A stretch of 53,224 nt of DNA from a virus. Positions 1 through 53,224 of the stretch are shown piece by piece (the first letter of the stretch is position 1; each line of letters opens with the position of its first letter). A program made the translations under genes and the position numbers. The stretch spans positions 1-53,224 of the IMG/VR virus record IMGVR_UViG_3300044533_001533. One strand, written 5' to 3'. Under the pieces are notes generated by a model. It did not search any database. It was not told where the DNA came from and was given only the letters and a program-made list of their open reading frames with translations.

Positions 1-403
1 TTCCAGCATAATATCTCATTGCTCTTGGAGACTCTAGAGCCTGATTATTTAATCTTTTAATTAACACCTCGTCATACTGAACAAAATCTGGTGGAGCATA
101 CATTGCTTTATTAATTACACTCTCAATATTAGTTTCTGTTTGTTTGCTTTTTATATATCTTGCCGCTTCAAAATAAGTTCTACCAGTTACAAACATTACA
201 AACTCTTCAAGATTTTTAGTTGTTTGACATCCAAAACAAAAGAATAGTCCACTATCTTTTGCAATTTCAGCAGCAGGAGTTCTAGTGTTATTATGATATG
301 GACAATAGATTATGTAATCATTGCCAAACTCTGCTTCGACATCAATACCTGCACCACTAAGCACTCTTTGTATTTGTTCTTTACTATAAATGTTATTTAC
401 CAT
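1..403 (-). CDS. DnaG-type primase, N-terminal part (cut by the window edge)
   Basis: The gene starts at ATG 401-403 and runs off the left edge, leaving about 134 residues. The N-terminus carries a CHC2-type zinc-binding domain, with Cys34 and His37 (CPYH) followed by Cys56 and Cys59 (CFGC). This domain recognises the template in bacterial and phage DnaG primases. The catalytic TOPRIM domain would lie outside the window, so a complete primase is inferred. The start overlaps the 3' end of the helicase gene by 11 bp, so the two replication genes are translationally coupled. The family is clear from the finger spacing and the neighbour. Whether the full protein is primase only or a primase-polymerase fusion cannot be seen. 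Confidence 0.85.
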   Translation of the reverse strand, partial: MVNNIYSKEQIQRVLSGAGIDVEAEFGNDYIIYCPYHNNTRTPAAEIAKDSGLFFCFGCQTTKNLEEFVMFVTGRTYFEAARYIKSKQTETNIESVINKAMYAPPDFVQYDEVLIKRLNNQALESPRAMRYYAG

Positions 404-1616
404 CTTCGTAATCCTTATATCTGTAATAACCTTTGTCAAAATCTACTTGTACTAAAAAGTCTCCCATAAAACCGTTACGATTTTTTCTAAATACACATTC
501 AATAATATCACTATTTGTAGCACGACCTAATGCCATAACCCAGTCAGCATCGTAAGCAATTTGTCTAGACCATGCAGTCTGACCAAGTGTTGGTGCGCTG
601 CTTAAATCTTTTACATCGTCAGGAGTAGCAGAAGAAATAGCAATAATTGGAACCTCTTCTGATATAGCCATTAACTTTAATTCACGAGAAAGGTTTTTCA
701 TTCTAACTGTTTCATTCTCAGATTTTTGATTTGGAGACATAAGTTGTAAATAGTCTACAATTATAAAGTCTGGTTTATACTGATCAATTTTTCCACGAAT
801 AACAGATGGGTTTACTTCTCCACCACTATCATTAGAGATAATATGAAACTCTGGTTTGCCTTCTATTTTATTTTTATGCCAATTCTTTAACATATCAATT
901 TCAACTTCACCATTGCTAAGTTTGCGATGAGACCAAAGACCTTCACCCATAATAGCAAACACACGATTACGAACTTCTGTCTCAGACATTTCTAAAGAAA
1001 TAACTAATGGAGACTTACCTTGTTTCCATGCCTGAACTGCAAAGTAAAGTGCTAGCCATGATTTACCAATTCCAGGATAAGCCAAAAAGACACCTAGTTG
1101 TCCTGGCATAATTCCAGAAGGTAGGTAGTTATCAAATCCTGGTAAACCTGTTTTAATTCCAATTTGACCAGTCTCTTTTTGTTCTTTAATCTTTTCAAAA
1201 TATGCAACGGCAGACTCTAGGTCTGTTGCATCAATATCACGTATGGCAGATGTATTCTTTTTTAGTTCAGATGTTTTTGTAATAAGACCATTAAGGGCTT
1301 CTGTGCCATTACCAGTTTGAACTTCTCCTGCTGCAGATCTTAAAATATCTTTTAGGCTATCGTTTAAGTATTCAGTCTGTAACTCTTCAAGATGGTGTTT
1401 AGTTGCACCAACATTCTCTACTGGCTGGAAGTCTCTAAACTTTTCTACAACCAAAGAGGTTGGAGGAACTACACTATTATTTTCAAAATACAACCTTATA
1501 AAATTCCAAACATCATTATGAGTCCTAAGAAGGTTTTCAACATTAGCCTGTAGAAGTACGTGCATTTGTTTGTCTTGTAATAATGCTGAGATAACTCTTG
1601 CTTCTGTATTATTCAC
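393..1616 (-). CDS. DnaB-like replicative DNA helicase
   Basis: This 407-residue protein has the DnaB layout: an alpha-helical N-terminal domain (about 1-110), a linker, then a RecA-like ATPase from about residue 150. Walker A is AYPGIGKS (179-186), the catalytic Glu is in SLEM (around 209), and Walker B is FIIVDYLQL with Asp288. It should unwind DNA 5'-3' at the fork with the downstream primase. The start is a GTG (1614-1616) preceded at 7-8 nt by a near-perfect AAGGAGGTGG ribosome-binding site, which supports GTG over later ATGs. It overlaps the upstream small gene by 8 bp and the primase by 11 bp. The length is slightly short of host DnaB (about 450), as is common in phages. Confidence 0.93.
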   Translation of the reverse strand: MNNTEARVISALLQDKQMHVLLQANVENLLRTHNDVWNFIRLYFENNSVVPPTSLVVEKFRDFQPVENVGATKHHLEELQTEYLNDSLKDILRSAAGEVQTGNGTEALNGLITKTSELKKNTSAIRDIDATDLESAVAYFEKIKEQKETGQIGIKTGLPGFDNYLPSGIMPGQLGVFLAYPGIGKSWLALYFAVQAWKQGKSPLVISLEMSETEVRNRVFAIMGEGLWSHRKLSNGEVEIDMLKNWHKNKIEGKPEFHIISNDSGGEVNPSVIRGKIDQYKPDFIIVDYLQLMSPNQKSENETVRMKNLSRELKLMAISEEVPIIAISSATPDDVKDLSSAPTLGQTAWSRQIAYDADWVMALGRATNSDIIECVFRKNRNGFMGDFLVQVDFDKGYYRYKDYEDGK

Positions 1617-1917
1617 TGAGCCACCTCCTTGCTAATTTTCTTCGCTCTATTCGTTCTAATGTATCTTTTTCAAAATCTAGTTTACCGTTAATAATCTTTT
1701 CTGCATTATATGCAAAATAGTTCCAATTTGGTTCTTGTGCAATACTAAAATAATATTCTAGCAAATCATAACAAGCAGAAATACCATAGGACTCTACTAA
1801 GGCATCAGCAGACCATTGCTCTACATTTAAATTTAAAGATGGCTTTTGCTCATACTTTGCTGTATGTAACTTACTGTACCTACTAAGCAAAGCCATGCGG
1901 TCTTTGCGTTCAGCCAT
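1609..1917 (-). CDS. Small protein of unknown function upstream of the helicase
   Basis: This 102-residue, highly charged, mostly helical-looking protein is rich in Trp, Tyr and Arg (ending RRKLARRWLSE). I do not recognise it. It sits directly before the DnaB-like helicase and overlaps it by 8 bp; its own start forms a TAATG with the stop of the preceding gene. A helicase loader or primosome accessory role would fit the position, but no AAA+ motif or other loader signature is present, so this is only a suggestion from context. Confidence 0.7.
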   Translation of the reverse strand: MAERKDRMALLSRYSKLHTAKYEQKPSLNLNVEQWSADALVESYGISACYDLLEYYFSIAQEPNWNYFAYNAEKIINGKLDFEKDTLERIERRKLARRWLSE

Positions 1918-2129
1918 TAGTCTTTGCTATCAGCCTCTAATTGTGCTTCTTGAATTTTTTCAGTTAGTTTGTCTTCAACAAACTTATAGACTCTATCAAA
2001 AGCCTGATCTGAGTTTTCACCATCACGCTTAGAATCAACAACCCCTAGATCAATTCTTAAAGACTGAAAATTGCCCAGATTAAGTGTATATCCTAGAGTT
2101 ACTGATACTTTTGTATTATTGTTTTCCAT
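1917..2129 (-). CDS. Conserved-looking 70-residue protein, function unknown
   Basis: The open frame extends to 2189, but the best start is the internal ATG at 2127-2129, which follows an AAAGGTGG ribosome-binding site and removes a 41 bp overlap with the HTH gene. The protein has a beta-strand-rich first half (VTLGYTLNLGNFQSLRIDLG) and an acidic helical second half (AFDRVYKFVEDKLTEKIQEA). I have an impression of similar small proteins among actinophage replication genes but cannot name a function. It is followed by a TAATG overlap with the next gene. Confidence 0.7.
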   Translation of the reverse strand: MENNNTKVSVTLGYTLNLGNFQSLRIDLGVVDSKRDGENSDQAFDRVYKFVEDKLTEKIQEAQLEADSKD

Positions 2130-2148
2130 ACCCCACCTTTTCTCTATT

Positions 2149-2691
2149 TTAAATGTTTTCAGACCAGATTGGAATATACCTTCCGTCATCTGTCTTTGTA
2201 TATGTAAGTATACCTTTTCCCATTCGTCGTGTCAACTCTTGGTTCGTAGGCGTCATATTATTTGTTATTAGTCCATCTTTTCTTGGTTGCCCCATATGTA
2301 TAGATGCCAGTATATCACGAATCACCTTCACTGCGCTTTCTGAATAGTATGATCTTATTTGCCATCCAGTTCTTCCATTAATGGTAGATCCTACTGGTGG
2401 CGGAATAACTCCTTTTTTAATTAATGTTGGCATATATTTTCTATGACGATTAATTAATCTAGCAGTCTCAGCAACCGTATACGCTTTTTCTCTATTTTTT
2501 CTAAAATCAGTTCTTAAGCAAGTCTCAACCCTATCTTTATTAATGTTATATACAGACACTAAACCAGTAGATCTTGAACTATGGTAAAGCCTTACAAGGT
2601 CTCCATTAAGAAACCAAATTTTTTTACTTCCTTTTACTATAGACTCGTTATTGTAAGTTTGGCTCTCGATAATTCCTTTGCCAGTAACCAT
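2149..2691 (-). CDS. MerR/excisionase-like helix-turn-helix protein
   Basis: This 180-residue protein has a winged-helix segment at about 70-100 (YTVAETARLINRHRKYMPTL followed by IKKGVIPPP). That resembles the MerR/excisionase HTH, in which YTVAEAA(R/K)L begins the first helix and a basic recognition helix follows. It is therefore likely a DNA-binding regulator or accessory replication protein. The rest shows no known domain. An SD-like GAGAGGG precedes ATG 2691. The first 55 bp overlap the zinc-ribbon gene, unusually long for this phage; no better internal start is visible. With no integrase nearby, an excisionase role is not implied. Confidence 0.72.
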   Translation of the reverse strand: MVTGKGIIESQTYNNESIVKGSKKIWFLNGDLVRLYHSSRSTGLVSVYNINKDRVETCLRTDFRKNREKAYTVAETARLINRHRKYMPTLIKKGVIPPPVGSTINGRTGWQIRSYYSESAVKVIRDILASIHMGQPRKDGLITNNMTPTNQELTRRMGKGILTYTKTDDGRYIPIWSENI

Positions 2692-2828
2692 CTGCCCTCT
2701 CCGCTTTCAGTTGGTGGATGATAAAACCTTCTTGATCCACACCGAATACAATACGTTTCCATATGCTGTACGCTTGTATATTGTCTGTCAATAAACAAAC
2801 GACCAGAACACTTACTACAAAAAATCAT
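2637..2828 (-). CDS. Small zinc-ribbon protein
   Basis: The likely start is ATG 2826-2828, giving 63 residues; the frame is open upstream only to a TTG at 2864 lying inside the previous gene. Two CxxC knuckles, Cys4/Cys7 (CSKC) and Cys27/Cys30 (CIRC), are spaced as in a four-cysteine zinc ribbon. Such small ribbon proteins in phages often bind nucleic acid or host RNA polymerase, but no specific partner can be read from the sequence. The ribosome-binding site is weak. The 3' end overlaps the HTH gene by 55 bp, so the two may be coupled. Confidence 0.65.
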   Translation of the reverse strand: MIFCSKCSGRLFIDRQYTSVQHMETYCIRCGSRRFYHPPTESGEGRWLLAKELSRAKLTITSL

Positions 2829-2841
2829 ACAAAAGTTACTT

Positions 2842-3285
2842 TTAGTTTGGAAGTCCGACAGCAATTAAGTTTACAGCCAAAGACAAGTTGCCAGAAGCAT
2901 TAAACCTAACAAAGCCATCAACCTTAGAGGTTGTTATGTCTCGTAAAACAACTGTAACGTTTTGTCCTGCTGCTTCGCCAGTAATATTTTTTGCTGTTGC
3001 CGTAACTATTGGAGGAAATTTAAATTCACTTTGAAACGAATAAGTAAAAGCCTTTTCATTGCCTGCGCTAACTGTGCTATTTGAAAAAATTGGAATATAG
3101 GCTCCTATTATTTTTGCATTTGATGTTTTTATTGTTTCTTTACTTGACGATCCGTTATCAATAGTTGTAAAGTTATAAGTTGCAGAAGAGACCTGTGTAG
3201 ACAAATCGTTTACTGCTTTTGCTAACTCATAGATATAAGTAACATCTAGTGGTTGCCCACGCTCTGGTAATGGTATTTTTGACAT
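2842..3285 (-). CDS. Putative minor tail/receptor-contact protein
   Basis: This 147-residue protein has a short N-terminal helix (MSKIPLPERGQPLDVTYIYE and a helical stretch to about 32) followed by a beta-rich domain. Its segment FKFPPIVTATAKN and the later VRFN strand resemble the H-type-lectin-like or fibre-tip beta-sandwiches that end many phage fibres. It is the last gene of the tail block. An AGGAGG ribosome-binding site lies 6-7 nt before ATG 3285, and an extended -10 box overlaps the stop of the upstream gene, so it may also be transcribed separately. The structural role is inferred from position and composition. Confidence 0.65.
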   Translation of the reverse strand: MSKIPLPERGQPLDVTYIYELAKAVNDLSTQVSSATYNFTTIDNGSSSKETIKTSNAKIIGAYIPIFSNSTVSAGNEKAFTYSFQSEFKFPPIVTATAKNITGEAAGQNVTVVLRDITTSKVDGFVRFNASGNLSLAVNLIAVGLPN

Positions 3286-3300
3286 TTATCCTCCTGTTTA

Positions 3301-3309
3301 ATTATACCA
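3301..3309 (-). promoter_or_regulatory. Extended -10 promoter box (TGGTATAAT)
   Basis: TGGTATAAT lies 15 nt before the start of the 2842-3285 gene. The TAA stop of the 3302-3730 gene is embedded in the hexamer. There is no convincing -35. The predicted leader of about 8 nt contains the ribosome-binding site. Confidence 0.5.
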
Positions 3310-3730
3310 AAGAAACTATACTTGATTCAAATATAGTTAATTCAGCATTTCTTGTCTTGTTAATTCCTTCAACCTGGACTGCAACCCTAACATTTATTGT
3401 AGCAGAATCTTTTTTAACAAATCCATATGTGTGTATTGGCGATGTTCCGTGATACTCATAGGTTCCGTTGTCAAATTTTACAAAAATATCATATTTGGGT
3501 CTAGTATTCTCATCACCCCAGACTGCAATTAAACTATTTCCGTTTCTCGAAAGATTTCCGCTTACAGGCTCAATGGTATTTGCAACTGCTGTAAATATTG
3601 AAGAATAATGAGAAGTTCTGTTTTTATCATCAGACACAATCCTGTATCTTAAAACATACTCATTGTCGTCATTTACTGGTGGCAATTGACTCCTTGGAAT
3701 AACTAATTTTTTAATCCCTGCATCAGCCAT
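3302..3730 (-). CDS. Minor tail protein, fibronectin-III-like
   Basis: This 142-residue beta-rich protein contains YVLRYRIVSDDKNRTSHYS near residue 25, a pattern typical of the B/C strands of fibronectin-type-III-like modules in phage tail-tip proteins. Further strands (YDIFVKFDNGTYEYHG, INVRVAVQVEG) complete an Ig-like sandwich. It is coupled to the preceding gene, whose stop overlaps its start. The likely location is the tail tip or baseplate periphery, with a structural or carbohydrate-contact role. No enzymatic motif is seen. Confidence 0.65.
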   Translation of the reverse strand: MADAGIKKLVIPRSQLPPVNDDNEYVLRYRIVSDDKNRTSHYSSIFTAVANTIEPVSGNLSRNGNSLIAVWGDENTRPKYDIFVKFDNGTYEYHGTSPIHTYGFVKKDSATINVRVAVQVEGINKTRNAELTIFESSIVSLV

Positions 3731-4914
3731 TACGACACACCAACAGAAAATCTAAATTCAACATAGTTGCTAGTATTGGGAGACTTTATAACGGTTTCTT
3801 GATTTTCATTTTTTACAATAGAATACCCCGTTAGTCCATAAAGTGGATTAACTGTTTGAGTATTTTCTAATCTTAAAGCATCTAATGCAATATAATAGTT
3901 ATTAGAAGGAACATTAAACTCTCCACTTTCATCTGTAATAACACAAGCATAAATTTTTATTACAGTTGCTATTTCCCAACTAAAATTTTCTGTTTTGTAT
4001 AAATCTTGTAATTTTTTTGATATTACAAAATATCTATTTTCTTCAAAGTCTGCAAGTGTATTGTACTCTCCTTCTGAATCTGCCAAATTTCCAGAACTTC
4101 CCTGGTTTAGTTCTGCTTCAAACCTTGCATACTGTGCTCCGTCAGGAGAAGAAAACTCAACAAGAATTCTAACTGTTTCAGGTATTGAGGCTGAATTTCC
4201 ATCTCTGTTTACTAAAGAAAACGCTAATTTTAATTCATCGTTTGGAGAGTTTCTTGATAGATCAATGTTGGCTCCTGTTAATCTTATATGATTTGATTCT
4301 GATTCAATTACAAAGTGATCAAGGGTTTCATCGCTTTCAGAACTAAGAGTTAAGTTTGCTTGATCGCCCCTAATTAAAATTACGTTATTTAAAAACCTAC
4401 ACCTTTCATACCTATTTGCACGAGATGGATTAAAGAAAATAGTGTTATCGGCATTTGTTTTAAATACTACACCGTTATTATCAAGAATTATATTGCCAGC
4501 GCCACCATCAAGCGCTTCAGGCTTTGATAGAATTTCTGTCGTTGCAGCGCTAGTAGCATACTGCCAACCTTCTGTTGTTGTAAATGCAAAAATTGTTTTA
4601 CTATCGTAAACTCCAGCAGAAGGATTTGATCCAGCAGAGTATAAACCTATTTCTGATATTTCATATCTTTCTTCTGTTGGTAATTCTGCAGTAAATACAA
4701 TTTTGTCAACACCGTTTTCGTTTACAAATCCTCTAGAAGAGATTGGCACTCTAAACATTTCAAATTCTAAATTCTTTTTTAAAGAAAAATCTGCAGAAGT
4801 ATCGTTAGTATCTAGTGGTGTTGGTCCACATCCAATTGCAATATATGACGCATATGCTGGAGCCTGGCCAAGCAAATATTTGCCAATAATATTTTTCCCA
4901 ATACTGGTTATCAT
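3730..4914 (-). CDS. Baseplate/tail-fibre attachment-like minor tail protein
   Basis: This 394-residue protein begins like phage tail-fibre attachment proteins: a short helix (MITSIGKNIIGKYLLGQ), a strand with the motif AYASYIAIGCGP, then ELPTEERYEISEIGLYS around residues 75-95, a pattern common in tail-collar and fibre N-terminal domains. The C-terminal two thirds is beta-rich with a jelly-roll-like appearance and probably a carbohydrate-binding fold. Its start overlaps the previous gene by 4 bp (ATGA). It lies in the tail-tip block and is probably a virion protein; the exact position in the tail is not resolvable. Confidence 0.65.
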   Translation of the reverse strand: MITSIGKNIIGKYLLGQAPAYASYIAIGCGPTPLDTNDTSADFSLKKNLEFEMFRVPISSRGFVNENGVDKIVFTAELPTEERYEISEIGLYSAGSNPSAGVYDSKTIFAFTTTEGWQYATSAATTEILSKPEALDGGAGNIILDNNGVVFKTNADNTIFFNPSRANRYERCRFLNNVILIRGDQANLTLSSESDETLDHFVIESESNHIRLTGANIDLSRNSPNDELKLAFSLVNRDGNSASIPETVRILVEFSSPDGAQYARFEAELNQGSSGNLADSEGEYNTLADFEENRYFVISKKLQDLYKTENFSWEIATVIKIYACVITDESGEFNVPSNNYYIALDALRLENTQTVNPLYGLTGYSIVKNENQETVIKSPNTSNYVEFRFSVGVS

Positions 4915-5420
4915 GATTCATTCCCATCAAATTGCACAATATATATTGTACCACTTGTGCTTAGTTCAACCTCAATTTGCTCATCATTGTTTAAACCTAT
5001 TGCCTCTATAATTAGATCGCCTTGCCCATCAACGTAAACATTTGCATCATTTAATCCATTGCCCTTATTTGGAGTTTTTTCATTAAAATTAATAGAAAAT
5101 CCAGAAAAGTATTGATCTGATGTTTTTTGTAAACCAAGAATGTTATTAGGATTGTACTGTTGCTGTAAGGACTTGATGTTTTTTATTGGTTCATAAGATA
5201 TGTCTTGTCCATTAATTGTGTCATTTCTTGATATGCTTACTAATTCTTGAGCAGAAAGGTCTTCAAAATATAACGTCGCCATTTCGTTTATTAATTGATC
5301 ATTATCTTCAAACAATATAATATCTGGTGTTGCTGCTTTTATATGATTAACATTTGATGTTGACAGTATTTGATTTAAGGTTGCGGGAGTTTGTGGTGTT
5401 GCAGATAAACTAATTGACAT
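4911..5420 (-). CDS. Tail-tip associated protein, unknown fold
   Basis: This 169-residue acidic protein has a helical N-terminal half and a C-terminal region of short strands (NVYVDGQGDLIIEAIG, IEVELSTSGTIYIVQFDG). No family is recognised. It starts 2 nt after the stop of the large tail-tip gene, whose last codons GAG GTA supply a GAGGT ribosome-binding site. Its 3' end overlaps the next gene by 4 bp. Coupling on both sides and position suggest a structural component of the tail tip made in fixed ratio to its neighbours. Confidence 0.6.
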   Translation of the reverse strand: MSISLSATPQTPATLNQILSTSNVNHIKAATPDIILFEDNDQLINEMATLYFEDLSAQELVSISRNDTINGQDISYEPIKNIKSLQQQYNPNNILGLQKTSDQYFSGFSINFNEKTPNKGNGLNDANVYVDGQGDLIIEAIGLNNDEQIEVELSTSGTIYIVQFDGNES

Positions 5421-5422
5421 TT

Positions 5423-8400
5423 TTATACCTCACTTAAATAAATAGTCATATCTGGACCATCTATATTTCTTGAATACTCTATATTATATACTACAAACCT
5501 ATCATTTTCTGTAGCAACTAAATCTAAATCATTAGAATCTTTATAATTAATTGTTACAATATCTCCTAGTTGTATTGTTGGTGTAGCAAATATTTTTACA
5601 CCTATTGATTTTTTAGGAGTCATAATTTTATTAATAATCCATCCCATTAGGGCTTCTGCATCATCTTCTGTTTGAATATAGTCAGTGCTTATAGAAAATT
5701 CATTTTTGCCATAAATCAACCTACTTAATTTAATTTCATCATATTTGTTTTTTTGAACTAATGGAGAATAAGTTAAGGTATTTCCTTTAAATGGTGGGTC
5801 TGAAAGATTTCCTTTTTTCTTAAAATATTCATCTACTGTTAGTTCGTGAGTTGTGTTTTGTGTAAAAGCAATACCCTGAATTCTTAACCAATTTCCCGCT
5901 GTTTCATCTAACACTAAAAAATTATCTGTTGAATTAAATATTAAAAATTCAGCACCATACGAGTCTGAGTAAAAACCAGAAACTGTGTATGCAAGGTTTT
6001 TATTGATTGGTGGAGCCAACTTAGAGTATAGGGCTGGATATGCTTTATCATACCTAATATTAAAATAGGCGCACTCACGCATTATAGATCCAAACTCTTC
6101 AAAATATATGTTATATTTGGGTGGCTGTTGTGCACTTATTCCAGAGAGGTGAGTTGATTGAACAACTCCACTCATTGCATACTTTCTAAATGATTCATTA
6201 GTGCCAACCTCTTTATTTTTAAATGCAGAGGATAATGTTTCTGTTACGGAAGAGTCAAAACCTTCAGCATAGTTTCCAGATAAAGCATAAACATGTTCAA
6301 ACATGCATCTTGAAGATCCACGAGAAAATAATGCCATATTATTGTATATTGGAAGTGGGTCGGTATCGTCAACAACTTGAATTAACTGATTATTAATATA
6401 TAGAAAAAACCTTCTTGTATTACCAATATCTTGATATTCTACCGTTAGATCATATACCGTTGTGTCTTCTTCTGCTGATACTCTTTGATACCCTGCAAAA
6501 GTTCCACTGTCAACATTTATTTGAGTAAGTCCGCCATACAACTTAATTGGAATTGCCTTGTCTGATGCGGTTTCTTTTTTAATTTTATAGAATACAACAT
6601 TGTTAATAGAGATGTTTGACTGACCGCTTTGATTTAAATTTAAATACGATTCAACATTATTTGCTGTTAATGCAATAATTTCAAAATAATAGCCATTGTT
6701 TGTTTCGGGATTAACCAAAATACCAATGCCTCCAGACCCTCCACCAATGTTTGGATCTTGAGTTGGCACTGTGCTGCCAGTCTGATAGTATGTCATAGTG
6801 CCAAATGGCGTTTGACCCCTTATCTCATTATTTTCTATTTTTCCAACAACTCTAATCCTAGTTCCAAATGTTTTAAAGGCACTGTCTAATTTTTTATAAA
6901 CATAAGAAACAAAATTAATAGGGTTTTCTGTGGGTTTAAATGATGGTCCATTAATAATTAAAGCAGAAGCCTGAACAACTCCAGCCCGAGTTGATGATAA
7001 TTGGTTTACTTCTGTTTCTGTTAAAAAATTTGTAACATTTGAATTTTTAATAATTCCATTTCTAGATGCTTGTTTTGCTAAGTCATTACTAATTCCTGCA
7101 GCACCTATAGATGTTGCGGGTATTGTAGGATTAATTTCTGTTGTAAATAAATATTGAGATTGCATTTCTATTCCACGAACATTGTTTTTATCAGACCAAT
7201 AGGGATTTATTCCTGCAAAATGAGAAGTTACTTGAGTTCCAAACTGACCACGACCGTGTTCATAAACTTCTCCTGCCTGCAACCTTGTTATAGAACCAAT
7301 TGACTCGTAATATGGTGTTGAAAAAATACGAATAAGACCAGTTCGATATATTTTTCCGTTAAAAGGAAGGGCTGCAAAATATTTTTGATACTCTTGGTTA
7401 TTAGAAATGTATACGTTTCCAACTCCAGTAATACTGTATTGTACGGCATCATACCTTATAATTTCTCCGTTTGAATAAAAATATCCCTGATTTCTTGACA
7501 AATAATATACGTTTTCTCCAATGTCAATTGTATTATTAATAATTGAATTACCAAAAACAGTTGGTAATTCGTTAGATAAATCTGAGTTTAATGGCATTGC
7601 TGCTAAAATATAGTTTCCATTTTCACTTATTTTTTCATTTATTGTTTTTAACGGCTCGACGTTAGCAACTTCCCAAAGCAAGGTTGGTTTATAAATCCAA
7701 GTTTTTTCTTCTTCAAGAACGTTTGCTTGGTTAACAGATCCATAAGATCTTTGAATATACCTTGTTGTATAATTTATTTTGCCATCATTAAATATTGTTT
7801 TATCTTCAGCAGTTATTGCAATAATGTTTGGGATATTTGATGTTGTTTGATTTTCAATAATGCCAGAAACTGACTGATTATTGTTTCCAAGCAACTGGAT
7901 ATCTGCACTTCTTTGAAGTTCTGTTGGCATTAAGTAGTCTTTGCTCATTACAATAAAATTGTTATATTCATCAAAAAACATTGATGTTTGTGTTGCTACT
8001 GCAAGTTGATTTAAAACTTCAGCAACATTCTGATCTGGTGCTATAAATAAATAAGGAATTATGGGGTCTTGCTCGTTGTCAACTCTTTTAAAAGAATAAT
8101 TAGCAAATCCAATATAATCTAGCAATAAACAAATAGCATAACTAAGTGATACATTTGTAACAAGCATTCTTGGTGCTGGCATAGACTCTAAAAAGAAATA
8201 AAAATCTCTTAACTCTAAAGATAAAATACCTCCAGTTACATCAGACTGGGGCATGCCCTCTGAGTACAAGGTTTTTATAGGTACGCAATAGTCATAGTTT
8301 TCTACATTAAGAATTTTTTCATAAAAAGTAAACTTAATATTTTTTCTTAAATAGTTGCTAATAATACTATTTGTGTTAATTGGATTAAACGCTTGCTCTG

Positions 8401-9739
8401 CATCAAAAATAGAAATAGATCCAGTAGATGCTAAAAGTTGTCCAACTGGCAAAGCGGTGTTTCCAAGATCTGAAAGAGATTTTTTTATGTTGTAACTTAT
8501 AACTTCATCAGAAATATCAACAACTAGTCTTGGAGACATTTCAATTAAATCAAAGGTTGAATCTTTTTTATTCATTATTTCTGCAACAATTCTAATACCA
8601 CGAATGTATGCAAACTCCCTGTATCTAGACTCTCCACTTGTTGGATCTACAAAAAATCCTGGCGATACAAGATCTTTTACAAAATTAGTTTTTGGATTTA
8701 TGGACTCAGATCCAATTGTCCATCCGTAGGTAGGAGTAAATGTTTCATAGGCCTGACTTGTACTATTCCAGACATGATATGTTCCTATACTGTTGCTTGT
8801 TTCTAAAACAAGATAAGCGTAGCCGTTTATTGAAGATTCAGGAAGCAAGGTAGTTGAAGAATACGTCTCTGCAAAAACAAAAGTATCGGCATACTCACTT
8901 GGAATTATTAACCCATACTCTAGTTCTACATATCCGTCTGATCCAATTATAGGGCTACCGTCTGACCTTGTAGAGTTTTCATTAAATGAATATGCATCTA
9001 CCCAATTATTATTTTTTAAATATTGAACTTTCCATCTTTTAGGAGTAGTCTTGTTTAATTCTCCAAAAAAAGGATCTGCATTTACTGAAGAAAAATTAAT
9101 AAAATCTTGTAAGTCTACATTGCCAATGTTTGTTTGCATTTTAATTACAATTCTATTTGTTGGTACTTGCTCTTTATAGACCACAAACGGCACAGCATCA
9201 TCAATGTAATAAGAACCATTTAAAATATTTTTTGCAATACCACGTTCTACATTGTTTTCTTTTCTGTAAGAGTTCCAATATTTAAATTCATCATACCTAG
9301 AGGACATGTAGTATCTGGGTCTTTGTGCCATAAACACTCCAGAGTTTGAAAGATATTGATTGCTTCTATCAAAAAACAAAGGCTTGTTAATTCCAGACCT
9401 TGGTCTAAATGGTTTTAAACAATCTTCTAATGAGTACAATAGTTTTCTTTTTTGCTCTATTGATGTAAATAGTTGTGGAAGGTTTTGATCATCTACCCCA
9501 CCATTTATAGATATTTCAGAATCTGTAGCATCTGTGTAGTAATCTCCAGCATCTAGTGAGTCAAAAGATGACGGTAGTGTTTGAAATTTAATCTCATCCC
9601 CAGTAGGTCTATATCTATAGTTTCCAACATGAAAAATATTATCTGGCATGTTCATGTTCCATTCAGCAAGAACTAAAGATCTTGTTTGAATTGTTGGAGA
9701 TGTTTCAAAATGAGTTTTTAATTCTTGACTTACAAACAA
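5423..9739 (-). CDS. Large tail-tip (Tal-like) minor tail protein
   Basis: The frame is open to 9805, but the supported start is TTG at 9737-9739, six nt after GAGG within GGAAGAGG. It begins just past the stop of the upstream gene and gives 1,438 residues instead of an overlap of 65 bp. The middle region (residues about 540-640: SYAICLLLDYIGFANYSF, NVAEVLNQLAVATQTSMFF, then EYNNFIVMSKDYLMP) matches the pattern of tail-tip hub or Tal proteins in actinophages, where a gp27-like ring caps the tube. The C-terminal part includes a LamG-like strand pattern (FFLYINNQLIQVVDD) and ends with a conserved hub segment (QLGDIVTINYKDSNDL). It probably closes the tail tube and carries receptor-binding additions. 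No peptidase motif is seen. Confidence 0.8.
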   Translation of the reverse strand: MFVSQELKTHFETSPTIQTRSLVLAEWNMNMPDNIFHVGNYRYRPTGDEIKFQTLPSSFDSLDAGDYYTDATDSEISINGGVDDQNLPQLFTSIEQKRKLLYSLEDCLKPFRPRSGINKPLFFDRSNQYLSNSGVFMAQRPRYYMSSRYDEFKYWNSYRKENNVERGIAKNILNGSYYIDDAVPFVVYKEQVPTNRIVIKMQTNIGNVDLQDFINFSSVNADPFFGELNKTTPKRWKVQYLKNNNWVDAYSFNENSTRSDGSPIIGSDGYVELEYGLIIPSEYADTFVFAETYSSTTLLPESSINGYAYLVLETSNSIGTYHVWNSTSQAYETFTPTYGWTIGSESINPKTNFVKDLVSPGFFVDPTSGESRYREFAYIRGIRIVAEIMNKKDSTFDLIEMSPRLVVDISDEVISYNIKKSLSDLGNTALPVGQLLASTGSISIFDAEQAFNPINTNSIISNYLRKNIKFTFYEKILNVENYDYCVPIKTLYSEGMPQSDVTGGILSLELRDFYFFLESMPAPRMLVTNVSLSYAICLLLDYIGFANYSFKRVDNEQDPIIPYLFIAPDQNVAEVLNQLAVATQTSMFFDEYNNFIVMSKDYLMPTELQRSADIQLLGNNNQSVSGIIENQTTSNIPNIIAITAEDKTIFNDGKINYTTRYIQRSYGSVNQANVLEEEKTWIYKPTLLWEVANVEPLKTINEKISENGNYILAAMPLNSDLSNELPTVFGNSIINNTIDIGENVYYLSRNQGYFYSNGEIIRYDAVQYSITGVGNVYISNNQEYQKYFAALPFNGKIYRTGLIRIFSTPYYESIGSITRLQAGEVYEHGRGQFGTQVTSHFAGINPYWSDKNNVRGIEMQSQYLFTTEINPTIPATSIGAAGISNDLAKQASRNGIIKNSNVTNFLTETEVNQLSSTRAGVVQASALIINGPSFKPTENPINFVSYVYKKLDSAFKTFGTRIRVVGKIENNEIRGQTPFGTMTYYQTGSTVPTQDPNIGGGSGGIGILVNPETNNGYYFEIIALTANNVESYLNLNQSGQSNISINNVVFYKIKKETASDKAIPIKLYGGLTQINVDSGTFAGYQRVSAEEDTTVYDLTVEYQDIGNTRRFFLYINNQLIQVVDDTDPLPIYNNMALFSRGSSRCMFEHVYALSGNYAEGFDSSVTETLSSAFKNKEVGTNESFRKYAMSGVVQSTHLSGISAQQPPKYNIYFEEFGSIMRECAYFNIRYDKAYPALYSKLAPPINKNLAYTVSGFYSDSYGAEFLIFNSTDNFLVLDETAGNWLRIQGIAFTQNTTHELTVDEYFKKKGNLSDPPFKGNTLTYSPLVQKNKYDEIKLSRLIYGKNEFSISTDYIQTEDDAEALMGWIINKIMTPKKSIGVKIFATPTIQLGDIVTINYKDSNDLDLVATENDRFVVYNIEYSRNIDGPDMTIYLSEV

Positions 9740-9740
9740 T

Positions 9741-10382
9741 TTAAACCTCTTCCAGAGATACCGAAATATTCCAAAGGTCGTGATTTGTTCCGCCACGTTT
9801 GACAACGCTGTAGTTAAAATCAGAAAAATAAACTTCTACAATTTGATTGTATTTACCTAGGTGTCCAAAAGATGCATCTGTGGTTTCTCCATCAACTGGA
9901 AAATTAGTATATTTATCATATGCTAAATACATCCAAAAAGGACCTTGATGATTTTCATACCAATCTAAAACCTCAACCCCTCCTGCACCACCATCTGCAG
10001 TAAACTCTGAACTTGTTCCTTTATTAGGAGATAGTCCAGTTGAAGCAAAATCTGCTTTGTCAGAATATGCACGGGATGGCAAATTATTCCAAGATACACT
10101 CATAGTAAGTTTATCTGCAATATGATAAGACCTCATCCTACCATTGATAGTTCTTTCTCGTTTTTCAATTCTTTCTGAGTTAAAGGACATGTCTTCTCTG
10201 TTGTGATCTGATAATATTAAAAATTGATTAATACCGCCTGTGGTAAGGCTTGAATTAGCCCCTATTTCTTGTCCAGTTGGCACGTAAAGGCCATTACTCA
10301 GGGTTCCCGCATTCTCTGACCATAGAATTGATTGTGGTCTTTGATACCTCTTTCTACCCGAAATATACGCTGAGGTTGCCAT
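9741..10382 (-). CDS. Distal tail-like (Dit-type) protein
   Basis: This 213-residue protein lies between the tape measure and the large tail-tip gene, the place of the distal tail protein in siphoviruses. It is beta-rich and includes DMSFNSERIEKRERTINGRM, where an N-terminal beta domain would be, plus an insertion of Gly/Thr-rich loops. A similar unnamed protein is common in actinophages at this locus. The start overlaps the tape-measure stop as TAATG, and its last codons form the ribosome-binding site for the next gene's TTG start. Function by synteny: ring joining tube and tip. Confidence 0.7.
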   Translation of the reverse strand: MATSAYISGRKRYQRPQSILWSENAGTLSNGLYVPTGQEIGANSSLTTGGINQFLILSDHNREDMSFNSERIEKRERTINGRMRSYHIADKLTMSVSWNNLPSRAYSDKADFASTGLSPNKGTSSEFTADGGAGGVEVLDWYENHQGPFWMYLAYDKYTNFPVDGETTDASFGHLGKYNQIVEVYFSDFNYSVVKRGGTNHDLWNISVSLEEV

Positions 10383-13300
10383 TATTTTTGCCCCTTAATT
10401 CTTTGATTGTCTATTCGTCTAATTTGTGTCATAACGGTCTTTGCAATATCGTCGGGACTTGAATCAGATTTAACATTAACATTTAGACTATAATTATACA
10501 CTGAAGACCCTCCGTATGAGCCATCATTTATTTTATTAAGATTATTTACTCCAAATGAATCAACGGCATTTCTACGAACAACAAACTCTCCAGGAGTAAG
10601 CATTGCTGGAATTGTATCAGTACCCCTTGAGTATCCTCCAGAAACATAGTATTTAGGAATTATACCGCCCATTGCTCTTGCACGATAAGAAACCGTTGGT
10701 GTTGCTGCAGCAGAAAATGACGACAAAGGATTGTAAGAAGTTTTTGTAGGTGGGATTATTGTATATCCACCACCTCTTGGACCAGATGCGCTTGCTGTTG
10801 ATGCTGGCTTTGGCACTATTGTTGGCATAACTGGTGTTGGTCCATAAAGACCACCAGACAACCCCTGATTGTATGCAGTGTTTGTGTTGGTAGGAGGTTT
10901 TGATATAGGAGTTTTTTGCAAATCTTTCATAATGTTTGTTAAGTCTGCAAGTTGTGCTCTGCTTTCTGCAAGAGAGTCGTTATTTTCTTTTGTTATTCTT
11001 GCTACTTTTTCTGCATCTGTTTCTGCTGCTGGATTAGCAAATGTTAAAAGTGATGCAGCGCCTAACTCTTTGCTTGTAATTCCATCCCACAACGCTTTCA
11101 TTCTTTTAAGCGTGTCTTCGTGACCACGTAAAACTGCTTGATACTCTACACCCCGAACTCTTGCACCGTCTACCCCTAAAGCCACAGCCTCCCACTTTGC
11201 TCGTTGTGCCTCAATTGCATCAAGTTCTGCTTGAAGTTTAGCCTGTAATGGTAATATTGATAATTTGTTTATATTATAATTTGCATCTTGTAATCTTAAA
11301 ATTTCAGCAGAAACTTTAAGTGAGTCTTGATCAAGTGCATAAACTTTTTCAGAAATTGTATAAAGTTTTTCTTCAATTTGTACTCTTGTTAACCCGTTAG
11401 TGTTTGTTAGTTTGCCAATTTCTTTTTCTCTTGCAACTTGTAATAAGTTTGAATTTCTTTCTTTTGCTTTTCTTGCTTCTTCTGCTCTTTGTTGTTGTAT
11501 TGCCTTTGCTGCAGCAGAAAGGTCTCCTCTTGTTAATGCATCGGCAATTGTAATTCTTGATGACTCCTTAGCAGCAATATCATCAGTAATATCTGATATT
11601 TGTTGAAGGGCCTTTTCTTGTGCATCATATTTTTTATTGATTGACTCTGCAGCCTTATCAATTAATGACAGGTCATGATTTAAGATTGTTGACTGTGCAT
11701 TAAGCAGTGCTATTGGTCTATCGTAATTTTCTTCCATTAGTCGTTGTTGTATATCAATTAATTTTTCATTAGCATCAATTAATTTATTTGCAGCATCAAT
11801 TTGTGGCTGATAAATATTTCTTGCTTCTCTTTCAATAACATCAAAATATTCCATTGCCATGCTTACTTCTTTTTTTATCCGTTCTGCAGGATTTATTATA
11901 TCTTGTGTTCTTGTTTGATTTCTTTTAAGTTCTCTTAGTGTAGCAATCATTCTATCAATTTCTTCTTTTGTTTTACCACTTGCAAAAGCAAGGGCAATTT
12001 GCTCATTTGTAACAATTTCTAATGCCTCTGCAGCAGACAGTCCAGCAGCCTTTAAATTTGTGAATGTTGCACTCTGTGCTCTTAGTACTTGAGTCTGACT
12101 TCTAGCATTGTCTTCAAACTCTCCAAGAGTTGCCTCATTTAGTGCCTTTGCTAATTTTTTTCCATCTGCAGTTATTTTAACAATACCGTTTTTAATTGTT
12201 ATAAATTTCTTTTGAATTGCTGGATCTAAATCAGATATAAAATCAATAAGTTCTTGGTTTATCCCTTGCGCTCTAAGTTGTTGATTAATTCCTTTAAATA
12301 TTTTAATGTCTCCGCCTGAAGAATTCATTACTCTTCTTAGTTCGTCAATTCCGCCACGGGCATTGACTGATGCATCCCTTACTAACTTTAATCTTTTAAG
12401 TAGTTCATCTAAAGTTGTATCTCTTTCTCCTGAGCCAGGAGTTGCCCCCTTATTTGTTCCTTTTTCTATTGCTGCGTTAAAACCTTTTGCTAAGTATGCT
12501 GCTATAGCATCTTGTTCTGACATACCTTTAAATTCAGCAAGTGCTGCTGCTCTAATTTGTGGATCTACTTTTCCAACTAAATAATTAACAAGCAATGTTT
12601 TATTTATAAGTGGTTTACCTTCAGATAATTTATCAAAATTAGTTAAGGCATCTGCAAATAATGTTGGATTTTCACCAGCAAGTTTTTGAACAACTGTTTT
12701 ATCTATTTTATCTGGCAGTATTGAAATTTTTGATAATGCATCATTTGCAACTGTTAATTGTTTTACTCCATTAGTAGTAAGGTCTAGTTGAACTCCATAC
12801 TTTTGTTGAAATTTTGCAAGAATATCTAATGCGGTCATGTCTTTATCAAAGGCAACTTCGTTAGTGTTTATATAATTAAGCATTAAGTCAATTGTTTTTG
12901 CATTTGTACCAGTCTGCGTTATTAACTCAAGAAGTGTGCTTGCCCCTGCAAAACCTTCTTTTCCTACAACCGTATTTATTTTTGCTTGAATTTCTGGAAC
13001 TTGTTTGGATGCATCTAAAAGAGCAATTACCGCATTTGGACTTAACTCTCCAGAAGCAAAACCAATCTGTATGACCTTTTTAAAATCTGTATTTGCAAGA
13101 TCATTTAATTCATCTTTAGCAATATCTTTAAACACTTTAATGGCATCTGAAGCATTTTTGTATAAATTATCGATAGATGTTCCAATTGCTTTGTCAAAAT
13201 TTTCTGTAGATATTTGACCTGATAATTTAATAACATCGTTTATCGTTTGTTGATTTGCATTATTTAAACTATCTAAACCAATTTTTCTTTGATCTTCAAT

Positions 13301-16300
13301 ATCTTTAATTTCTTTTTCAGTTTTTGCATTTTTAAGTTTTAAATCATATTGTTGATTTAATGCATCTACAAGTTGTTGATTTTGAACAATTGCTTCAAGT
13401 CCTAGTTGAATGCTTGCAGCATCAAGTTTTGCATTTGCTTGCTGAACTTTATTTAAATCAAATGCTGATTTAGTTAATAATGCAATTGATGCGGCTAAAG
13501 CAATTGGGGCGCCAAGACCTCCAGTTCCAGCCGTAACTGCGCCTGCTCCTAAAAGAATACCAGCAATTCCCTGTGCAGCGGTTCCAGCACTTACTTGTTT
13601 TCTATTGTTTTGTGCCTGATCAAATGCTGTTTGTAAGTTTGTTGCAGAATCTTTTTTAATTGCTAATGCAATTTGAAGTGGATCTTTAGTTAAATTTTCG
13701 CCATTTATACCAAATAAAGATACAAGTTCTCCACTAATCATTAATGGTATTTCATAACTGCCTAGTTTTTCTCCTAATGCTGAAGCAATACTCTTTGCTT
13801 GTTCTGTTGTAACTACTCCCTGCAATATTGCAGTTGATAATTGATTTGCCATATTTGTTGCAATTTCTTTATCTGTTTTTCCTGCTTTTCCTTGAGTAGC
13901 AATATCTGCAATTAAACTTTTTCCAAATTCACTTTCTAAAACATTTTGTCCAAATTTTCTTTGTTGGTCAACAGTTCCAGAAATAAGGTTTTGTCTTTTT
14001 CGATCTGCAGACTCTTTTGATGAAACTGTTCCAGTAATTTTTGATAACTCAATTAATTTAGTGTTGGTCATTGACATAGCCTTAGCAAGATTTATGCCTT
14101 CTTGTCTAGCCTTTTCCATATCTTTATTAAACTTATAAATTACTGCGGTAATAGAAACTAGCCCTGCAACAAATAATCCAAGTGGATTAGTAAGCATAGG
14201 GGCAATACTTGCAAGAGCAGAGACACCCATCATCGCCATACCCACGCTATTGTTACCAGTCATGAATCCTGCCATTGCTCCAATACCCGCAATTCCAGCA
14301 ACAGGGCCAGCAACCGATCCAACTCTTTGTGCTCTTTGTGCTCTTACTTCACGTTTTTGTTCTTTTAATTGTTGTTTGGTTAATGGGGCTGCCTGTGTAG
14401 CAAGTTTGTTTTTGTCTTCAATTGTTTTTAATTCTTGTTTTAATGCAACAAGTCTTCTTTGCTCTACCTTTTCAATTTGACGCCTTAATGATTTTTGTTC
14501 AGAACGGAATTGTTTCTCTATTGCTGAAATAGCCATTCCTGGTGATGTTCTAGCATCAATTTTTGGAGCATCTGATAGCCCTGCAACTTTTGGTGTTGGT
14601 CCAAATTTTCCAAATTTACGAACACTTGCTACTTGTGCTGGATTAAGATTTGTAACTCTGTTGTCAAGAGATGGATTTTTAGTTGGCGTTCTGCTACTTC
14701 TTGGTTCTGTGTTTTGAGAACTAAATTGAGTAAAGCCTTTATTATTAAGAATTCCTTCTTTGTTTTGCATAACGGCATATGTTTTTTTATTTACAAAACT
14801 TGGCTTGTCTCCAAGTTTAATAATTGATCGTGAAATTTCTTTCCAAATTTGTGGAGTTCTTACTGCCGATACACCAAGAATACCTTTTGCTTGATAAATC
14901 TTTGAAATATTTACTTTGCCTGAATTGTGTGCTTTAACTTCAAGATCTGCTATTCTTGCAAGGTGTCCTAATTGTTTTGCATTTGTTGGTTGTTTTTCTT
15001 GTTGTGCAAAAGCATAACTTTGTTTTAATTTTGAAATATCTCTATCTGTATATCCTAGTTCTTTTAATATTCTAGGATCATTAATAAGTTTTCCAACAGA
15101 TTTTTTACCAGCACGGTTTAAATATTGACCAATGCCTTCATGATCAGAAATTGTAAGCCCACTTTGCCATTTAGTTTTTGGATCTAATGGTTTAAATATA
15201 TGGGATTCTGATTTCTTTCCCATAAATTTGTTAATTTCATTTGTTGTCAAACCCTGTTTTCTTAGTTCTTTAGTAAGAGCAAGGTTTTCTCTATCTAAAC
15301 CAAGTCCAGCAGTTTTTTGATTGTATTTTTGTCTTAATTCTCTTACTTCTCGTGGAGCACCACTTCCTGCTTTTCCAAGTCTACCAATATATCTATTAAG
15401 TGTTTCTGGAATAGTTTTTCTCGTAGACATCGTTCCATATTGGCTAGGTGCTTCTTTAAAGGCATATTTTATTTGACGGTCAAGTTGTTCTTTAGTAAAA
15501 GTAGATTGTATAATACCTTTTTTATCACTGTAAATATATTTTCCAGATTTTTCATCATAGGTAATTCTTGAAAGAAGTTCTTGGAATCCTTCTCTGTTCT
15601 TTTTGTATGCTTGTTGTGCTTCAGTATCTACTCCTAAGTTGCGGCCATACTTTAACTCTATTTCTTTTTGCAATGTTTGATTTGGTGTTCCTGAAGTTTT
15701 TCCACTTAGTGCTTGTAAAACAGAAGAGTCTTCTCTATTATATTGTGCTTGTTGTCCTGCTCTTACTCCAGCAACCATGTTTGCACCGCCACCAGTACCT
15801 GCTGTTTTTTCTCTTATTCTGTTGATTGCTTCATCTAGGTTGGTGCCTGCGGGTAAGGATCTAAACCTTCCAGCCCCAGTAGTTCCATCATCAAATGCTT
15901 GTAGTTTTCCATTGACCATTGCATCAATGATTGGCTGGAATCTTGGATCTTGTGCTACGTCAGTTGGGATTACCGCTTCTCCAGGCATTAATACTGCTGG
16001 TACGTTATCCTTATTTCCTGTTCCTGGAACATAGGTTGACCCCCTTGCAAACTTTTTAGGAGTAAACCTTCCACCTGGCATCATCATACCTGGATTTGCC
16101 ATAGCAAATCTTGTTGCTGCTACGGTTGCATCAATATAGGCTTGACGTAATAATCTAACTGCCGTTGTTTCTACTGCAAATGATTGCGTTAGGCGTGTAT
16201 GAGCCTGATTTAAAGATGCCGCTACTGTGGCTGCTTCTAGTTGTTCGCTATTTAAATAACTTGTTTGTTGGGCAAGAAGGTTTGTATTTGTCCCAGCCCT

Positions 16301-18052
16301 TAAAAATCCAGAACGCATTGTTATAAATAGTTTTATTATGTTTGCAACACCGTTGGCAAGTAAGCCAAAAGTCATTAATAGCACTGGTCCAATAACTCCA
16401 ACAAGGGTTGATGCTACAACAATAAACTTCTTAGTGCCCTCACCAAGATTATCAAACTTGTCTAATAGCCTACCAACTACTTGAACAATTGGTGTAACTG
16501 CTTCTAAAAATGTTTTTCCTATCGGCGCTATAGCAACCTTAAGTTTTTCTATTGACTCTTTAAAATTAGTTCCAACAGCATCTTCTAAAACACCTAATTC
16601 TCGTTCAGATAATATTGCAAGTTCTTCAATTGAAGCCCCCGCAAGATTTAAAACCCTAGCAGCCTGAGTTCCTTCTTTTGTTACGTTTTGAAATAAAGTT
16701 GATAGTCTTGAAAATTGAAACTTACCAAATAGTTGTTCAATAGCACGAGCACGGTTTAGAGGATCAAGAGTATCTAATGCCTTAGAAAAATCAATTACTG
16801 TGTTTCTTATGTTTCCTTTATTAGTTTCAACAATTGCATTAATGTTTACCCCAAGTTTTCCAAGAAATGCTGCTGCCTTGTCTGATGGATTAATTAAAGA
16901 GGCAAGACCTGATTTAAGGGCGTTAGCACCTTCTGATGCATTAATACCACCTTCTTTCATTGCTGTTAAGAAAAATGCTAGATCTTCAACAGATCCACCA
17001 AGTTGTTTTACTACTGGTCCTGCTTTAGGAATTGCTTCTGTTAAATCTTCAATAGATACTACAGTTTGGTTTTCAACTGCGTTAAGAAAATTAATTTTAC
17101 TTGCTAAATCTTCTGCTGCTACACCAAAAGCATTTGTTACTGATATTGTTGTTTCTAATGCTTGTGCTTGCTCTACTCCGCCAAGAACTGCAAGGCGAGT
17201 TGCTTGTGCTACTTGGGCTGTAAGTTCTGCCCCTGTTTTACCCATTGCTGCGGCATTAGCAGCCATTTCCATAGTTTCTGTAACTGCAACACCATATTTT
17301 GTAAATTCTTTGGCAAGTTGTTCTACATCAGCCAAAGCCTTATTGGTCTGGTCAGTTGTTGTAAACATATCTCCATAAACACGTTTAAACCTAATGGCTT
17401 GTTTTTCAAGATCCATAAATGTTTTAGCAGCGGCGGTACCAAAATAAGCAAGGGGAATTGTAAAGCCAACCATAAGTTGACGTCCTGCCCACTGTGTATT
17501 CTTACCAAAATTTAAAAGGTTAGTAGATCCCTGTTTTAATAGTTGATTTAACAATGCTTGTTTTTGTGCTGCTACTGCTAATTTTGTAGAGTAGTCTTTC
17601 ATGTTTAAAGTGTTTGGAGTTATTGAAATTGCTTTCATTGCTCCAGAAGCATCACGACCCATCTTGATATACTGGGTCTGCATCTTCTTAACACGCTCTT
17701 CGGCCACCTTGCCAATTGTGTTAAATTCTTGTTTAAATAATCTGCCAAATGTTTTTGTAGATCCGCCTGCATAACGGAAATACTCACGCATAGAGAGTTT
17801 ATTTGTCTCCAGTGCGTGAGTAAATGATTCTGTTGAGGTTCTTACTAACCCCATTTGTGCACGGAATTTACCCGTTGCATTTATTGAATTTAAAAGATTG
17901 GTCTGCAAGCCTTTTTGAGCGGCTGCTGCGGCAGCGCTACTTTTTGCTACAGATGAATGGAAGGTTGCTAATTGACGTTGGAGATTTTTAAGTTCTGCCA
18001 GTGCCGCCGACGTATCAATATGTACGCCAATATTAGCATTTACATCAGCCAT
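10382..18052 (-). CDS. Tape measure protein
   Basis: At 2,556 residues this is the largest gene. The N-terminus is coiled coil. A TP901-like tape-measure core spans about 240-400 (AVTETMEMAANAAAMGK, AFFLTAMKEGGINASEGANA). Hydrophobic helices follow near 535-570, 1245-1307 and 1490-1530, able to enter the host membrane at ejection. Two Gly-rich loop motifs, VPAVLMPGEAVIP (about 685) and TIPAMLTPGEFVV (about 2480), are typical of actinophage tape measures. Residues about 760-1140 form a polar, Lys/Gln-rich insertion without the usual heptads. At about 1.5 A per residue the tail could be up to 380 nm if all residues are extended; the insertion probably lowers this. SD GAGGTG precedes ATG 18052. 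Confidence 0.95.
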   Translation of the reverse strand: MADVNANIGVHIDTSAALAELKNLQRQLATFHSSVAKSSAAAAAAQKGLQTNLLNSINATGKFRAQMGLVRTSTESFTHALETNKLSMREYFRYAGGSTKTFGRLFKQEFNTIGKVAEERVKKMQTQYIKMGRDASGAMKAISITPNTLNMKDYSTKLAVAAQKQALLNQLLKQGSTNLLNFGKNTQWAGRQLMVGFTIPLAYFGTAAAKTFMDLEKQAIRFKRVYGDMFTTTDQTNKALADVEQLAKEFTKYGVAVTETMEMAANAAAMGKTGAELTAQVAQATRLAVLGGVEQAQALETTISVTNAFGVAAEDLASKINFLNAVENQTVVSIEDLTEAIPKAGPVVKQLGGSVEDLAFFLTAMKEGGINASEGANALKSGLASLINPSDKAAAFLGKLGVNINAIVETNKGNIRNTVIDFSKALDTLDPLNRARAIEQLFGKFQFSRLSTLFQNVTKEGTQAARVLNLAGASIEELAILSERELGVLEDAVGTNFKESIEKLKVAIAPIGKTFLEAVTPIVQVVGRLLDKFDNLGEGTKKFIVVASTLVGVIGPVLLMTFGLLANGVANIIKLFITMRSGFLRAGTNTNLLAQQTSYLNSEQLEAATVAASLNQAHTRLTQSFAVETTAVRLLRQAYIDATVAATRFAMANPGMMMPGGRFTPKKFARGSTYVPGTGNKDNVPAVLMPGEAVIPTDVAQDPRFQPIIDAMVNGKLQAFDDGTTGAGRFRSLPAGTNLDEAINRIREKTAGTGGGANMVAGVRAGQQAQYNREDSSVLQALSGKTSGTPNQTLQKEIELKYGRNLGVDTEAQQAYKKNREGFQELLSRITYDEKSGKYIYSDKKGIIQSTFTKEQLDRQIKYAFKEAPSQYGTMSTRKTIPETLNRYIGRLGKAGSGAPREVRELRQKYNQKTAGLGLDRENLALTKELRKQGLTTNEINKFMGKKSESHIFKPLDPKTKWQSGLTISDHEGIGQYLNRAGKKSVGKLINDPRILKELGYTDRDISKLKQSYAFAQQEKQPTNAKQLGHLARIADLEVKAHNSGKVNISKIYQAKGILGVSAVRTPQIWKEISRSIIKLGDKPSFVNKKTYAVMQNKEGILNNKGFTQFSSQNTEPRSSRTPTKNPSLDNRVTNLNPAQVASVRKFGKFGPTPKVAGLSDAPKIDARTSPGMAISAIEKQFRSEQKSLRRQIEKVEQRRLVALKQELKTIEDKNKLATQAAPLTKQQLKEQKREVRAQRAQRVGSVAGPVAGIAGIGAMAGFMTGNNSVGMAMMGVSALASIAPMLTNPLGLFVAGLVSITAVIYKFNKDMEKARQEGINLAKAMSMTNTKLIELSKITGTVSSKESADRKRQNLISGTVDQQRKFGQNVLESEFGKSLIADIATQGKAGKTDKEIATNMANQLSTAILQGVVTTEQAKSIASALGEKLGSYEIPLMISGELVSLFGINGENLTKDPLQIALAIKKDSATNLQTAFDQAQNNRKQVSAGTAAQGIAGILLGAGAVTAGTGGLGAPIALAASIALLTKSAFDLNKVQQANAKLDAASIQLGLEAIVQNQQLVDALNQQYDLKLKNAKTEKEIKDIEDQRKIGLDSLNNANQQTINDVIKLSGQISTENFDKAIGTSIDNLYKNASDAIKVFKDIAKDELNDLANTDFKKVIQIGFASGELSPNAVIALLDASKQVPEIQAKINTVVGKEGFAGASTLLELITQTGTNAKTIDLMLNYINTNEVAFDKDMTALDILAKFQQKYGVQLDLTTNGVKQLTVANDALSKISILPDKIDKTVVQKLAGENPTLFADALTNFDKLSEGKPLINKTLLVNYLVGKVDPQIRAAALAEFKGMSEQDAIAAYLAKGFNAAIEKGTNKGATPGSGERDTTLDELLKRLKLVRDASVNARGGIDELRRVMNSSGGDIKIFKGINQQLRAQGINQELIDFISDLDPAIQKKFITIKNGIVKITADGKKLAKALNEATLGEFEDNARSQTQVLRAQSATFTNLKAAGLSAAEALEIVTNEQIALAFASGKTKEEIDRMIATLRELKRNQTRTQDIINPAERIKKEVSMAMEYFDVIEREARNIYQPQIDAANKLIDANEKLIDIQQRLMEENYDRPIALLNAQSTILNHDLSLIDKAAESINKKYDAQEKALQQISDITDDIAAKESSRITIADALTRGDLSAAAKAIQQQRAEEARKAKERNSNLLQVAREKEIGKLTNTNGLTRVQIEEKLYTISEKVYALDQDSLKVSAEILRLQDANYNINKLSILPLQAKLQAELDAIEAQRAKWEAVALGVDGARVRGVEYQAVLRGHEDTLKRMKALWDGITSKELGAASLLTFANPAAETDAEKVARITKENNDSLAESRAQLADLTNIMKDLQKTPISKPPTNTNTAYNQGLSGGLYGPTPVMPTIVPKPASTASASGPRGGGYTIIPPTKTSYNPLSSFSAAATPTVSYRARAMGGIIPKYYVSGGYSRGTDTIPAMLTPGEFVVRRNAVDSFGVNNLNKINDGSYGGSSVYNYSLNVNVKSDSSPDDIAKTVMTQIRRIDNQRIKGQK

Positions 18053-18074
18053 TCATTTACACCTCTTTTATTAT

Positions 18075-18407
18075 TTAGTTGTTTGCAAGCACTGTATTTA
18101 AAAGAGCGTTTGCATCTGCTAGTTTAACTCCAGAAGCGGCTTCAATAATTTTATAAACTGTTGGAAGGTCTAAGACCTCTTCTAGTTTACTAATATCTTT
18201 AGACAGGTCTGGATTGTACTGCTCCATAGCAATTTGTACGCACTCAATAAGAAGAGTCATTGACTTATCGTTATCTTCTGCTACCCCTGCTACCTGCTCA
18301 AACTTTTTCATAAATGGACGAAGCAGAGAAATCTTAAGTGAGCGTACCTTAATTTTTGTGCCGTCCATGAGAACAAGTTCTTCACCCTCGTGTACTGTTG
18401 TTGCCAT
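18075..18407 (-). CDS. Tail assembly chaperone, short paralogue (gpG-like)
   Basis: This 110-residue protein is a single copy of the chaperone N-domain. It aligns with the start of the neighbouring 231-residue gene: shared MATT start, DGT(K/E)(I/L), LKI..LR.FM, LIECV.I.M.QY.P, and DLPTVYK(I/V)(I/L)(E/D)AA(S/A)G(V/I)K. In most siphoviruses the short form (gpG) and long form (gpGT) come from one gene by frameshifting; here they are separate genes. It is expected to coat the tape measure during tail assembly. SD AGGAGG lies before ATG 18407, and an extended -10 box sits 29 nt upstream of the start, so it can be expressed independently of the long form. Confidence 0.85.
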   Translation of the reverse strand: MATTVHEGEELVLMDGTKIKVRSLKISLLRPFMKKFEQVAGVAEDNDKSMTLLIECVQIAMEQYNPDLSKDISKLEEVLDLPTVYKIIEAASGVKLADANALLNTVLANN

Positions 18408-18436
18408 TTGTGTATCCTCCTATATAGGCTATGTCA

Positions 18437-18445
18437 ATTATAGCA
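18437..18445 (-). promoter_or_regulatory. Extended -10 promoter box (TGCTATAAT)
   Basis: TGCTATAAT lies in the 46 bp gap between the two chaperone genes and should drive the short chaperone and the tape measure. The expected leader, about 20 nt, contains AGGAGG. No clear -35 element is visible. Confidence 0.55.
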
Positions 18446-18453
18446 TAGGGAAG

Positions 18454-19149
18454 TTATTTTGTTAGATCTTCGTAATCCAAACCCATACCTATACCAAACC
18501 CTGCTTTCTGTGCATTAGGTCCTTGTAATGCTAAAATATCGTTGCCGTCAACAGTTTTTCCTTTGCTAAAAACTCTTGCTTTCATATCTTCCCATTCCCT
18601 TTGACCTTTATCTTTATTTGATTCTTTGTCTAGGTCTACCCCCTGAATTGCAGCCAAGAATTTTTTTTCTGTATAGTCTAATTCTCTAATTACCTCTAGG
18701 GTTGCCATTAACTCTGGCATTGATAAAGAAGTTTCTAACTCTTGGTAGTCTTTCCAAATACCGAGCAAAAATACCTCTGCTTCTAGTTTTGCAAGGTCTA
18801 GGGTTTCCCAGGTTTGACCACTACCAATTGCTTGATCCTTTACTGGCTCTTCTAACTTTTTATTAATCTTAATGCCAGCAGCGGCATCTAGTACTTTATA
18901 TACGGTGGGCATATCTATACTGTCCTCAACATCCTTAACAGTACCTGAAATTTTAGGATAGTATTGTTTCATACAGATTCTAACACATTCTATTAATATA
19001 CCAATTGCGTCATCATCATTTTTTGTGTTTTTAATATTATTAAATGTCAACATGAACTCACGAAGATATTTTATTTTTAATGGTATTATTTCTAATTCTG
19101 TCCCATCAAATAAATAGACTATATCACTTTTATATATTGTAGTTGCCAT
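18454..19149 (-). CDS. Tail assembly chaperone, long paralogue (gpGT-like)
   Basis: This 231-residue protein consists of the same N-domain as the short chaperone (about 1-100) fused in frame to a C-terminal extension (about 115-231) with LDLAKLEAEVFLLGIWKDY and ELDYTEKKFLAAIQGVDLD. I recognise this extension as the tape-measure-recruiting T-like part of actinophage and Gram-positive phage chaperones. No frameshift is needed to make it. The start codon is 8 nt after a TGATAGAAT box with no ribosome-binding site, so the message is probably leaderless. It is separated from the major tail gene by an intrinsic terminator, so the chaperone is kept at a lower level than the tube protein. Confidence 0.85.
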   Translation of the reverse strand: MATTIYKSDIVYLFDGTELEIIPLKIKYLREFMLTFNNIKNTKNDDDAIGILIECVRICMKQYYPKISGTVKDVEDSIDMPTVYKVLDAAAGIKINKKLEEPVKDQAIGSGQTWETLDLAKLEAEVFLLGIWKDYQELETSLSMPELMATLEVIRELDYTEKKFLAAIQGVDLDKESNKDKGQREWEDMKARVFSKGKTVDGNDILALQGPNAQKAGFGIGMGLDYEDLTK

Positions 19150-19157
19150 AGAATTCT

Positions 19158-19166
19158 ATTCTATCA
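19158..19166 (-). promoter_or_regulatory. Extended -10 promoter box (TGATAGAAT), leaderless
   Basis: TGATAGAAT ends 8 nt before ATG 19149, and there is no Shine-Dalgarno in between. The box lies just after the terminator of the tail tube gene, which supports a restart of transcription here. The hexamer differs from TATAAT at one position. Confidence 0.45.
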
Positions 19167-19173
19167 CAAACAC

Positions 19174-19203
19174 AACAAAAAACCCACCTCCGAAGAAGTG
19201 GGT
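19174..19203 (-). terminator. Rho-independent terminator after the major tail gene
   Basis: On the minus strand a stem of ACCCAC/GTGGGT, extended by further pairs around a TTCG tetraloop, is followed by TTTTTTGTTGTG. It sits 23 bp downstream of the major tail protein stop. This is the strongest minus-strand terminator in the window and should set the tube-to-chaperone ratio. Confidence 0.88.
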
Positions 19204-19225
19204 ATTTGTTTAATCTGAATTTAGA

Positions 19226-19858
19226 TTATGATTGACCGTATGTGCGATCTACGATTTTACCGTAAGATCCTGATGTATCTTCTGGCAATAAACGGAATGA
19301 TACTTCAAACATTGAAGCCTCATCACGCTTTGCTGATACAGTTACGTTTTCAATTGACAAAGCACGGTATGCTGTGTAAACTCTTTCAACATCGGCTGCA
19401 GTTGCTGGGTTTCCAGTTCCTGGGCCAACAGCAACTAATCCTCGCTCCAATGGAACTTCTCCAATGTCGCCAGCAGAAAGATTTAATGTTCTTCCTGTAG
19501 ATGCTGCCTTGTTTCCTGAAATTTCGTCATCAGAATACGCTAGAGCAAGAAGCAAGTTTTCTAAAGTTGCTTCGGCAAAGGCTGTTGCAAGATTTACCTG
19601 CATACCTTGCTTAAATAGTCTAGCAACGTCAAGAACCTGATCTACCTGGACTTCACCGAAATCTGGTTGGAACTGTAATTCAAGACCGTTCATTGTATAA
19701 CCTACGTTAGTGTAGTCTGCTTCATCTGTAAGTGTATCCTTAAAAGACTCACTTGCATCAAATGTTTCCAGTGTTGCTGGAGTTAAAGTTGTGTCAGCAA
19801 TAAAAAGTGCTGCTGCACCAACGATAATGTTGTTCGACGTACCACGGCTATATGGCAT
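19226..19858 (-). CDS. Major tail (tube) protein
   Basis: This 210-residue protein has the composition and order of siphoviral tube proteins: an N-terminal arm (MPYSRGTSNNIIVGAAALFI), a beta-sandwich core (VGYTMNGLELQFQPDFGEVQ, SASMFEVSFRLLPEDTS-like strands) and a central helix (LATAFAEATLENLLLALAYS). Its place between the tail terminator and the chaperones supports the call. It has its own extended -10 promoter about 60 bp upstream, a GAGGT ribosome-binding site and a strong terminator after the stop, so it forms a single-gene high-expression unit within the morphogenesis block. Confidence 0.9.
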   Translation of the reverse strand: MPYSRGTSNNIIVGAAALFIADTTLTPATLETFDASESFKDTLTDEADYTNVGYTMNGLELQFQPDFGEVQVDQVLDVARLFKQGMQVNLATAFAEATLENLLLALAYSDDEISGNKAASTGRTLNLSAGDIGEVPLERGLVAVGPGTGNPATAADVERVYTAYRALSIENVTVSAKRDEASMFEVSFRLLPEDTSGSYGKIVDRTYGQS

Positions 19859-19920
19859 GTATTTTACCTCTTTTCATAATAGTAGATATTAAGTTGTATG
19901 GCGTTGTTTCCTCGATACTA

Positions 19921-19929
19921 ATTATATCA
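19921..19929 (-). promoter_or_regulatory. Extended -10 promoter box (TGATATAAT) of the tail tube gene
   Basis: TGATATAAT precedes a leader of about 56 nt, the longest among the promoters found here, ending with GAGGTAAA and ATG 19858. A long leader on an abundant structural transcript could affect stability; no strong hairpin is evident. Confidence 0.55.
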
Positions 19930-19934
19930 CCGTT

Positions 19935-20513
19935 TTAAGAATATCGTTTATTTGAACCTTGCACGCTTACCGTATGATAGTCATACTCAATAACTAACTT
20001 GTTTAGCCCCAAGGTTCTAGCAGAAGCCAACTCTACGATATCCCTGCTTTCATCTGCTTGATACACCTTCAAGTTATGAAAAAATACATTTTTAGGGATT
20101 ACGGCACCCGCCTCATCCTCTATATCATTATTTGCTATCCAAAAGTTTAAGGCTTGGGCTGCAACATCTTCTCGATCAAGACATTCTATTATTACCCTAG
20201 TTGTATCAAATAATTTAGAAAGATTAGGGCTATAAATAAAATATATTAACTGTTCTCTTTTATGCTTGTAAAATGGGGTAGGTCTAAATCTCATAAGTCT
20301 ATCAAATATAATTACGGTAGTATCAGGATTATTTCTAATAAAAGGAATGTCATTATATATACCTTCTACACTGTCAGGTACTTGAGCGGGAAAAAATGGC
20401 TGAAATGGTTCAAGTCCAGTTGGCATTAAATCAAACTCTTGAAGTTCGCTGTGAATAAAAGCGTTAATAAATATTGGGGGAAACCCAGTTTCTTTTGATA
20501 CTAAAGAGGTCAT
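19935..20513 (-). CDS. Tail terminator-like protein
   Basis: This 192-residue protein lies between the neck proteins and the tube protein, the usual place of the tail terminator that caps the tube and joins it to the head. It includes an alternation of strands and helices (TVIIFDRLMRFRPTPFYKHK, LIYFIYSPNLSKLFDTTRVI, LNFWIANNDIE) consistent with the alpha/beta terminator fold. Sequence similarity to named terminators is not obvious to me, so the assignment rests on synteny and secondary structure. Its start comes 4 nt after the stop of the upstream gene. Confidence 0.65.
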   Translation of the reverse strand: MTSLVSKETGFPPIFINAFIHSELQEFDLMPTGLEPFQPFFPAQVPDSVEGIYNDIPFIRNNPDTTVIIFDRLMRFRPTPFYKHKREQLIYFIYSPNLSKLFDTTRVIIECLDREDVAAQALNFWIANNDIEDEAGAVIPKNVFFHNLKVYQADESRDIVELASARTLGLNKLVIEYDYHTVSVQGSNKRYS

Positions 20514-20517
20514 AATA

Positions 20518-21195
20518 CTATTCTACACCAATCTTTGCATTAACAATCCATCTAAATCCAGTATCTACACCTTTTGACTTGCCTAGTCTTGCCCCAGACT
20601 TTATTTGTTTTTTAAATATTACTGGTTTTTTAATGTAGTCATATATACCGCTAGCACGTAAAAATGATTGTTTAAAATACCTTAAAATAAATTCGTCTAT
20701 TGTTTTTTCAAAAGATCCTTGAGCCTGACTTCCTCCAGGATTTCTAACTGTTACAGAATTTTTAGTAAATACAGTTTCACCACCTTCATTAAAAACAAGA
20801 ACTGGAGATTTTACTGGTTTAATGACAACTGGAATTCCTTCTTCCATAATCTTAGCCTTATTATAGAATGGCACATTTGATTCTTTTTTTACACTTCTTG
20901 ATTGTGTAAATGTTGAATTAATGCTTAGTCCTAAATTGCTAACAGTATAATTAATGTTAAATAGTCTTGCGCTTGGACTGCCTGTTTGATACCACTCATA
21001 TACGTGCTGAAGTGCTGCAGGATTTCCTCTTGCAGAAACATCTACATATTTAGCCATTGCATCTATTGTTTCAATTCCTAAGTTTTTTAAAAAAATTGTT
21101 TTACCTTTTTGAGCACCATCTAAAAAACCAAATGCATATTGGACTATGTTGTTCATTTCTTTATTAAAACTTGCTGTGTTGGTTCTAACTATCAT
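20518..21195 (-). CDS. Neck/tail-completion protein
   Basis: This 225-residue basic protein sits between a stopper-like protein and the tail terminator. It begins with an alpha-helical segment (MNNIVQYAFGFLDGAQKGKT, DAMAKYVDVSARG), as in HK97 gp10-like tail-completion proteins, and has a longer C-terminal part with clustered Lys (KKPVIFKKQIKSGARLGK). It is coupled to its neighbour by a 1 bp TAATG overlap. The role (head-tail joining) is inferred from gene order; no enzymatic motif is present. Confidence 0.65.
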   Translation of the reverse strand: MIVRTNTASFNKEMNNIVQYAFGFLDGAQKGKTIFLKNLGIETIDAMAKYVDVSARGNPAALQHVYEWYQTGSPSARLFNINYTVSNLGLSINSTFTQSRSVKKESNVPFYNKAKIMEEGIPVVIKPVKSPVLVFNEGGETVFTKNSVTVRNPGGSQAQGSFEKTIDEFILRYFKQSFLRASGIYDYIKKPVIFKKQIKSGARLGKSKGVDTGFRWIVNAKIGVE

Positions 21196-21641
21196 TAGTC
21201 TTCTACTGTTTGATTTTCTGTTCTACGTAATAAAAACTTAAAATATTCTACTGATCCAAAAGGACCAGAAAATGGTTCTACTGTTGCTATCTCATAGATT
21301 GTTCCACGTCCAGACCTTGACCCTGCTGTTTCTCTATAAATAAGTTCATCGTTAGCATTACGAATATTTGTAATTAAAATGTTTGTAATAGCATTATCTG
21401 TTTTATTTGATGATACCCTAGGATCTGATTTTGTTCTTGCTATTAGTTTATTTTCATGTTGTAGAAATGCTTCTGGTTTGATTTGTTCAGTACCCGCTCC
21501 ACCTACAGATGTAGCATTACATATAATTGTTCTATCATAAAACCAAGTTCTGCTTGCTTGTCCGTATTGAGTTTGATTTATTATTGGATAGTATAAATCA
21601 GCCTTCATTGGATAAAGAAAGTCTGTTGTGCAGTCTTCCAT
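21195..21641 (-). CDS. Head-tail stopper-like protein
   Basis: This 148-residue beta-rich protein is placed right after the adaptor-like gene, as the stopper (SPP1 gp16-like) is. Pattern features are an N-terminal strand with ADLYYPIINQTQYGQ, a middle NATSVGG turn and C-terminal strands (YEIATVEPFSGP, YFKFLLRR). In such proteins the beta-barrel seals the channel after packaging. The start ATG overlaps the preceding stop by 1 bp; an internal Met at residue 12 is an alternative start without a better ribosome-binding site. Confidence 0.65.
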   Translation of the reverse strand: MEDCTTDFLYPMKADLYYPIINQTQYGQASRTWFYDRTIICNATSVGGAGTEQIKPEAFLQHENKLIARTKSDPRVSSNKTDNAITNILITNIRNANDELIYRETAGSRSGRGTIYEIATVEPFSGPFGSVEYFKFLLRRTENQTVED

Positions 21642-22627
21642 TATAATACTCCTGGACGGATGATATTCTCTTTATATTTTTCTAAAATTTTATCTACTAA
21701 TATATTGCCAGTGCCTTCTATTAAGCGATCATCATATTGAATTTTATATTGATCAGTGCTAAAACTTTTAACATATCTCTTGTAATAGTCCATTTTGCCA
21801 CACTTAATATCATCAATTAACATTAATGTTGCATCTTGAATATCATAAGGAACAACTTTATATCCAGTCTCTAACAACATAATGTAATCTGCTCCTTCTG
21901 GAAATGCAACTCCAGGAACGACAGTTTGAGTATGTCCACTATCTTCTGTATCAAACATGCTAATAGAATCTGAGTATCCTAATGGAATACGTGCATATCT
22001 TCGTTCTGCCCGATTTATAGAATCAACTGCCTCCATTGGATCTTTAGTAATTGCTGTTTTATCTTTAGTAATTAAAAAAGTATAGTCTAATAACTCTGGT
22101 CCGTCTGCGTTGTCTATATCATAAACTAGTTGTGCATTTTCATATACTTTTAAAATTTTGTGAGTTCTTTTCCAAAGCGGTAAATAATCATTTCCTTGTC
22201 CAACAACTTCTAAATAAGTTCTATCATAATAAAATCCACCGACAGCAGCATCAATAATTGCTCTTGCTAAATTTTCATAACCTGTATAAAGTGCTATGTC
22301 GGTTGCTGTGCCAGATACGGCTAAAGGTGTTGGATCTACGTATGGTCTCATAATTTCTAAATTATCTTGTACTACAATATCACCACGTACAATGTTTGCT
22401 CCAGAAGATCCACCATCTTCATAAATTGTTAAAGCATATGATTTATCATATTTAACAAAATCATCATCTAAAGAGTAGGTTATTTTTTTACTAGCATTAG
22501 ACTCAATGGTCTCTTCAATTTCTGTTAATTCTGCAACATTTTCAATAACAATAACATAGTCAGCATTAGCATCTGGAACTGTATAGGTTACAGAAAGTGG
22601 ATAGGGTGGAAGACGTAATATTTGCAT
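21641..22627 (-). CDS. Head-tail connector/adaptor-like protein with N-terminal extension
   Basis: This protein has 328 residues. The C-terminal third (IQDATLMLIDDIKCGKMDYY, VKSFSTDQYKIQYDDRLIEG, ILVDKILEKYKENIIRPG) looks like the helical adaptor that docks under the portal (HK97 gp6/SPP1 gp15 type). The N-terminal 200 residues form an unusual beta-rich extension (VIVIENVAELTEIEETIES, YALTIYEDGG) that adaptors normally lack. It follows the SAP-like gene with a 2 bp gap. The adaptor role is supported by synteny; the extension might decorate the neck. Confidence 0.7.
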   Translation of the reverse strand: MQILRLPPYPLSVTYTVPDANADYVIVIENVAELTEIEETIESNASKKITYSLDDDFVKYDKSYALTIYEDGGSSGANIVRGDIVVQDNLEIMRPYVDPTPLAVSGTATDIALYTGYENLARAIIDAAVGGFYYDRTYLEVVGQGNDYLPLWKRTHKILKVYENAQLVYDIDNADGPELLDYTFLITKDKTAITKDPMEAVDSINRAERRYARIPLGYSDSISMFDTEDSGHTQTVVPGVAFPEGADYIMLLETGYKVVPYDIQDATLMLIDDIKCGKMDYYKRYVKSFSTDQYKIQYDDRLIEGTGNILVDKILEKYKENIIRPGVL

Positions 22628-22629
22628 TT

Positions 22630-22983
22630 TTATTTACCGTAATATGATGCTACCTCTTCAGGTGGTGCAATTCTTACCAACCTGTGGGTTAACCATTTTT
22701 CGGATGCCTCCTTTGAGACTATGTTGTACCCTACCTTAAGAGCACCTAGGTTATCCATGTGTAGGTTTCTTTCTGAGTATAACGCTATTTTGTTTATCAT
22801 ACTTTTTGCTTTATCTGCTTCTTGAACTTGTTCTTCTGTTTTTTCTGGTGGAATCCAACTAGCCAAGATTTCTAAAATTTCAAGTTTAGTGGTTGATTCA
22901 AACAACTCTATATTATTTTTTTTTGCATATGCCTTTAATGCCATTACAGTTTTAGTCGATAATTCTTCTATTGTTAAACTCAT
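22630..22983 (-). CDS. SAP/Rho-N-like small protein in the head-neck block
   Basis: This protein has 117 residues. Residues about 10-45 (VMALKAYAKKNNIELFESTT then KLEILEILASWIP) form the helix-turn-helix of a SAP/Rho-N/LEM-like nucleic-acid-binding domain, a module often found after major capsid genes in actinophages. The C-terminal half (ERNLHMDNLGALKVGYNIV, WLTHRLVRIAPPEEVASYYG) is unlike the domain and probably structural. SD AGGAG precedes ATG 22983, and an extended -10 box lies directly after the capsid terminator, so this gene starts the neck operon. The function is unknown; a capsid-DNA or minor head role is possible. Confidence 0.7.
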   Translation of the reverse strand: MSLTIEELSTKTVMALKAYAKKNNIELFESTTKLEILEILASWIPPEKTEEQVQEADKAKSMINKIALYSERNLHMDNLGALKVGYNIVSKEASEKWLTHRLVRIAPPEEVASYYGK

Positions 22984-23005
22984 AATTCTCCTATGCTTAT
23001 TTGTA

Positions 23006-23014
23006 ATTATACCA
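23006..23014 (-). promoter_or_regulatory. Extended -10 promoter box (TGGTATAAT) of the neck operon
   Basis: TGGTATAAT lies immediately after the T-rich tail of the capsid terminator, with about 15 nt of leader and an AGGAG ribosome-binding site. Terminator and promoter are joined without a gap, so transcription of the neck genes is set separately from the capsid gene. Confidence 0.55.
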
Positions 23015-23052
23015 GAATAAGAATAAGGCGGGTAGTTTTTACGCTACCCGCC
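23015..23052 (-). terminator. Intrinsic terminator after the major capsid gene
   Basis: A 9 bp perfect stem, GGCGGGTAG/CTACCCGCC (23027-23052), with an 8 nt loop is followed on the minus strand by TTATTCTTATTC. The T tract is interrupted, so termination may be partial. It lies 22 bp beyond the capsid stop. Confidence 0.8.
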
Positions 23053-23074
23053 CTAATATTTGATCTTTTAGATC

Positions 23075-24226
23075 TTAGGAATCAGCGCTATCTGAGTCAA
23101 CATAAGCGACTGCATCTAGTTCTTCCCATTGGATACCAAAGCGTACAAATACTGTGTACTCAATTGTATCTTTCTTTGGCTTGTATTCACGGTTTACAGT
23201 GATGTCTCTCTGGAAACCCCATACACGGTTCTGAGGGAATGTCAAATCGACATAACCTGCAGGGTAGTAAGGAACTTCTAGAACGTCTACACCAAGTACA
23301 CGGGTTGTGCGTGAGTTGCCAGTTGTCTGTGCACCACCATCAAGGAATGCTTGACGATTTGCTTCAGTACTTCCTGGACGGTTAGCAAATGCTTCTGCAA
23401 CTGCATCAGCAAGTGTACCGTTGTTACGAACAATACCAGCAAAAGCATCAGTACCTGCGTAGAACTTAAGGTTTGACTTAAGTGCACGATACTTACGAGG
23501 CATTGCTAATAGCAAGCCTTGCATTACTGATGTTGAGTAGTTGTTGTCTGAAACTGTTGCAGCATATTCGTGAGCGTCGTTTCCGACTGTTCCACGAGTT
23601 TGCTTAACAAAGCCAGGCATGATGGAAAGGAAGGCATCTGCGCCTGATCCTAGACCATTAATTGCAAGGTCTTCAATATCGTTAGCGAATGCATTGGTCA
23701 TTAAGCGAACTAAATGATCTTCAAGTGCTCCACCTTCAATATTGTCTTCTAGTGCTTCAGTTGATACTTCCCAATCAAGACGAATCTTTTTGGTAGTTAA
23801 TTCAACCTTTGAGAATGTTGCACCAATGTTTGTGTAATCTGGTGCGCCTTGTGCGGCTGCACGGATAACACGCTCTCCAACGTTGACCTTTTCGATCTCC
23901 ATTGTATTGGCACGCATTGTAACTCTACGACCATCTTTAGCGAGAACTGTTGCATCCCACACATAGTCGATGAAGCGACGTGCTTGTTCTGGTGCTAGAA
24001 TACCACCTGCTGCGCCTGTTGGGTTTACTGCGTTTGCTCCAGATGTTGATCCGAATGCTGCAGTTGCAGTGTTACCAAGTTGTGATCCTACAGACGCTGC
24101 TGCAGAATCTAAACCAGTAGCACTACCTACGCCACCAGATACGAATGAGCCTTGAGAGTTAATCTCTGCGCCTGCTCCGCCTGATCCTGGGTAGTTTTTT
24201 TCTAGGTCTTTATTTTGTTCCGACAT
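23075..24226 (-). CDS. Major capsid protein (HK97 fold)
   Basis: The start is ATG 24226, eight nt after AGGAGG; an upstream GTG at 24235 lies inside that ribosome-binding site and is rejected. The 383-residue protein has a flexible Gly/Ala-rich N-arm (about 1-75), an E-loop/P-domain region and an A-domain. Clear capsid-like segments are LLAMPRKYRALKSNLKFYAG, TRVLGVDVLEVPYYPAG and the C-terminal VNREYKPKKDTIEYTVFVRF. It forms the icosahedral shell around the scaffold encoded just upstream. No separate N-terminal scaffold (delta) domain is seen, in line with scaffold being supplied by the protease gene. Confidence 0.93.
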   Translation of the reverse strand: MSEQNKDLEKNYPGSGGAGAEINSQGSFVSGGVGSATGLDSAAASVGSQLGNTATAAFGSTSGANAVNPTGAAGGILAPEQARRFIDYVWDATVLAKDGRRVTMRANTMEIEKVNVGERVIRAAAQGAPDYTNIGATFSKVELTTKKIRLDWEVSTEALEDNIEGGALEDHLVRLMTNAFANDIEDLAINGLGSGADAFLSIMPGFVKQTRGTVGNDAHEYAATVSDNNYSTSVMQGLLLAMPRKYRALKSNLKFYAGTDAFAGIVRNNGTLADAVAEAFANRPGSTEANRQAFLDGGAQTTGNSRTTRVLGVDVLEVPYYPAGYVDLTFPQNRVWGFQRDITVNREYKPKKDTIEYTVFVRFGIQWEELDAVAYVDSDSADS

Positions 24227-24254
24227 TATTTTCACCTCCTAGTGATTTTGTACT

Positions 24255-24815
24255 TTAGTTAAATAGGTCGGTTGATGTGAGGAAACGACCGCCCCATAGG
24301 GATTTCTGAACTTTTGAGGGTTCAAACTGCACGATCTCGCCTAGATCGCCAGACTTGCGGAAAGCGGTGTCTTGTTCTACAAGATCTACTCGCTTACCAA
24401 ACTCATTAAAAACTCCCTTTACATTTTTTACTTCATCAGATACGGTCTTAACCTCACCTGATACGGTGTCAAGAGACTTACTCAATGCAACAATTTGCTC
24501 GTGAAGAGACTTAACGGTTGTTGCTAAATCGCCAAAGGCATTTGTAAGAGAATTTTTGATTTCTGTAACTGCCTCAACAATTACTTCATCAGACTTTGCT
24601 ACAACAGTTTCAGTTGCAACAACTTCTCCCTCTTCTGTTTTTTCAACAGAAGAATCTGCACTACCATCGCTAGATTTAGCAAGAGCAAGTTCTTCAACTG
24701 CTGGTGCCTCCTCAGCAACTGCAACAGTTTCTTCAACTGCTACTGGCTGTGCCTCTGGAGCGACCTTTACTTCTTCAACTGCAGTGTCAACCACTGCTTC
24801 TGTTGTTTCAGTCAT
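24255..24815 (-). CDS. Nested in-frame scaffold protein (internal start)
   Basis: ATG 24813-24815, codon 254 of the protease gene, is preceded by AAAGGAGGTTAG at ideal spacing. This is one of the best ribosome-binding sites in the window, although it lies inside a coding frame. The product would be 186 residues, beginning MTETTEA, acidic and rich in Val/Glu/Ala with a coiled-coil segment. Lambda C/Nu3 is the precedent for a protease gene with an in-frame nested scaffold. The abundant scaffold would thus be made in excess over the protease fusion. The start is read directly; the biological use is inferred. Confidence 0.75.
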   Translation of the reverse strand: MTETTEAVVDTAVEEVKVAPEAQPVAVEETVAVAEEAPAVEELALAKSSDGSADSSVEKTEEGEVVATETVVAKSDEVIVEAVTEIKNSLTNAFGDLATTVKSLHEQIVALSKSLDTVSGEVKTVSDEVKNVKGVFNEFGKRVDLVEQDTAFRKSGDLGEIVQFEPSKVQKSLWGGRFLTSTDLFN

Positions 24816-25574
24816 AGGACTAACCTCCTTTGTAATCTTAATTGTACTAATGCCTTTAGCACTATCAACTAAGAACTTTAGTGTTTCTGTATTATTTTTG
24901 TCTCCCTTTTCAATAAAGCCAATGTTTTGCATTGCCTTTCCTGATGTAGGGCTTGTTTCGTTTTCAGACTCTGACACCATAACGATTCCAGTTTCTGAAT
25001 CCCAAAACACATTTTCAATTTCTGCCTTTGAAAGATATCCACTAACAACATTTTTACCATCTACCTTTTCGATAGATACAATGTTTGCAAATTGGTTTGC
25101 AGGATTATCAACCAACGACAACTCAAATAAATCATATTCTTTAATTACACGTATAGTTTTGCTTAGTTCTTCGTTGTATGCGTCGTCCCAATTTTTAATG
25201 TTACCGCCAATAGAAAAACCTTTGTATGTTCCGTCTAAAACCTTTTCCCATGCATCTTGTGCACCTTTTGAAACATATGCTGAAACATATACTCCACTAT
25301 AAAACTTCTTAACTGATGGATCAAAATAACGATCTTCTTTAAATGATACAATTTTTCCAACTGCGGATGGTTGGTGCATCTCACGCAAGTTTCCTCTAAA
25401 ATTTTTGAATGCTTCAACGCTTGACTCTGTTGTTACGATGTCGCCTTGCTTATCAATATTATCTAAAGTAGCAAAACCAGAAACCATACGACGCTCTATG
25501 TCTACTTTACCAATAGGCATTGATAGGCGAACGCTGTCGCCAGTAGTTTCCCAATGAGCCTTATTTATTAACAT
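24255..25574 (-). CDS. Prohead protease with fused scaffold domain
   Basis: This 439-residue fusion has an N-terminal protease (about 1-175) of the S78/XkdF-like head-maturation type. Candidate catalytic residues are His67 (EMHQPS), Ser121 (GFSIGG) and Glu151 (LFELSLVDNPAN); these positions closely parallel the His-Ser-Glu arrangement of HK97 protease. After a linker, residues 254-439 are Glu/Val/Ala-rich and coiled-coil-like (TTVKSLHEQIVALSKSLDTV), as in scaffolds. A strong internal start allows the scaffold to be made alone. An extended -10 box lies 10 nt before ATG 25574, which has no good ribosome-binding site. The C-terminus is probably trimmed by the protease during maturation. Confidence 0.88.
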   Translation of the reverse strand: MLINKAHWETTGDSVRLSMPIGKVDIERRMVSGFATLDNIDKQGDIVTTESSVEAFKNFRGNLREMHQPSAVGKIVSFKEDRYFDPSVKKFYSGVYVSAYVSKGAQDAWEKVLDGTYKGFSIGGNIKNWDDAYNEELSKTIRVIKEYDLFELSLVDNPANQFANIVSIEKVDGKNVVSGYLSKAEIENVFWDSETGIVMVSESENETSPTSGKAMQNIGFIEKGDKNNTETLKFLVDSAKGISTIKITKEVSPMTETTEAVVDTAVEEVKVAPEAQPVAVEETVAVAEEAPAVEELALAKSSDGSADSSVEKTEEGEVVATETVVAKSDEVIVEAVTEIKNSLTNAFGDLATTVKSLHEQIVALSKSLDTVSGEVKTVSDEVKNVKGVFNEFGKRVDLVEQDTAFRKSGDLGEIVQFEPSKVQKSLWGGRFLTSTDLFN

Positions 25575-25584
25575 ATCGTTATCT

Positions 25585-25593
25585 ATTATACCA
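25585..25593 (-). promoter_or_regulatory. Extended -10 promoter box (TGGTATAAT) of the protease-capsid unit
   Basis: TGGTATAAT is in the 41 bp gap between the portal and protease genes, with 10 nt to ATG 25574. The expected leader is only 3-4 nt. It should drive protease/scaffold and capsid up to the terminator at 23015-23052. Confidence 0.5.
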
Positions 25594-25615
25594 AATATTA
25601 TTACACTTATCTCAA

Positions 25616-27214
25616 TTATTGAGATGAGCGACCTTCACCCTGTGCATTACGACCAGAGATGGTTGTAGTAGAGTCAGAATTGTTATTTGTTCGTTCTGCA
25701 TCTCTTTGACGATTTCCTGCCAAATTAGCCCTTGTATCAGTTGCCTGTCTTGCAGACATAACAAATGGCTCATCTCCATCGGCTCTTTGTGGAAGATCTA
25801 ACTTTTCACGAGCCTCATTTGGAGTCATAACCTGTGTTTTTACATAACGCTCAATAATTTGAGATTGAGCAATTTCATCTGTAAGTGTTAGTTCATTAAA
25901 CTTAAGTTCAAGGATATCTGTTTTTTCACGAATAATTTTATTAACAACCTTTTCAAGATGCTTTTGTGCTGGACGAGATACTTGCTCTTTAAAGGTACGA
26001 TCTTGTGATAATGCCGCTGCAATTCCAGAATCTGCTCCACCAAGTTTAGAGATTGGAACCTGATGTGCAATTAGGATATCATCACGATTTTGTTTGCGAT
26101 ATTCTTTAAATGATCCTTCTTGAATACCGTTTTCAATTGGCTCCATCTTAAACTCAACCTTATTGTTTTCAGTATCTCCAGGAAGTGGGATATAAAGAGT
26201 TCTATGTGATTGAGATTTTAGTCCTGTTTGTAAAAATCTAAACATCTTGTCTTCACCGTCAGATGATAATTTTGCACCCTTTAAGGTTACGATGTATCTA
26301 GGAACTGCCTTGTTTTCAAAGTAGTCAATGTTGTATTGTGATGCTAATTGATCACCAATAAGTGATGGCATAGCAGCAACAATGTCTGGAATACCATAAA
26401 ATGTATTTAATGGAGAGTATTCTTTATAGTGAATAATCTCATTTGGACGTGCATCATTAGTCATTGGGTTTGGATTTTTAGCACCAAAGTTTCTAAAATA
26501 AACTACTGAGTTGCCAATAATTTGAACAAAGCCATCATGTAAACGACGAACACGAACAGTGGTTGCAGGTATATGACCAACGTAGCCAATTTCACCAGTT
26601 ACAGTTCTACCAATTTCAATAAACCCATTACCAGTTGCTTGAACATCTGTATAAAATTTTTCCATAGTCTTAGTAAATGAATCATCATCGTTAAGGTTTT
26701 CTAGCCAATCCTTTAACTCAAGTTTCATTCTTTCAATTCTGTTACGAGCACGATCAACTGCTGCTTGATCTTCATTCATTTCAAACCTAAGCATTGTTCT
26801 ATCTGCAATATCAAAACGGTATCCAAGACCAACTACGTTTTCTACCTTAGCATCAATAGCAGCATGATTAGCAAATGATGTGTCATAGAAGTTGGCTAAC
26901 TCATACATGTTATATGGTGGAGTAATTACGTCAAATAGTCCGTAACCATTTCTATATACCGTGCCAGGATTAATAGCCTTTGATCCTGCATCTACTCCAG
27001 ATGGTGTAGCATTAGCAGAATCTAAATATTCATTTGTTGCAAAGTTCATTGCCTTTGTAACATTTCTTGCAGTTTTTCTACGGAAATTTTGTTCTAACCC
27101 TGTAAAATCTTTTAATGTATCCCAAGTTTTATTAAATGGGTCTTGTTGTGAAAATGGATTGTCATTTTTTTCTTGTGTGTTTAATCCAACTCTTACGTAT
27201 TCTTCACTCATCAT
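25616..27214 (-). CDS. Portal protein
   Basis: The protein has about 532 residues. A portal-like core contains NYDTSFANHAAIDAKVENVV-type stem residues, VQATGNGFIEIGRT, IGYVGHIPATTVRVRR, a tunnel-loop region and GIPDIVAAMPSLIGDQLA, ending in a polar Asn/Ser/Arg-rich tail. This matches HK97/PBSX-type portals that form the dodecameric packaging vertex. The frame is open to 27229; the start is uncertain among ATGs at 27229, 27220, 27214 and 27211, none with a strong ribosome-binding site. I chose 27214, which gives an 11 bp overlap and translational coupling with the upstream gene. It is followed by protease, scaffold and capsid in the usual order. Confidence 0.88.
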   Translation of the reverse strand: MMSEEYVRVGLNTQEKNDNPFSQQDPFNKTWDTLKDFTGLEQNFRRKTARNVTKAMNFATNEYLDSANATPSGVDAGSKAINPGTVYRNGYGLFDVITPPYNMYELANFYDTSFANHAAIDAKVENVVGLGYRFDIADRTMLRFEMNEDQAAVDRARNRIERMKLELKDWLENLNDDDSFTKTMEKFYTDVQATGNGFIEIGRTVTGEIGYVGHIPATTVRVRRLHDGFVQIIGNSVVYFRNFGAKNPNPMTNDARPNEIIHYKEYSPLNTFYGIPDIVAAMPSLIGDQLASQYNIDYFENKAVPRYIVTLKGAKLSSDGEDKMFRFLQTGLKSQSHRTLYIPLPGDTENNKVEFKMEPIENGIQEGSFKEYRKQNRDDILIAHQVPISKLGGADSGIAAALSQDRTFKEQVSRPAQKHLEKVVNKIIREKTDILELKFNELTLTDEIAQSQIIERYVKTQVMTPNEAREKLDLPQRADGDEPFVMSARQATDTRANLAGNRQRDAERTNNNSDSTTTISGRNAQGEGRSSQ

Positions 27215-27575
27215 TACCATACTTATCATAGGTTTGTCGTGCTGCTACCCAAGCACCATGATCATTCATGGAAGGAATTAAGCCATTCTTCATTCTATCT
27301 AGTTGTTCAGAATGCTCTTCCTCGCTAATTCTTGTAAGTCCAGGAACAAATACTGCACTTCCTTCACCGTCATCACCGTAATGAATAGCAACTTTTTTTA
27401 ATTCTGAAATTTTTGTAATATCACCACGCTCTGCTGGTATGTTTAATATGCTACCAGAGCCATCTGTAAACCATGAACCATCTGACTTTTTGTACACGTA
27501 AAGACCCCAATTGTAATCTTTTTCTATTACTTTGCGTCGGACATTGCCAACTTTTTTAAGAATATCGTTATTCAT
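27204..27575 (-). CDS. Small protein of unknown function before the portal
   Basis: This protein has 123 residues. The upstream ATG at 27581 would sit only 1 nt from a TGCTATACT box, so the second ATG at 27573-27575, 7 nt from the box, is the better start and would give a leaderless mRNA. The protein is charged with short strands (WGLYVYKKSDGSWFTDGSG, VAIHYGDDGEGSAVFVPGL) and a C-terminal helix with DHGAWVAARQTYDKYG. I do not recognise a family. It overlaps and is coupled to the portal gene, so a role in head assembly or packaging is possible. Confidence 0.65.
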   Translation of the reverse strand: MNNDILKKVGNVRRKVIEKDYNWGLYVYKKSDGSWFTDGSGSILNIPAERGDITKISELKKVAIHYGDDGEGSAVFVPGLTRISEEEHSEQLDRMKNGLIPSMNDHGAWVAARQTYDKYGNDE

Positions 27576-27582
27576 AACCATC

Positions 27583-27591
27583 AGTATAGCA
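27583..27591 (-). promoter_or_regulatory. Extended -10 promoter box (TGCTATACT), leaderless
   Basis: TGCTATACT ends 7 nt before ATG 27575 and no ribosome-binding site intervenes. It lies at the head of the unit formed by the small protein and portal genes. Confidence 0.5.
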
Positions 27592-27593
27592 TA

Positions 27594-30500
27594 TTATAGG
27601 GCTGAAGCGACAGTCGTTGACCAAGTTACAGCCTGATATATTTGCATTTTGTCTGAGTCTACACTTAAACCACTTTCATCATCAAATATTATTTTATTAG
27701 TGCCTAGGTATGCTCGATAGATGTCTCCTGGATTTACTCCATACAAGTTTGATGATCCTATAACCAATGTTTCATACCAAGTTTTATTTGTTTGCCAATA
27801 GGACCACGTAAAGTTAATGGCATCCTCTGTTTTTACCCTAAGCCAAGGTCTTGTAACTGTTCCCTGAATTTGTTGTAAATTATTTGCTTGATAGTATGCC
27901 ACATTATTAAAGAGTACAGGGCCATTAATATTAATTGCTCCTAAAAATTCATCAAAATTAAGTGCGGTAGAAAAAAATATTCCAAGAACTCCCCACTCTT
28001 TAGAAGTAAGGATTGGCTCTCTAACCTCTAGACCATTCCAATAATATTGAAAATCATCAACTATTTGACCAGTTGAAAGACTTTTTGCAAAAACTCTTGC
28101 TCTTGATCCAGTGTCACTATCTGCTACTATGTAAAATTTAAAGGTATCTTCCTTGTAAATAATTTCAAACAATTCTGTTGGAACTGGTGGAAACTCATCT
28201 TCTGAATATCTAAGCCAAAGTTGTACTGCACTAACAAGATAATCTGAAGACAATGCCTGATTTATTGGTAAAGAAATACCACGATCTTCTAAAGAAAGAA
28301 TATCTCCACGAACTTGAATTCCAGAGTCTTTTGTTAAATAAAGGTATGGCGTAGTGCCTTTATAAATAGTAAAAGGGTTTTTAGATTTATAGTCATAATA
28401 AATTCCTGAACGTTTATAGGGAAATAAGTCAACTCCAAATCTTGTTCCAACAGGATTAAACGAGTTATCATTAAATGCTTGAGAGGCAAGTTGAAGTCTA
28501 TTTAATAGAATTGGTTTATTTAATATTCCCCGTACTTTAAATTCTAAATGATAAACAATTGCGAGATCATTAAAATCTACAGTTTTACTTGGATAAACTA
28601 TTGCATTATTTACAACTTCAAACTTTGTTGTTTCCCAATTTTCATATTCATCTACATCAATAATGGAGTCACGTAAAACTGGTTGAGTAATGGTAAAATC
28701 ACTATCTAATAAGTTAGCACCATCTTCGATATATTGAAAAGTTAAATAACATCTAACTGCAGAATCCGTGGTGTCATATTTATAAGTTTTTACAGCATTC
28801 TGATTGGCATCTTCGTAGTTATTCCATCCAGTTAGTAGTTGATTGTCAAATTGATAGTATGTTTGTTGAGTTGGTTGAAAATAATTTTGATATAAATCTG
28901 CGTAAGTCCAGGCTGAAACAGTTTCATTTTCTATTAAAGAGGTTGGTGACGGAACGCCTACGTTAAACTGTAAAAAATCTAAATCATAAAATTGATTGCC
29001 AACGTCATTGGTTACAAACTGAGCAAAATAAGAAAGCGGCAGATAGTCTTGCCAAGATCCAGAGACGCCTATATCTAAAAAGTAAGAATCATAATTTTCT
29101 ATAGGTAGTAGGGTGTAACTTGATAAATGATTAAATAATGCAATAGCATTCTCTTCTTCTGTGATACCAGAAACAGACATGTCGTCAAAAATTGCTATAC
29201 CATCAGAATTAAAATAATCAGATATAAGGGTTGTATTTTTTGTTGTAGCAAACCCAACAGAATACATTTTTCCTAAAAAGGTTTTGCTTAAAGAGCCATC
29301 TCCACCTATATAAACTTTAAGTGAATTTCGACTACCAAAAAACGTAGAGACATTTCCGCCAAAAGTTTCTATTAATAACTCTATATTAATACCTGCAGAA
29401 AATAATTGATGGGATTCAATAACTTCAGATGTATATATTACTTGGTTGATATCGTTATAGTATAGGTTATATGTAATTACATTTTGATCTTGTTCAATTG
29501 AAAAATAATTATTGTTTAAAGAATTATAAATTTTAAACAAGGTTTGATTAGAGTTAAGGTTGTGATTACTAAATACACCGTAAAAACAATCAACCTTAGT
29601 ATTTAGAATATTAAAATTATCAAAGTTAAGGTAGCAAGTTTTTGTATTCCAAGAACTATTAGGCCTAAAGGTTATAAAGGTTTCATCATCAATTGGTCCA
29701 GAAACGCTATTTTGAATTGACTTATTATCTTCATACAGTTCGGTTAAAGTTTTATCTGATAAAAAAATTTCTGGAAGTTCGTATTCAGGAGTTCTTAAAA
29801 CTTTTGTTGTTGTTGTTAAATTATCAAAAGACCCTTGTTGCCATTGAGCAAAATCTGGATAACTGTAGTTAGCGGTGTAATCTGCAAAAGAATAATCAAT
29901 AAATGCAGATGTTCCTCCGTAAGAAGAGTTAATTCCTTCTGGAGAAATAACTCCTTGTCCATAAACCCATCTCCTTTTTGCTACATTTATAGGAACCTGA
30001 TAAGAATAAATAGCAACACAGTCTATATCAATTGGAGTAATATCGTTATATGCATAAAATCCTAGCCAGTCTTGGCTTTTATTTGATTCATTACGTTCTT
30101 CTGGTAGTTCAAGGTTATCAGTTTCAATTGTTAAAGATATAACTTCTTCTCCATTTAAAATTAAACTTGCAGCATTTCTAATTAATCTAATTTGAATAAG
30201 CATTGGCCTAAACCATTCTCCAACAAAATGAGAAGAAAAGTTTTTACCTATTACTAATGTTAAAAATCCATTATCAGCATAAAGACCATCTTCTGATGCT
30301 ATTGGACCAAATATTTTTTTAGAAGTAGGAGAGTCTGAATTTATTCTTGCCCAAAACTCTACGGTGTAGTCTTTATACTGACCAACTTTATTTAAAAACC
30401 CTTTTCCTGGAACAATTAAGGATGGTTCTCCGCTAGGATTTGCTCTAAGAGTTGTTATATTTGATGCTCCATAAACTAAAGGTATGCTTGTATTTTTTGC

Positions 30501-31241
30501 AAAAAGACTATTATCTGAAACTATATGATAGGCATTATCAAGAACATTGTTTCCAGACACTCCGTAGGCTGGTGAAGGAATTACTTGATCTGAAGTTAAT
30601 GCTATTTCCGCTGGCATTGATATTGGGACAACCCCAAGTGATTGATAATTAAATTCTTCAGACCATTGACCAACGCTGACTCCATTTATATAATACAAAT
30701 AGTCAGAGGATGTTGCACCACCAGTTTGAGAAGTTATTTTTATTACAACCCTAAGTGTTGTATTTTCACTGACTATTTCTGAAGTTTGTGAAACAAAAAC
30801 CCAAGAATTTTCTGTAAGATTTTCATAAGTTTTTAATTTTTGGACTACACTTGCTGTTGTTGTGTCTGTGTATTCAAAACCAATAGATATAGAGTTTATG
30901 TGTACGCTGTCAACGTATATGTGAGCACCTACACAAAATGTACCAAGATCTGCATTTAAGTCTGAAAAGTTTACTAACTCTGGGCTGATGCAAACAATAT
31001 CTGCAGTTGCTCCTGCAGGAACAGTTCCTAATAGTTTATTTACTTTTACTGTAGAAAATGGTGCGTCTACGTCTGATGTTTCTAAAGAGGCGGTTGCTCC
31101 ACTTACCGTCCAAAAACTTTGAATATCCTGATAGTTTAAATTAAATAAACTTATATAGTCAACAGTTTGATCCAAAGCCCATAGCGCCAGAGGATGCTCA
31201 GAAAATATCTTTTCTGCATATAAGTTAGACGGGTTGGCCAT
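27594..31241 (-). CDS. Very large LamG/ConA-like structural protein
   Basis: This 1,215-residue protein is beta-rich throughout, low in Cys, with at least two concanavalin/LamG-like sandwiches. One is near residues 260-410 (KVGQYKDYTVEFWARINSDS, then IQIRLIRNAASLILNGEEVI and DWLGFYAYNDITPIDIDCVA). A second set of similar strands lies near 1000-1150 (SAVQLWLRYSEDEFP, NGLEVREPILTSKEWGVLGI). Such domains bind carbohydrates or other proteins on phage virions. It has a TGCTATAAT promoter and AGGAG ribosome-binding site. It stands upstream of the portal, where many phages have terminase. It may be a head fibre, whisker or tail adhesin; its place in the virion is unknown. Confidence 0.75.
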   Translation of the reverse strand: MANPSNLYAEKIFSEHPLALWALDQTVDYISLFNLNYQDIQSFWTVSGATASLETSDVDAPFSTVKVNKLLGTVPAGATADIVCISPELVNFSDLNADLGTFCVGAHIYVDSVHINSISIGFEYTDTTTASVVQKLKTYENLTENSWVFVSQTSEIVSENTTLRVVIKITSQTGGATSSDYLYYINGVSVGQWSEEFNYQSLGVVPISMPAEIALTSDQVIPSPAYGVSGNNVLDNAYHIVSDNSLFAKNTSIPLVYGASNITTLRANPSGEPSLIVPGKGFLNKVGQYKDYTVEFWARINSDSPTSKKIFGPIASEDGLYADNGFLTLVIGKNFSSHFVGEWFRPMLIQIRLIRNAASLILNGEEVISLTIETDNLELPEERNESNKSQDWLGFYAYNDITPIDIDCVAIYSYQVPINVAKRRWVYGQGVISPEGINSSYGGTSAFIDYSFADYTANYSYPDFAQWQQGSFDNLTTTTKVLRTPEYELPEIFLSDKTLTELYEDNKSIQNSVSGPIDDETFITFRPNSSWNTKTCYLNFDNFNILNTKVDCFYGVFSNHNLNSNQTLFKIYNSLNNNYFSIEQDQNVITYNLYYNDINQVIYTSEVIESHQLFSAGINIELLIETFGGNVSTFFGSRNSLKVYIGGDGSLSKTFLGKMYSVGFATTKNTTLISDYFNSDGIAIFDDMSVSGITEEENAIALFNHLSSYTLLPIENYDSYFLDIGVSGSWQDYLPLSYFAQFVTNDVGNQFYDLDFLQFNVGVPSPTSLIENETVSAWTYADLYQNYFQPTQQTYYQFDNQLLTGWNNYEDANQNAVKTYKYDTTDSAVRCYLTFQYIEDGANLLDSDFTITQPVLRDSIIDVDEYENWETTKFEVVNNAIVYPSKTVDFNDLAIVYHLEFKVRGILNKPILLNRLQLASQAFNDNSFNPVGTRFGVDLFPYKRSGIYYDYKSKNPFTIYKGTTPYLYLTKDSGIQVRGDILSLEDRGISLPINQALSSDYLVSAVQLWLRYSEDEFPPVPTELFEIIYKEDTFKFYIVADSDTGSRARVFAKSLSTGQIVDDFQYYWNGLEVREPILTSKEWGVLGIFFSTALNFDEFLGAININGPVLFNNVAYYQANNLQQIQGTVTRPWLRVKTEDAINFTWSYWQTNKTWYETLVIGSSNLYGVNPGDIYRAYLGTNKIIFDDESGLSVDSDKMQIYQAVTWSTTVASAL

Positions 31242-31258
31242 AGTTCTCCTATCCTCTT

Positions 31259-31267
31259 ATTATAGCA
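31259..31267 (-). promoter_or_regulatory. Extended -10 promoter box (TGCTATAAT) of the LamG-like gene
   Basis: TGCTATAAT lies in the 35 bp gap after the reductase gene. The leader of about 10 nt holds an ATAGGAGAAC ribosome-binding site before ATG 31241. No -35 is apparent. Confidence 0.55.
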
Positions 31268-31276
31268 GGATGAAGG

Positions 31277-33310
31277 CTAGTATAATTTAATTTCGCAAGC
31301 GTCTGTTGAGCAATACTTTTCAGACTCTGCGTCAAGATTATCCTTGCCATCATAGATAGCGGACCAATCAATTTTACCAATTTTTCCAACGTAAGAGTTA
31401 TATTCTTCTCTTGTAATATTTGTATATGGTTGTTGAGGATAAGTTTTATTACCCATCGGCAGAAATGAAACTGCCTTTAATTGACCTTCATACATGTGTA
31501 ATGCTGGAGCAATATGCTTAGTCTCAGATTCCTTGTCAAATGATAAAGTTACAGATACTCCATTGTCAGACCAATACTTTTGAGCGGTAGCAGCCAAACC
31601 AATCTTTTCAAAAAGACTTACATCTTTTTCAGAACGAGGATGTCCAGATGCTACTGGGAAATATACTACTGAAGTGTTTGCAGATACTACGTCATCTTCA
31701 ATTTTATACCCTGCCGCTTTAAATAAATGCACCATTGGATCTGTATTGCCAAACCTTATAGCACGAAGATAGAATTCTCCTCCTGGACCCCAATGAACTC
31801 CTGGTGTTGCACCAGATAATAGGGAAACAGATCCTGAAGGTTTGACGGTAGTTACACGAATTGACTCACGTACACATAGCCATTCTGAGTATGAGTGATC
31901 GTATGCACGAATCTTTTTATACCCTTCGTCCATCCACTCACGAATTACTGGCATACCTTTTGTGTCTGCAAATGATGCAATACCAGTTAGAGATGTTCCA
32001 ATACGACGATTACGTTGCATAATTCCATTTGTGGTTTGCCAATGTGTTGGCATAAGTGTAACGGTCTTACCATATAGATATGCAAACTTTAGTGTACGAA
32101 GAAAATCTTCTTTGTCTTCATGACGGTTTAAATGAACTTCTACAAGTGTGCATAACTCATAACTTTCTAATGGTTGTTCAGCGCAAGGATTAAATCCCAT
32201 AACACGAGAATCTTTATAGTCTGCAGGATCTGCTAGTCTTCCATAATCTCTAGCAACGTCTAGCCAAATAAATCCTGGCTCACCATTGTCTGCAATTAAA
32301 TTAACATAGTCTTCATATTTTGTTCCAACCTCTGCAGCAATAGAATTATTAGACATCCATGCCCATCCTGGATTTTCTGAATCAAATGAGTTTCTGTCTG
32401 GAAAAACCTCTGCATTTTTTAAATTAATAAAATCTTTGTCTTCTGGTAATCCTAAAGCCAAGGTAGCAGAACGACGAACATTTCCAGAAACAACACATGT
32501 ACCAATAAGGTTAACAATATCTACAATTGCACGAGAATCAAGTTTTTCTCCTGCTCTACCGCCGATTACTGCGTCTATCTTGTTATGTAGTGCAATGAGT
32601 GGTGCTGGACCGCTAGCAACCCCTCCAAAGCCTTTTATAGGGGCACCTAGAGGACGGATAAGGTCGTAGTTAAACTTTTGTATAGCCTGATTAGGACGTA
32701 GGTATGAGTTTAATAACATTCTTACAGAGTCTACCCAACCTTCACGAGTATCTGGAATTTCCCATACATTTTCTGGCTCTGTAGGAGCATTAATAGTGAT
32801 TTCTTTGTCTTGACCGACGGTATCAAAACCTACACCTATACCTAACATTAAAGCATCCATAACCCAAGCAAACAATGCTCCTGGATCATTACGATCAATA
32901 TCACGAGTAGACACCATTGCACAGTTTTGTAGAGAAGCAGAGTTGCGCTTTTCCATAGTCATAGGAGTTCCAAATGCCCAAAGACCTCTACCTGGCGGAG
33001 TCCATTTTAAATTAAACATACGGTCATATGCTTCTTGAGCAGATTTTTGACTCTTGTTATCGTTCCACGGTAGACGATTATCTTTAGCGTGGTTTTTTTG
33101 TACTGAGTACATTCCTTCAATTACCCGCTTACAAACCTCATGCCATCTTTCTTTTGTTCCGTCTTCTTTCATACGAGAGTATGTGCGTATAAACGTAATT
33201 TCTCCTAATGAATTAGAGCCTGCGTCTGAGAATCCAAAGGGTGCAGGAGTTAATGAGTACTTTGTTACAAAGTCCTCTGATAGACGAAATGAGAATACGC
33301 TTTCTGACAT
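31277..33310 (-). CDS. nrdJ: Adenosylcobalamin-dependent (class II) ribonucleotide reductase
   Basis: This 677-residue protein reduces ribonucleotides to deoxyribonucleotides using coenzyme B12. It matches the monomeric class II enzyme (Lactobacillus leichmannii type, 739 residues). Visible active-site elements are Cys130 (LQNCAM), the signature NPCAEQPLESYELC with Asn374, Cys376 (thiyl radical), Glu378 and Cys387, and the C-terminal redox pair Cys667/Cys672 (CSTDACEIKLY). All catalytic residues are present, so it is probably active. It requires a B12-producing or B12-importing host. It is the only nucleotide-metabolism gene in the window and lies among structural genes. AAAGG precedes ATG 33310, with a TGATATACT promoter box about 60 nt upstream. 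Confidence 0.95.
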   Translation of the reverse strand: MSESVFSFRLSEDFVTKYSLTPAPFGFSDAGSNSLGEITFIRTYSRMKEDGTKERWHEVCKRVIEGMYSVQKNHAKDNRLPWNDNKSQKSAQEAYDRMFNLKWTPPGRGLWAFGTPMTMEKRNSASLQNCAMVSTRDIDRNDPGALFAWVMDALMLGIGVGFDTVGQDKEITINAPTEPENVWEIPDTREGWVDSVRMLLNSYLRPNQAIQKFNYDLIRPLGAPIKGFGGVASGPAPLIALHNKIDAVIGGRAGEKLDSRAIVDIVNLIGTCVVSGNVRRSATLALGLPEDKDFINLKNAEVFPDRNSFDSENPGWAWMSNNSIAAEVGTKYEDYVNLIADNGEPGFIWLDVARDYGRLADPADYKDSRVMGFNPCAEQPLESYELCTLVEVHLNRHEDKEDFLRTLKFAYLYGKTVTLMPTHWQTTNGIMQRNRRIGTSLTGIASFADTKGMPVIREWMDEGYKKIRAYDHSYSEWLCVRESIRVTTVKPSGSVSLLSGATPGVHWGPGGEFYLRAIRFGNTDPMVHLFKAAGYKIEDDVVSANTSVVYFPVASGHPRSEKDVSLFEKIGLAATAQKYWSDNGVSVTLSFDKESETKHIAPALHMYEGQLKAVSFLPMGNKTYPQQPYTNITREEYNSYVGKIGKIDWSAIYDGKDNLDAESEKYCSTDACEIKLY

Positions 33311-33371
33311 TTATTATTTACCTTTCATAGCAAAATTGAGTGAGTACTTCTTATTTTACGAAGTGGTCTTA

Positions 33372-33380
33372 AGTATATCA
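33372..33380 (-). promoter_or_regulatory. Extended -10 promoter box (TGATATACT) of the reductase gene
   Basis: TGATATACT faces left in the 216 bp divergent region 33311-33526, about 61 nt before ATG 33310. The rest of this region is AT-rich and, apart from the rightward box at 33488, holds nothing I can identify. Confidence 0.45.
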
Positions 33381-33487
33381 CAAATTTAAAAAGAAAAACA
33401 CGCTTAAAAAAATATGTAAATCTTTTGTTGAGGGTTAGTGCTTTTGTTTTTTTAAAGTCTATATGTTATTTATAATGCTTGTTTTTA

Positions 33488-33496
33488 TGGTATAAT
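33488..33496 (+). promoter_or_regulatory. Extended -10 promoter box (TGGTATAAT) for the plus-strand gene
   Basis: TGGTATAAT precedes ATG 33527 by 30 nt, with GCGGAGGTG as ribosome-binding site. A second TATAAT at 33471-33476 lacks the TGn extension. This box and the leftward one at 33372 form a divergent pair. Confidence 0.55.
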
Positions 33497-33526
33497 TATA
33501 GAAAGTTTACCACAGCGGAGGTGCCT

Positions 33527-34183
33527 ATGAATAATGTTTGGATAGTAGTTCCAGTTATTTCTAACGATATTGATTTAACATCATATGTTGATAGACTATC
33601 TGGCGGCTATACCGCCCCAGAAACATATGAAAAAACTGTTTTTAACCCTGAAACACAAGCAAGTGAAAAAGAAGATGTGGCTCATCCATATGCTGGTCAA
33701 GTGTCACATGATTTTTCAAATAAAATTATTTTTGTAAACAAAGTAGACGGGTACGGCGAGTATGAAGGCGTAGTTCATTTGGAAGATTTTAATGATATAG
33801 GCATATATCGTTATTGGAATACTGGACTAGAGTATGCTTTTGCAAATGGGGCAGACTCAGTAATCTTAACAAATGGTGTTTTTGAATTTGATCCATTTGT
33901 AATTAAAGAAGCATATGATGAATTTTCTAAGGGTGAATCAGAGGTTATAAATATCTCTGATGGGGCTATGTTGTTAGTTTCATCATCTTCTAGCCTACGT
34001 GCTGATGAGCAATTTCAAATATGGTTTGGTGATAATGATTTTTATCGTAGAGCAGAGCCTGTATTAGGATATTCTCGTTCAGAATATTTATGGGGAGATT
34101 ATTTAATTGATTCTAGTTCTACCGAATCTTTTGATAGCATTGTTGCTTCTGATCAAGTAAAATATAATGCTAAGTGGAACTAA
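33527..34183 (+). CDS. Glycosyltransferase-like protein, DxD motif apparently missing
   Basis: The start is ATG 33527 with a strong GGAGGTG upstream; an earlier in-frame ATG at 33479 lies before the promoter and is rejected. The 218-residue protein resembles a GT-A Rossmann half: VWIVVPVISNDIDLTSY at the N-terminus, VIHL-like strands, NTGLEYAFANGADSVIL, then TNGVFEFDPFVIKEAY. In active family-2 glycosyltransferases a DxD/DDD follows the VIL strand; here it reads TNG, so metal and sugar-nucleotide binding may be lost or altered. It is one of few plus-strand genes. Its 3' end overlaps the convergent glycosyltransferase gene by 14 bp. Role: surface or virion sugar modification, or a non-catalytic relative. 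Confidence 0.65.
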   Translation: MNNVWIVVPVISNDIDLTSYVDRLSGGYTAPETYEKTVFNPETQASEKEDVAHPYAGQVSHDFSNKIIFVNKVDGYGEYEGVVHLEDFNDIGIYRYWNTGLEYAFANGADSVILTNGVFEFDPFVIKEAYDEFSKGESEVINISDGAMLLVSSSSSLRADEQFQIWFGDNDFYRRAEPVLGYSRSEYLWGDYLIDSSSTESFDSIVASDQVKYNAKWN

Positions 34184-35144
34184 TTTTTTCAAACAATCTA
34201 TTCCACTCTTTAGACCTTAAATCCCAAGAGTAATTTTCATTATAAAAATCTGATTGTTTTTGTAATTTACTTTGTGTTTCTATAGACCAATAATTGTCAA
34301 TCTCTTCATTTAGTGTTTTTGCATATGCTGGAATAAATGTTTCTGGTACCGCTTGCATTGGCATAAGCCTTGCATATTCTGATCCAGTTTCATATAATGC
34401 ACCAAGATTAGTTGTAACCATACGACATCCCGCAGCACCAGCCTCAACCATAGCCAAACAACATGTTTCTTCAAACGTACTTGGGTATGCAAATATATGA
34501 GATTCTTGTAAGGCTTTTTTAATTACATCATTTGTAGCGTATCCCATATAATTAACGTTTTTCATATTACGGGCTATTTCAAAATGTTCTTCGTATACCC
34601 CGTTTGTATGAGCCTCATATCCAGTTCCATACATCTTTGCTGATGAATAAATATCAAGTTCAACATCATCTCTATTTAGCATTTCAAATGCTGGCAAAAG
34701 CATGTCTAATCCACGAAATGGGGCAGAAGTATAAATTAACTTTATCTTGCCATCTTTTGTCTTAGGTTTAAACTCTATTGGGTCAATAGCATTTTTAATT
34801 ACATATGCATTTTCAAGAGGGATTTTAAATATCCAGCGATACTTTTCATGTTGCCAGTGAGAAATATATACAAATGAATTTATGGCATTCATAAATAAGG
34901 GATCTGTATATCCTGATCTTAACGATTCATCACTATGAGCCAAATGCTGCCATAGCAAATTCTTTTTTGTATATTTTACATTTTTAAAATATGGATTAGA
35001 TAGCAAAAGGTTAATATCTTTATGCTGTGCTATATTAGTATATTTATATAGTCCAGATTTTAATATTTCTGTACCGCCCATTGGGGGCAAAGATTCTTCT
35101 ACCACCCCAATATCGTTTTGTGGAACCTGCTGCAACCAATCCAT
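34170..35144 (-). CDS. GT4-like (GT-B fold) glycosyltransferase
   Basis: The frame opens at 35177, but ATG 35142-35144 has TTAGGAGATAGC just before it and leaves an 8 bp gap after the upstream stop, so it is preferred (324 residues). A C-terminal GT-B domain is clear: IKLIYTSAPFRGLDMLLPAF at the domain start and FAYPSTFEETCCLAMVEAG, holding the E-x7-E motif typical of retaining GT4 enzymes. The N-terminal domain has a GGTE acceptor-side motif. It should transfer a sugar from a nucleotide donor to an unknown acceptor. It is the last gene of the sugar/sulfate cassette. Confidence 0.85.
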   Translation of the reverse strand: MDWLQQVPQNDIGVVEESLPPMGGTEILKSGLYKYTNIAQHKDINLLLSNPYFKNVKYTKKNLLWQHLAHSDESLRSGYTDPLFMNAINSFVYISHWQHEKYRWIFKIPLENAYVIKNAIDPIEFKPKTKDGKIKLIYTSAPFRGLDMLLPAFEMLNRDDVELDIYSSAKMYGTGYEAHTNGVYEEHFEIARNMKNVNYMGYATNDVIKKALQESHIFAYPSTFEETCCLAMVEAGAAGCRMVTTNLGALYETGSEYARLMPMQAVPETFIPAYAKTLNEEIDNYWSIETQSKLQKQSDFYNENYSWDLRSKEWNRLFEKISST

Positions 35145-35152
35145 GCTATCTC

Positions 35153-35875
35153 CTAATTGTAAGTTTTTTTCTGCCAAAACTGTTGTTTATATGAACGAAC
35201 TATTTTTGATTTTAATAAGAAACCATTTTTACGATTTTCTTCTTCATCAAATTCTACAACATCGCTTTTCCAGTCTTCTCTCTTAAATGGAATAACCTGA
35301 CAGATAGGAGTTCCCTTTTCAAGAATAAAAACATTTTTGTCAATTATGGAATCCAATAGTTGAAATGGAAACTCAACACCAAGTTTATACATATCAGTAT
35401 CCACAACACCAGAAAATGTTCTAAATGGAAGATCGTGCCTGTTTGTTGGGTGCGTAAACAGACAACTATAGCCTTTTGGAGTAATAACTCTCCATCCTGG
35501 TCTCCACTTAAGAAGACTTGAAGAGCCACCAAATGGTCCTGGTAATCCTGGTGCTTGATCTGGTCCGTGTTGTCCTATAAGATTAATATTTGTTGCCCAA
35601 CGAACATTAATCATTCCTTTATCATTTTTTCTAAACTCCATATCAAATGGTAATTCAAACATGTAGCCTGTACTTAAAGCGTCAAGAAAAGGAGAGCATC
35701 CCTTTAATGTTAAGTTACTAACTGCAACCCCATCTTTTGATAAACCGTCTAATTTTTCTTCATCCATTCTTGTTGGCATATCTTTATACCATTGTGGAAG
35801 AGACTGAACTGCTGGCTTTGGACTTTCAAACAAAAGTTCTGTTTCTTTATCAAATGCTTCAAATTGTAATTTCAT
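35153..35875 (-). CDS. Unknown phage protein in the glycosyltransferase cassette
   Basis: This 240-residue protein is of a type I recall from cyanophage and marine phage genomes without known function. Marks are LPQWYKDMP near residue 27, KGCSPFLDALSTGY near 58, the block GYSCLFTHPTNRHDLPFRTF, a SGVVDTD turn and ILEKGTPICQVIPFKRE near 190. It has a predicted beta-barrel/cupin-like character. The spacing of LF-x-x-P-x-N, a following aromatic/acid turn, F-x-F and a terminal P-[IF]-x-x-V-[IM]-P block resembles the DUF6065-like gene at 51708-52424. The start overlaps the upstream stop as TAATG. Its presence among glycosyltransferases suggests surface modification. Confidence 0.7.
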   Translation of the reverse strand: MKLQFEAFDKETELLFESPKPAVQSLPQWYKDMPTRMDEEKLDGLSKDGVAVSNLTLKGCSPFLDALSTGYMFELPFDMEFRKNDKGMINVRWATNINLIGQHGPDQAPGLPGPFGGSSSLLKWRPGWRVITPKGYSCLFTHPTNRHDLPFRTFSGVVDTDMYKLGVEFPFQLLDSIIDKNVFILEKGTPICQVIPFKREDWKSDVVEFDEEENRKNGFLLKSKIVRSYKQQFWQKKTYN

Positions 35876-36579
35876 TATTTATTTTCCTGTGGATAATTTT
35901 TTTGTAAAACATCCATCCAATGAAGTTTAAATGTTTTTTGATGAGTTACTCTAACTTTGGGATCCGCCCAAATTTCAAAACCAGAATTAATGGCTTTTGT
36001 GCACCAAGAAAGATCTTCACCAATAAGTATAAACTCAGGATTTGTGTCTTTGTTTTCATCTGTATTGGGTATTGCTACTGGGCCAAACCAAGGTCTTGGC
36101 ATTTTTTCAAATACTCCTTGTTTAACGGCTAGGAACCCAAATCCAGCCCCAGCAACTTTGAATGGCTCATTCTTATCAAGGAGCATTTGTTCTGGCATCA
36201 TTCCGCCTCTAGGCTGATTATAAATAGGAACGTGGCGATCTTCCATTAAATAGCATCCAGAAATAATATCTTTTTCAGAATTATATAATGCAAAAAAGTC
36301 TGATGGCTCCCACTCAATATCTGAATCAATCCAAATAATTTTGTCGTAAGTCCATTCACCACTACATGGCTCTGTCATATTTATATTATTTGTATCCCAG
36401 CCACCAATTGTACACTCACGGGCCATTGCAACTAAAGATCCACCTTGATTTAAAAAGTTCCAAGATAAGCCTTCTTCATTTAGTATGTATGTTGTTTTAA
36501 GAATACTTCTCATATATCCAGGAGTAAATCCATTTCCTGGAGTAGCGATTACTACATTAAAATGTGGCTTATTTGCCAT
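35875..36579 (-). CDS. GT-A-type glycosyltransferase, paralogue 1
   Basis: This 234-residue protein has a GT-A fold: a strand and loop NVVIATPGNGFTPGYMRSIL, helix with ECTIGGWDTNN, then YDKIIWIDSDIEW with the DxD motif at Asp85/Asp87 that binds a metal and nucleotide sugar. VAGAGFGFLAVKQGVFEKMP and the C-terminal GEDLSWCTKAINSGF block are shared with its upstream paralogue. It overlaps that gene by 11 bp, with an AAGGTTAG ribosome-binding site. It probably glycosylates phage or host surface molecules; donor and acceptor are unknown. Confidence 0.85.
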   Translation of the reverse strand: MANKPHFNVVIATPGNGFTPGYMRSILKTTYILNEEGLSWNFLNQGGSLVAMARECTIGGWDTNNINMTEPCSGEWTYDKIIWIDSDIEWEPSDFFALYNSEKDIISGCYLMEDRHVPIYNQPRGGMMPEQMLLDKNEPFKVAGAGFGFLAVKQGVFEKMPRPWFGPVAIPNTDENKDTNPEFILIGEDLSWCTKAINSGFEIWADPKVRVTHQKTFKLHWMDVLQKNYPQENK

Positions 36580-37240
36580 AGTTATCTAACCTTACCTTTA
36601 CTTTTTTATAATGCGACAAACTTACTGTAGGATCTAAGTATATCTTAAATCCTGCTTTCTGTGCTTTTTTGCACCAAGAAAAATCTTCTCCGTAAGGAAT
36701 AAAAATTTCTTTTTCCCCATCTTCTGAAGTCATTTTTTCAAATACTGACTCAAACCATGGTCTTTTTATATTTTCAAATACGCCTTGTTTCATTGCTATA
36801 AAACCAAATCCTGCAGCAAAAATTTCTTCTTCCTTATTGCTTTTTAAAATTTTATCAATTTCTGTTGCTGCATCTTCTACTGCTACAGAAAACATTGGTA
36901 CCATTTTTTCATTAAAATATAAACCAGAAACAATATCTTTATCAGATTCATATATTTTCATAAAGTCTGTTATTTCCCATCCAATATCAGAATCAATCCA
37001 AAAAATTTTATCATATGTTACTTGTCCACGAACTGGGCTATTATTAAAAGGATCGAGATATTGATCCCCCATTGCTGTTGCTTCTCTAGCGGTACTAACC
37101 ATAGATGAATATTCATTTAAGAACATATATGAAATACCTACTTGATTTAGATATGAAATAGTTTGTATTAGACTTTTTACATATTCTGCTTCCATATTTC
37201 TACCAGGAGTAGCGATAAGAATATTTACATGTGGATTCAT
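36569..37240 (-). CDS. GT-A-type glycosyltransferase, paralogue 2
   Basis: The start is ATG 37238-37240, which overlaps the sulfotransferase stop as TAATG and follows TTTTGGAG; the longer frame from 37252 lies inside the sulfotransferase. The 223-residue protein is a tandem paralogue of the next gene: NILIATPGRNMEAEYVKSLI, YDKIFWIDSDIGWE with Asp83/Asp85 (DxD), AAGFGFIAMKQGVFENI and GEDFSWCKKAQKAGF. The two differ enough that a different acceptor or sugar is plausible. It is in the cassette 34170-38055, read from one promoter. Confidence 0.83.
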   Translation of the reverse strand: MNPHVNILIATPGRNMEAEYVKSLIQTISYLNQVGISYMFLNEYSSMVSTAREATAMGDQYLDPFNNSPVRGQVTYDKIFWIDSDIGWEITDFMKIYESDKDIVSGLYFNEKMVPMFSVAVEDAATEIDKILKSNKEEEIFAAGFGFIAMKQGVFENIKRPWFESVFEKMTSEDGEKEIFIPYGEDFSWCKKAQKAGFKIYLDPTVSLSHYKKVKVRLDNYGK

Positions 37241-38055
37241 TAGTTTCTCCAAAATTCTTGACCAGAATATTTATTTATTACATATTCAGATAATAGTTCT
37301 TGTTTATTTATATTTCGACGGGATATAGAAGATCTTACATCATGTTGTCCTATAAGTCCATAGACATTATCATCTTCTTTAATGTTGTTTGCTATATTTG
37401 AATAATCATGGGTAAATCTTTCAATACCGTAAAAATCATAAATCTTGTTAATTTCTTCTTCTGGATTTGCTATTAAATCATCGTATTCTACAAAATGGAA
37501 ATACTTTCTGTTGTCTGGATGCATTGCAAATGCTATACCATATAAGCAGTTATCAATAATGCCTTTTGGTCTCATTAAACTATCACACCTAATATCATCT
37601 GCTGGACGGTAAAAATTAAATTCCTGTCTTGTCTGTATTTCAGAATCAATAAAATTATTTTTATTTGGATTTTTCTTAACTAGACTTATAAATGATGCAA
37701 GGATATCTGTTATTCCTCTTATTGGTAGTATTATTTTTGGTTCATATCCAAGATTTCTTTGCAATACCCCGAAATGTTCAGGCATTGACCATTCTCTTGA
37801 TTTATCAATAATGATAGGTTTATTTGTATCAGAGTAGTATCCTTCTAATACCCCCATAATTGTATTTGGCATTACTACAGGTTTGGGATATGCAGAGTAT
37901 TGTTCTGATGCCAAAATACTACGTTCTAAATTAAATATCATTCCACACATAGGTGAATTTGCTGATGAATAAATATCAGGATTTTGATTTAATATAGATG
38001 ATATTAGAGTACTACCAGATCTTGGAAGACCTGCCATAAAATAAAAATTTTTCAT
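37240..38055 (-). CDS. Sulfotransferase (PAPS-dependent)
   Basis: This 271-residue protein has the 5'-phosphosulfate-binding loop near the N-terminus (FYFMAGLPRSGSTLISSIL, residues 4-22) and a later strand-helix ILPIRGITDILASFISLV that corresponds to the 3'-phosphate-binding motif. The layout fits the sulfotransferase family that moves sulfate from PAPS to sugars or proteins. It is the first gene of a cassette with three glycosyltransferases, so a sulfated glycan is a reasonable product (inference). No signal peptide or membrane segment is seen, so it acts in the host cytoplasm. It has its own TGCTATAAT promoter and a GGGGGT ribosome-binding site. Confidence 0.85.
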   Translation of the reverse strand: MKNFYFMAGLPRSGSTLISSILNQNPDIYSSANSPMCGMIFNLERSILASEQYSAYPKPVVMPNTIMGVLEGYYSDTNKPIIIDKSREWSMPEHFGVLQRNLGYEPKIILPIRGITDILASFISLVKKNPNKNNFIDSEIQTRQEFNFYRPADDIRCDSLMRPKGIIDNCLYGIAFAMHPDNRKYFHFVEYDDLIANPEEEINKIYDFYGIERFTHDYSNIANNIKEDDNVYGLIGQHDVRSSISRRNINKQELLSEYVINKYSGQEFWRN

Positions 38056-38066
38056 ATTACCCCCGT

Positions 38067-38092
38067 AATATCTATTATAGCAGAGAGATATT
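38067..38092 (-). promoter_or_regulatory. Promoter box with flanking inverted repeat, sulfotransferase cassette
   Basis: The extended -10 TGCTATAAT is at 38074-38082. It lies inside a 7 bp inverted repeat, AATATCT (38086-38092) and AGATATT (38067-38073), separated by 12 nt. The arrangement could be an operator for a dimeric regulator, or chance in AT-rich DNA. The leader of about 11 nt ends with GGGGGTAAT before ATG 38055. Confidence 0.45.
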
Positions 38093-38102
38093 TTTTTTCA
38101 AA

Positions 38103-41100
38103 TTATGCAAGTTCAATATCAGTTAAATTATAATTAGATATTGGTAATGTCAATGCTTGAGTAGTCCATGTAGCACCATCAGTTGATACATATATGCCTA
38201 GGTTTTCATTTACTGTTGAGGTATTTATGTCTCCTGATCCTGAAATTGCTGTCCATAGGTTGTTGCCATAGGCTACTGAAAATATATCATTTACAAAGTT
38301 TAAGGTTTTGGTAGTCCAGGTTACTCCATCGGTTGAAGTTCTTAGGGCTCCAAAATTGCCACCTGCTACCCAAATACTGTTTCCGTAGGCTATTGATCGT
38401 ATAGTTCCACTTCCAAAGTTTGAAGTTTGTGTGGTCCAGGTTGTGCCATCTGTTGAGGTACGGAGTGTGCCTGAAATTCCACCTGCTATCCAGAGGTTAT
38501 TTCCGTAGGCTACTGATATTATACGTGTAGTTCCAAAGTTAGAGGTGCGTGTAGTCCAGGTTATGGCATCGGTTGAGGTGCGCAATTGGCCTCCATCCCC
38601 ACCTGCTATCCAAAGGCTGTTGCCGTAGGCTGCTGACCATATAGTGGTATTTCCAAAGTTAGAGGTTTGGGTAGTCCAGGTAGTGCCGTCTGTTGAGGTA
38701 CGGAGTTGTCCTGTATAGCCAGTTGCTACCCAAAGGCTGTTGCCGTAGGCTACTCTTTGTATTTGTGTATTTCCAAAGTTAGAGGTGCGTGTGGTCCAGG
38801 TTGTTCCATCCGTTGAGGTACGTAACTGGCCTGTATTTCCACCTGCTATCCAAAGATTGTTTCCGTAGTCTACTGAGTTTATCTGTGTATTACCAAAGTT
38901 AGAGGTGCGTGTGGTCCAGGTTGTTCCGTTTGTTGATGTACGGACTTGTCCTGAACCACCACCTGCTACCCACAGGTTATTGCCGTAGGCTACTGATGTT
39001 ATAAAAGTATTGCCAAAGTTGGAGGTTTGTGTTACCCATCTATTTGGTGTTTTTCCATCTACATATATTGAATAAGTGTTATTATAAGAATTTACTTTTT
39101 CTACCCAACCCAAAACTCCTGTTCTAGTTGAGGCATATGTAGAATTTGATGTATTAAATGTATAAAATATTCCTTGATCTGATGCTAATATATCTGTGTT
39201 TATTGATGTAATAATTGGTGATATTGATGGGGTGTAGGAAATTCGTAGTTGTCCTGCCTCACCACCTATTGCCCATAGGTTGTTGCCGTAGGCTACTGAG
39301 TTTATAACGGTACTTCCAAAGTTAGAGGTTTGGGTAGTCCAGGTTATGGCATCTATTGAGGTACGTAACTGGCCTGCATCTCCAACTATTGCCCAAAGGT
39401 TGTTAGCGTAGGCTACTGAGTTTATAGTTGTAGCACCAAAGTTAGAGGTGCGGGTGGTCCAAGTTATTGCATCAGTTGAGGTGCGGAGATTGCCTGCCTC
39501 ACCACCTGCTACCCAGAGGTTGTTGCCGTAGATTATTTTGTTTATAAGTGAAGCACCAAAGTTTGAGGTTTGGGTGGTCCACGTTATAGCGTCTGTTGAG
39601 GTGCGGAGTTGTCCTGAATATCCACCTGCTATCCAAAGGCTATTACTATAGACTGCTGTGCGTATACCTGAAGTTCCAAAGTTTGAGGTTTGGGTGGTCC
39701 ATGTTATTGTATCTGTTGAGGTACGGAGTTGTCCTGAACCACCAACTGCTACCCAGAGGTTATTTCCGTAGGCTATTTCGTTTATAAGTGAAGCACCAAA
39801 GTTTGAGGTTCTGGTAGTCCATGTTATTGCATCTGTTGAGGTGCGTAGTTGGCCATTAGCCCCTCCTATTACCCAAAGGTTGTTGTTATGGGCTAATGCA
39901 AATATACTGTCAACAGCAGAAAAGTTAGAGGTTTGGGTAGTCCATGTTATTGCATCTGTTGAGGTGCGTAGTGTGCTAAAGATTCCACTTGCTACCCACA
40001 GGTTATTGCCGTAGGCTATGTCTCTTATAGCAAGGTTTCCAGAAATATTTGAAGTTTGAGTAGTCCATTGCAAATTTTGAATGGTATATGAAATTAAATT
40101 ATTACTAGTAACAAAATTATTATCTGCTATTAATCCAAATGCTGTATTTCCAAATGCAGATATTGACTTTATATTGTTGAATAATGGTGTTACGGTTGAG
40201 GTGCGGACTTGGCCTGCACTACCGCCTGCTACCCAAAGGCTGTTGCCGTAGGCTACTGATTGTATACGTGTATTTCCAAAGTTAGAGGTTTGGGTATCCC
40301 AGGTTGTGCCATCTGTTGAGGTACGGAGTGTGCCTGTGTAGCCAACTGCTATCCATAGGCTGTTGGCGTAGGCTATTGACTCTATGCGTGTAGTTCCAAA
40401 GTTGGAGGTGCGTGTGGCCCAGGTTATGGCATCTGTTGAGGTACGAATTCGGCCATATACTCCACCTGCTACCCAAAGGTTGTTGCCATAGGCTACTGAG
40501 AATATAGTTGTTCCAAAGTTGGAGGTGCGGGTGGCCCAGGTTATGGCATCTGTTGAGGTACGTATTTGGCTTCCAGTACCACCTGCTACCCACAGGTTAT
40601 TGCCGTAGGCTATTGCATATATATTTGAGGTTCCAAAGTTGGAGGTTTGGGTGGTCCAAGTTGTGCCATCGGTTGAGGTGCGGATTTGTCCTGTATAGCC
40701 GCCTGCTACCCAAAGGCTGTTGCCGTAGGCTATTGATTGTATCTCTGTATTACCAAAGTTAGAGGTGCGGGTGGTCCAGGTTATGGCATCTGTTGAGGTG
40801 CGGAGTTGTCCTGTATTACCACCTGCTATCCATAGGCTGTTGGCGTAGGCTACTGATTGTATAAAAGAGGTTCCAAAGTTTGAGGTACGAGTGGTCCAGG
40901 TTATGGCATCTGTTGAGGTACGGAGTGTGCCTGAACTACCACCTACTACCCACAGGTTATTGCCGTAGGCTACTGATGTTATAAAAAAGTTTCCAAAGTT
41001 AGAGGTGCGGGTGGTCCAAAAAATTCCTGCCTGATACAAACTTCTATATTGATTATATTGATCTGTATTTCTATCAGAATATAAAAGAGATCCATTTATA

Positions 41101-49134: not shown

Positions 49135-49656
49135 TTAAGCAAGTCCATTTTTTAATGCCCCCCATGTTCCGTTGCCCTTTGGTTGACCAACAATCAATAT
49201 TCCAGTAGTTGCATTAGATTTTGCTACTACTGCTACCGCTCCAGAACCAGTTGCTGGTTGTGTTGCTGTTAATCCTCCACCATCTGCTACATAAAGAACA
49301 TTGCCAGCAGTAAATGAATTTGTATTTGCATCAAGGATTACACCAGAAATAGTAACAACGCCATCTGTATTATTTCCAATTGCAGAACTTGTTAGTCCTA
49401 ATACTGGAAATGTGGCAATGTTATCAGAGTCACATTTTCCTATTGTTGTTTTTGTATTAAATCCAGTAACAAAAACTGGTGTTGCTTTTGCAATACTTGC
49501 ACCACTTACATTTCTAACCTCTATTGTATGATTTACAAGATCAGGAAGAATTAATTCAATTTGTTCCGCTAAGTCTTGCAAATCTTCATGAATGTTTACT
49601 GGATCGCTAGAAAGCGGAAAGGGAATATCATAATTTGCGGTTGCACCAGTAGCCAT
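49135..49656 (-). CDS. Fibre/baseplate protein with capsule-like beta domain
   Basis: This protein has 173 residues. The N-terminus (MATGATANYDIPFPLSSDPV, then NIHEDLQDLAEQIELILPDL) is a helical attachment or trimerisation segment often seen in phage fibre-associated proteins. The remainder (IEVRNVSGASIAKATPVFVT, FPVLGLTSSAIGNNTDGVVT, AGNVLYVADGGGLTATQPA) is a domain frequently found at the end of virion fibres. ATG 49656 lies 9 nt from a TGGTATAAT box and lacks a ribosome-binding site. It is the first gene of the fibre block on the minus strand. Confidence 0.7.
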   Translation of the reverse strand: MATGATANYDIPFPLSSDPVNIHEDLQDLAEQIELILPDLVNHTIEVRNVSGASIAKATPVFVTGFNTKTTIGKCDSDNIATFPVLGLTSSAIGNNTDGVVTISGVILDANTNSFTAGNVLYVADGGGLTATQPATGSGAVAVVAKSNATTGILIVGQPKGNGTWGALKNGLA

Positions 49657-49665
49657 AATCTTATT

Positions 49666-49674
49666 ATTATACCA
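49666..49674 (-). promoter_or_regulatory. Extended -10 promoter box (TGGTATAAT) at the head of the fibre block
   Basis: TGGTATAAT is 9 nt from ATG 49656, giving a leader of 0-3 nt. It is divergent from the plus-strand lysozyme-like promoter 50-85 bp away. Confidence 0.55.
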
Positions 49675-49721
49675 CTTCCTAAAGCAATATTTTTAATAAA
49701 TGTGCGGGTATATTGATAAAG

Positions 49722-49751
49722 TTGACTTTAATCCCTAAATCATGTTATAAT
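49722..49751 (+). promoter_or_regulatory. Consensus promoter of the lysozyme-like gene
   Basis: TTGACT (49722-49727), an 18 bp spacer, and TATAAT (49746-49751) preceded by TGT. It is the only promoter in the window with a good -35 hexamer as well as the extended -10, and would be read by a host housekeeping sigma factor without phage factors. Confidence 0.8.
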
Positions 49752-49757
49752 TAATAT

Positions 49758-49777
49758 ACTACCGAAAGGTAGTTTTT
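49758..49777 (+). promoter_or_regulatory. 5' leader hairpin with GAAA tetraloop
   Basis: ACTACC-GAAA-GGTAGT (49758-49773) is followed by TTTT. The base of the stem coincides with the expected transcription start, 7 nt after the -10 box. It could protect the 5' end of the mRNA. With the T run it might also act as a weak attenuator before the AAGGAGG site at 49784-49790. Confidence 0.5.
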
Positions 49778-49798
49778 GTTTCTAAGGAGGTAACACTA

Positions 49799-50350
49799 AT
49801 GAGAAACATTGAAAAGAAGGTTTGGTTGGGGTTACTATCTATTGTTGGTTTGGTTGCGCCTTTTAGCAATTCTGCTAATGCTTTAGATAATAATTTATTG
49901 ACTAAACCCTCCGTTGAAGCCGTTCCAGCCCCTACAGGGGCTTTTCTGGTTTCTAAGGAGAGTATATTAAAAAAATATGAAAATGCTCATAAATTAACTG
50001 ATAGCCAGTTAGTTGACCTATTGAAGGCTATAGGGTTTAAAGGTGATAAATTAAGAACAGCATGTGCAATTGCAAAGGCTGAATCTAATGGAAGACCTTT
50101 TGCTTTTAATGGCAACTCAGAAACTGGAGATAGTTCTTATGGAGTATTTCAAATAAATATGATAGGAAAACTGGGTCCTGATCGTAGAGAAAAATTCGAT
50201 CTTGACTCTAACGTTGAATTATTTAACCCAGTTACTAATTCACAAATAACATTTCACATGACTAAGGGTGGTAAAGATTGGTCAGCATGGAGTTCTGTGA
50301 ATGGACCACGGTATCAAGAATGGTACAGCAAGTATCCTTGTAAAGTCTAA
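49799..50350 (+). CDS. Secreted lysozyme/transglycosylase-like cell-wall hydrolase
   Basis: This 183-residue protein has a signal peptide: charged MRNIEKK, a hydrophobic core to about 20, and a probable cleavage after Ala28 (SANA-LD). The mature domain (about 65-183) resembles lysozyme-like lytic transglycosylases: Glu95 in AKAESNGRP as likely catalytic acid, DSSYGVFQIN as the conserved beta segment, and WSAWSS. Cys89 and Cys181 could form a disulfide outside the cell. It should cut peptidoglycan glycan strands. AAGGAGG precedes ATG 49799. It is a stand-alone transcription unit on the opposite strand from its neighbours, so it may serve lysis, superinfection control or be a moron. No holin is nearby. 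Confidence 0.82.
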   Translation: MRNIEKKVWLGLLSIVGLVAPFSNSANALDNNLLTKPSVEAVPAPTGAFLVSKESILKKYENAHKLTDSQLVDLLKAIGFKGDKLRTACAIAKAESNGRPFAFNGNSETGDSSYGVFQINMIGKLGPDRREKFDLDSNVELFNPVTNSQITFHMTKGGKDWSAWSSVNGPRYQEWYSKYPCKV

Positions 50351-50360
50351 TAATTAAAAT

Positions 50361-50397
50361 ACCCTCCTTGCTTTTGGCTTGGAGGGTTTTTTATTTT
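50361..50397 (+). terminator. Rho-independent terminator of the lysozyme-like gene
   Basis: ACCCTCC/GGAGGGT pairs around a 13 nt loop and is followed by TTTTTTATTTT, 10 bp after the stop. On the minus strand the A/T tail is weaker, but it could also stop transcription coming from the oxygenase genes. Confidence 0.85.
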
Positions 50398-50433
50398 AAA
50401 CATTAAACATTTTATTGTAAATATAGGTTTAGT

Positions 50434-51024
50434 CTATTCGTGTTTTTTAATACTTGCTCTAATTTCTTTTTCAAATATATTATATTTAGTAGGAATCCAA
50501 AAAGACGGAGTTGTGTATCTTACGCCTTTAGTTATTTCACGCACACCATGTATGTACATAGTATTTGATGGGAAAAAAACTAATGTTCCAGCCTTGGGCT
50601 TAAACTCTAGTTTGTGATCTGGAAAATATATTTCTCCACCTTCATAGTCATCATTTAAATATATAACAGCCCCATAATCAACTATAAATGCTTCATTTGG
50701 ATGCCCCTCTGGATCTTCTCCATCTGCATGTAATGGTTGATACTCTCCTACATCCCATCTTCTTATTCCAGCAGAATTAGTTTCAAGTGGTCTGCCAAAA
50801 TGAAACTCAATCTCTTTTTGTACCCTATTAATTGCATTTAATAAAATTTTATGAATCTCTGGTTTTTCTTTATGAAGTTTTTCTGTAACTTTGTCTGGTA
50901 TGCCAGCCATTGAATTAGATCCCCAAGAAATTGAATCATCAATTGAAGATAAAATCAAGTCTAAGTCTTCTTTAGAAATAAAGTTTTCTTTAATAACTAT
51001 ATTTTTTGTTGATCCTATTTTCAT
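50434..51024 (-). CDS. 2-oxoglutarate/Fe(II) oxygenase, prolyl 4-hydroxylase-like (1)
   Basis: This 196-residue protein has a double-stranded beta-helix of the P4H type. Iron ligands are His99 and Asp101 (PLHADG) and His159 (YIHGVRE); Arg169 (VRYTTPSFW) should bind the 2-oxoglutarate carboxylate. The block AVIYLNDDYEGGEIYFPDHK and the GTLVFFPSN turn are diagnostic. It likely hydroxylates a protein side chain (Pro or similar) in the cytoplasm; the substrate is unknown. SD AAGGAG overlaps the stop of the 52-residue gene upstream. It is the last gene of a run of five, next to the bidirectional terminator. Confidence 0.88.
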   Translation of the reverse strand: MKIGSTKNIVIKENFISKEDLDLILSSIDDSISWGSNSMAGIPDKVTEKLHKEKPEIHKILLNAINRVQKEIEFHFGRPLETNSAGIRRWDVGEYQPLHADGEDPEGHPNEAFIVDYGAVIYLNDDYEGGEIYFPDHKLEFKPKAGTLVFFPSNTMYIHGVREITKGVRYTTPSFWIPTKYNIFEKEIRASIKKHE

Positions 51025-51035
51025 TATATTTCTCC

Positions 51036-51194
51036 TTAGTTAGGTAATTTATATTGTTCTGCTATTTCTTTTGCTTTGTCAAAATTTGATACATCAATCA
51101 TTGAATATAAAACATAGCACAACCATTGGTAAGATGATTTCTCACAATACCCTTTTGATTGCATTGTTTTAGCAATGTCTTCTATAATTTCCAT
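51036..51194 (-). CDS. 52-residue protein between two oxygenases
   Basis: This is a short frame with starts and stops typical of this phage: ATG 51192-51194 overlaps the upstream stop as TAATG, and its stop carries the AAGGAG site of the next gene. The product has a helical look (MEIIEDIAKTMQSKGYCEKS, SYQWLCYVLYSMIDVSNFDK, AKEIAEQYKLPN) with two Cys and several aromatics. I do not recognise a family. Tight coupling on both sides argues that it is translated and belongs with the oxygenases. Confidence 0.7.
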   Translation of the reverse strand: MEIIEDIAKTMQSKGYCEKSSYQWLCYVLYSMIDVSNFDKAKEIAEQYKLPN

Positions 51195-51715
51195 TATTTA
51201 TATTCCATAAACAAATTAATGGCATATCTAGTTCCTGAAATAACACTATGTGCTACGTGTGCATATGGGTAGTTAGAAGGAAATAAAACCATTGAATTTT
51301 TTATTGGTTTTTCTTTAATTCCAAAATTAACAAACTCTATTTCTCCGCCCTCATAACTATCGTTTAAATAAATAACACAACTTGTTACCCTATTTGATAC
51401 ATGTTTAGATCCATCATCATAATGCATAACATATTTTTGATTAGGCTCATACTTTAATGCCTCTATTGTAAAGTATGTTAATTCTGGTAAATAATACATA
51501 TTCCTATATTGTCCTAAAAATTTATCTATTCCGCTTTGTACAATATTAAAAATTTTTTCATACTTTTCTTTATCGTTAAAATATATAACAGAGTTAGACC
51601 TATCTTCTACTTTAACATTTTCTGGCTTAGACCATTCATACTTATTTATTTCTTCTATTAGCATTTCTGGATTTTCTAAAACATCATAATAAAATTCTAT
51701 ACCATTTTTAGACAT
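51194..51715 (-). CDS. 2-oxoglutarate/Fe(II) oxygenase, prolyl 4-hydroxylase-like (2)
   Basis: The frame is open to 51799, but ATG 51713-51715, with AAAGG upstream and an 8 bp overlap with the previous gene, is the better start (173 residues). The ligand set is His98/Asp100 (VMHYDDG), His153 (YAHVAH) and Arg163 (GTRYAINLF); the blocks VIYLNDSYEGGEIEFVNFG and SMVLFPSN match the neighbouring oxygenase. All catalytic residues are kept. It is shorter at the N-terminus than the other two. The substrate is unknown; a peptidyl or small-molecule hydroxylase is possible. Confidence 0.85.
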   Translation of the reverse strand: MSKNGIEFYYDVLENPEMLIEEINKYEWSKPENVKVEDRSNSVIYFNDKEKYEKIFNIVQSGIDKFLGQYRNMYYLPELTYFTIEALKYEPNQKYVMHYDDGSKHVSNRVTSCVIYLNDSYEGGEIEFVNFGIKEKPIKNSMVLFPSNYPYAHVAHSVISGTRYAINLFMEYK

Positions 51716-52424
51716 TGCTATGCCTTTCGTCTTTTGTATAAAGTTTAATTTTTTTAACTTCATGTTCTCCAATTTTATTACCATATTGATCGGTGGCACT
51801 TCTATAAAAATCAGACCATTTTGGAATTTTATTGTTTTCTAAAATAACATTTCCATAATTTGTTAAATTTTTGTGATATTCATTTATATCGTATGGATTG
51901 TTATTTAAAGTCATTGTAGATTCATTTAAGTTAAAAAGAGATATTGGCATTACTGCCATAAAAGGTTCGTTTGCCTTAAAGGTTATTGAAACATTTGGCT
52001 TTGTAATTTTCCAAGAAACTGGTATTGGAGAATTCCAAAAACTTGTACTAATAATATTAGTTAGTGGCGATGCTCCGTCAATAACTAGGTTTGGTGGTCC
52101 AAAAAACAAAAGACTAACATTTGGATCTGTTTTAAAAAACCACCCAATATTAAAAATTAAGGTTGCAGTTCCTCTATTTGTATCAACAAACTCTTGTCCC
52201 TCTAAAACCTTTATATGATTTCCTTCTTCTGTGTCGTTTCCATCCCATATTACGGTTATATCTTTTGGAAATGAGAATCCCCAACCCATTTGATTGGTTA
52301 GGGATAATGGAAAACAGCGATATGCATGACCATCAAATGTTTTATCCATCCACTCTCTTTTTACTGGAAGTTGCTCTATCTTTGCTGCTCCCTGAAAAAT
52401 TTCGTATGCTTCAATATTATACAT
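51708..52424 (-). CDS. DUF6065-like protein
   Basis: This 238-residue protein begins, near residue 24, REWMDKTFDGHAYRCFPLSL, TNQMGWGFSFP, which I recall as the signature of DUF6065 (not verified by search). Then come VIWDG, FNIGWFFKTDPNVSLLFFGP, PNLVIDGASPLTNI and NSPIPVSWKITKPN, with FKANEPFMAVMPISLFN near 165. It has a beta-rich, cupin-like look but no HxD iron motif. Family members are often beside oxygenases and other modification enzymes. Its stop overlaps oxygenase 2 by 8 bp, and its ATG directly follows the stop of oxygenase 3. A partner or substrate-related role is inferred from this coupling. Confidence 0.75.
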   Translation of the reverse strand: MYNIEAYEIFQGAAKIEQLPVKREWMDKTFDGHAYRCFPLSLTNQMGWGFSFPKDITVIWDGNDTEEGNHIKVLEGQEFVDTNRGTATLIFNIGWFFKTDPNVSLLFFGPPNLVIDGASPLTNIISTSFWNSPIPVSWKITKPNVSITFKANEPFMAVMPISLFNLNESTMTLNNNPYDINEYHKNLTNYGNVILENNKIPKWSDFYRSATDQYGNKIGEHEVKKIKLYTKDERHSNV

Positions 52425-53090
52425 TTATGCTGTTGTTCTATTTTTTAAAATTTCATTTGCTCCGTGTGCTCGATCATTATAATCAAACATTGTCACTGCT
52501 GAATATTTTAATCCTTCTTCTACTGGAAGCGCTGCATGTGAATAAATAAAGGTAGATGGAAACAAAACAATATCTCCTTCTTCTGGTTGATAAGTATAAT
52601 TTAGGTATGGGAAAAATAATCCACCACCAACAAAGTTATCATTTAAATACATGACTGTTGAAACTGTACAAATATAACTAAAACCATGATCTGAGTGAAC
52701 TCCAAAATGGTGCCCTGGTCCATACTTTACAAAATTAACTGCTTCTTGATATCTCATTTGAATGTTATACATAGAACAATAATGGCTTAAGCATGATTGC
52801 AACCTAACATCGATATCTTCATAAATATTTTTTAAATCTGAATTGGCTACAGATGGATTATTGGTTATATCATATTTTCTAACTTTAAAGTCTACACAAT
52901 CTCGGTAATCTTTCATTGTTTGATAGTCGCCTACTTGTGCTTCAGACCACTTAAAAAATGTATCTTTATCTTTATTATTATCGATTACACTTTCTAATCT
53001 TTCTACCAAGTTTAATGATTTATTTAAACTATTTTTGTAAATAAAAACACCATTTGCTGGATTTAAAATTTCAATATTTGTTGCTTCCAT
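52425..53090 (-). CDS. 2-oxoglutarate/Fe(II) oxygenase, prolyl 4-hydroxylase-like (3)
   Basis: This 221-residue protein is the third P4H-like enzyme in the run. Ligands are His132 and Asp134 (GVHSDHG) and His185 (YSHAALPV). At the position of the 2-oxoglutarate-binding Arg of the other two there is Lys195 (GLKYSAVTMF), as in animal collagen prolyl 4-hydroxylases. The block VMYLNDNFVGGGLFFPYLNY has GGG for GGE. The N-terminal 100 residues are helical. It is the first gene of the oxygenase operon, with a TATAAT box 24 nt upstream and AAAAGGGG as ribosome-binding site. Confidence 0.87.
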   Translation of the reverse strand: MEATNIEILNPANGVFIYKNSLNKSLNLVERLESVIDNNKDKDTFFKWSEAQVGDYQTMKDYRDCVDFKVRKYDITNNPSVANSDLKNIYEDIDVRLQSCLSHYCSMYNIQMRYQEAVNFVKYGPGHHFGVHSDHGFSYICTVSTVMYLNDNFVGGGLFFPYLNYTYQPEEGDIVLFPSTFIYSHAALPVEEGLKYSAVTMFDYNDRAHGANEILKNRTTA

Positions 53091-53114
53091 AGCAGACCCC
53101 TTTTCGTTATTTTA

Positions 53115-53120
53115 ATTATA
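53115..53120 (-). promoter_or_regulatory. -10 box of the oxygenase operon
   Basis: TATAAT, preceded by GTG rather than a proper TGn, lies 24 nt before ATG 53090. It is divergent from the plus-strand box at 53148-53156, only about 28 bp away. Confidence 0.4.
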
Positions 53121-53147
53121 CACCATATAGAGTTTTATACGCTACTA

Positions 53148-53156
53148 TGGTAAAAT
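53148..53156 (+). promoter_or_regulatory. Extended -10 promoter box (TGGTAAAAT), leaderless
   Basis: TGGTAAAAT is followed by ATATAG and ATG 53163. The 6 nt spacing, as at 48399 and 49126, suggests a leaderless transcript running off the right edge. Confidence 0.42.
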
Positions 53157-53162
53157 ATATAG

Positions 53163-53224
53163 ATGATCAATAAAAAATCTATAATCCCGTCTGGATATTA
53201 TGGCAACTCTAAAGAAAATATAGT
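53163..53224 (+). CDS. Start of a plus-strand gene (cut by the window edge)
   Basis: ATG 53163 opens a frame (MINKKSIIPSGYYGNSKENI) that continues off the window without a stop. It is too short to identify. The call rests on the TGGTAAAAT box 6 nt before the start and on divergent orientation relative to the oxygenase operon; it has no ribosome-binding site, in keeping with the other leaderless genes here. Confidence 0.45.
   Translation, partial: MINKKSIIPSGYYGNSKENI

Follow-up and report, generated by a model that had tools for sequence, protein, structure and literature searches.

Frameshifting in G/GT genes is a textbook example of conserved recoding, and its persistence has been attributed to the fixed ratio that it gives between two assembly chaperones. 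The locus considered here raises the question of how such a pair of products may be supplied by two separate genes. The window, that is, the whole analysed stretch of 53,224 nucleotides (positions 1 to 53,224 of the IMG/VR record IMGVR_UViG_3300044533_001533), contains a long gene (18454..19149, minus strand) and a short gene downstream of it (18075..18407, minus strand), both starting with ATG. The long gene, assigned from the ORF list, PHROG matches and the survey of relatives, encodes a candidate tail assembly chaperone of 231 aa, in which an N domain (approximately residues 1-98) and a T domain (approximately residues 109-231) are fused in frame. The short gene, assigned from the ORF list, homology and a PHROG match, encodes a candidate chaperone of 110 aa consisting of the N domain only. 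When the short protein was searched against the window's own record, it aligned with the first 96 residues of the long one (42% identity, E 5e-24). The original prediction of two tandem paralogous genes for 231 and 110 residues, homologous over about 100 residues, is thus confirmed, and the minus strand can be added to it.

In profile searches, the N domain of each protein scores against PHROG 10504 (E 4e-21 and 5e-21), as does the C-terminal region of the long one against PHROG 10474 (E 3e-15). These profiles, which represent chaperones of Stanwilliamsviridae, are matched throughout the family: PHROG 10504 by 59 out of 59 N domains, and both profiles by all 47 long proteins. None of the curated chaperone profiles searched with this family exceeded its own cut-off. 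The chaperone models of Pfam and NCBIfam reached E-values of only about 0.05, and the chaperone families PHROG 1932 and PHROG 344 are matched by one member each with E only about 1e-3. A sequence search of the PDB with the chaperone proteins gave no match among solved structures. Gene order and the way relatives are annotated are the grounds for the putative identity of both genes as tail assembly chaperones.

The upstream neighbour of the pair is a gene of an Ig-domain family resembling the major tail protein (19226..19858, minus strand; PHROG 2175, E 1.7e-32; PHROG 885, major tail protein, E 0.008). The downstream neighbour encodes a tape measure protein of 2556 aa (10382..18052, minus strand; PHROG 10030, E 4e-100; Pfam PhageMin_Tail, E 1.8e-26) and begins 22 nt downstream of the short gene. 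The neighbours fit a tail module, and the position between them is that expected of the gpG/gpGT type. Elsewhere in the window, a 1731-aa protein with kelch-like repeats (38106-43298, minus strand) adjoins tail-fibre-like genes, and a ribonucleotide reductase of the B12-dependent type, a sulfotransferase and a 2OG-Fe(II) oxygenase are encoded at 31280-33310, 37243-38055 and 50437-51024, respectively (all minus strand).

Matches among deposited phages come from Stanwilliamsviridae, which infect Streptomyces; the long protein additionally matches three Rhodococcus phages. In the Streptomyces phages, the long protein spans two deposited genes lying between the Ig-domain tail protein and the tape measure gene. 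Both are named tail assembly chaperone in several records, and the second one is in the -1 frame of the first. In the records of Patelgo and NiceHouse the long product is deposited as a joined, frameshifted one. Judging by these nearest named relatives, the host of the phage is presumably an actinobacterium.

Scans of IMG/VR yielded several hundred related loci, of which 401 were fetched and classified by profiles. In 276 loci an in-frame N-T gene is followed by a separate N gene (duplicated loci), in 109 loci N is followed by T in another frame (frameshift loci), and 16 loci are broken or cut by contig ends; none of the 401 mixes the two states. Since the tandem pair is present in 276 relatives, it is neither a chance arrangement nor an assembly artefact. 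As the IMG/VR loci are redundant, counts are given below for unique loci, obtained by keeping each protein set once (146 duplicated loci and 73 frameshift ones), or for a further reduced nonredundant set (47 duplicated and 30 frameshift). Two extra, unrelated genes lie between the long and short genes of locus L310 (4732-5346 and 5339-5803), which makes it all the more evident that the pair are distinct genes. In the duplicated locus L052, a change of frame within T interrupts the long gene (4215-4971), either through a sequencing error or because the gene is broken. In bacterial and archaeal genomes 113 pattern matches were found and no relative was confirmed; for bacteria this agrees with a virulent lifestyle. 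Searches of the open-access literature revealed no description of siphoviruses whose chaperone genes are duplicated and free of frameshifting.

In all 73 unique frameshift loci the T part is in the -1 frame, which is open for 104-134 codons, and the junction contains a heptamer: CCCAAAC in 48 loci, CCCAAAT in 16 (together 64 loci with C CCA AAY) and CCCGGAA in nine. Separate initiation of T in these loci was considered and rejected, as the combination of a start codon and a Shine-Dalgarno box occurs in none of the 73. The heptamer CCCGGAA is carried by loci L083, L084, L087 and L168-L174, which are of the Boydwoodruffvirinae type, all other frameshift loci having C CCA AAY; as far as the named members show, this non-canonical site is confined to Boydwoodruffvirinae. 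By its name, the pattern 'threetwotwo' in the motif list of PRFect fits CCCGGAA (PMC10885494).

The T part of the long gene is homologous to the -1 frame ORF of the frameshift relatives, and the products are of similar size: six written-out frameshift products have 214-233 aa, most in-frame long proteins have 225-241 aa, and the junctions are alike. Thus the gpG/gpGT-type product set is present in the form of two genes sharing the N domain, the longer one with a C-terminal T. However, a long form made by frameshifting, which is characteristic of that type, was not found: T is in frame, and neither gene has a slip heptamer at the junction in any of the 146 unique duplicated loci. In the short gene of the window, T GCA AAC (18109..18115, minus strand) occupies the place where the frameshift relatives have C CCA AAC. 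The string CCCAAA occurs in four duplicated loci, always away from the junction. Other slip sites in the duplicated genes, such as the scattered canonical heptamer T TTA AAT/AAC at nt 305 of 24 out of 146 short genes, were rejected as functional candidates, being subclade-specific and not yielding the classical product set.

The start regions of the two genes differ. In the window, a terminator-like hairpin with a T run (19172..19203, minus strand) separates the long gene from the tail protein gene upstream of it. This hairpin is followed by the extended -10 box TGATAGAAT (19158..19166, minus strand), which ends 8 nt before the ATG of the long gene and is predicted to be a promoter of leaderless mRNA. 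The short gene has a predicted promoter with the extended -10 box TGCTATAAT (18437..18445, minus strand) and the -35-like sequence CTAACA (18465-18460, minus strand), and the Shine-Dalgarno box AGGAGGA (18415..18421, minus strand). Both layouts are conserved. A terminator-like hairpin directly precedes the long gene in all 47 nonredundant duplicated loci, versus 4.5 in shuffles. It precedes the N gene in 26 out of 30 frameshift loci and separates the long and short genes in just three loci out of 47. None of the 146 long genes has a Shine-Dalgarno box (mean duplex energy -2.5), whereas the short genes have a strong one (mean -10.1 kcal/mol), and in 145 out of 146 loci that of the short gene is the stronger. 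A -10-like box ends 5-9 nt before the ATG in 143 out of 146 long genes and in none of the short genes. The stricter pattern TANAAT occurs at this interval in 33 out of 47 nonredundant long genes, versus 0.4 in shuffled sequence. The short genes have a -10 box at 18-36 nt (about 25) upstream in 144 out of 146 cases, usually as the extended TGNTANAAT, and the same holds for all 73 frameshift N genes. Thus it is the short gene that holds the ancestral start region, whereas the long gene probably has its own promoter and a leaderless transcript. The phage uses this device elsewhere: an extended -10 box ending 6-9 nt before the ATG, together with no clear Shine-Dalgarno box, is found in no fewer than three further genes (47946-48392, 48673-49119 and 49135-49656 of the window, minus strand), and leaderless expression may be general in it.

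Because the start regions of the two genes differ in this way, the ratio of their products is probably set by initiation and not by recoding. The short form should exceed the long one, since it has its own promoter, a strong Shine-Dalgarno box and a probable run-on from the long gene. On the other hand, leaderless mRNAs can be efficiently translated in actinobacteria, and hence a low long-to-short ratio is not certain. The initial suggestion that the ratio is set by transcription agrees with the separate conserved promoters. However, it is too narrow, as translation initiation, leaderless for the long gene and led by a Shine-Dalgarno box for the short one, has to be added. Another possibility is that the pair functions as chaperones, but with a ratio that depends on protein stability or mRNA processing, the leaderless layout being incidental. 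Leaderless mRNA might be translated either weakly or strongly in the host, and the layout is shared with three other genes of the window. However, the start-signal contrast described above is almost the same throughout the 146 loci, and we consider this explanation unlikely.

Both copies are under purifying selection, with median dN/dS of 0.15 for the short gene, 0.14 for the N part and 0.09 for the T part of the long gene. In the unrooted N-domain tree of the 47 duplicated and 30 frameshift loci, the N domains of the long form constitute one group (100/100) on a long branch, the short proteins constitute another (93/99), and the frameshift N domains group with the short proteins. The N domain of the long form has also diverged faster than the short protein. 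This, together with its long branch and the identity of just 42% between the two N domains, could mean that the short gene has acquired a new role, for instance that of a dedicated tape-measure chaperone that does not co-assemble with the long protein, so that the system would no longer be of the gpG/gpGT type. This seems improbable, as the short gene always accompanies the long one, adjoins the tape measure gene, and retains the start region and most of the sequence of the frameshift N genes.

The direction of the change can be read from the T domain. In the tree rooted on NiceHouse, the branch of this outgroup being long, the duplicated clade (100/96) is nested inside the frameshift loci, adjacent to a metagenomic frameshift clade (94/97). 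The simplest reading, suggested by this nesting, is that the duplicated state arose once, by duplication and in-frame fusion from a frameshift ancestor. The tree built for the adjacent tail protein is weakly supported and neither confirms nor contradicts it. The opposite scenario, in which the duplication predates the split and the long gene later disappeared from the frameshift phages, which went back to frameshifting, would agree with the unrooted N-domain tree, where long, short and frameshift N domains form three groups with the latter two together. However, besides the nesting under a root that is itself a frameshift locus, this scenario is at odds with the bootstrap T trees, of which 0% unite the frameshift loci. 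It also requires the same junction heptamer to be regained in several lineages, which is implausible. Frameshifting also occurs widely among other long-tailed phages (PMC5009743). An ancestral duplicated state thus appears very improbable. Since sister lineages have T in the -1 frame with a heptamer, versus an in-frame fusion without a heptamer and a separate N gene, the claim that two paralogous genes here replace a frameshift is supported. On these comparative grounds the original interpretation as a whole is largely supported.

That the long gene still yields the short product by frameshifting or internal starts, with the short gene as a spare, is scarcely credible: some long genes do have canonical heptamers (e.g. 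A AAA AAG/AAA at nt 482 in 46 out of 146), but these are not conserved across the clade and lie inside N or deep in T, where they cannot end a product after the N domain, the junction being free of heptamers in 146 out of 146 loci, and the short gene is under purifying selection.

From the homology, gene order, lost slip sites, single origin and conserved start regions we infer the expression, ratio and roles of the two chaperones as follows. The ancestor would have had a single N gene and produced both forms through -1 ribosomal frameshifting into T. The N-T reading may then, in one lineage, have become an in-frame upstream gene with a new promoter, while the downstream N gene would have lost T and the slip heptamer and kept its promoter and ribosome site. 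The long form would then be produced from leaderless mRNA started at the promoter abutting its ATG, and the short form from its own promoter and Shine-Dalgarno box, probably also by run-on of the long transcript. The tape measure protein of lambda is bound by many copies of gpG and a few of gpGT (approximately 30:1), T being the part that recruits the major tail protein (PMC5009743). By analogy, the short form, present in abundance, may coat the tape measure protein, and the long form, being rarer, may use T to bring in the major tail protein. We hold with considerable confidence that a short gpG-like and a long gpGT-like siphovirus chaperone, derived from a frameshift ancestor by duplication and balanced by initiation, jointly explain the observations.

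A permanent G-T fusion in TP901-1 gives normal-looking but non-infectious particles (PMC4493119). It follows that a phage with an in-frame fusion has to obtain the N-only form from elsewhere, and here the short gene supplies it. Thus in-frame fusion with a preserved N-only copy may be a route out of programmed frameshifting, consistent with the fusion mutant being non-infectious without free gpG. In this way a siphovirus lineage has probably exchanged frameshifting for duplication and split expression, the ratio being set via transcription and translation initiation. As one homologous locus exists in both forms (146 unique separate-gene sets and 73 with a slip site), the former nested in the latter, it becomes testable whether the frameshift as such matters or the ratio alone. 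For those Streptomyces phage genomes whose records list the T ORF as a gene of its own, the natural N-T fusion also supports the frameshift reading. What seems new here is that the short gene keeps the ancestral start region, while the long gene has its own, probably leaderless, promoter.

Among known systems, chaperones encoded without frameshifting have a parallel in T4-like phages, which reportedly, according to Vladimirov, Gautam and Davidson in 2022, use a different mechanism. The chaperones in question we take to be T4 gp26 and gp51, which are encoded by separate genes and are similar to each other (E 2e-6). However, unlike the pair in the window, they are divergently oriented and belong to a contractile-tailed phage, and profile comparison of our family with gp26 and gp51 revealed no homology (hhalign probability 0.8% and 1.7%). 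Lambda gpG/gpGT and the chaperones of TP901-1 share with the window an N-only short form and an N+T long form encoded just before the tape measure gene (PMC5009743, PMC4493119), but there both products come from one gene by -1 frameshifting. In gp68/gp69 of the Rhodococcus phage NiceHouse (Trinavirus), the T domain is homologous (E 3e-5) and the N domain shares a short C-terminal motif with the family (hhalign E 1e-4, probability 57%), although the gene is a joined frameshift one with the heptamer G GGA AAA. The closest are Stanwilliamsviridae (Coruscant, Evy, Wofford, BillNye, Faust, Patelgo). They differ from the window in that their only N gene is followed by T in the -1 frame, with the heptamer C CCA AAT or C CCG GAA. 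They have the same PHROG 10504/10474 domains and the same order from the major tail protein to the tape measure gene, and their N gene starts like the short gene of the window, with the same promoter and Shine-Dalgarno layout.
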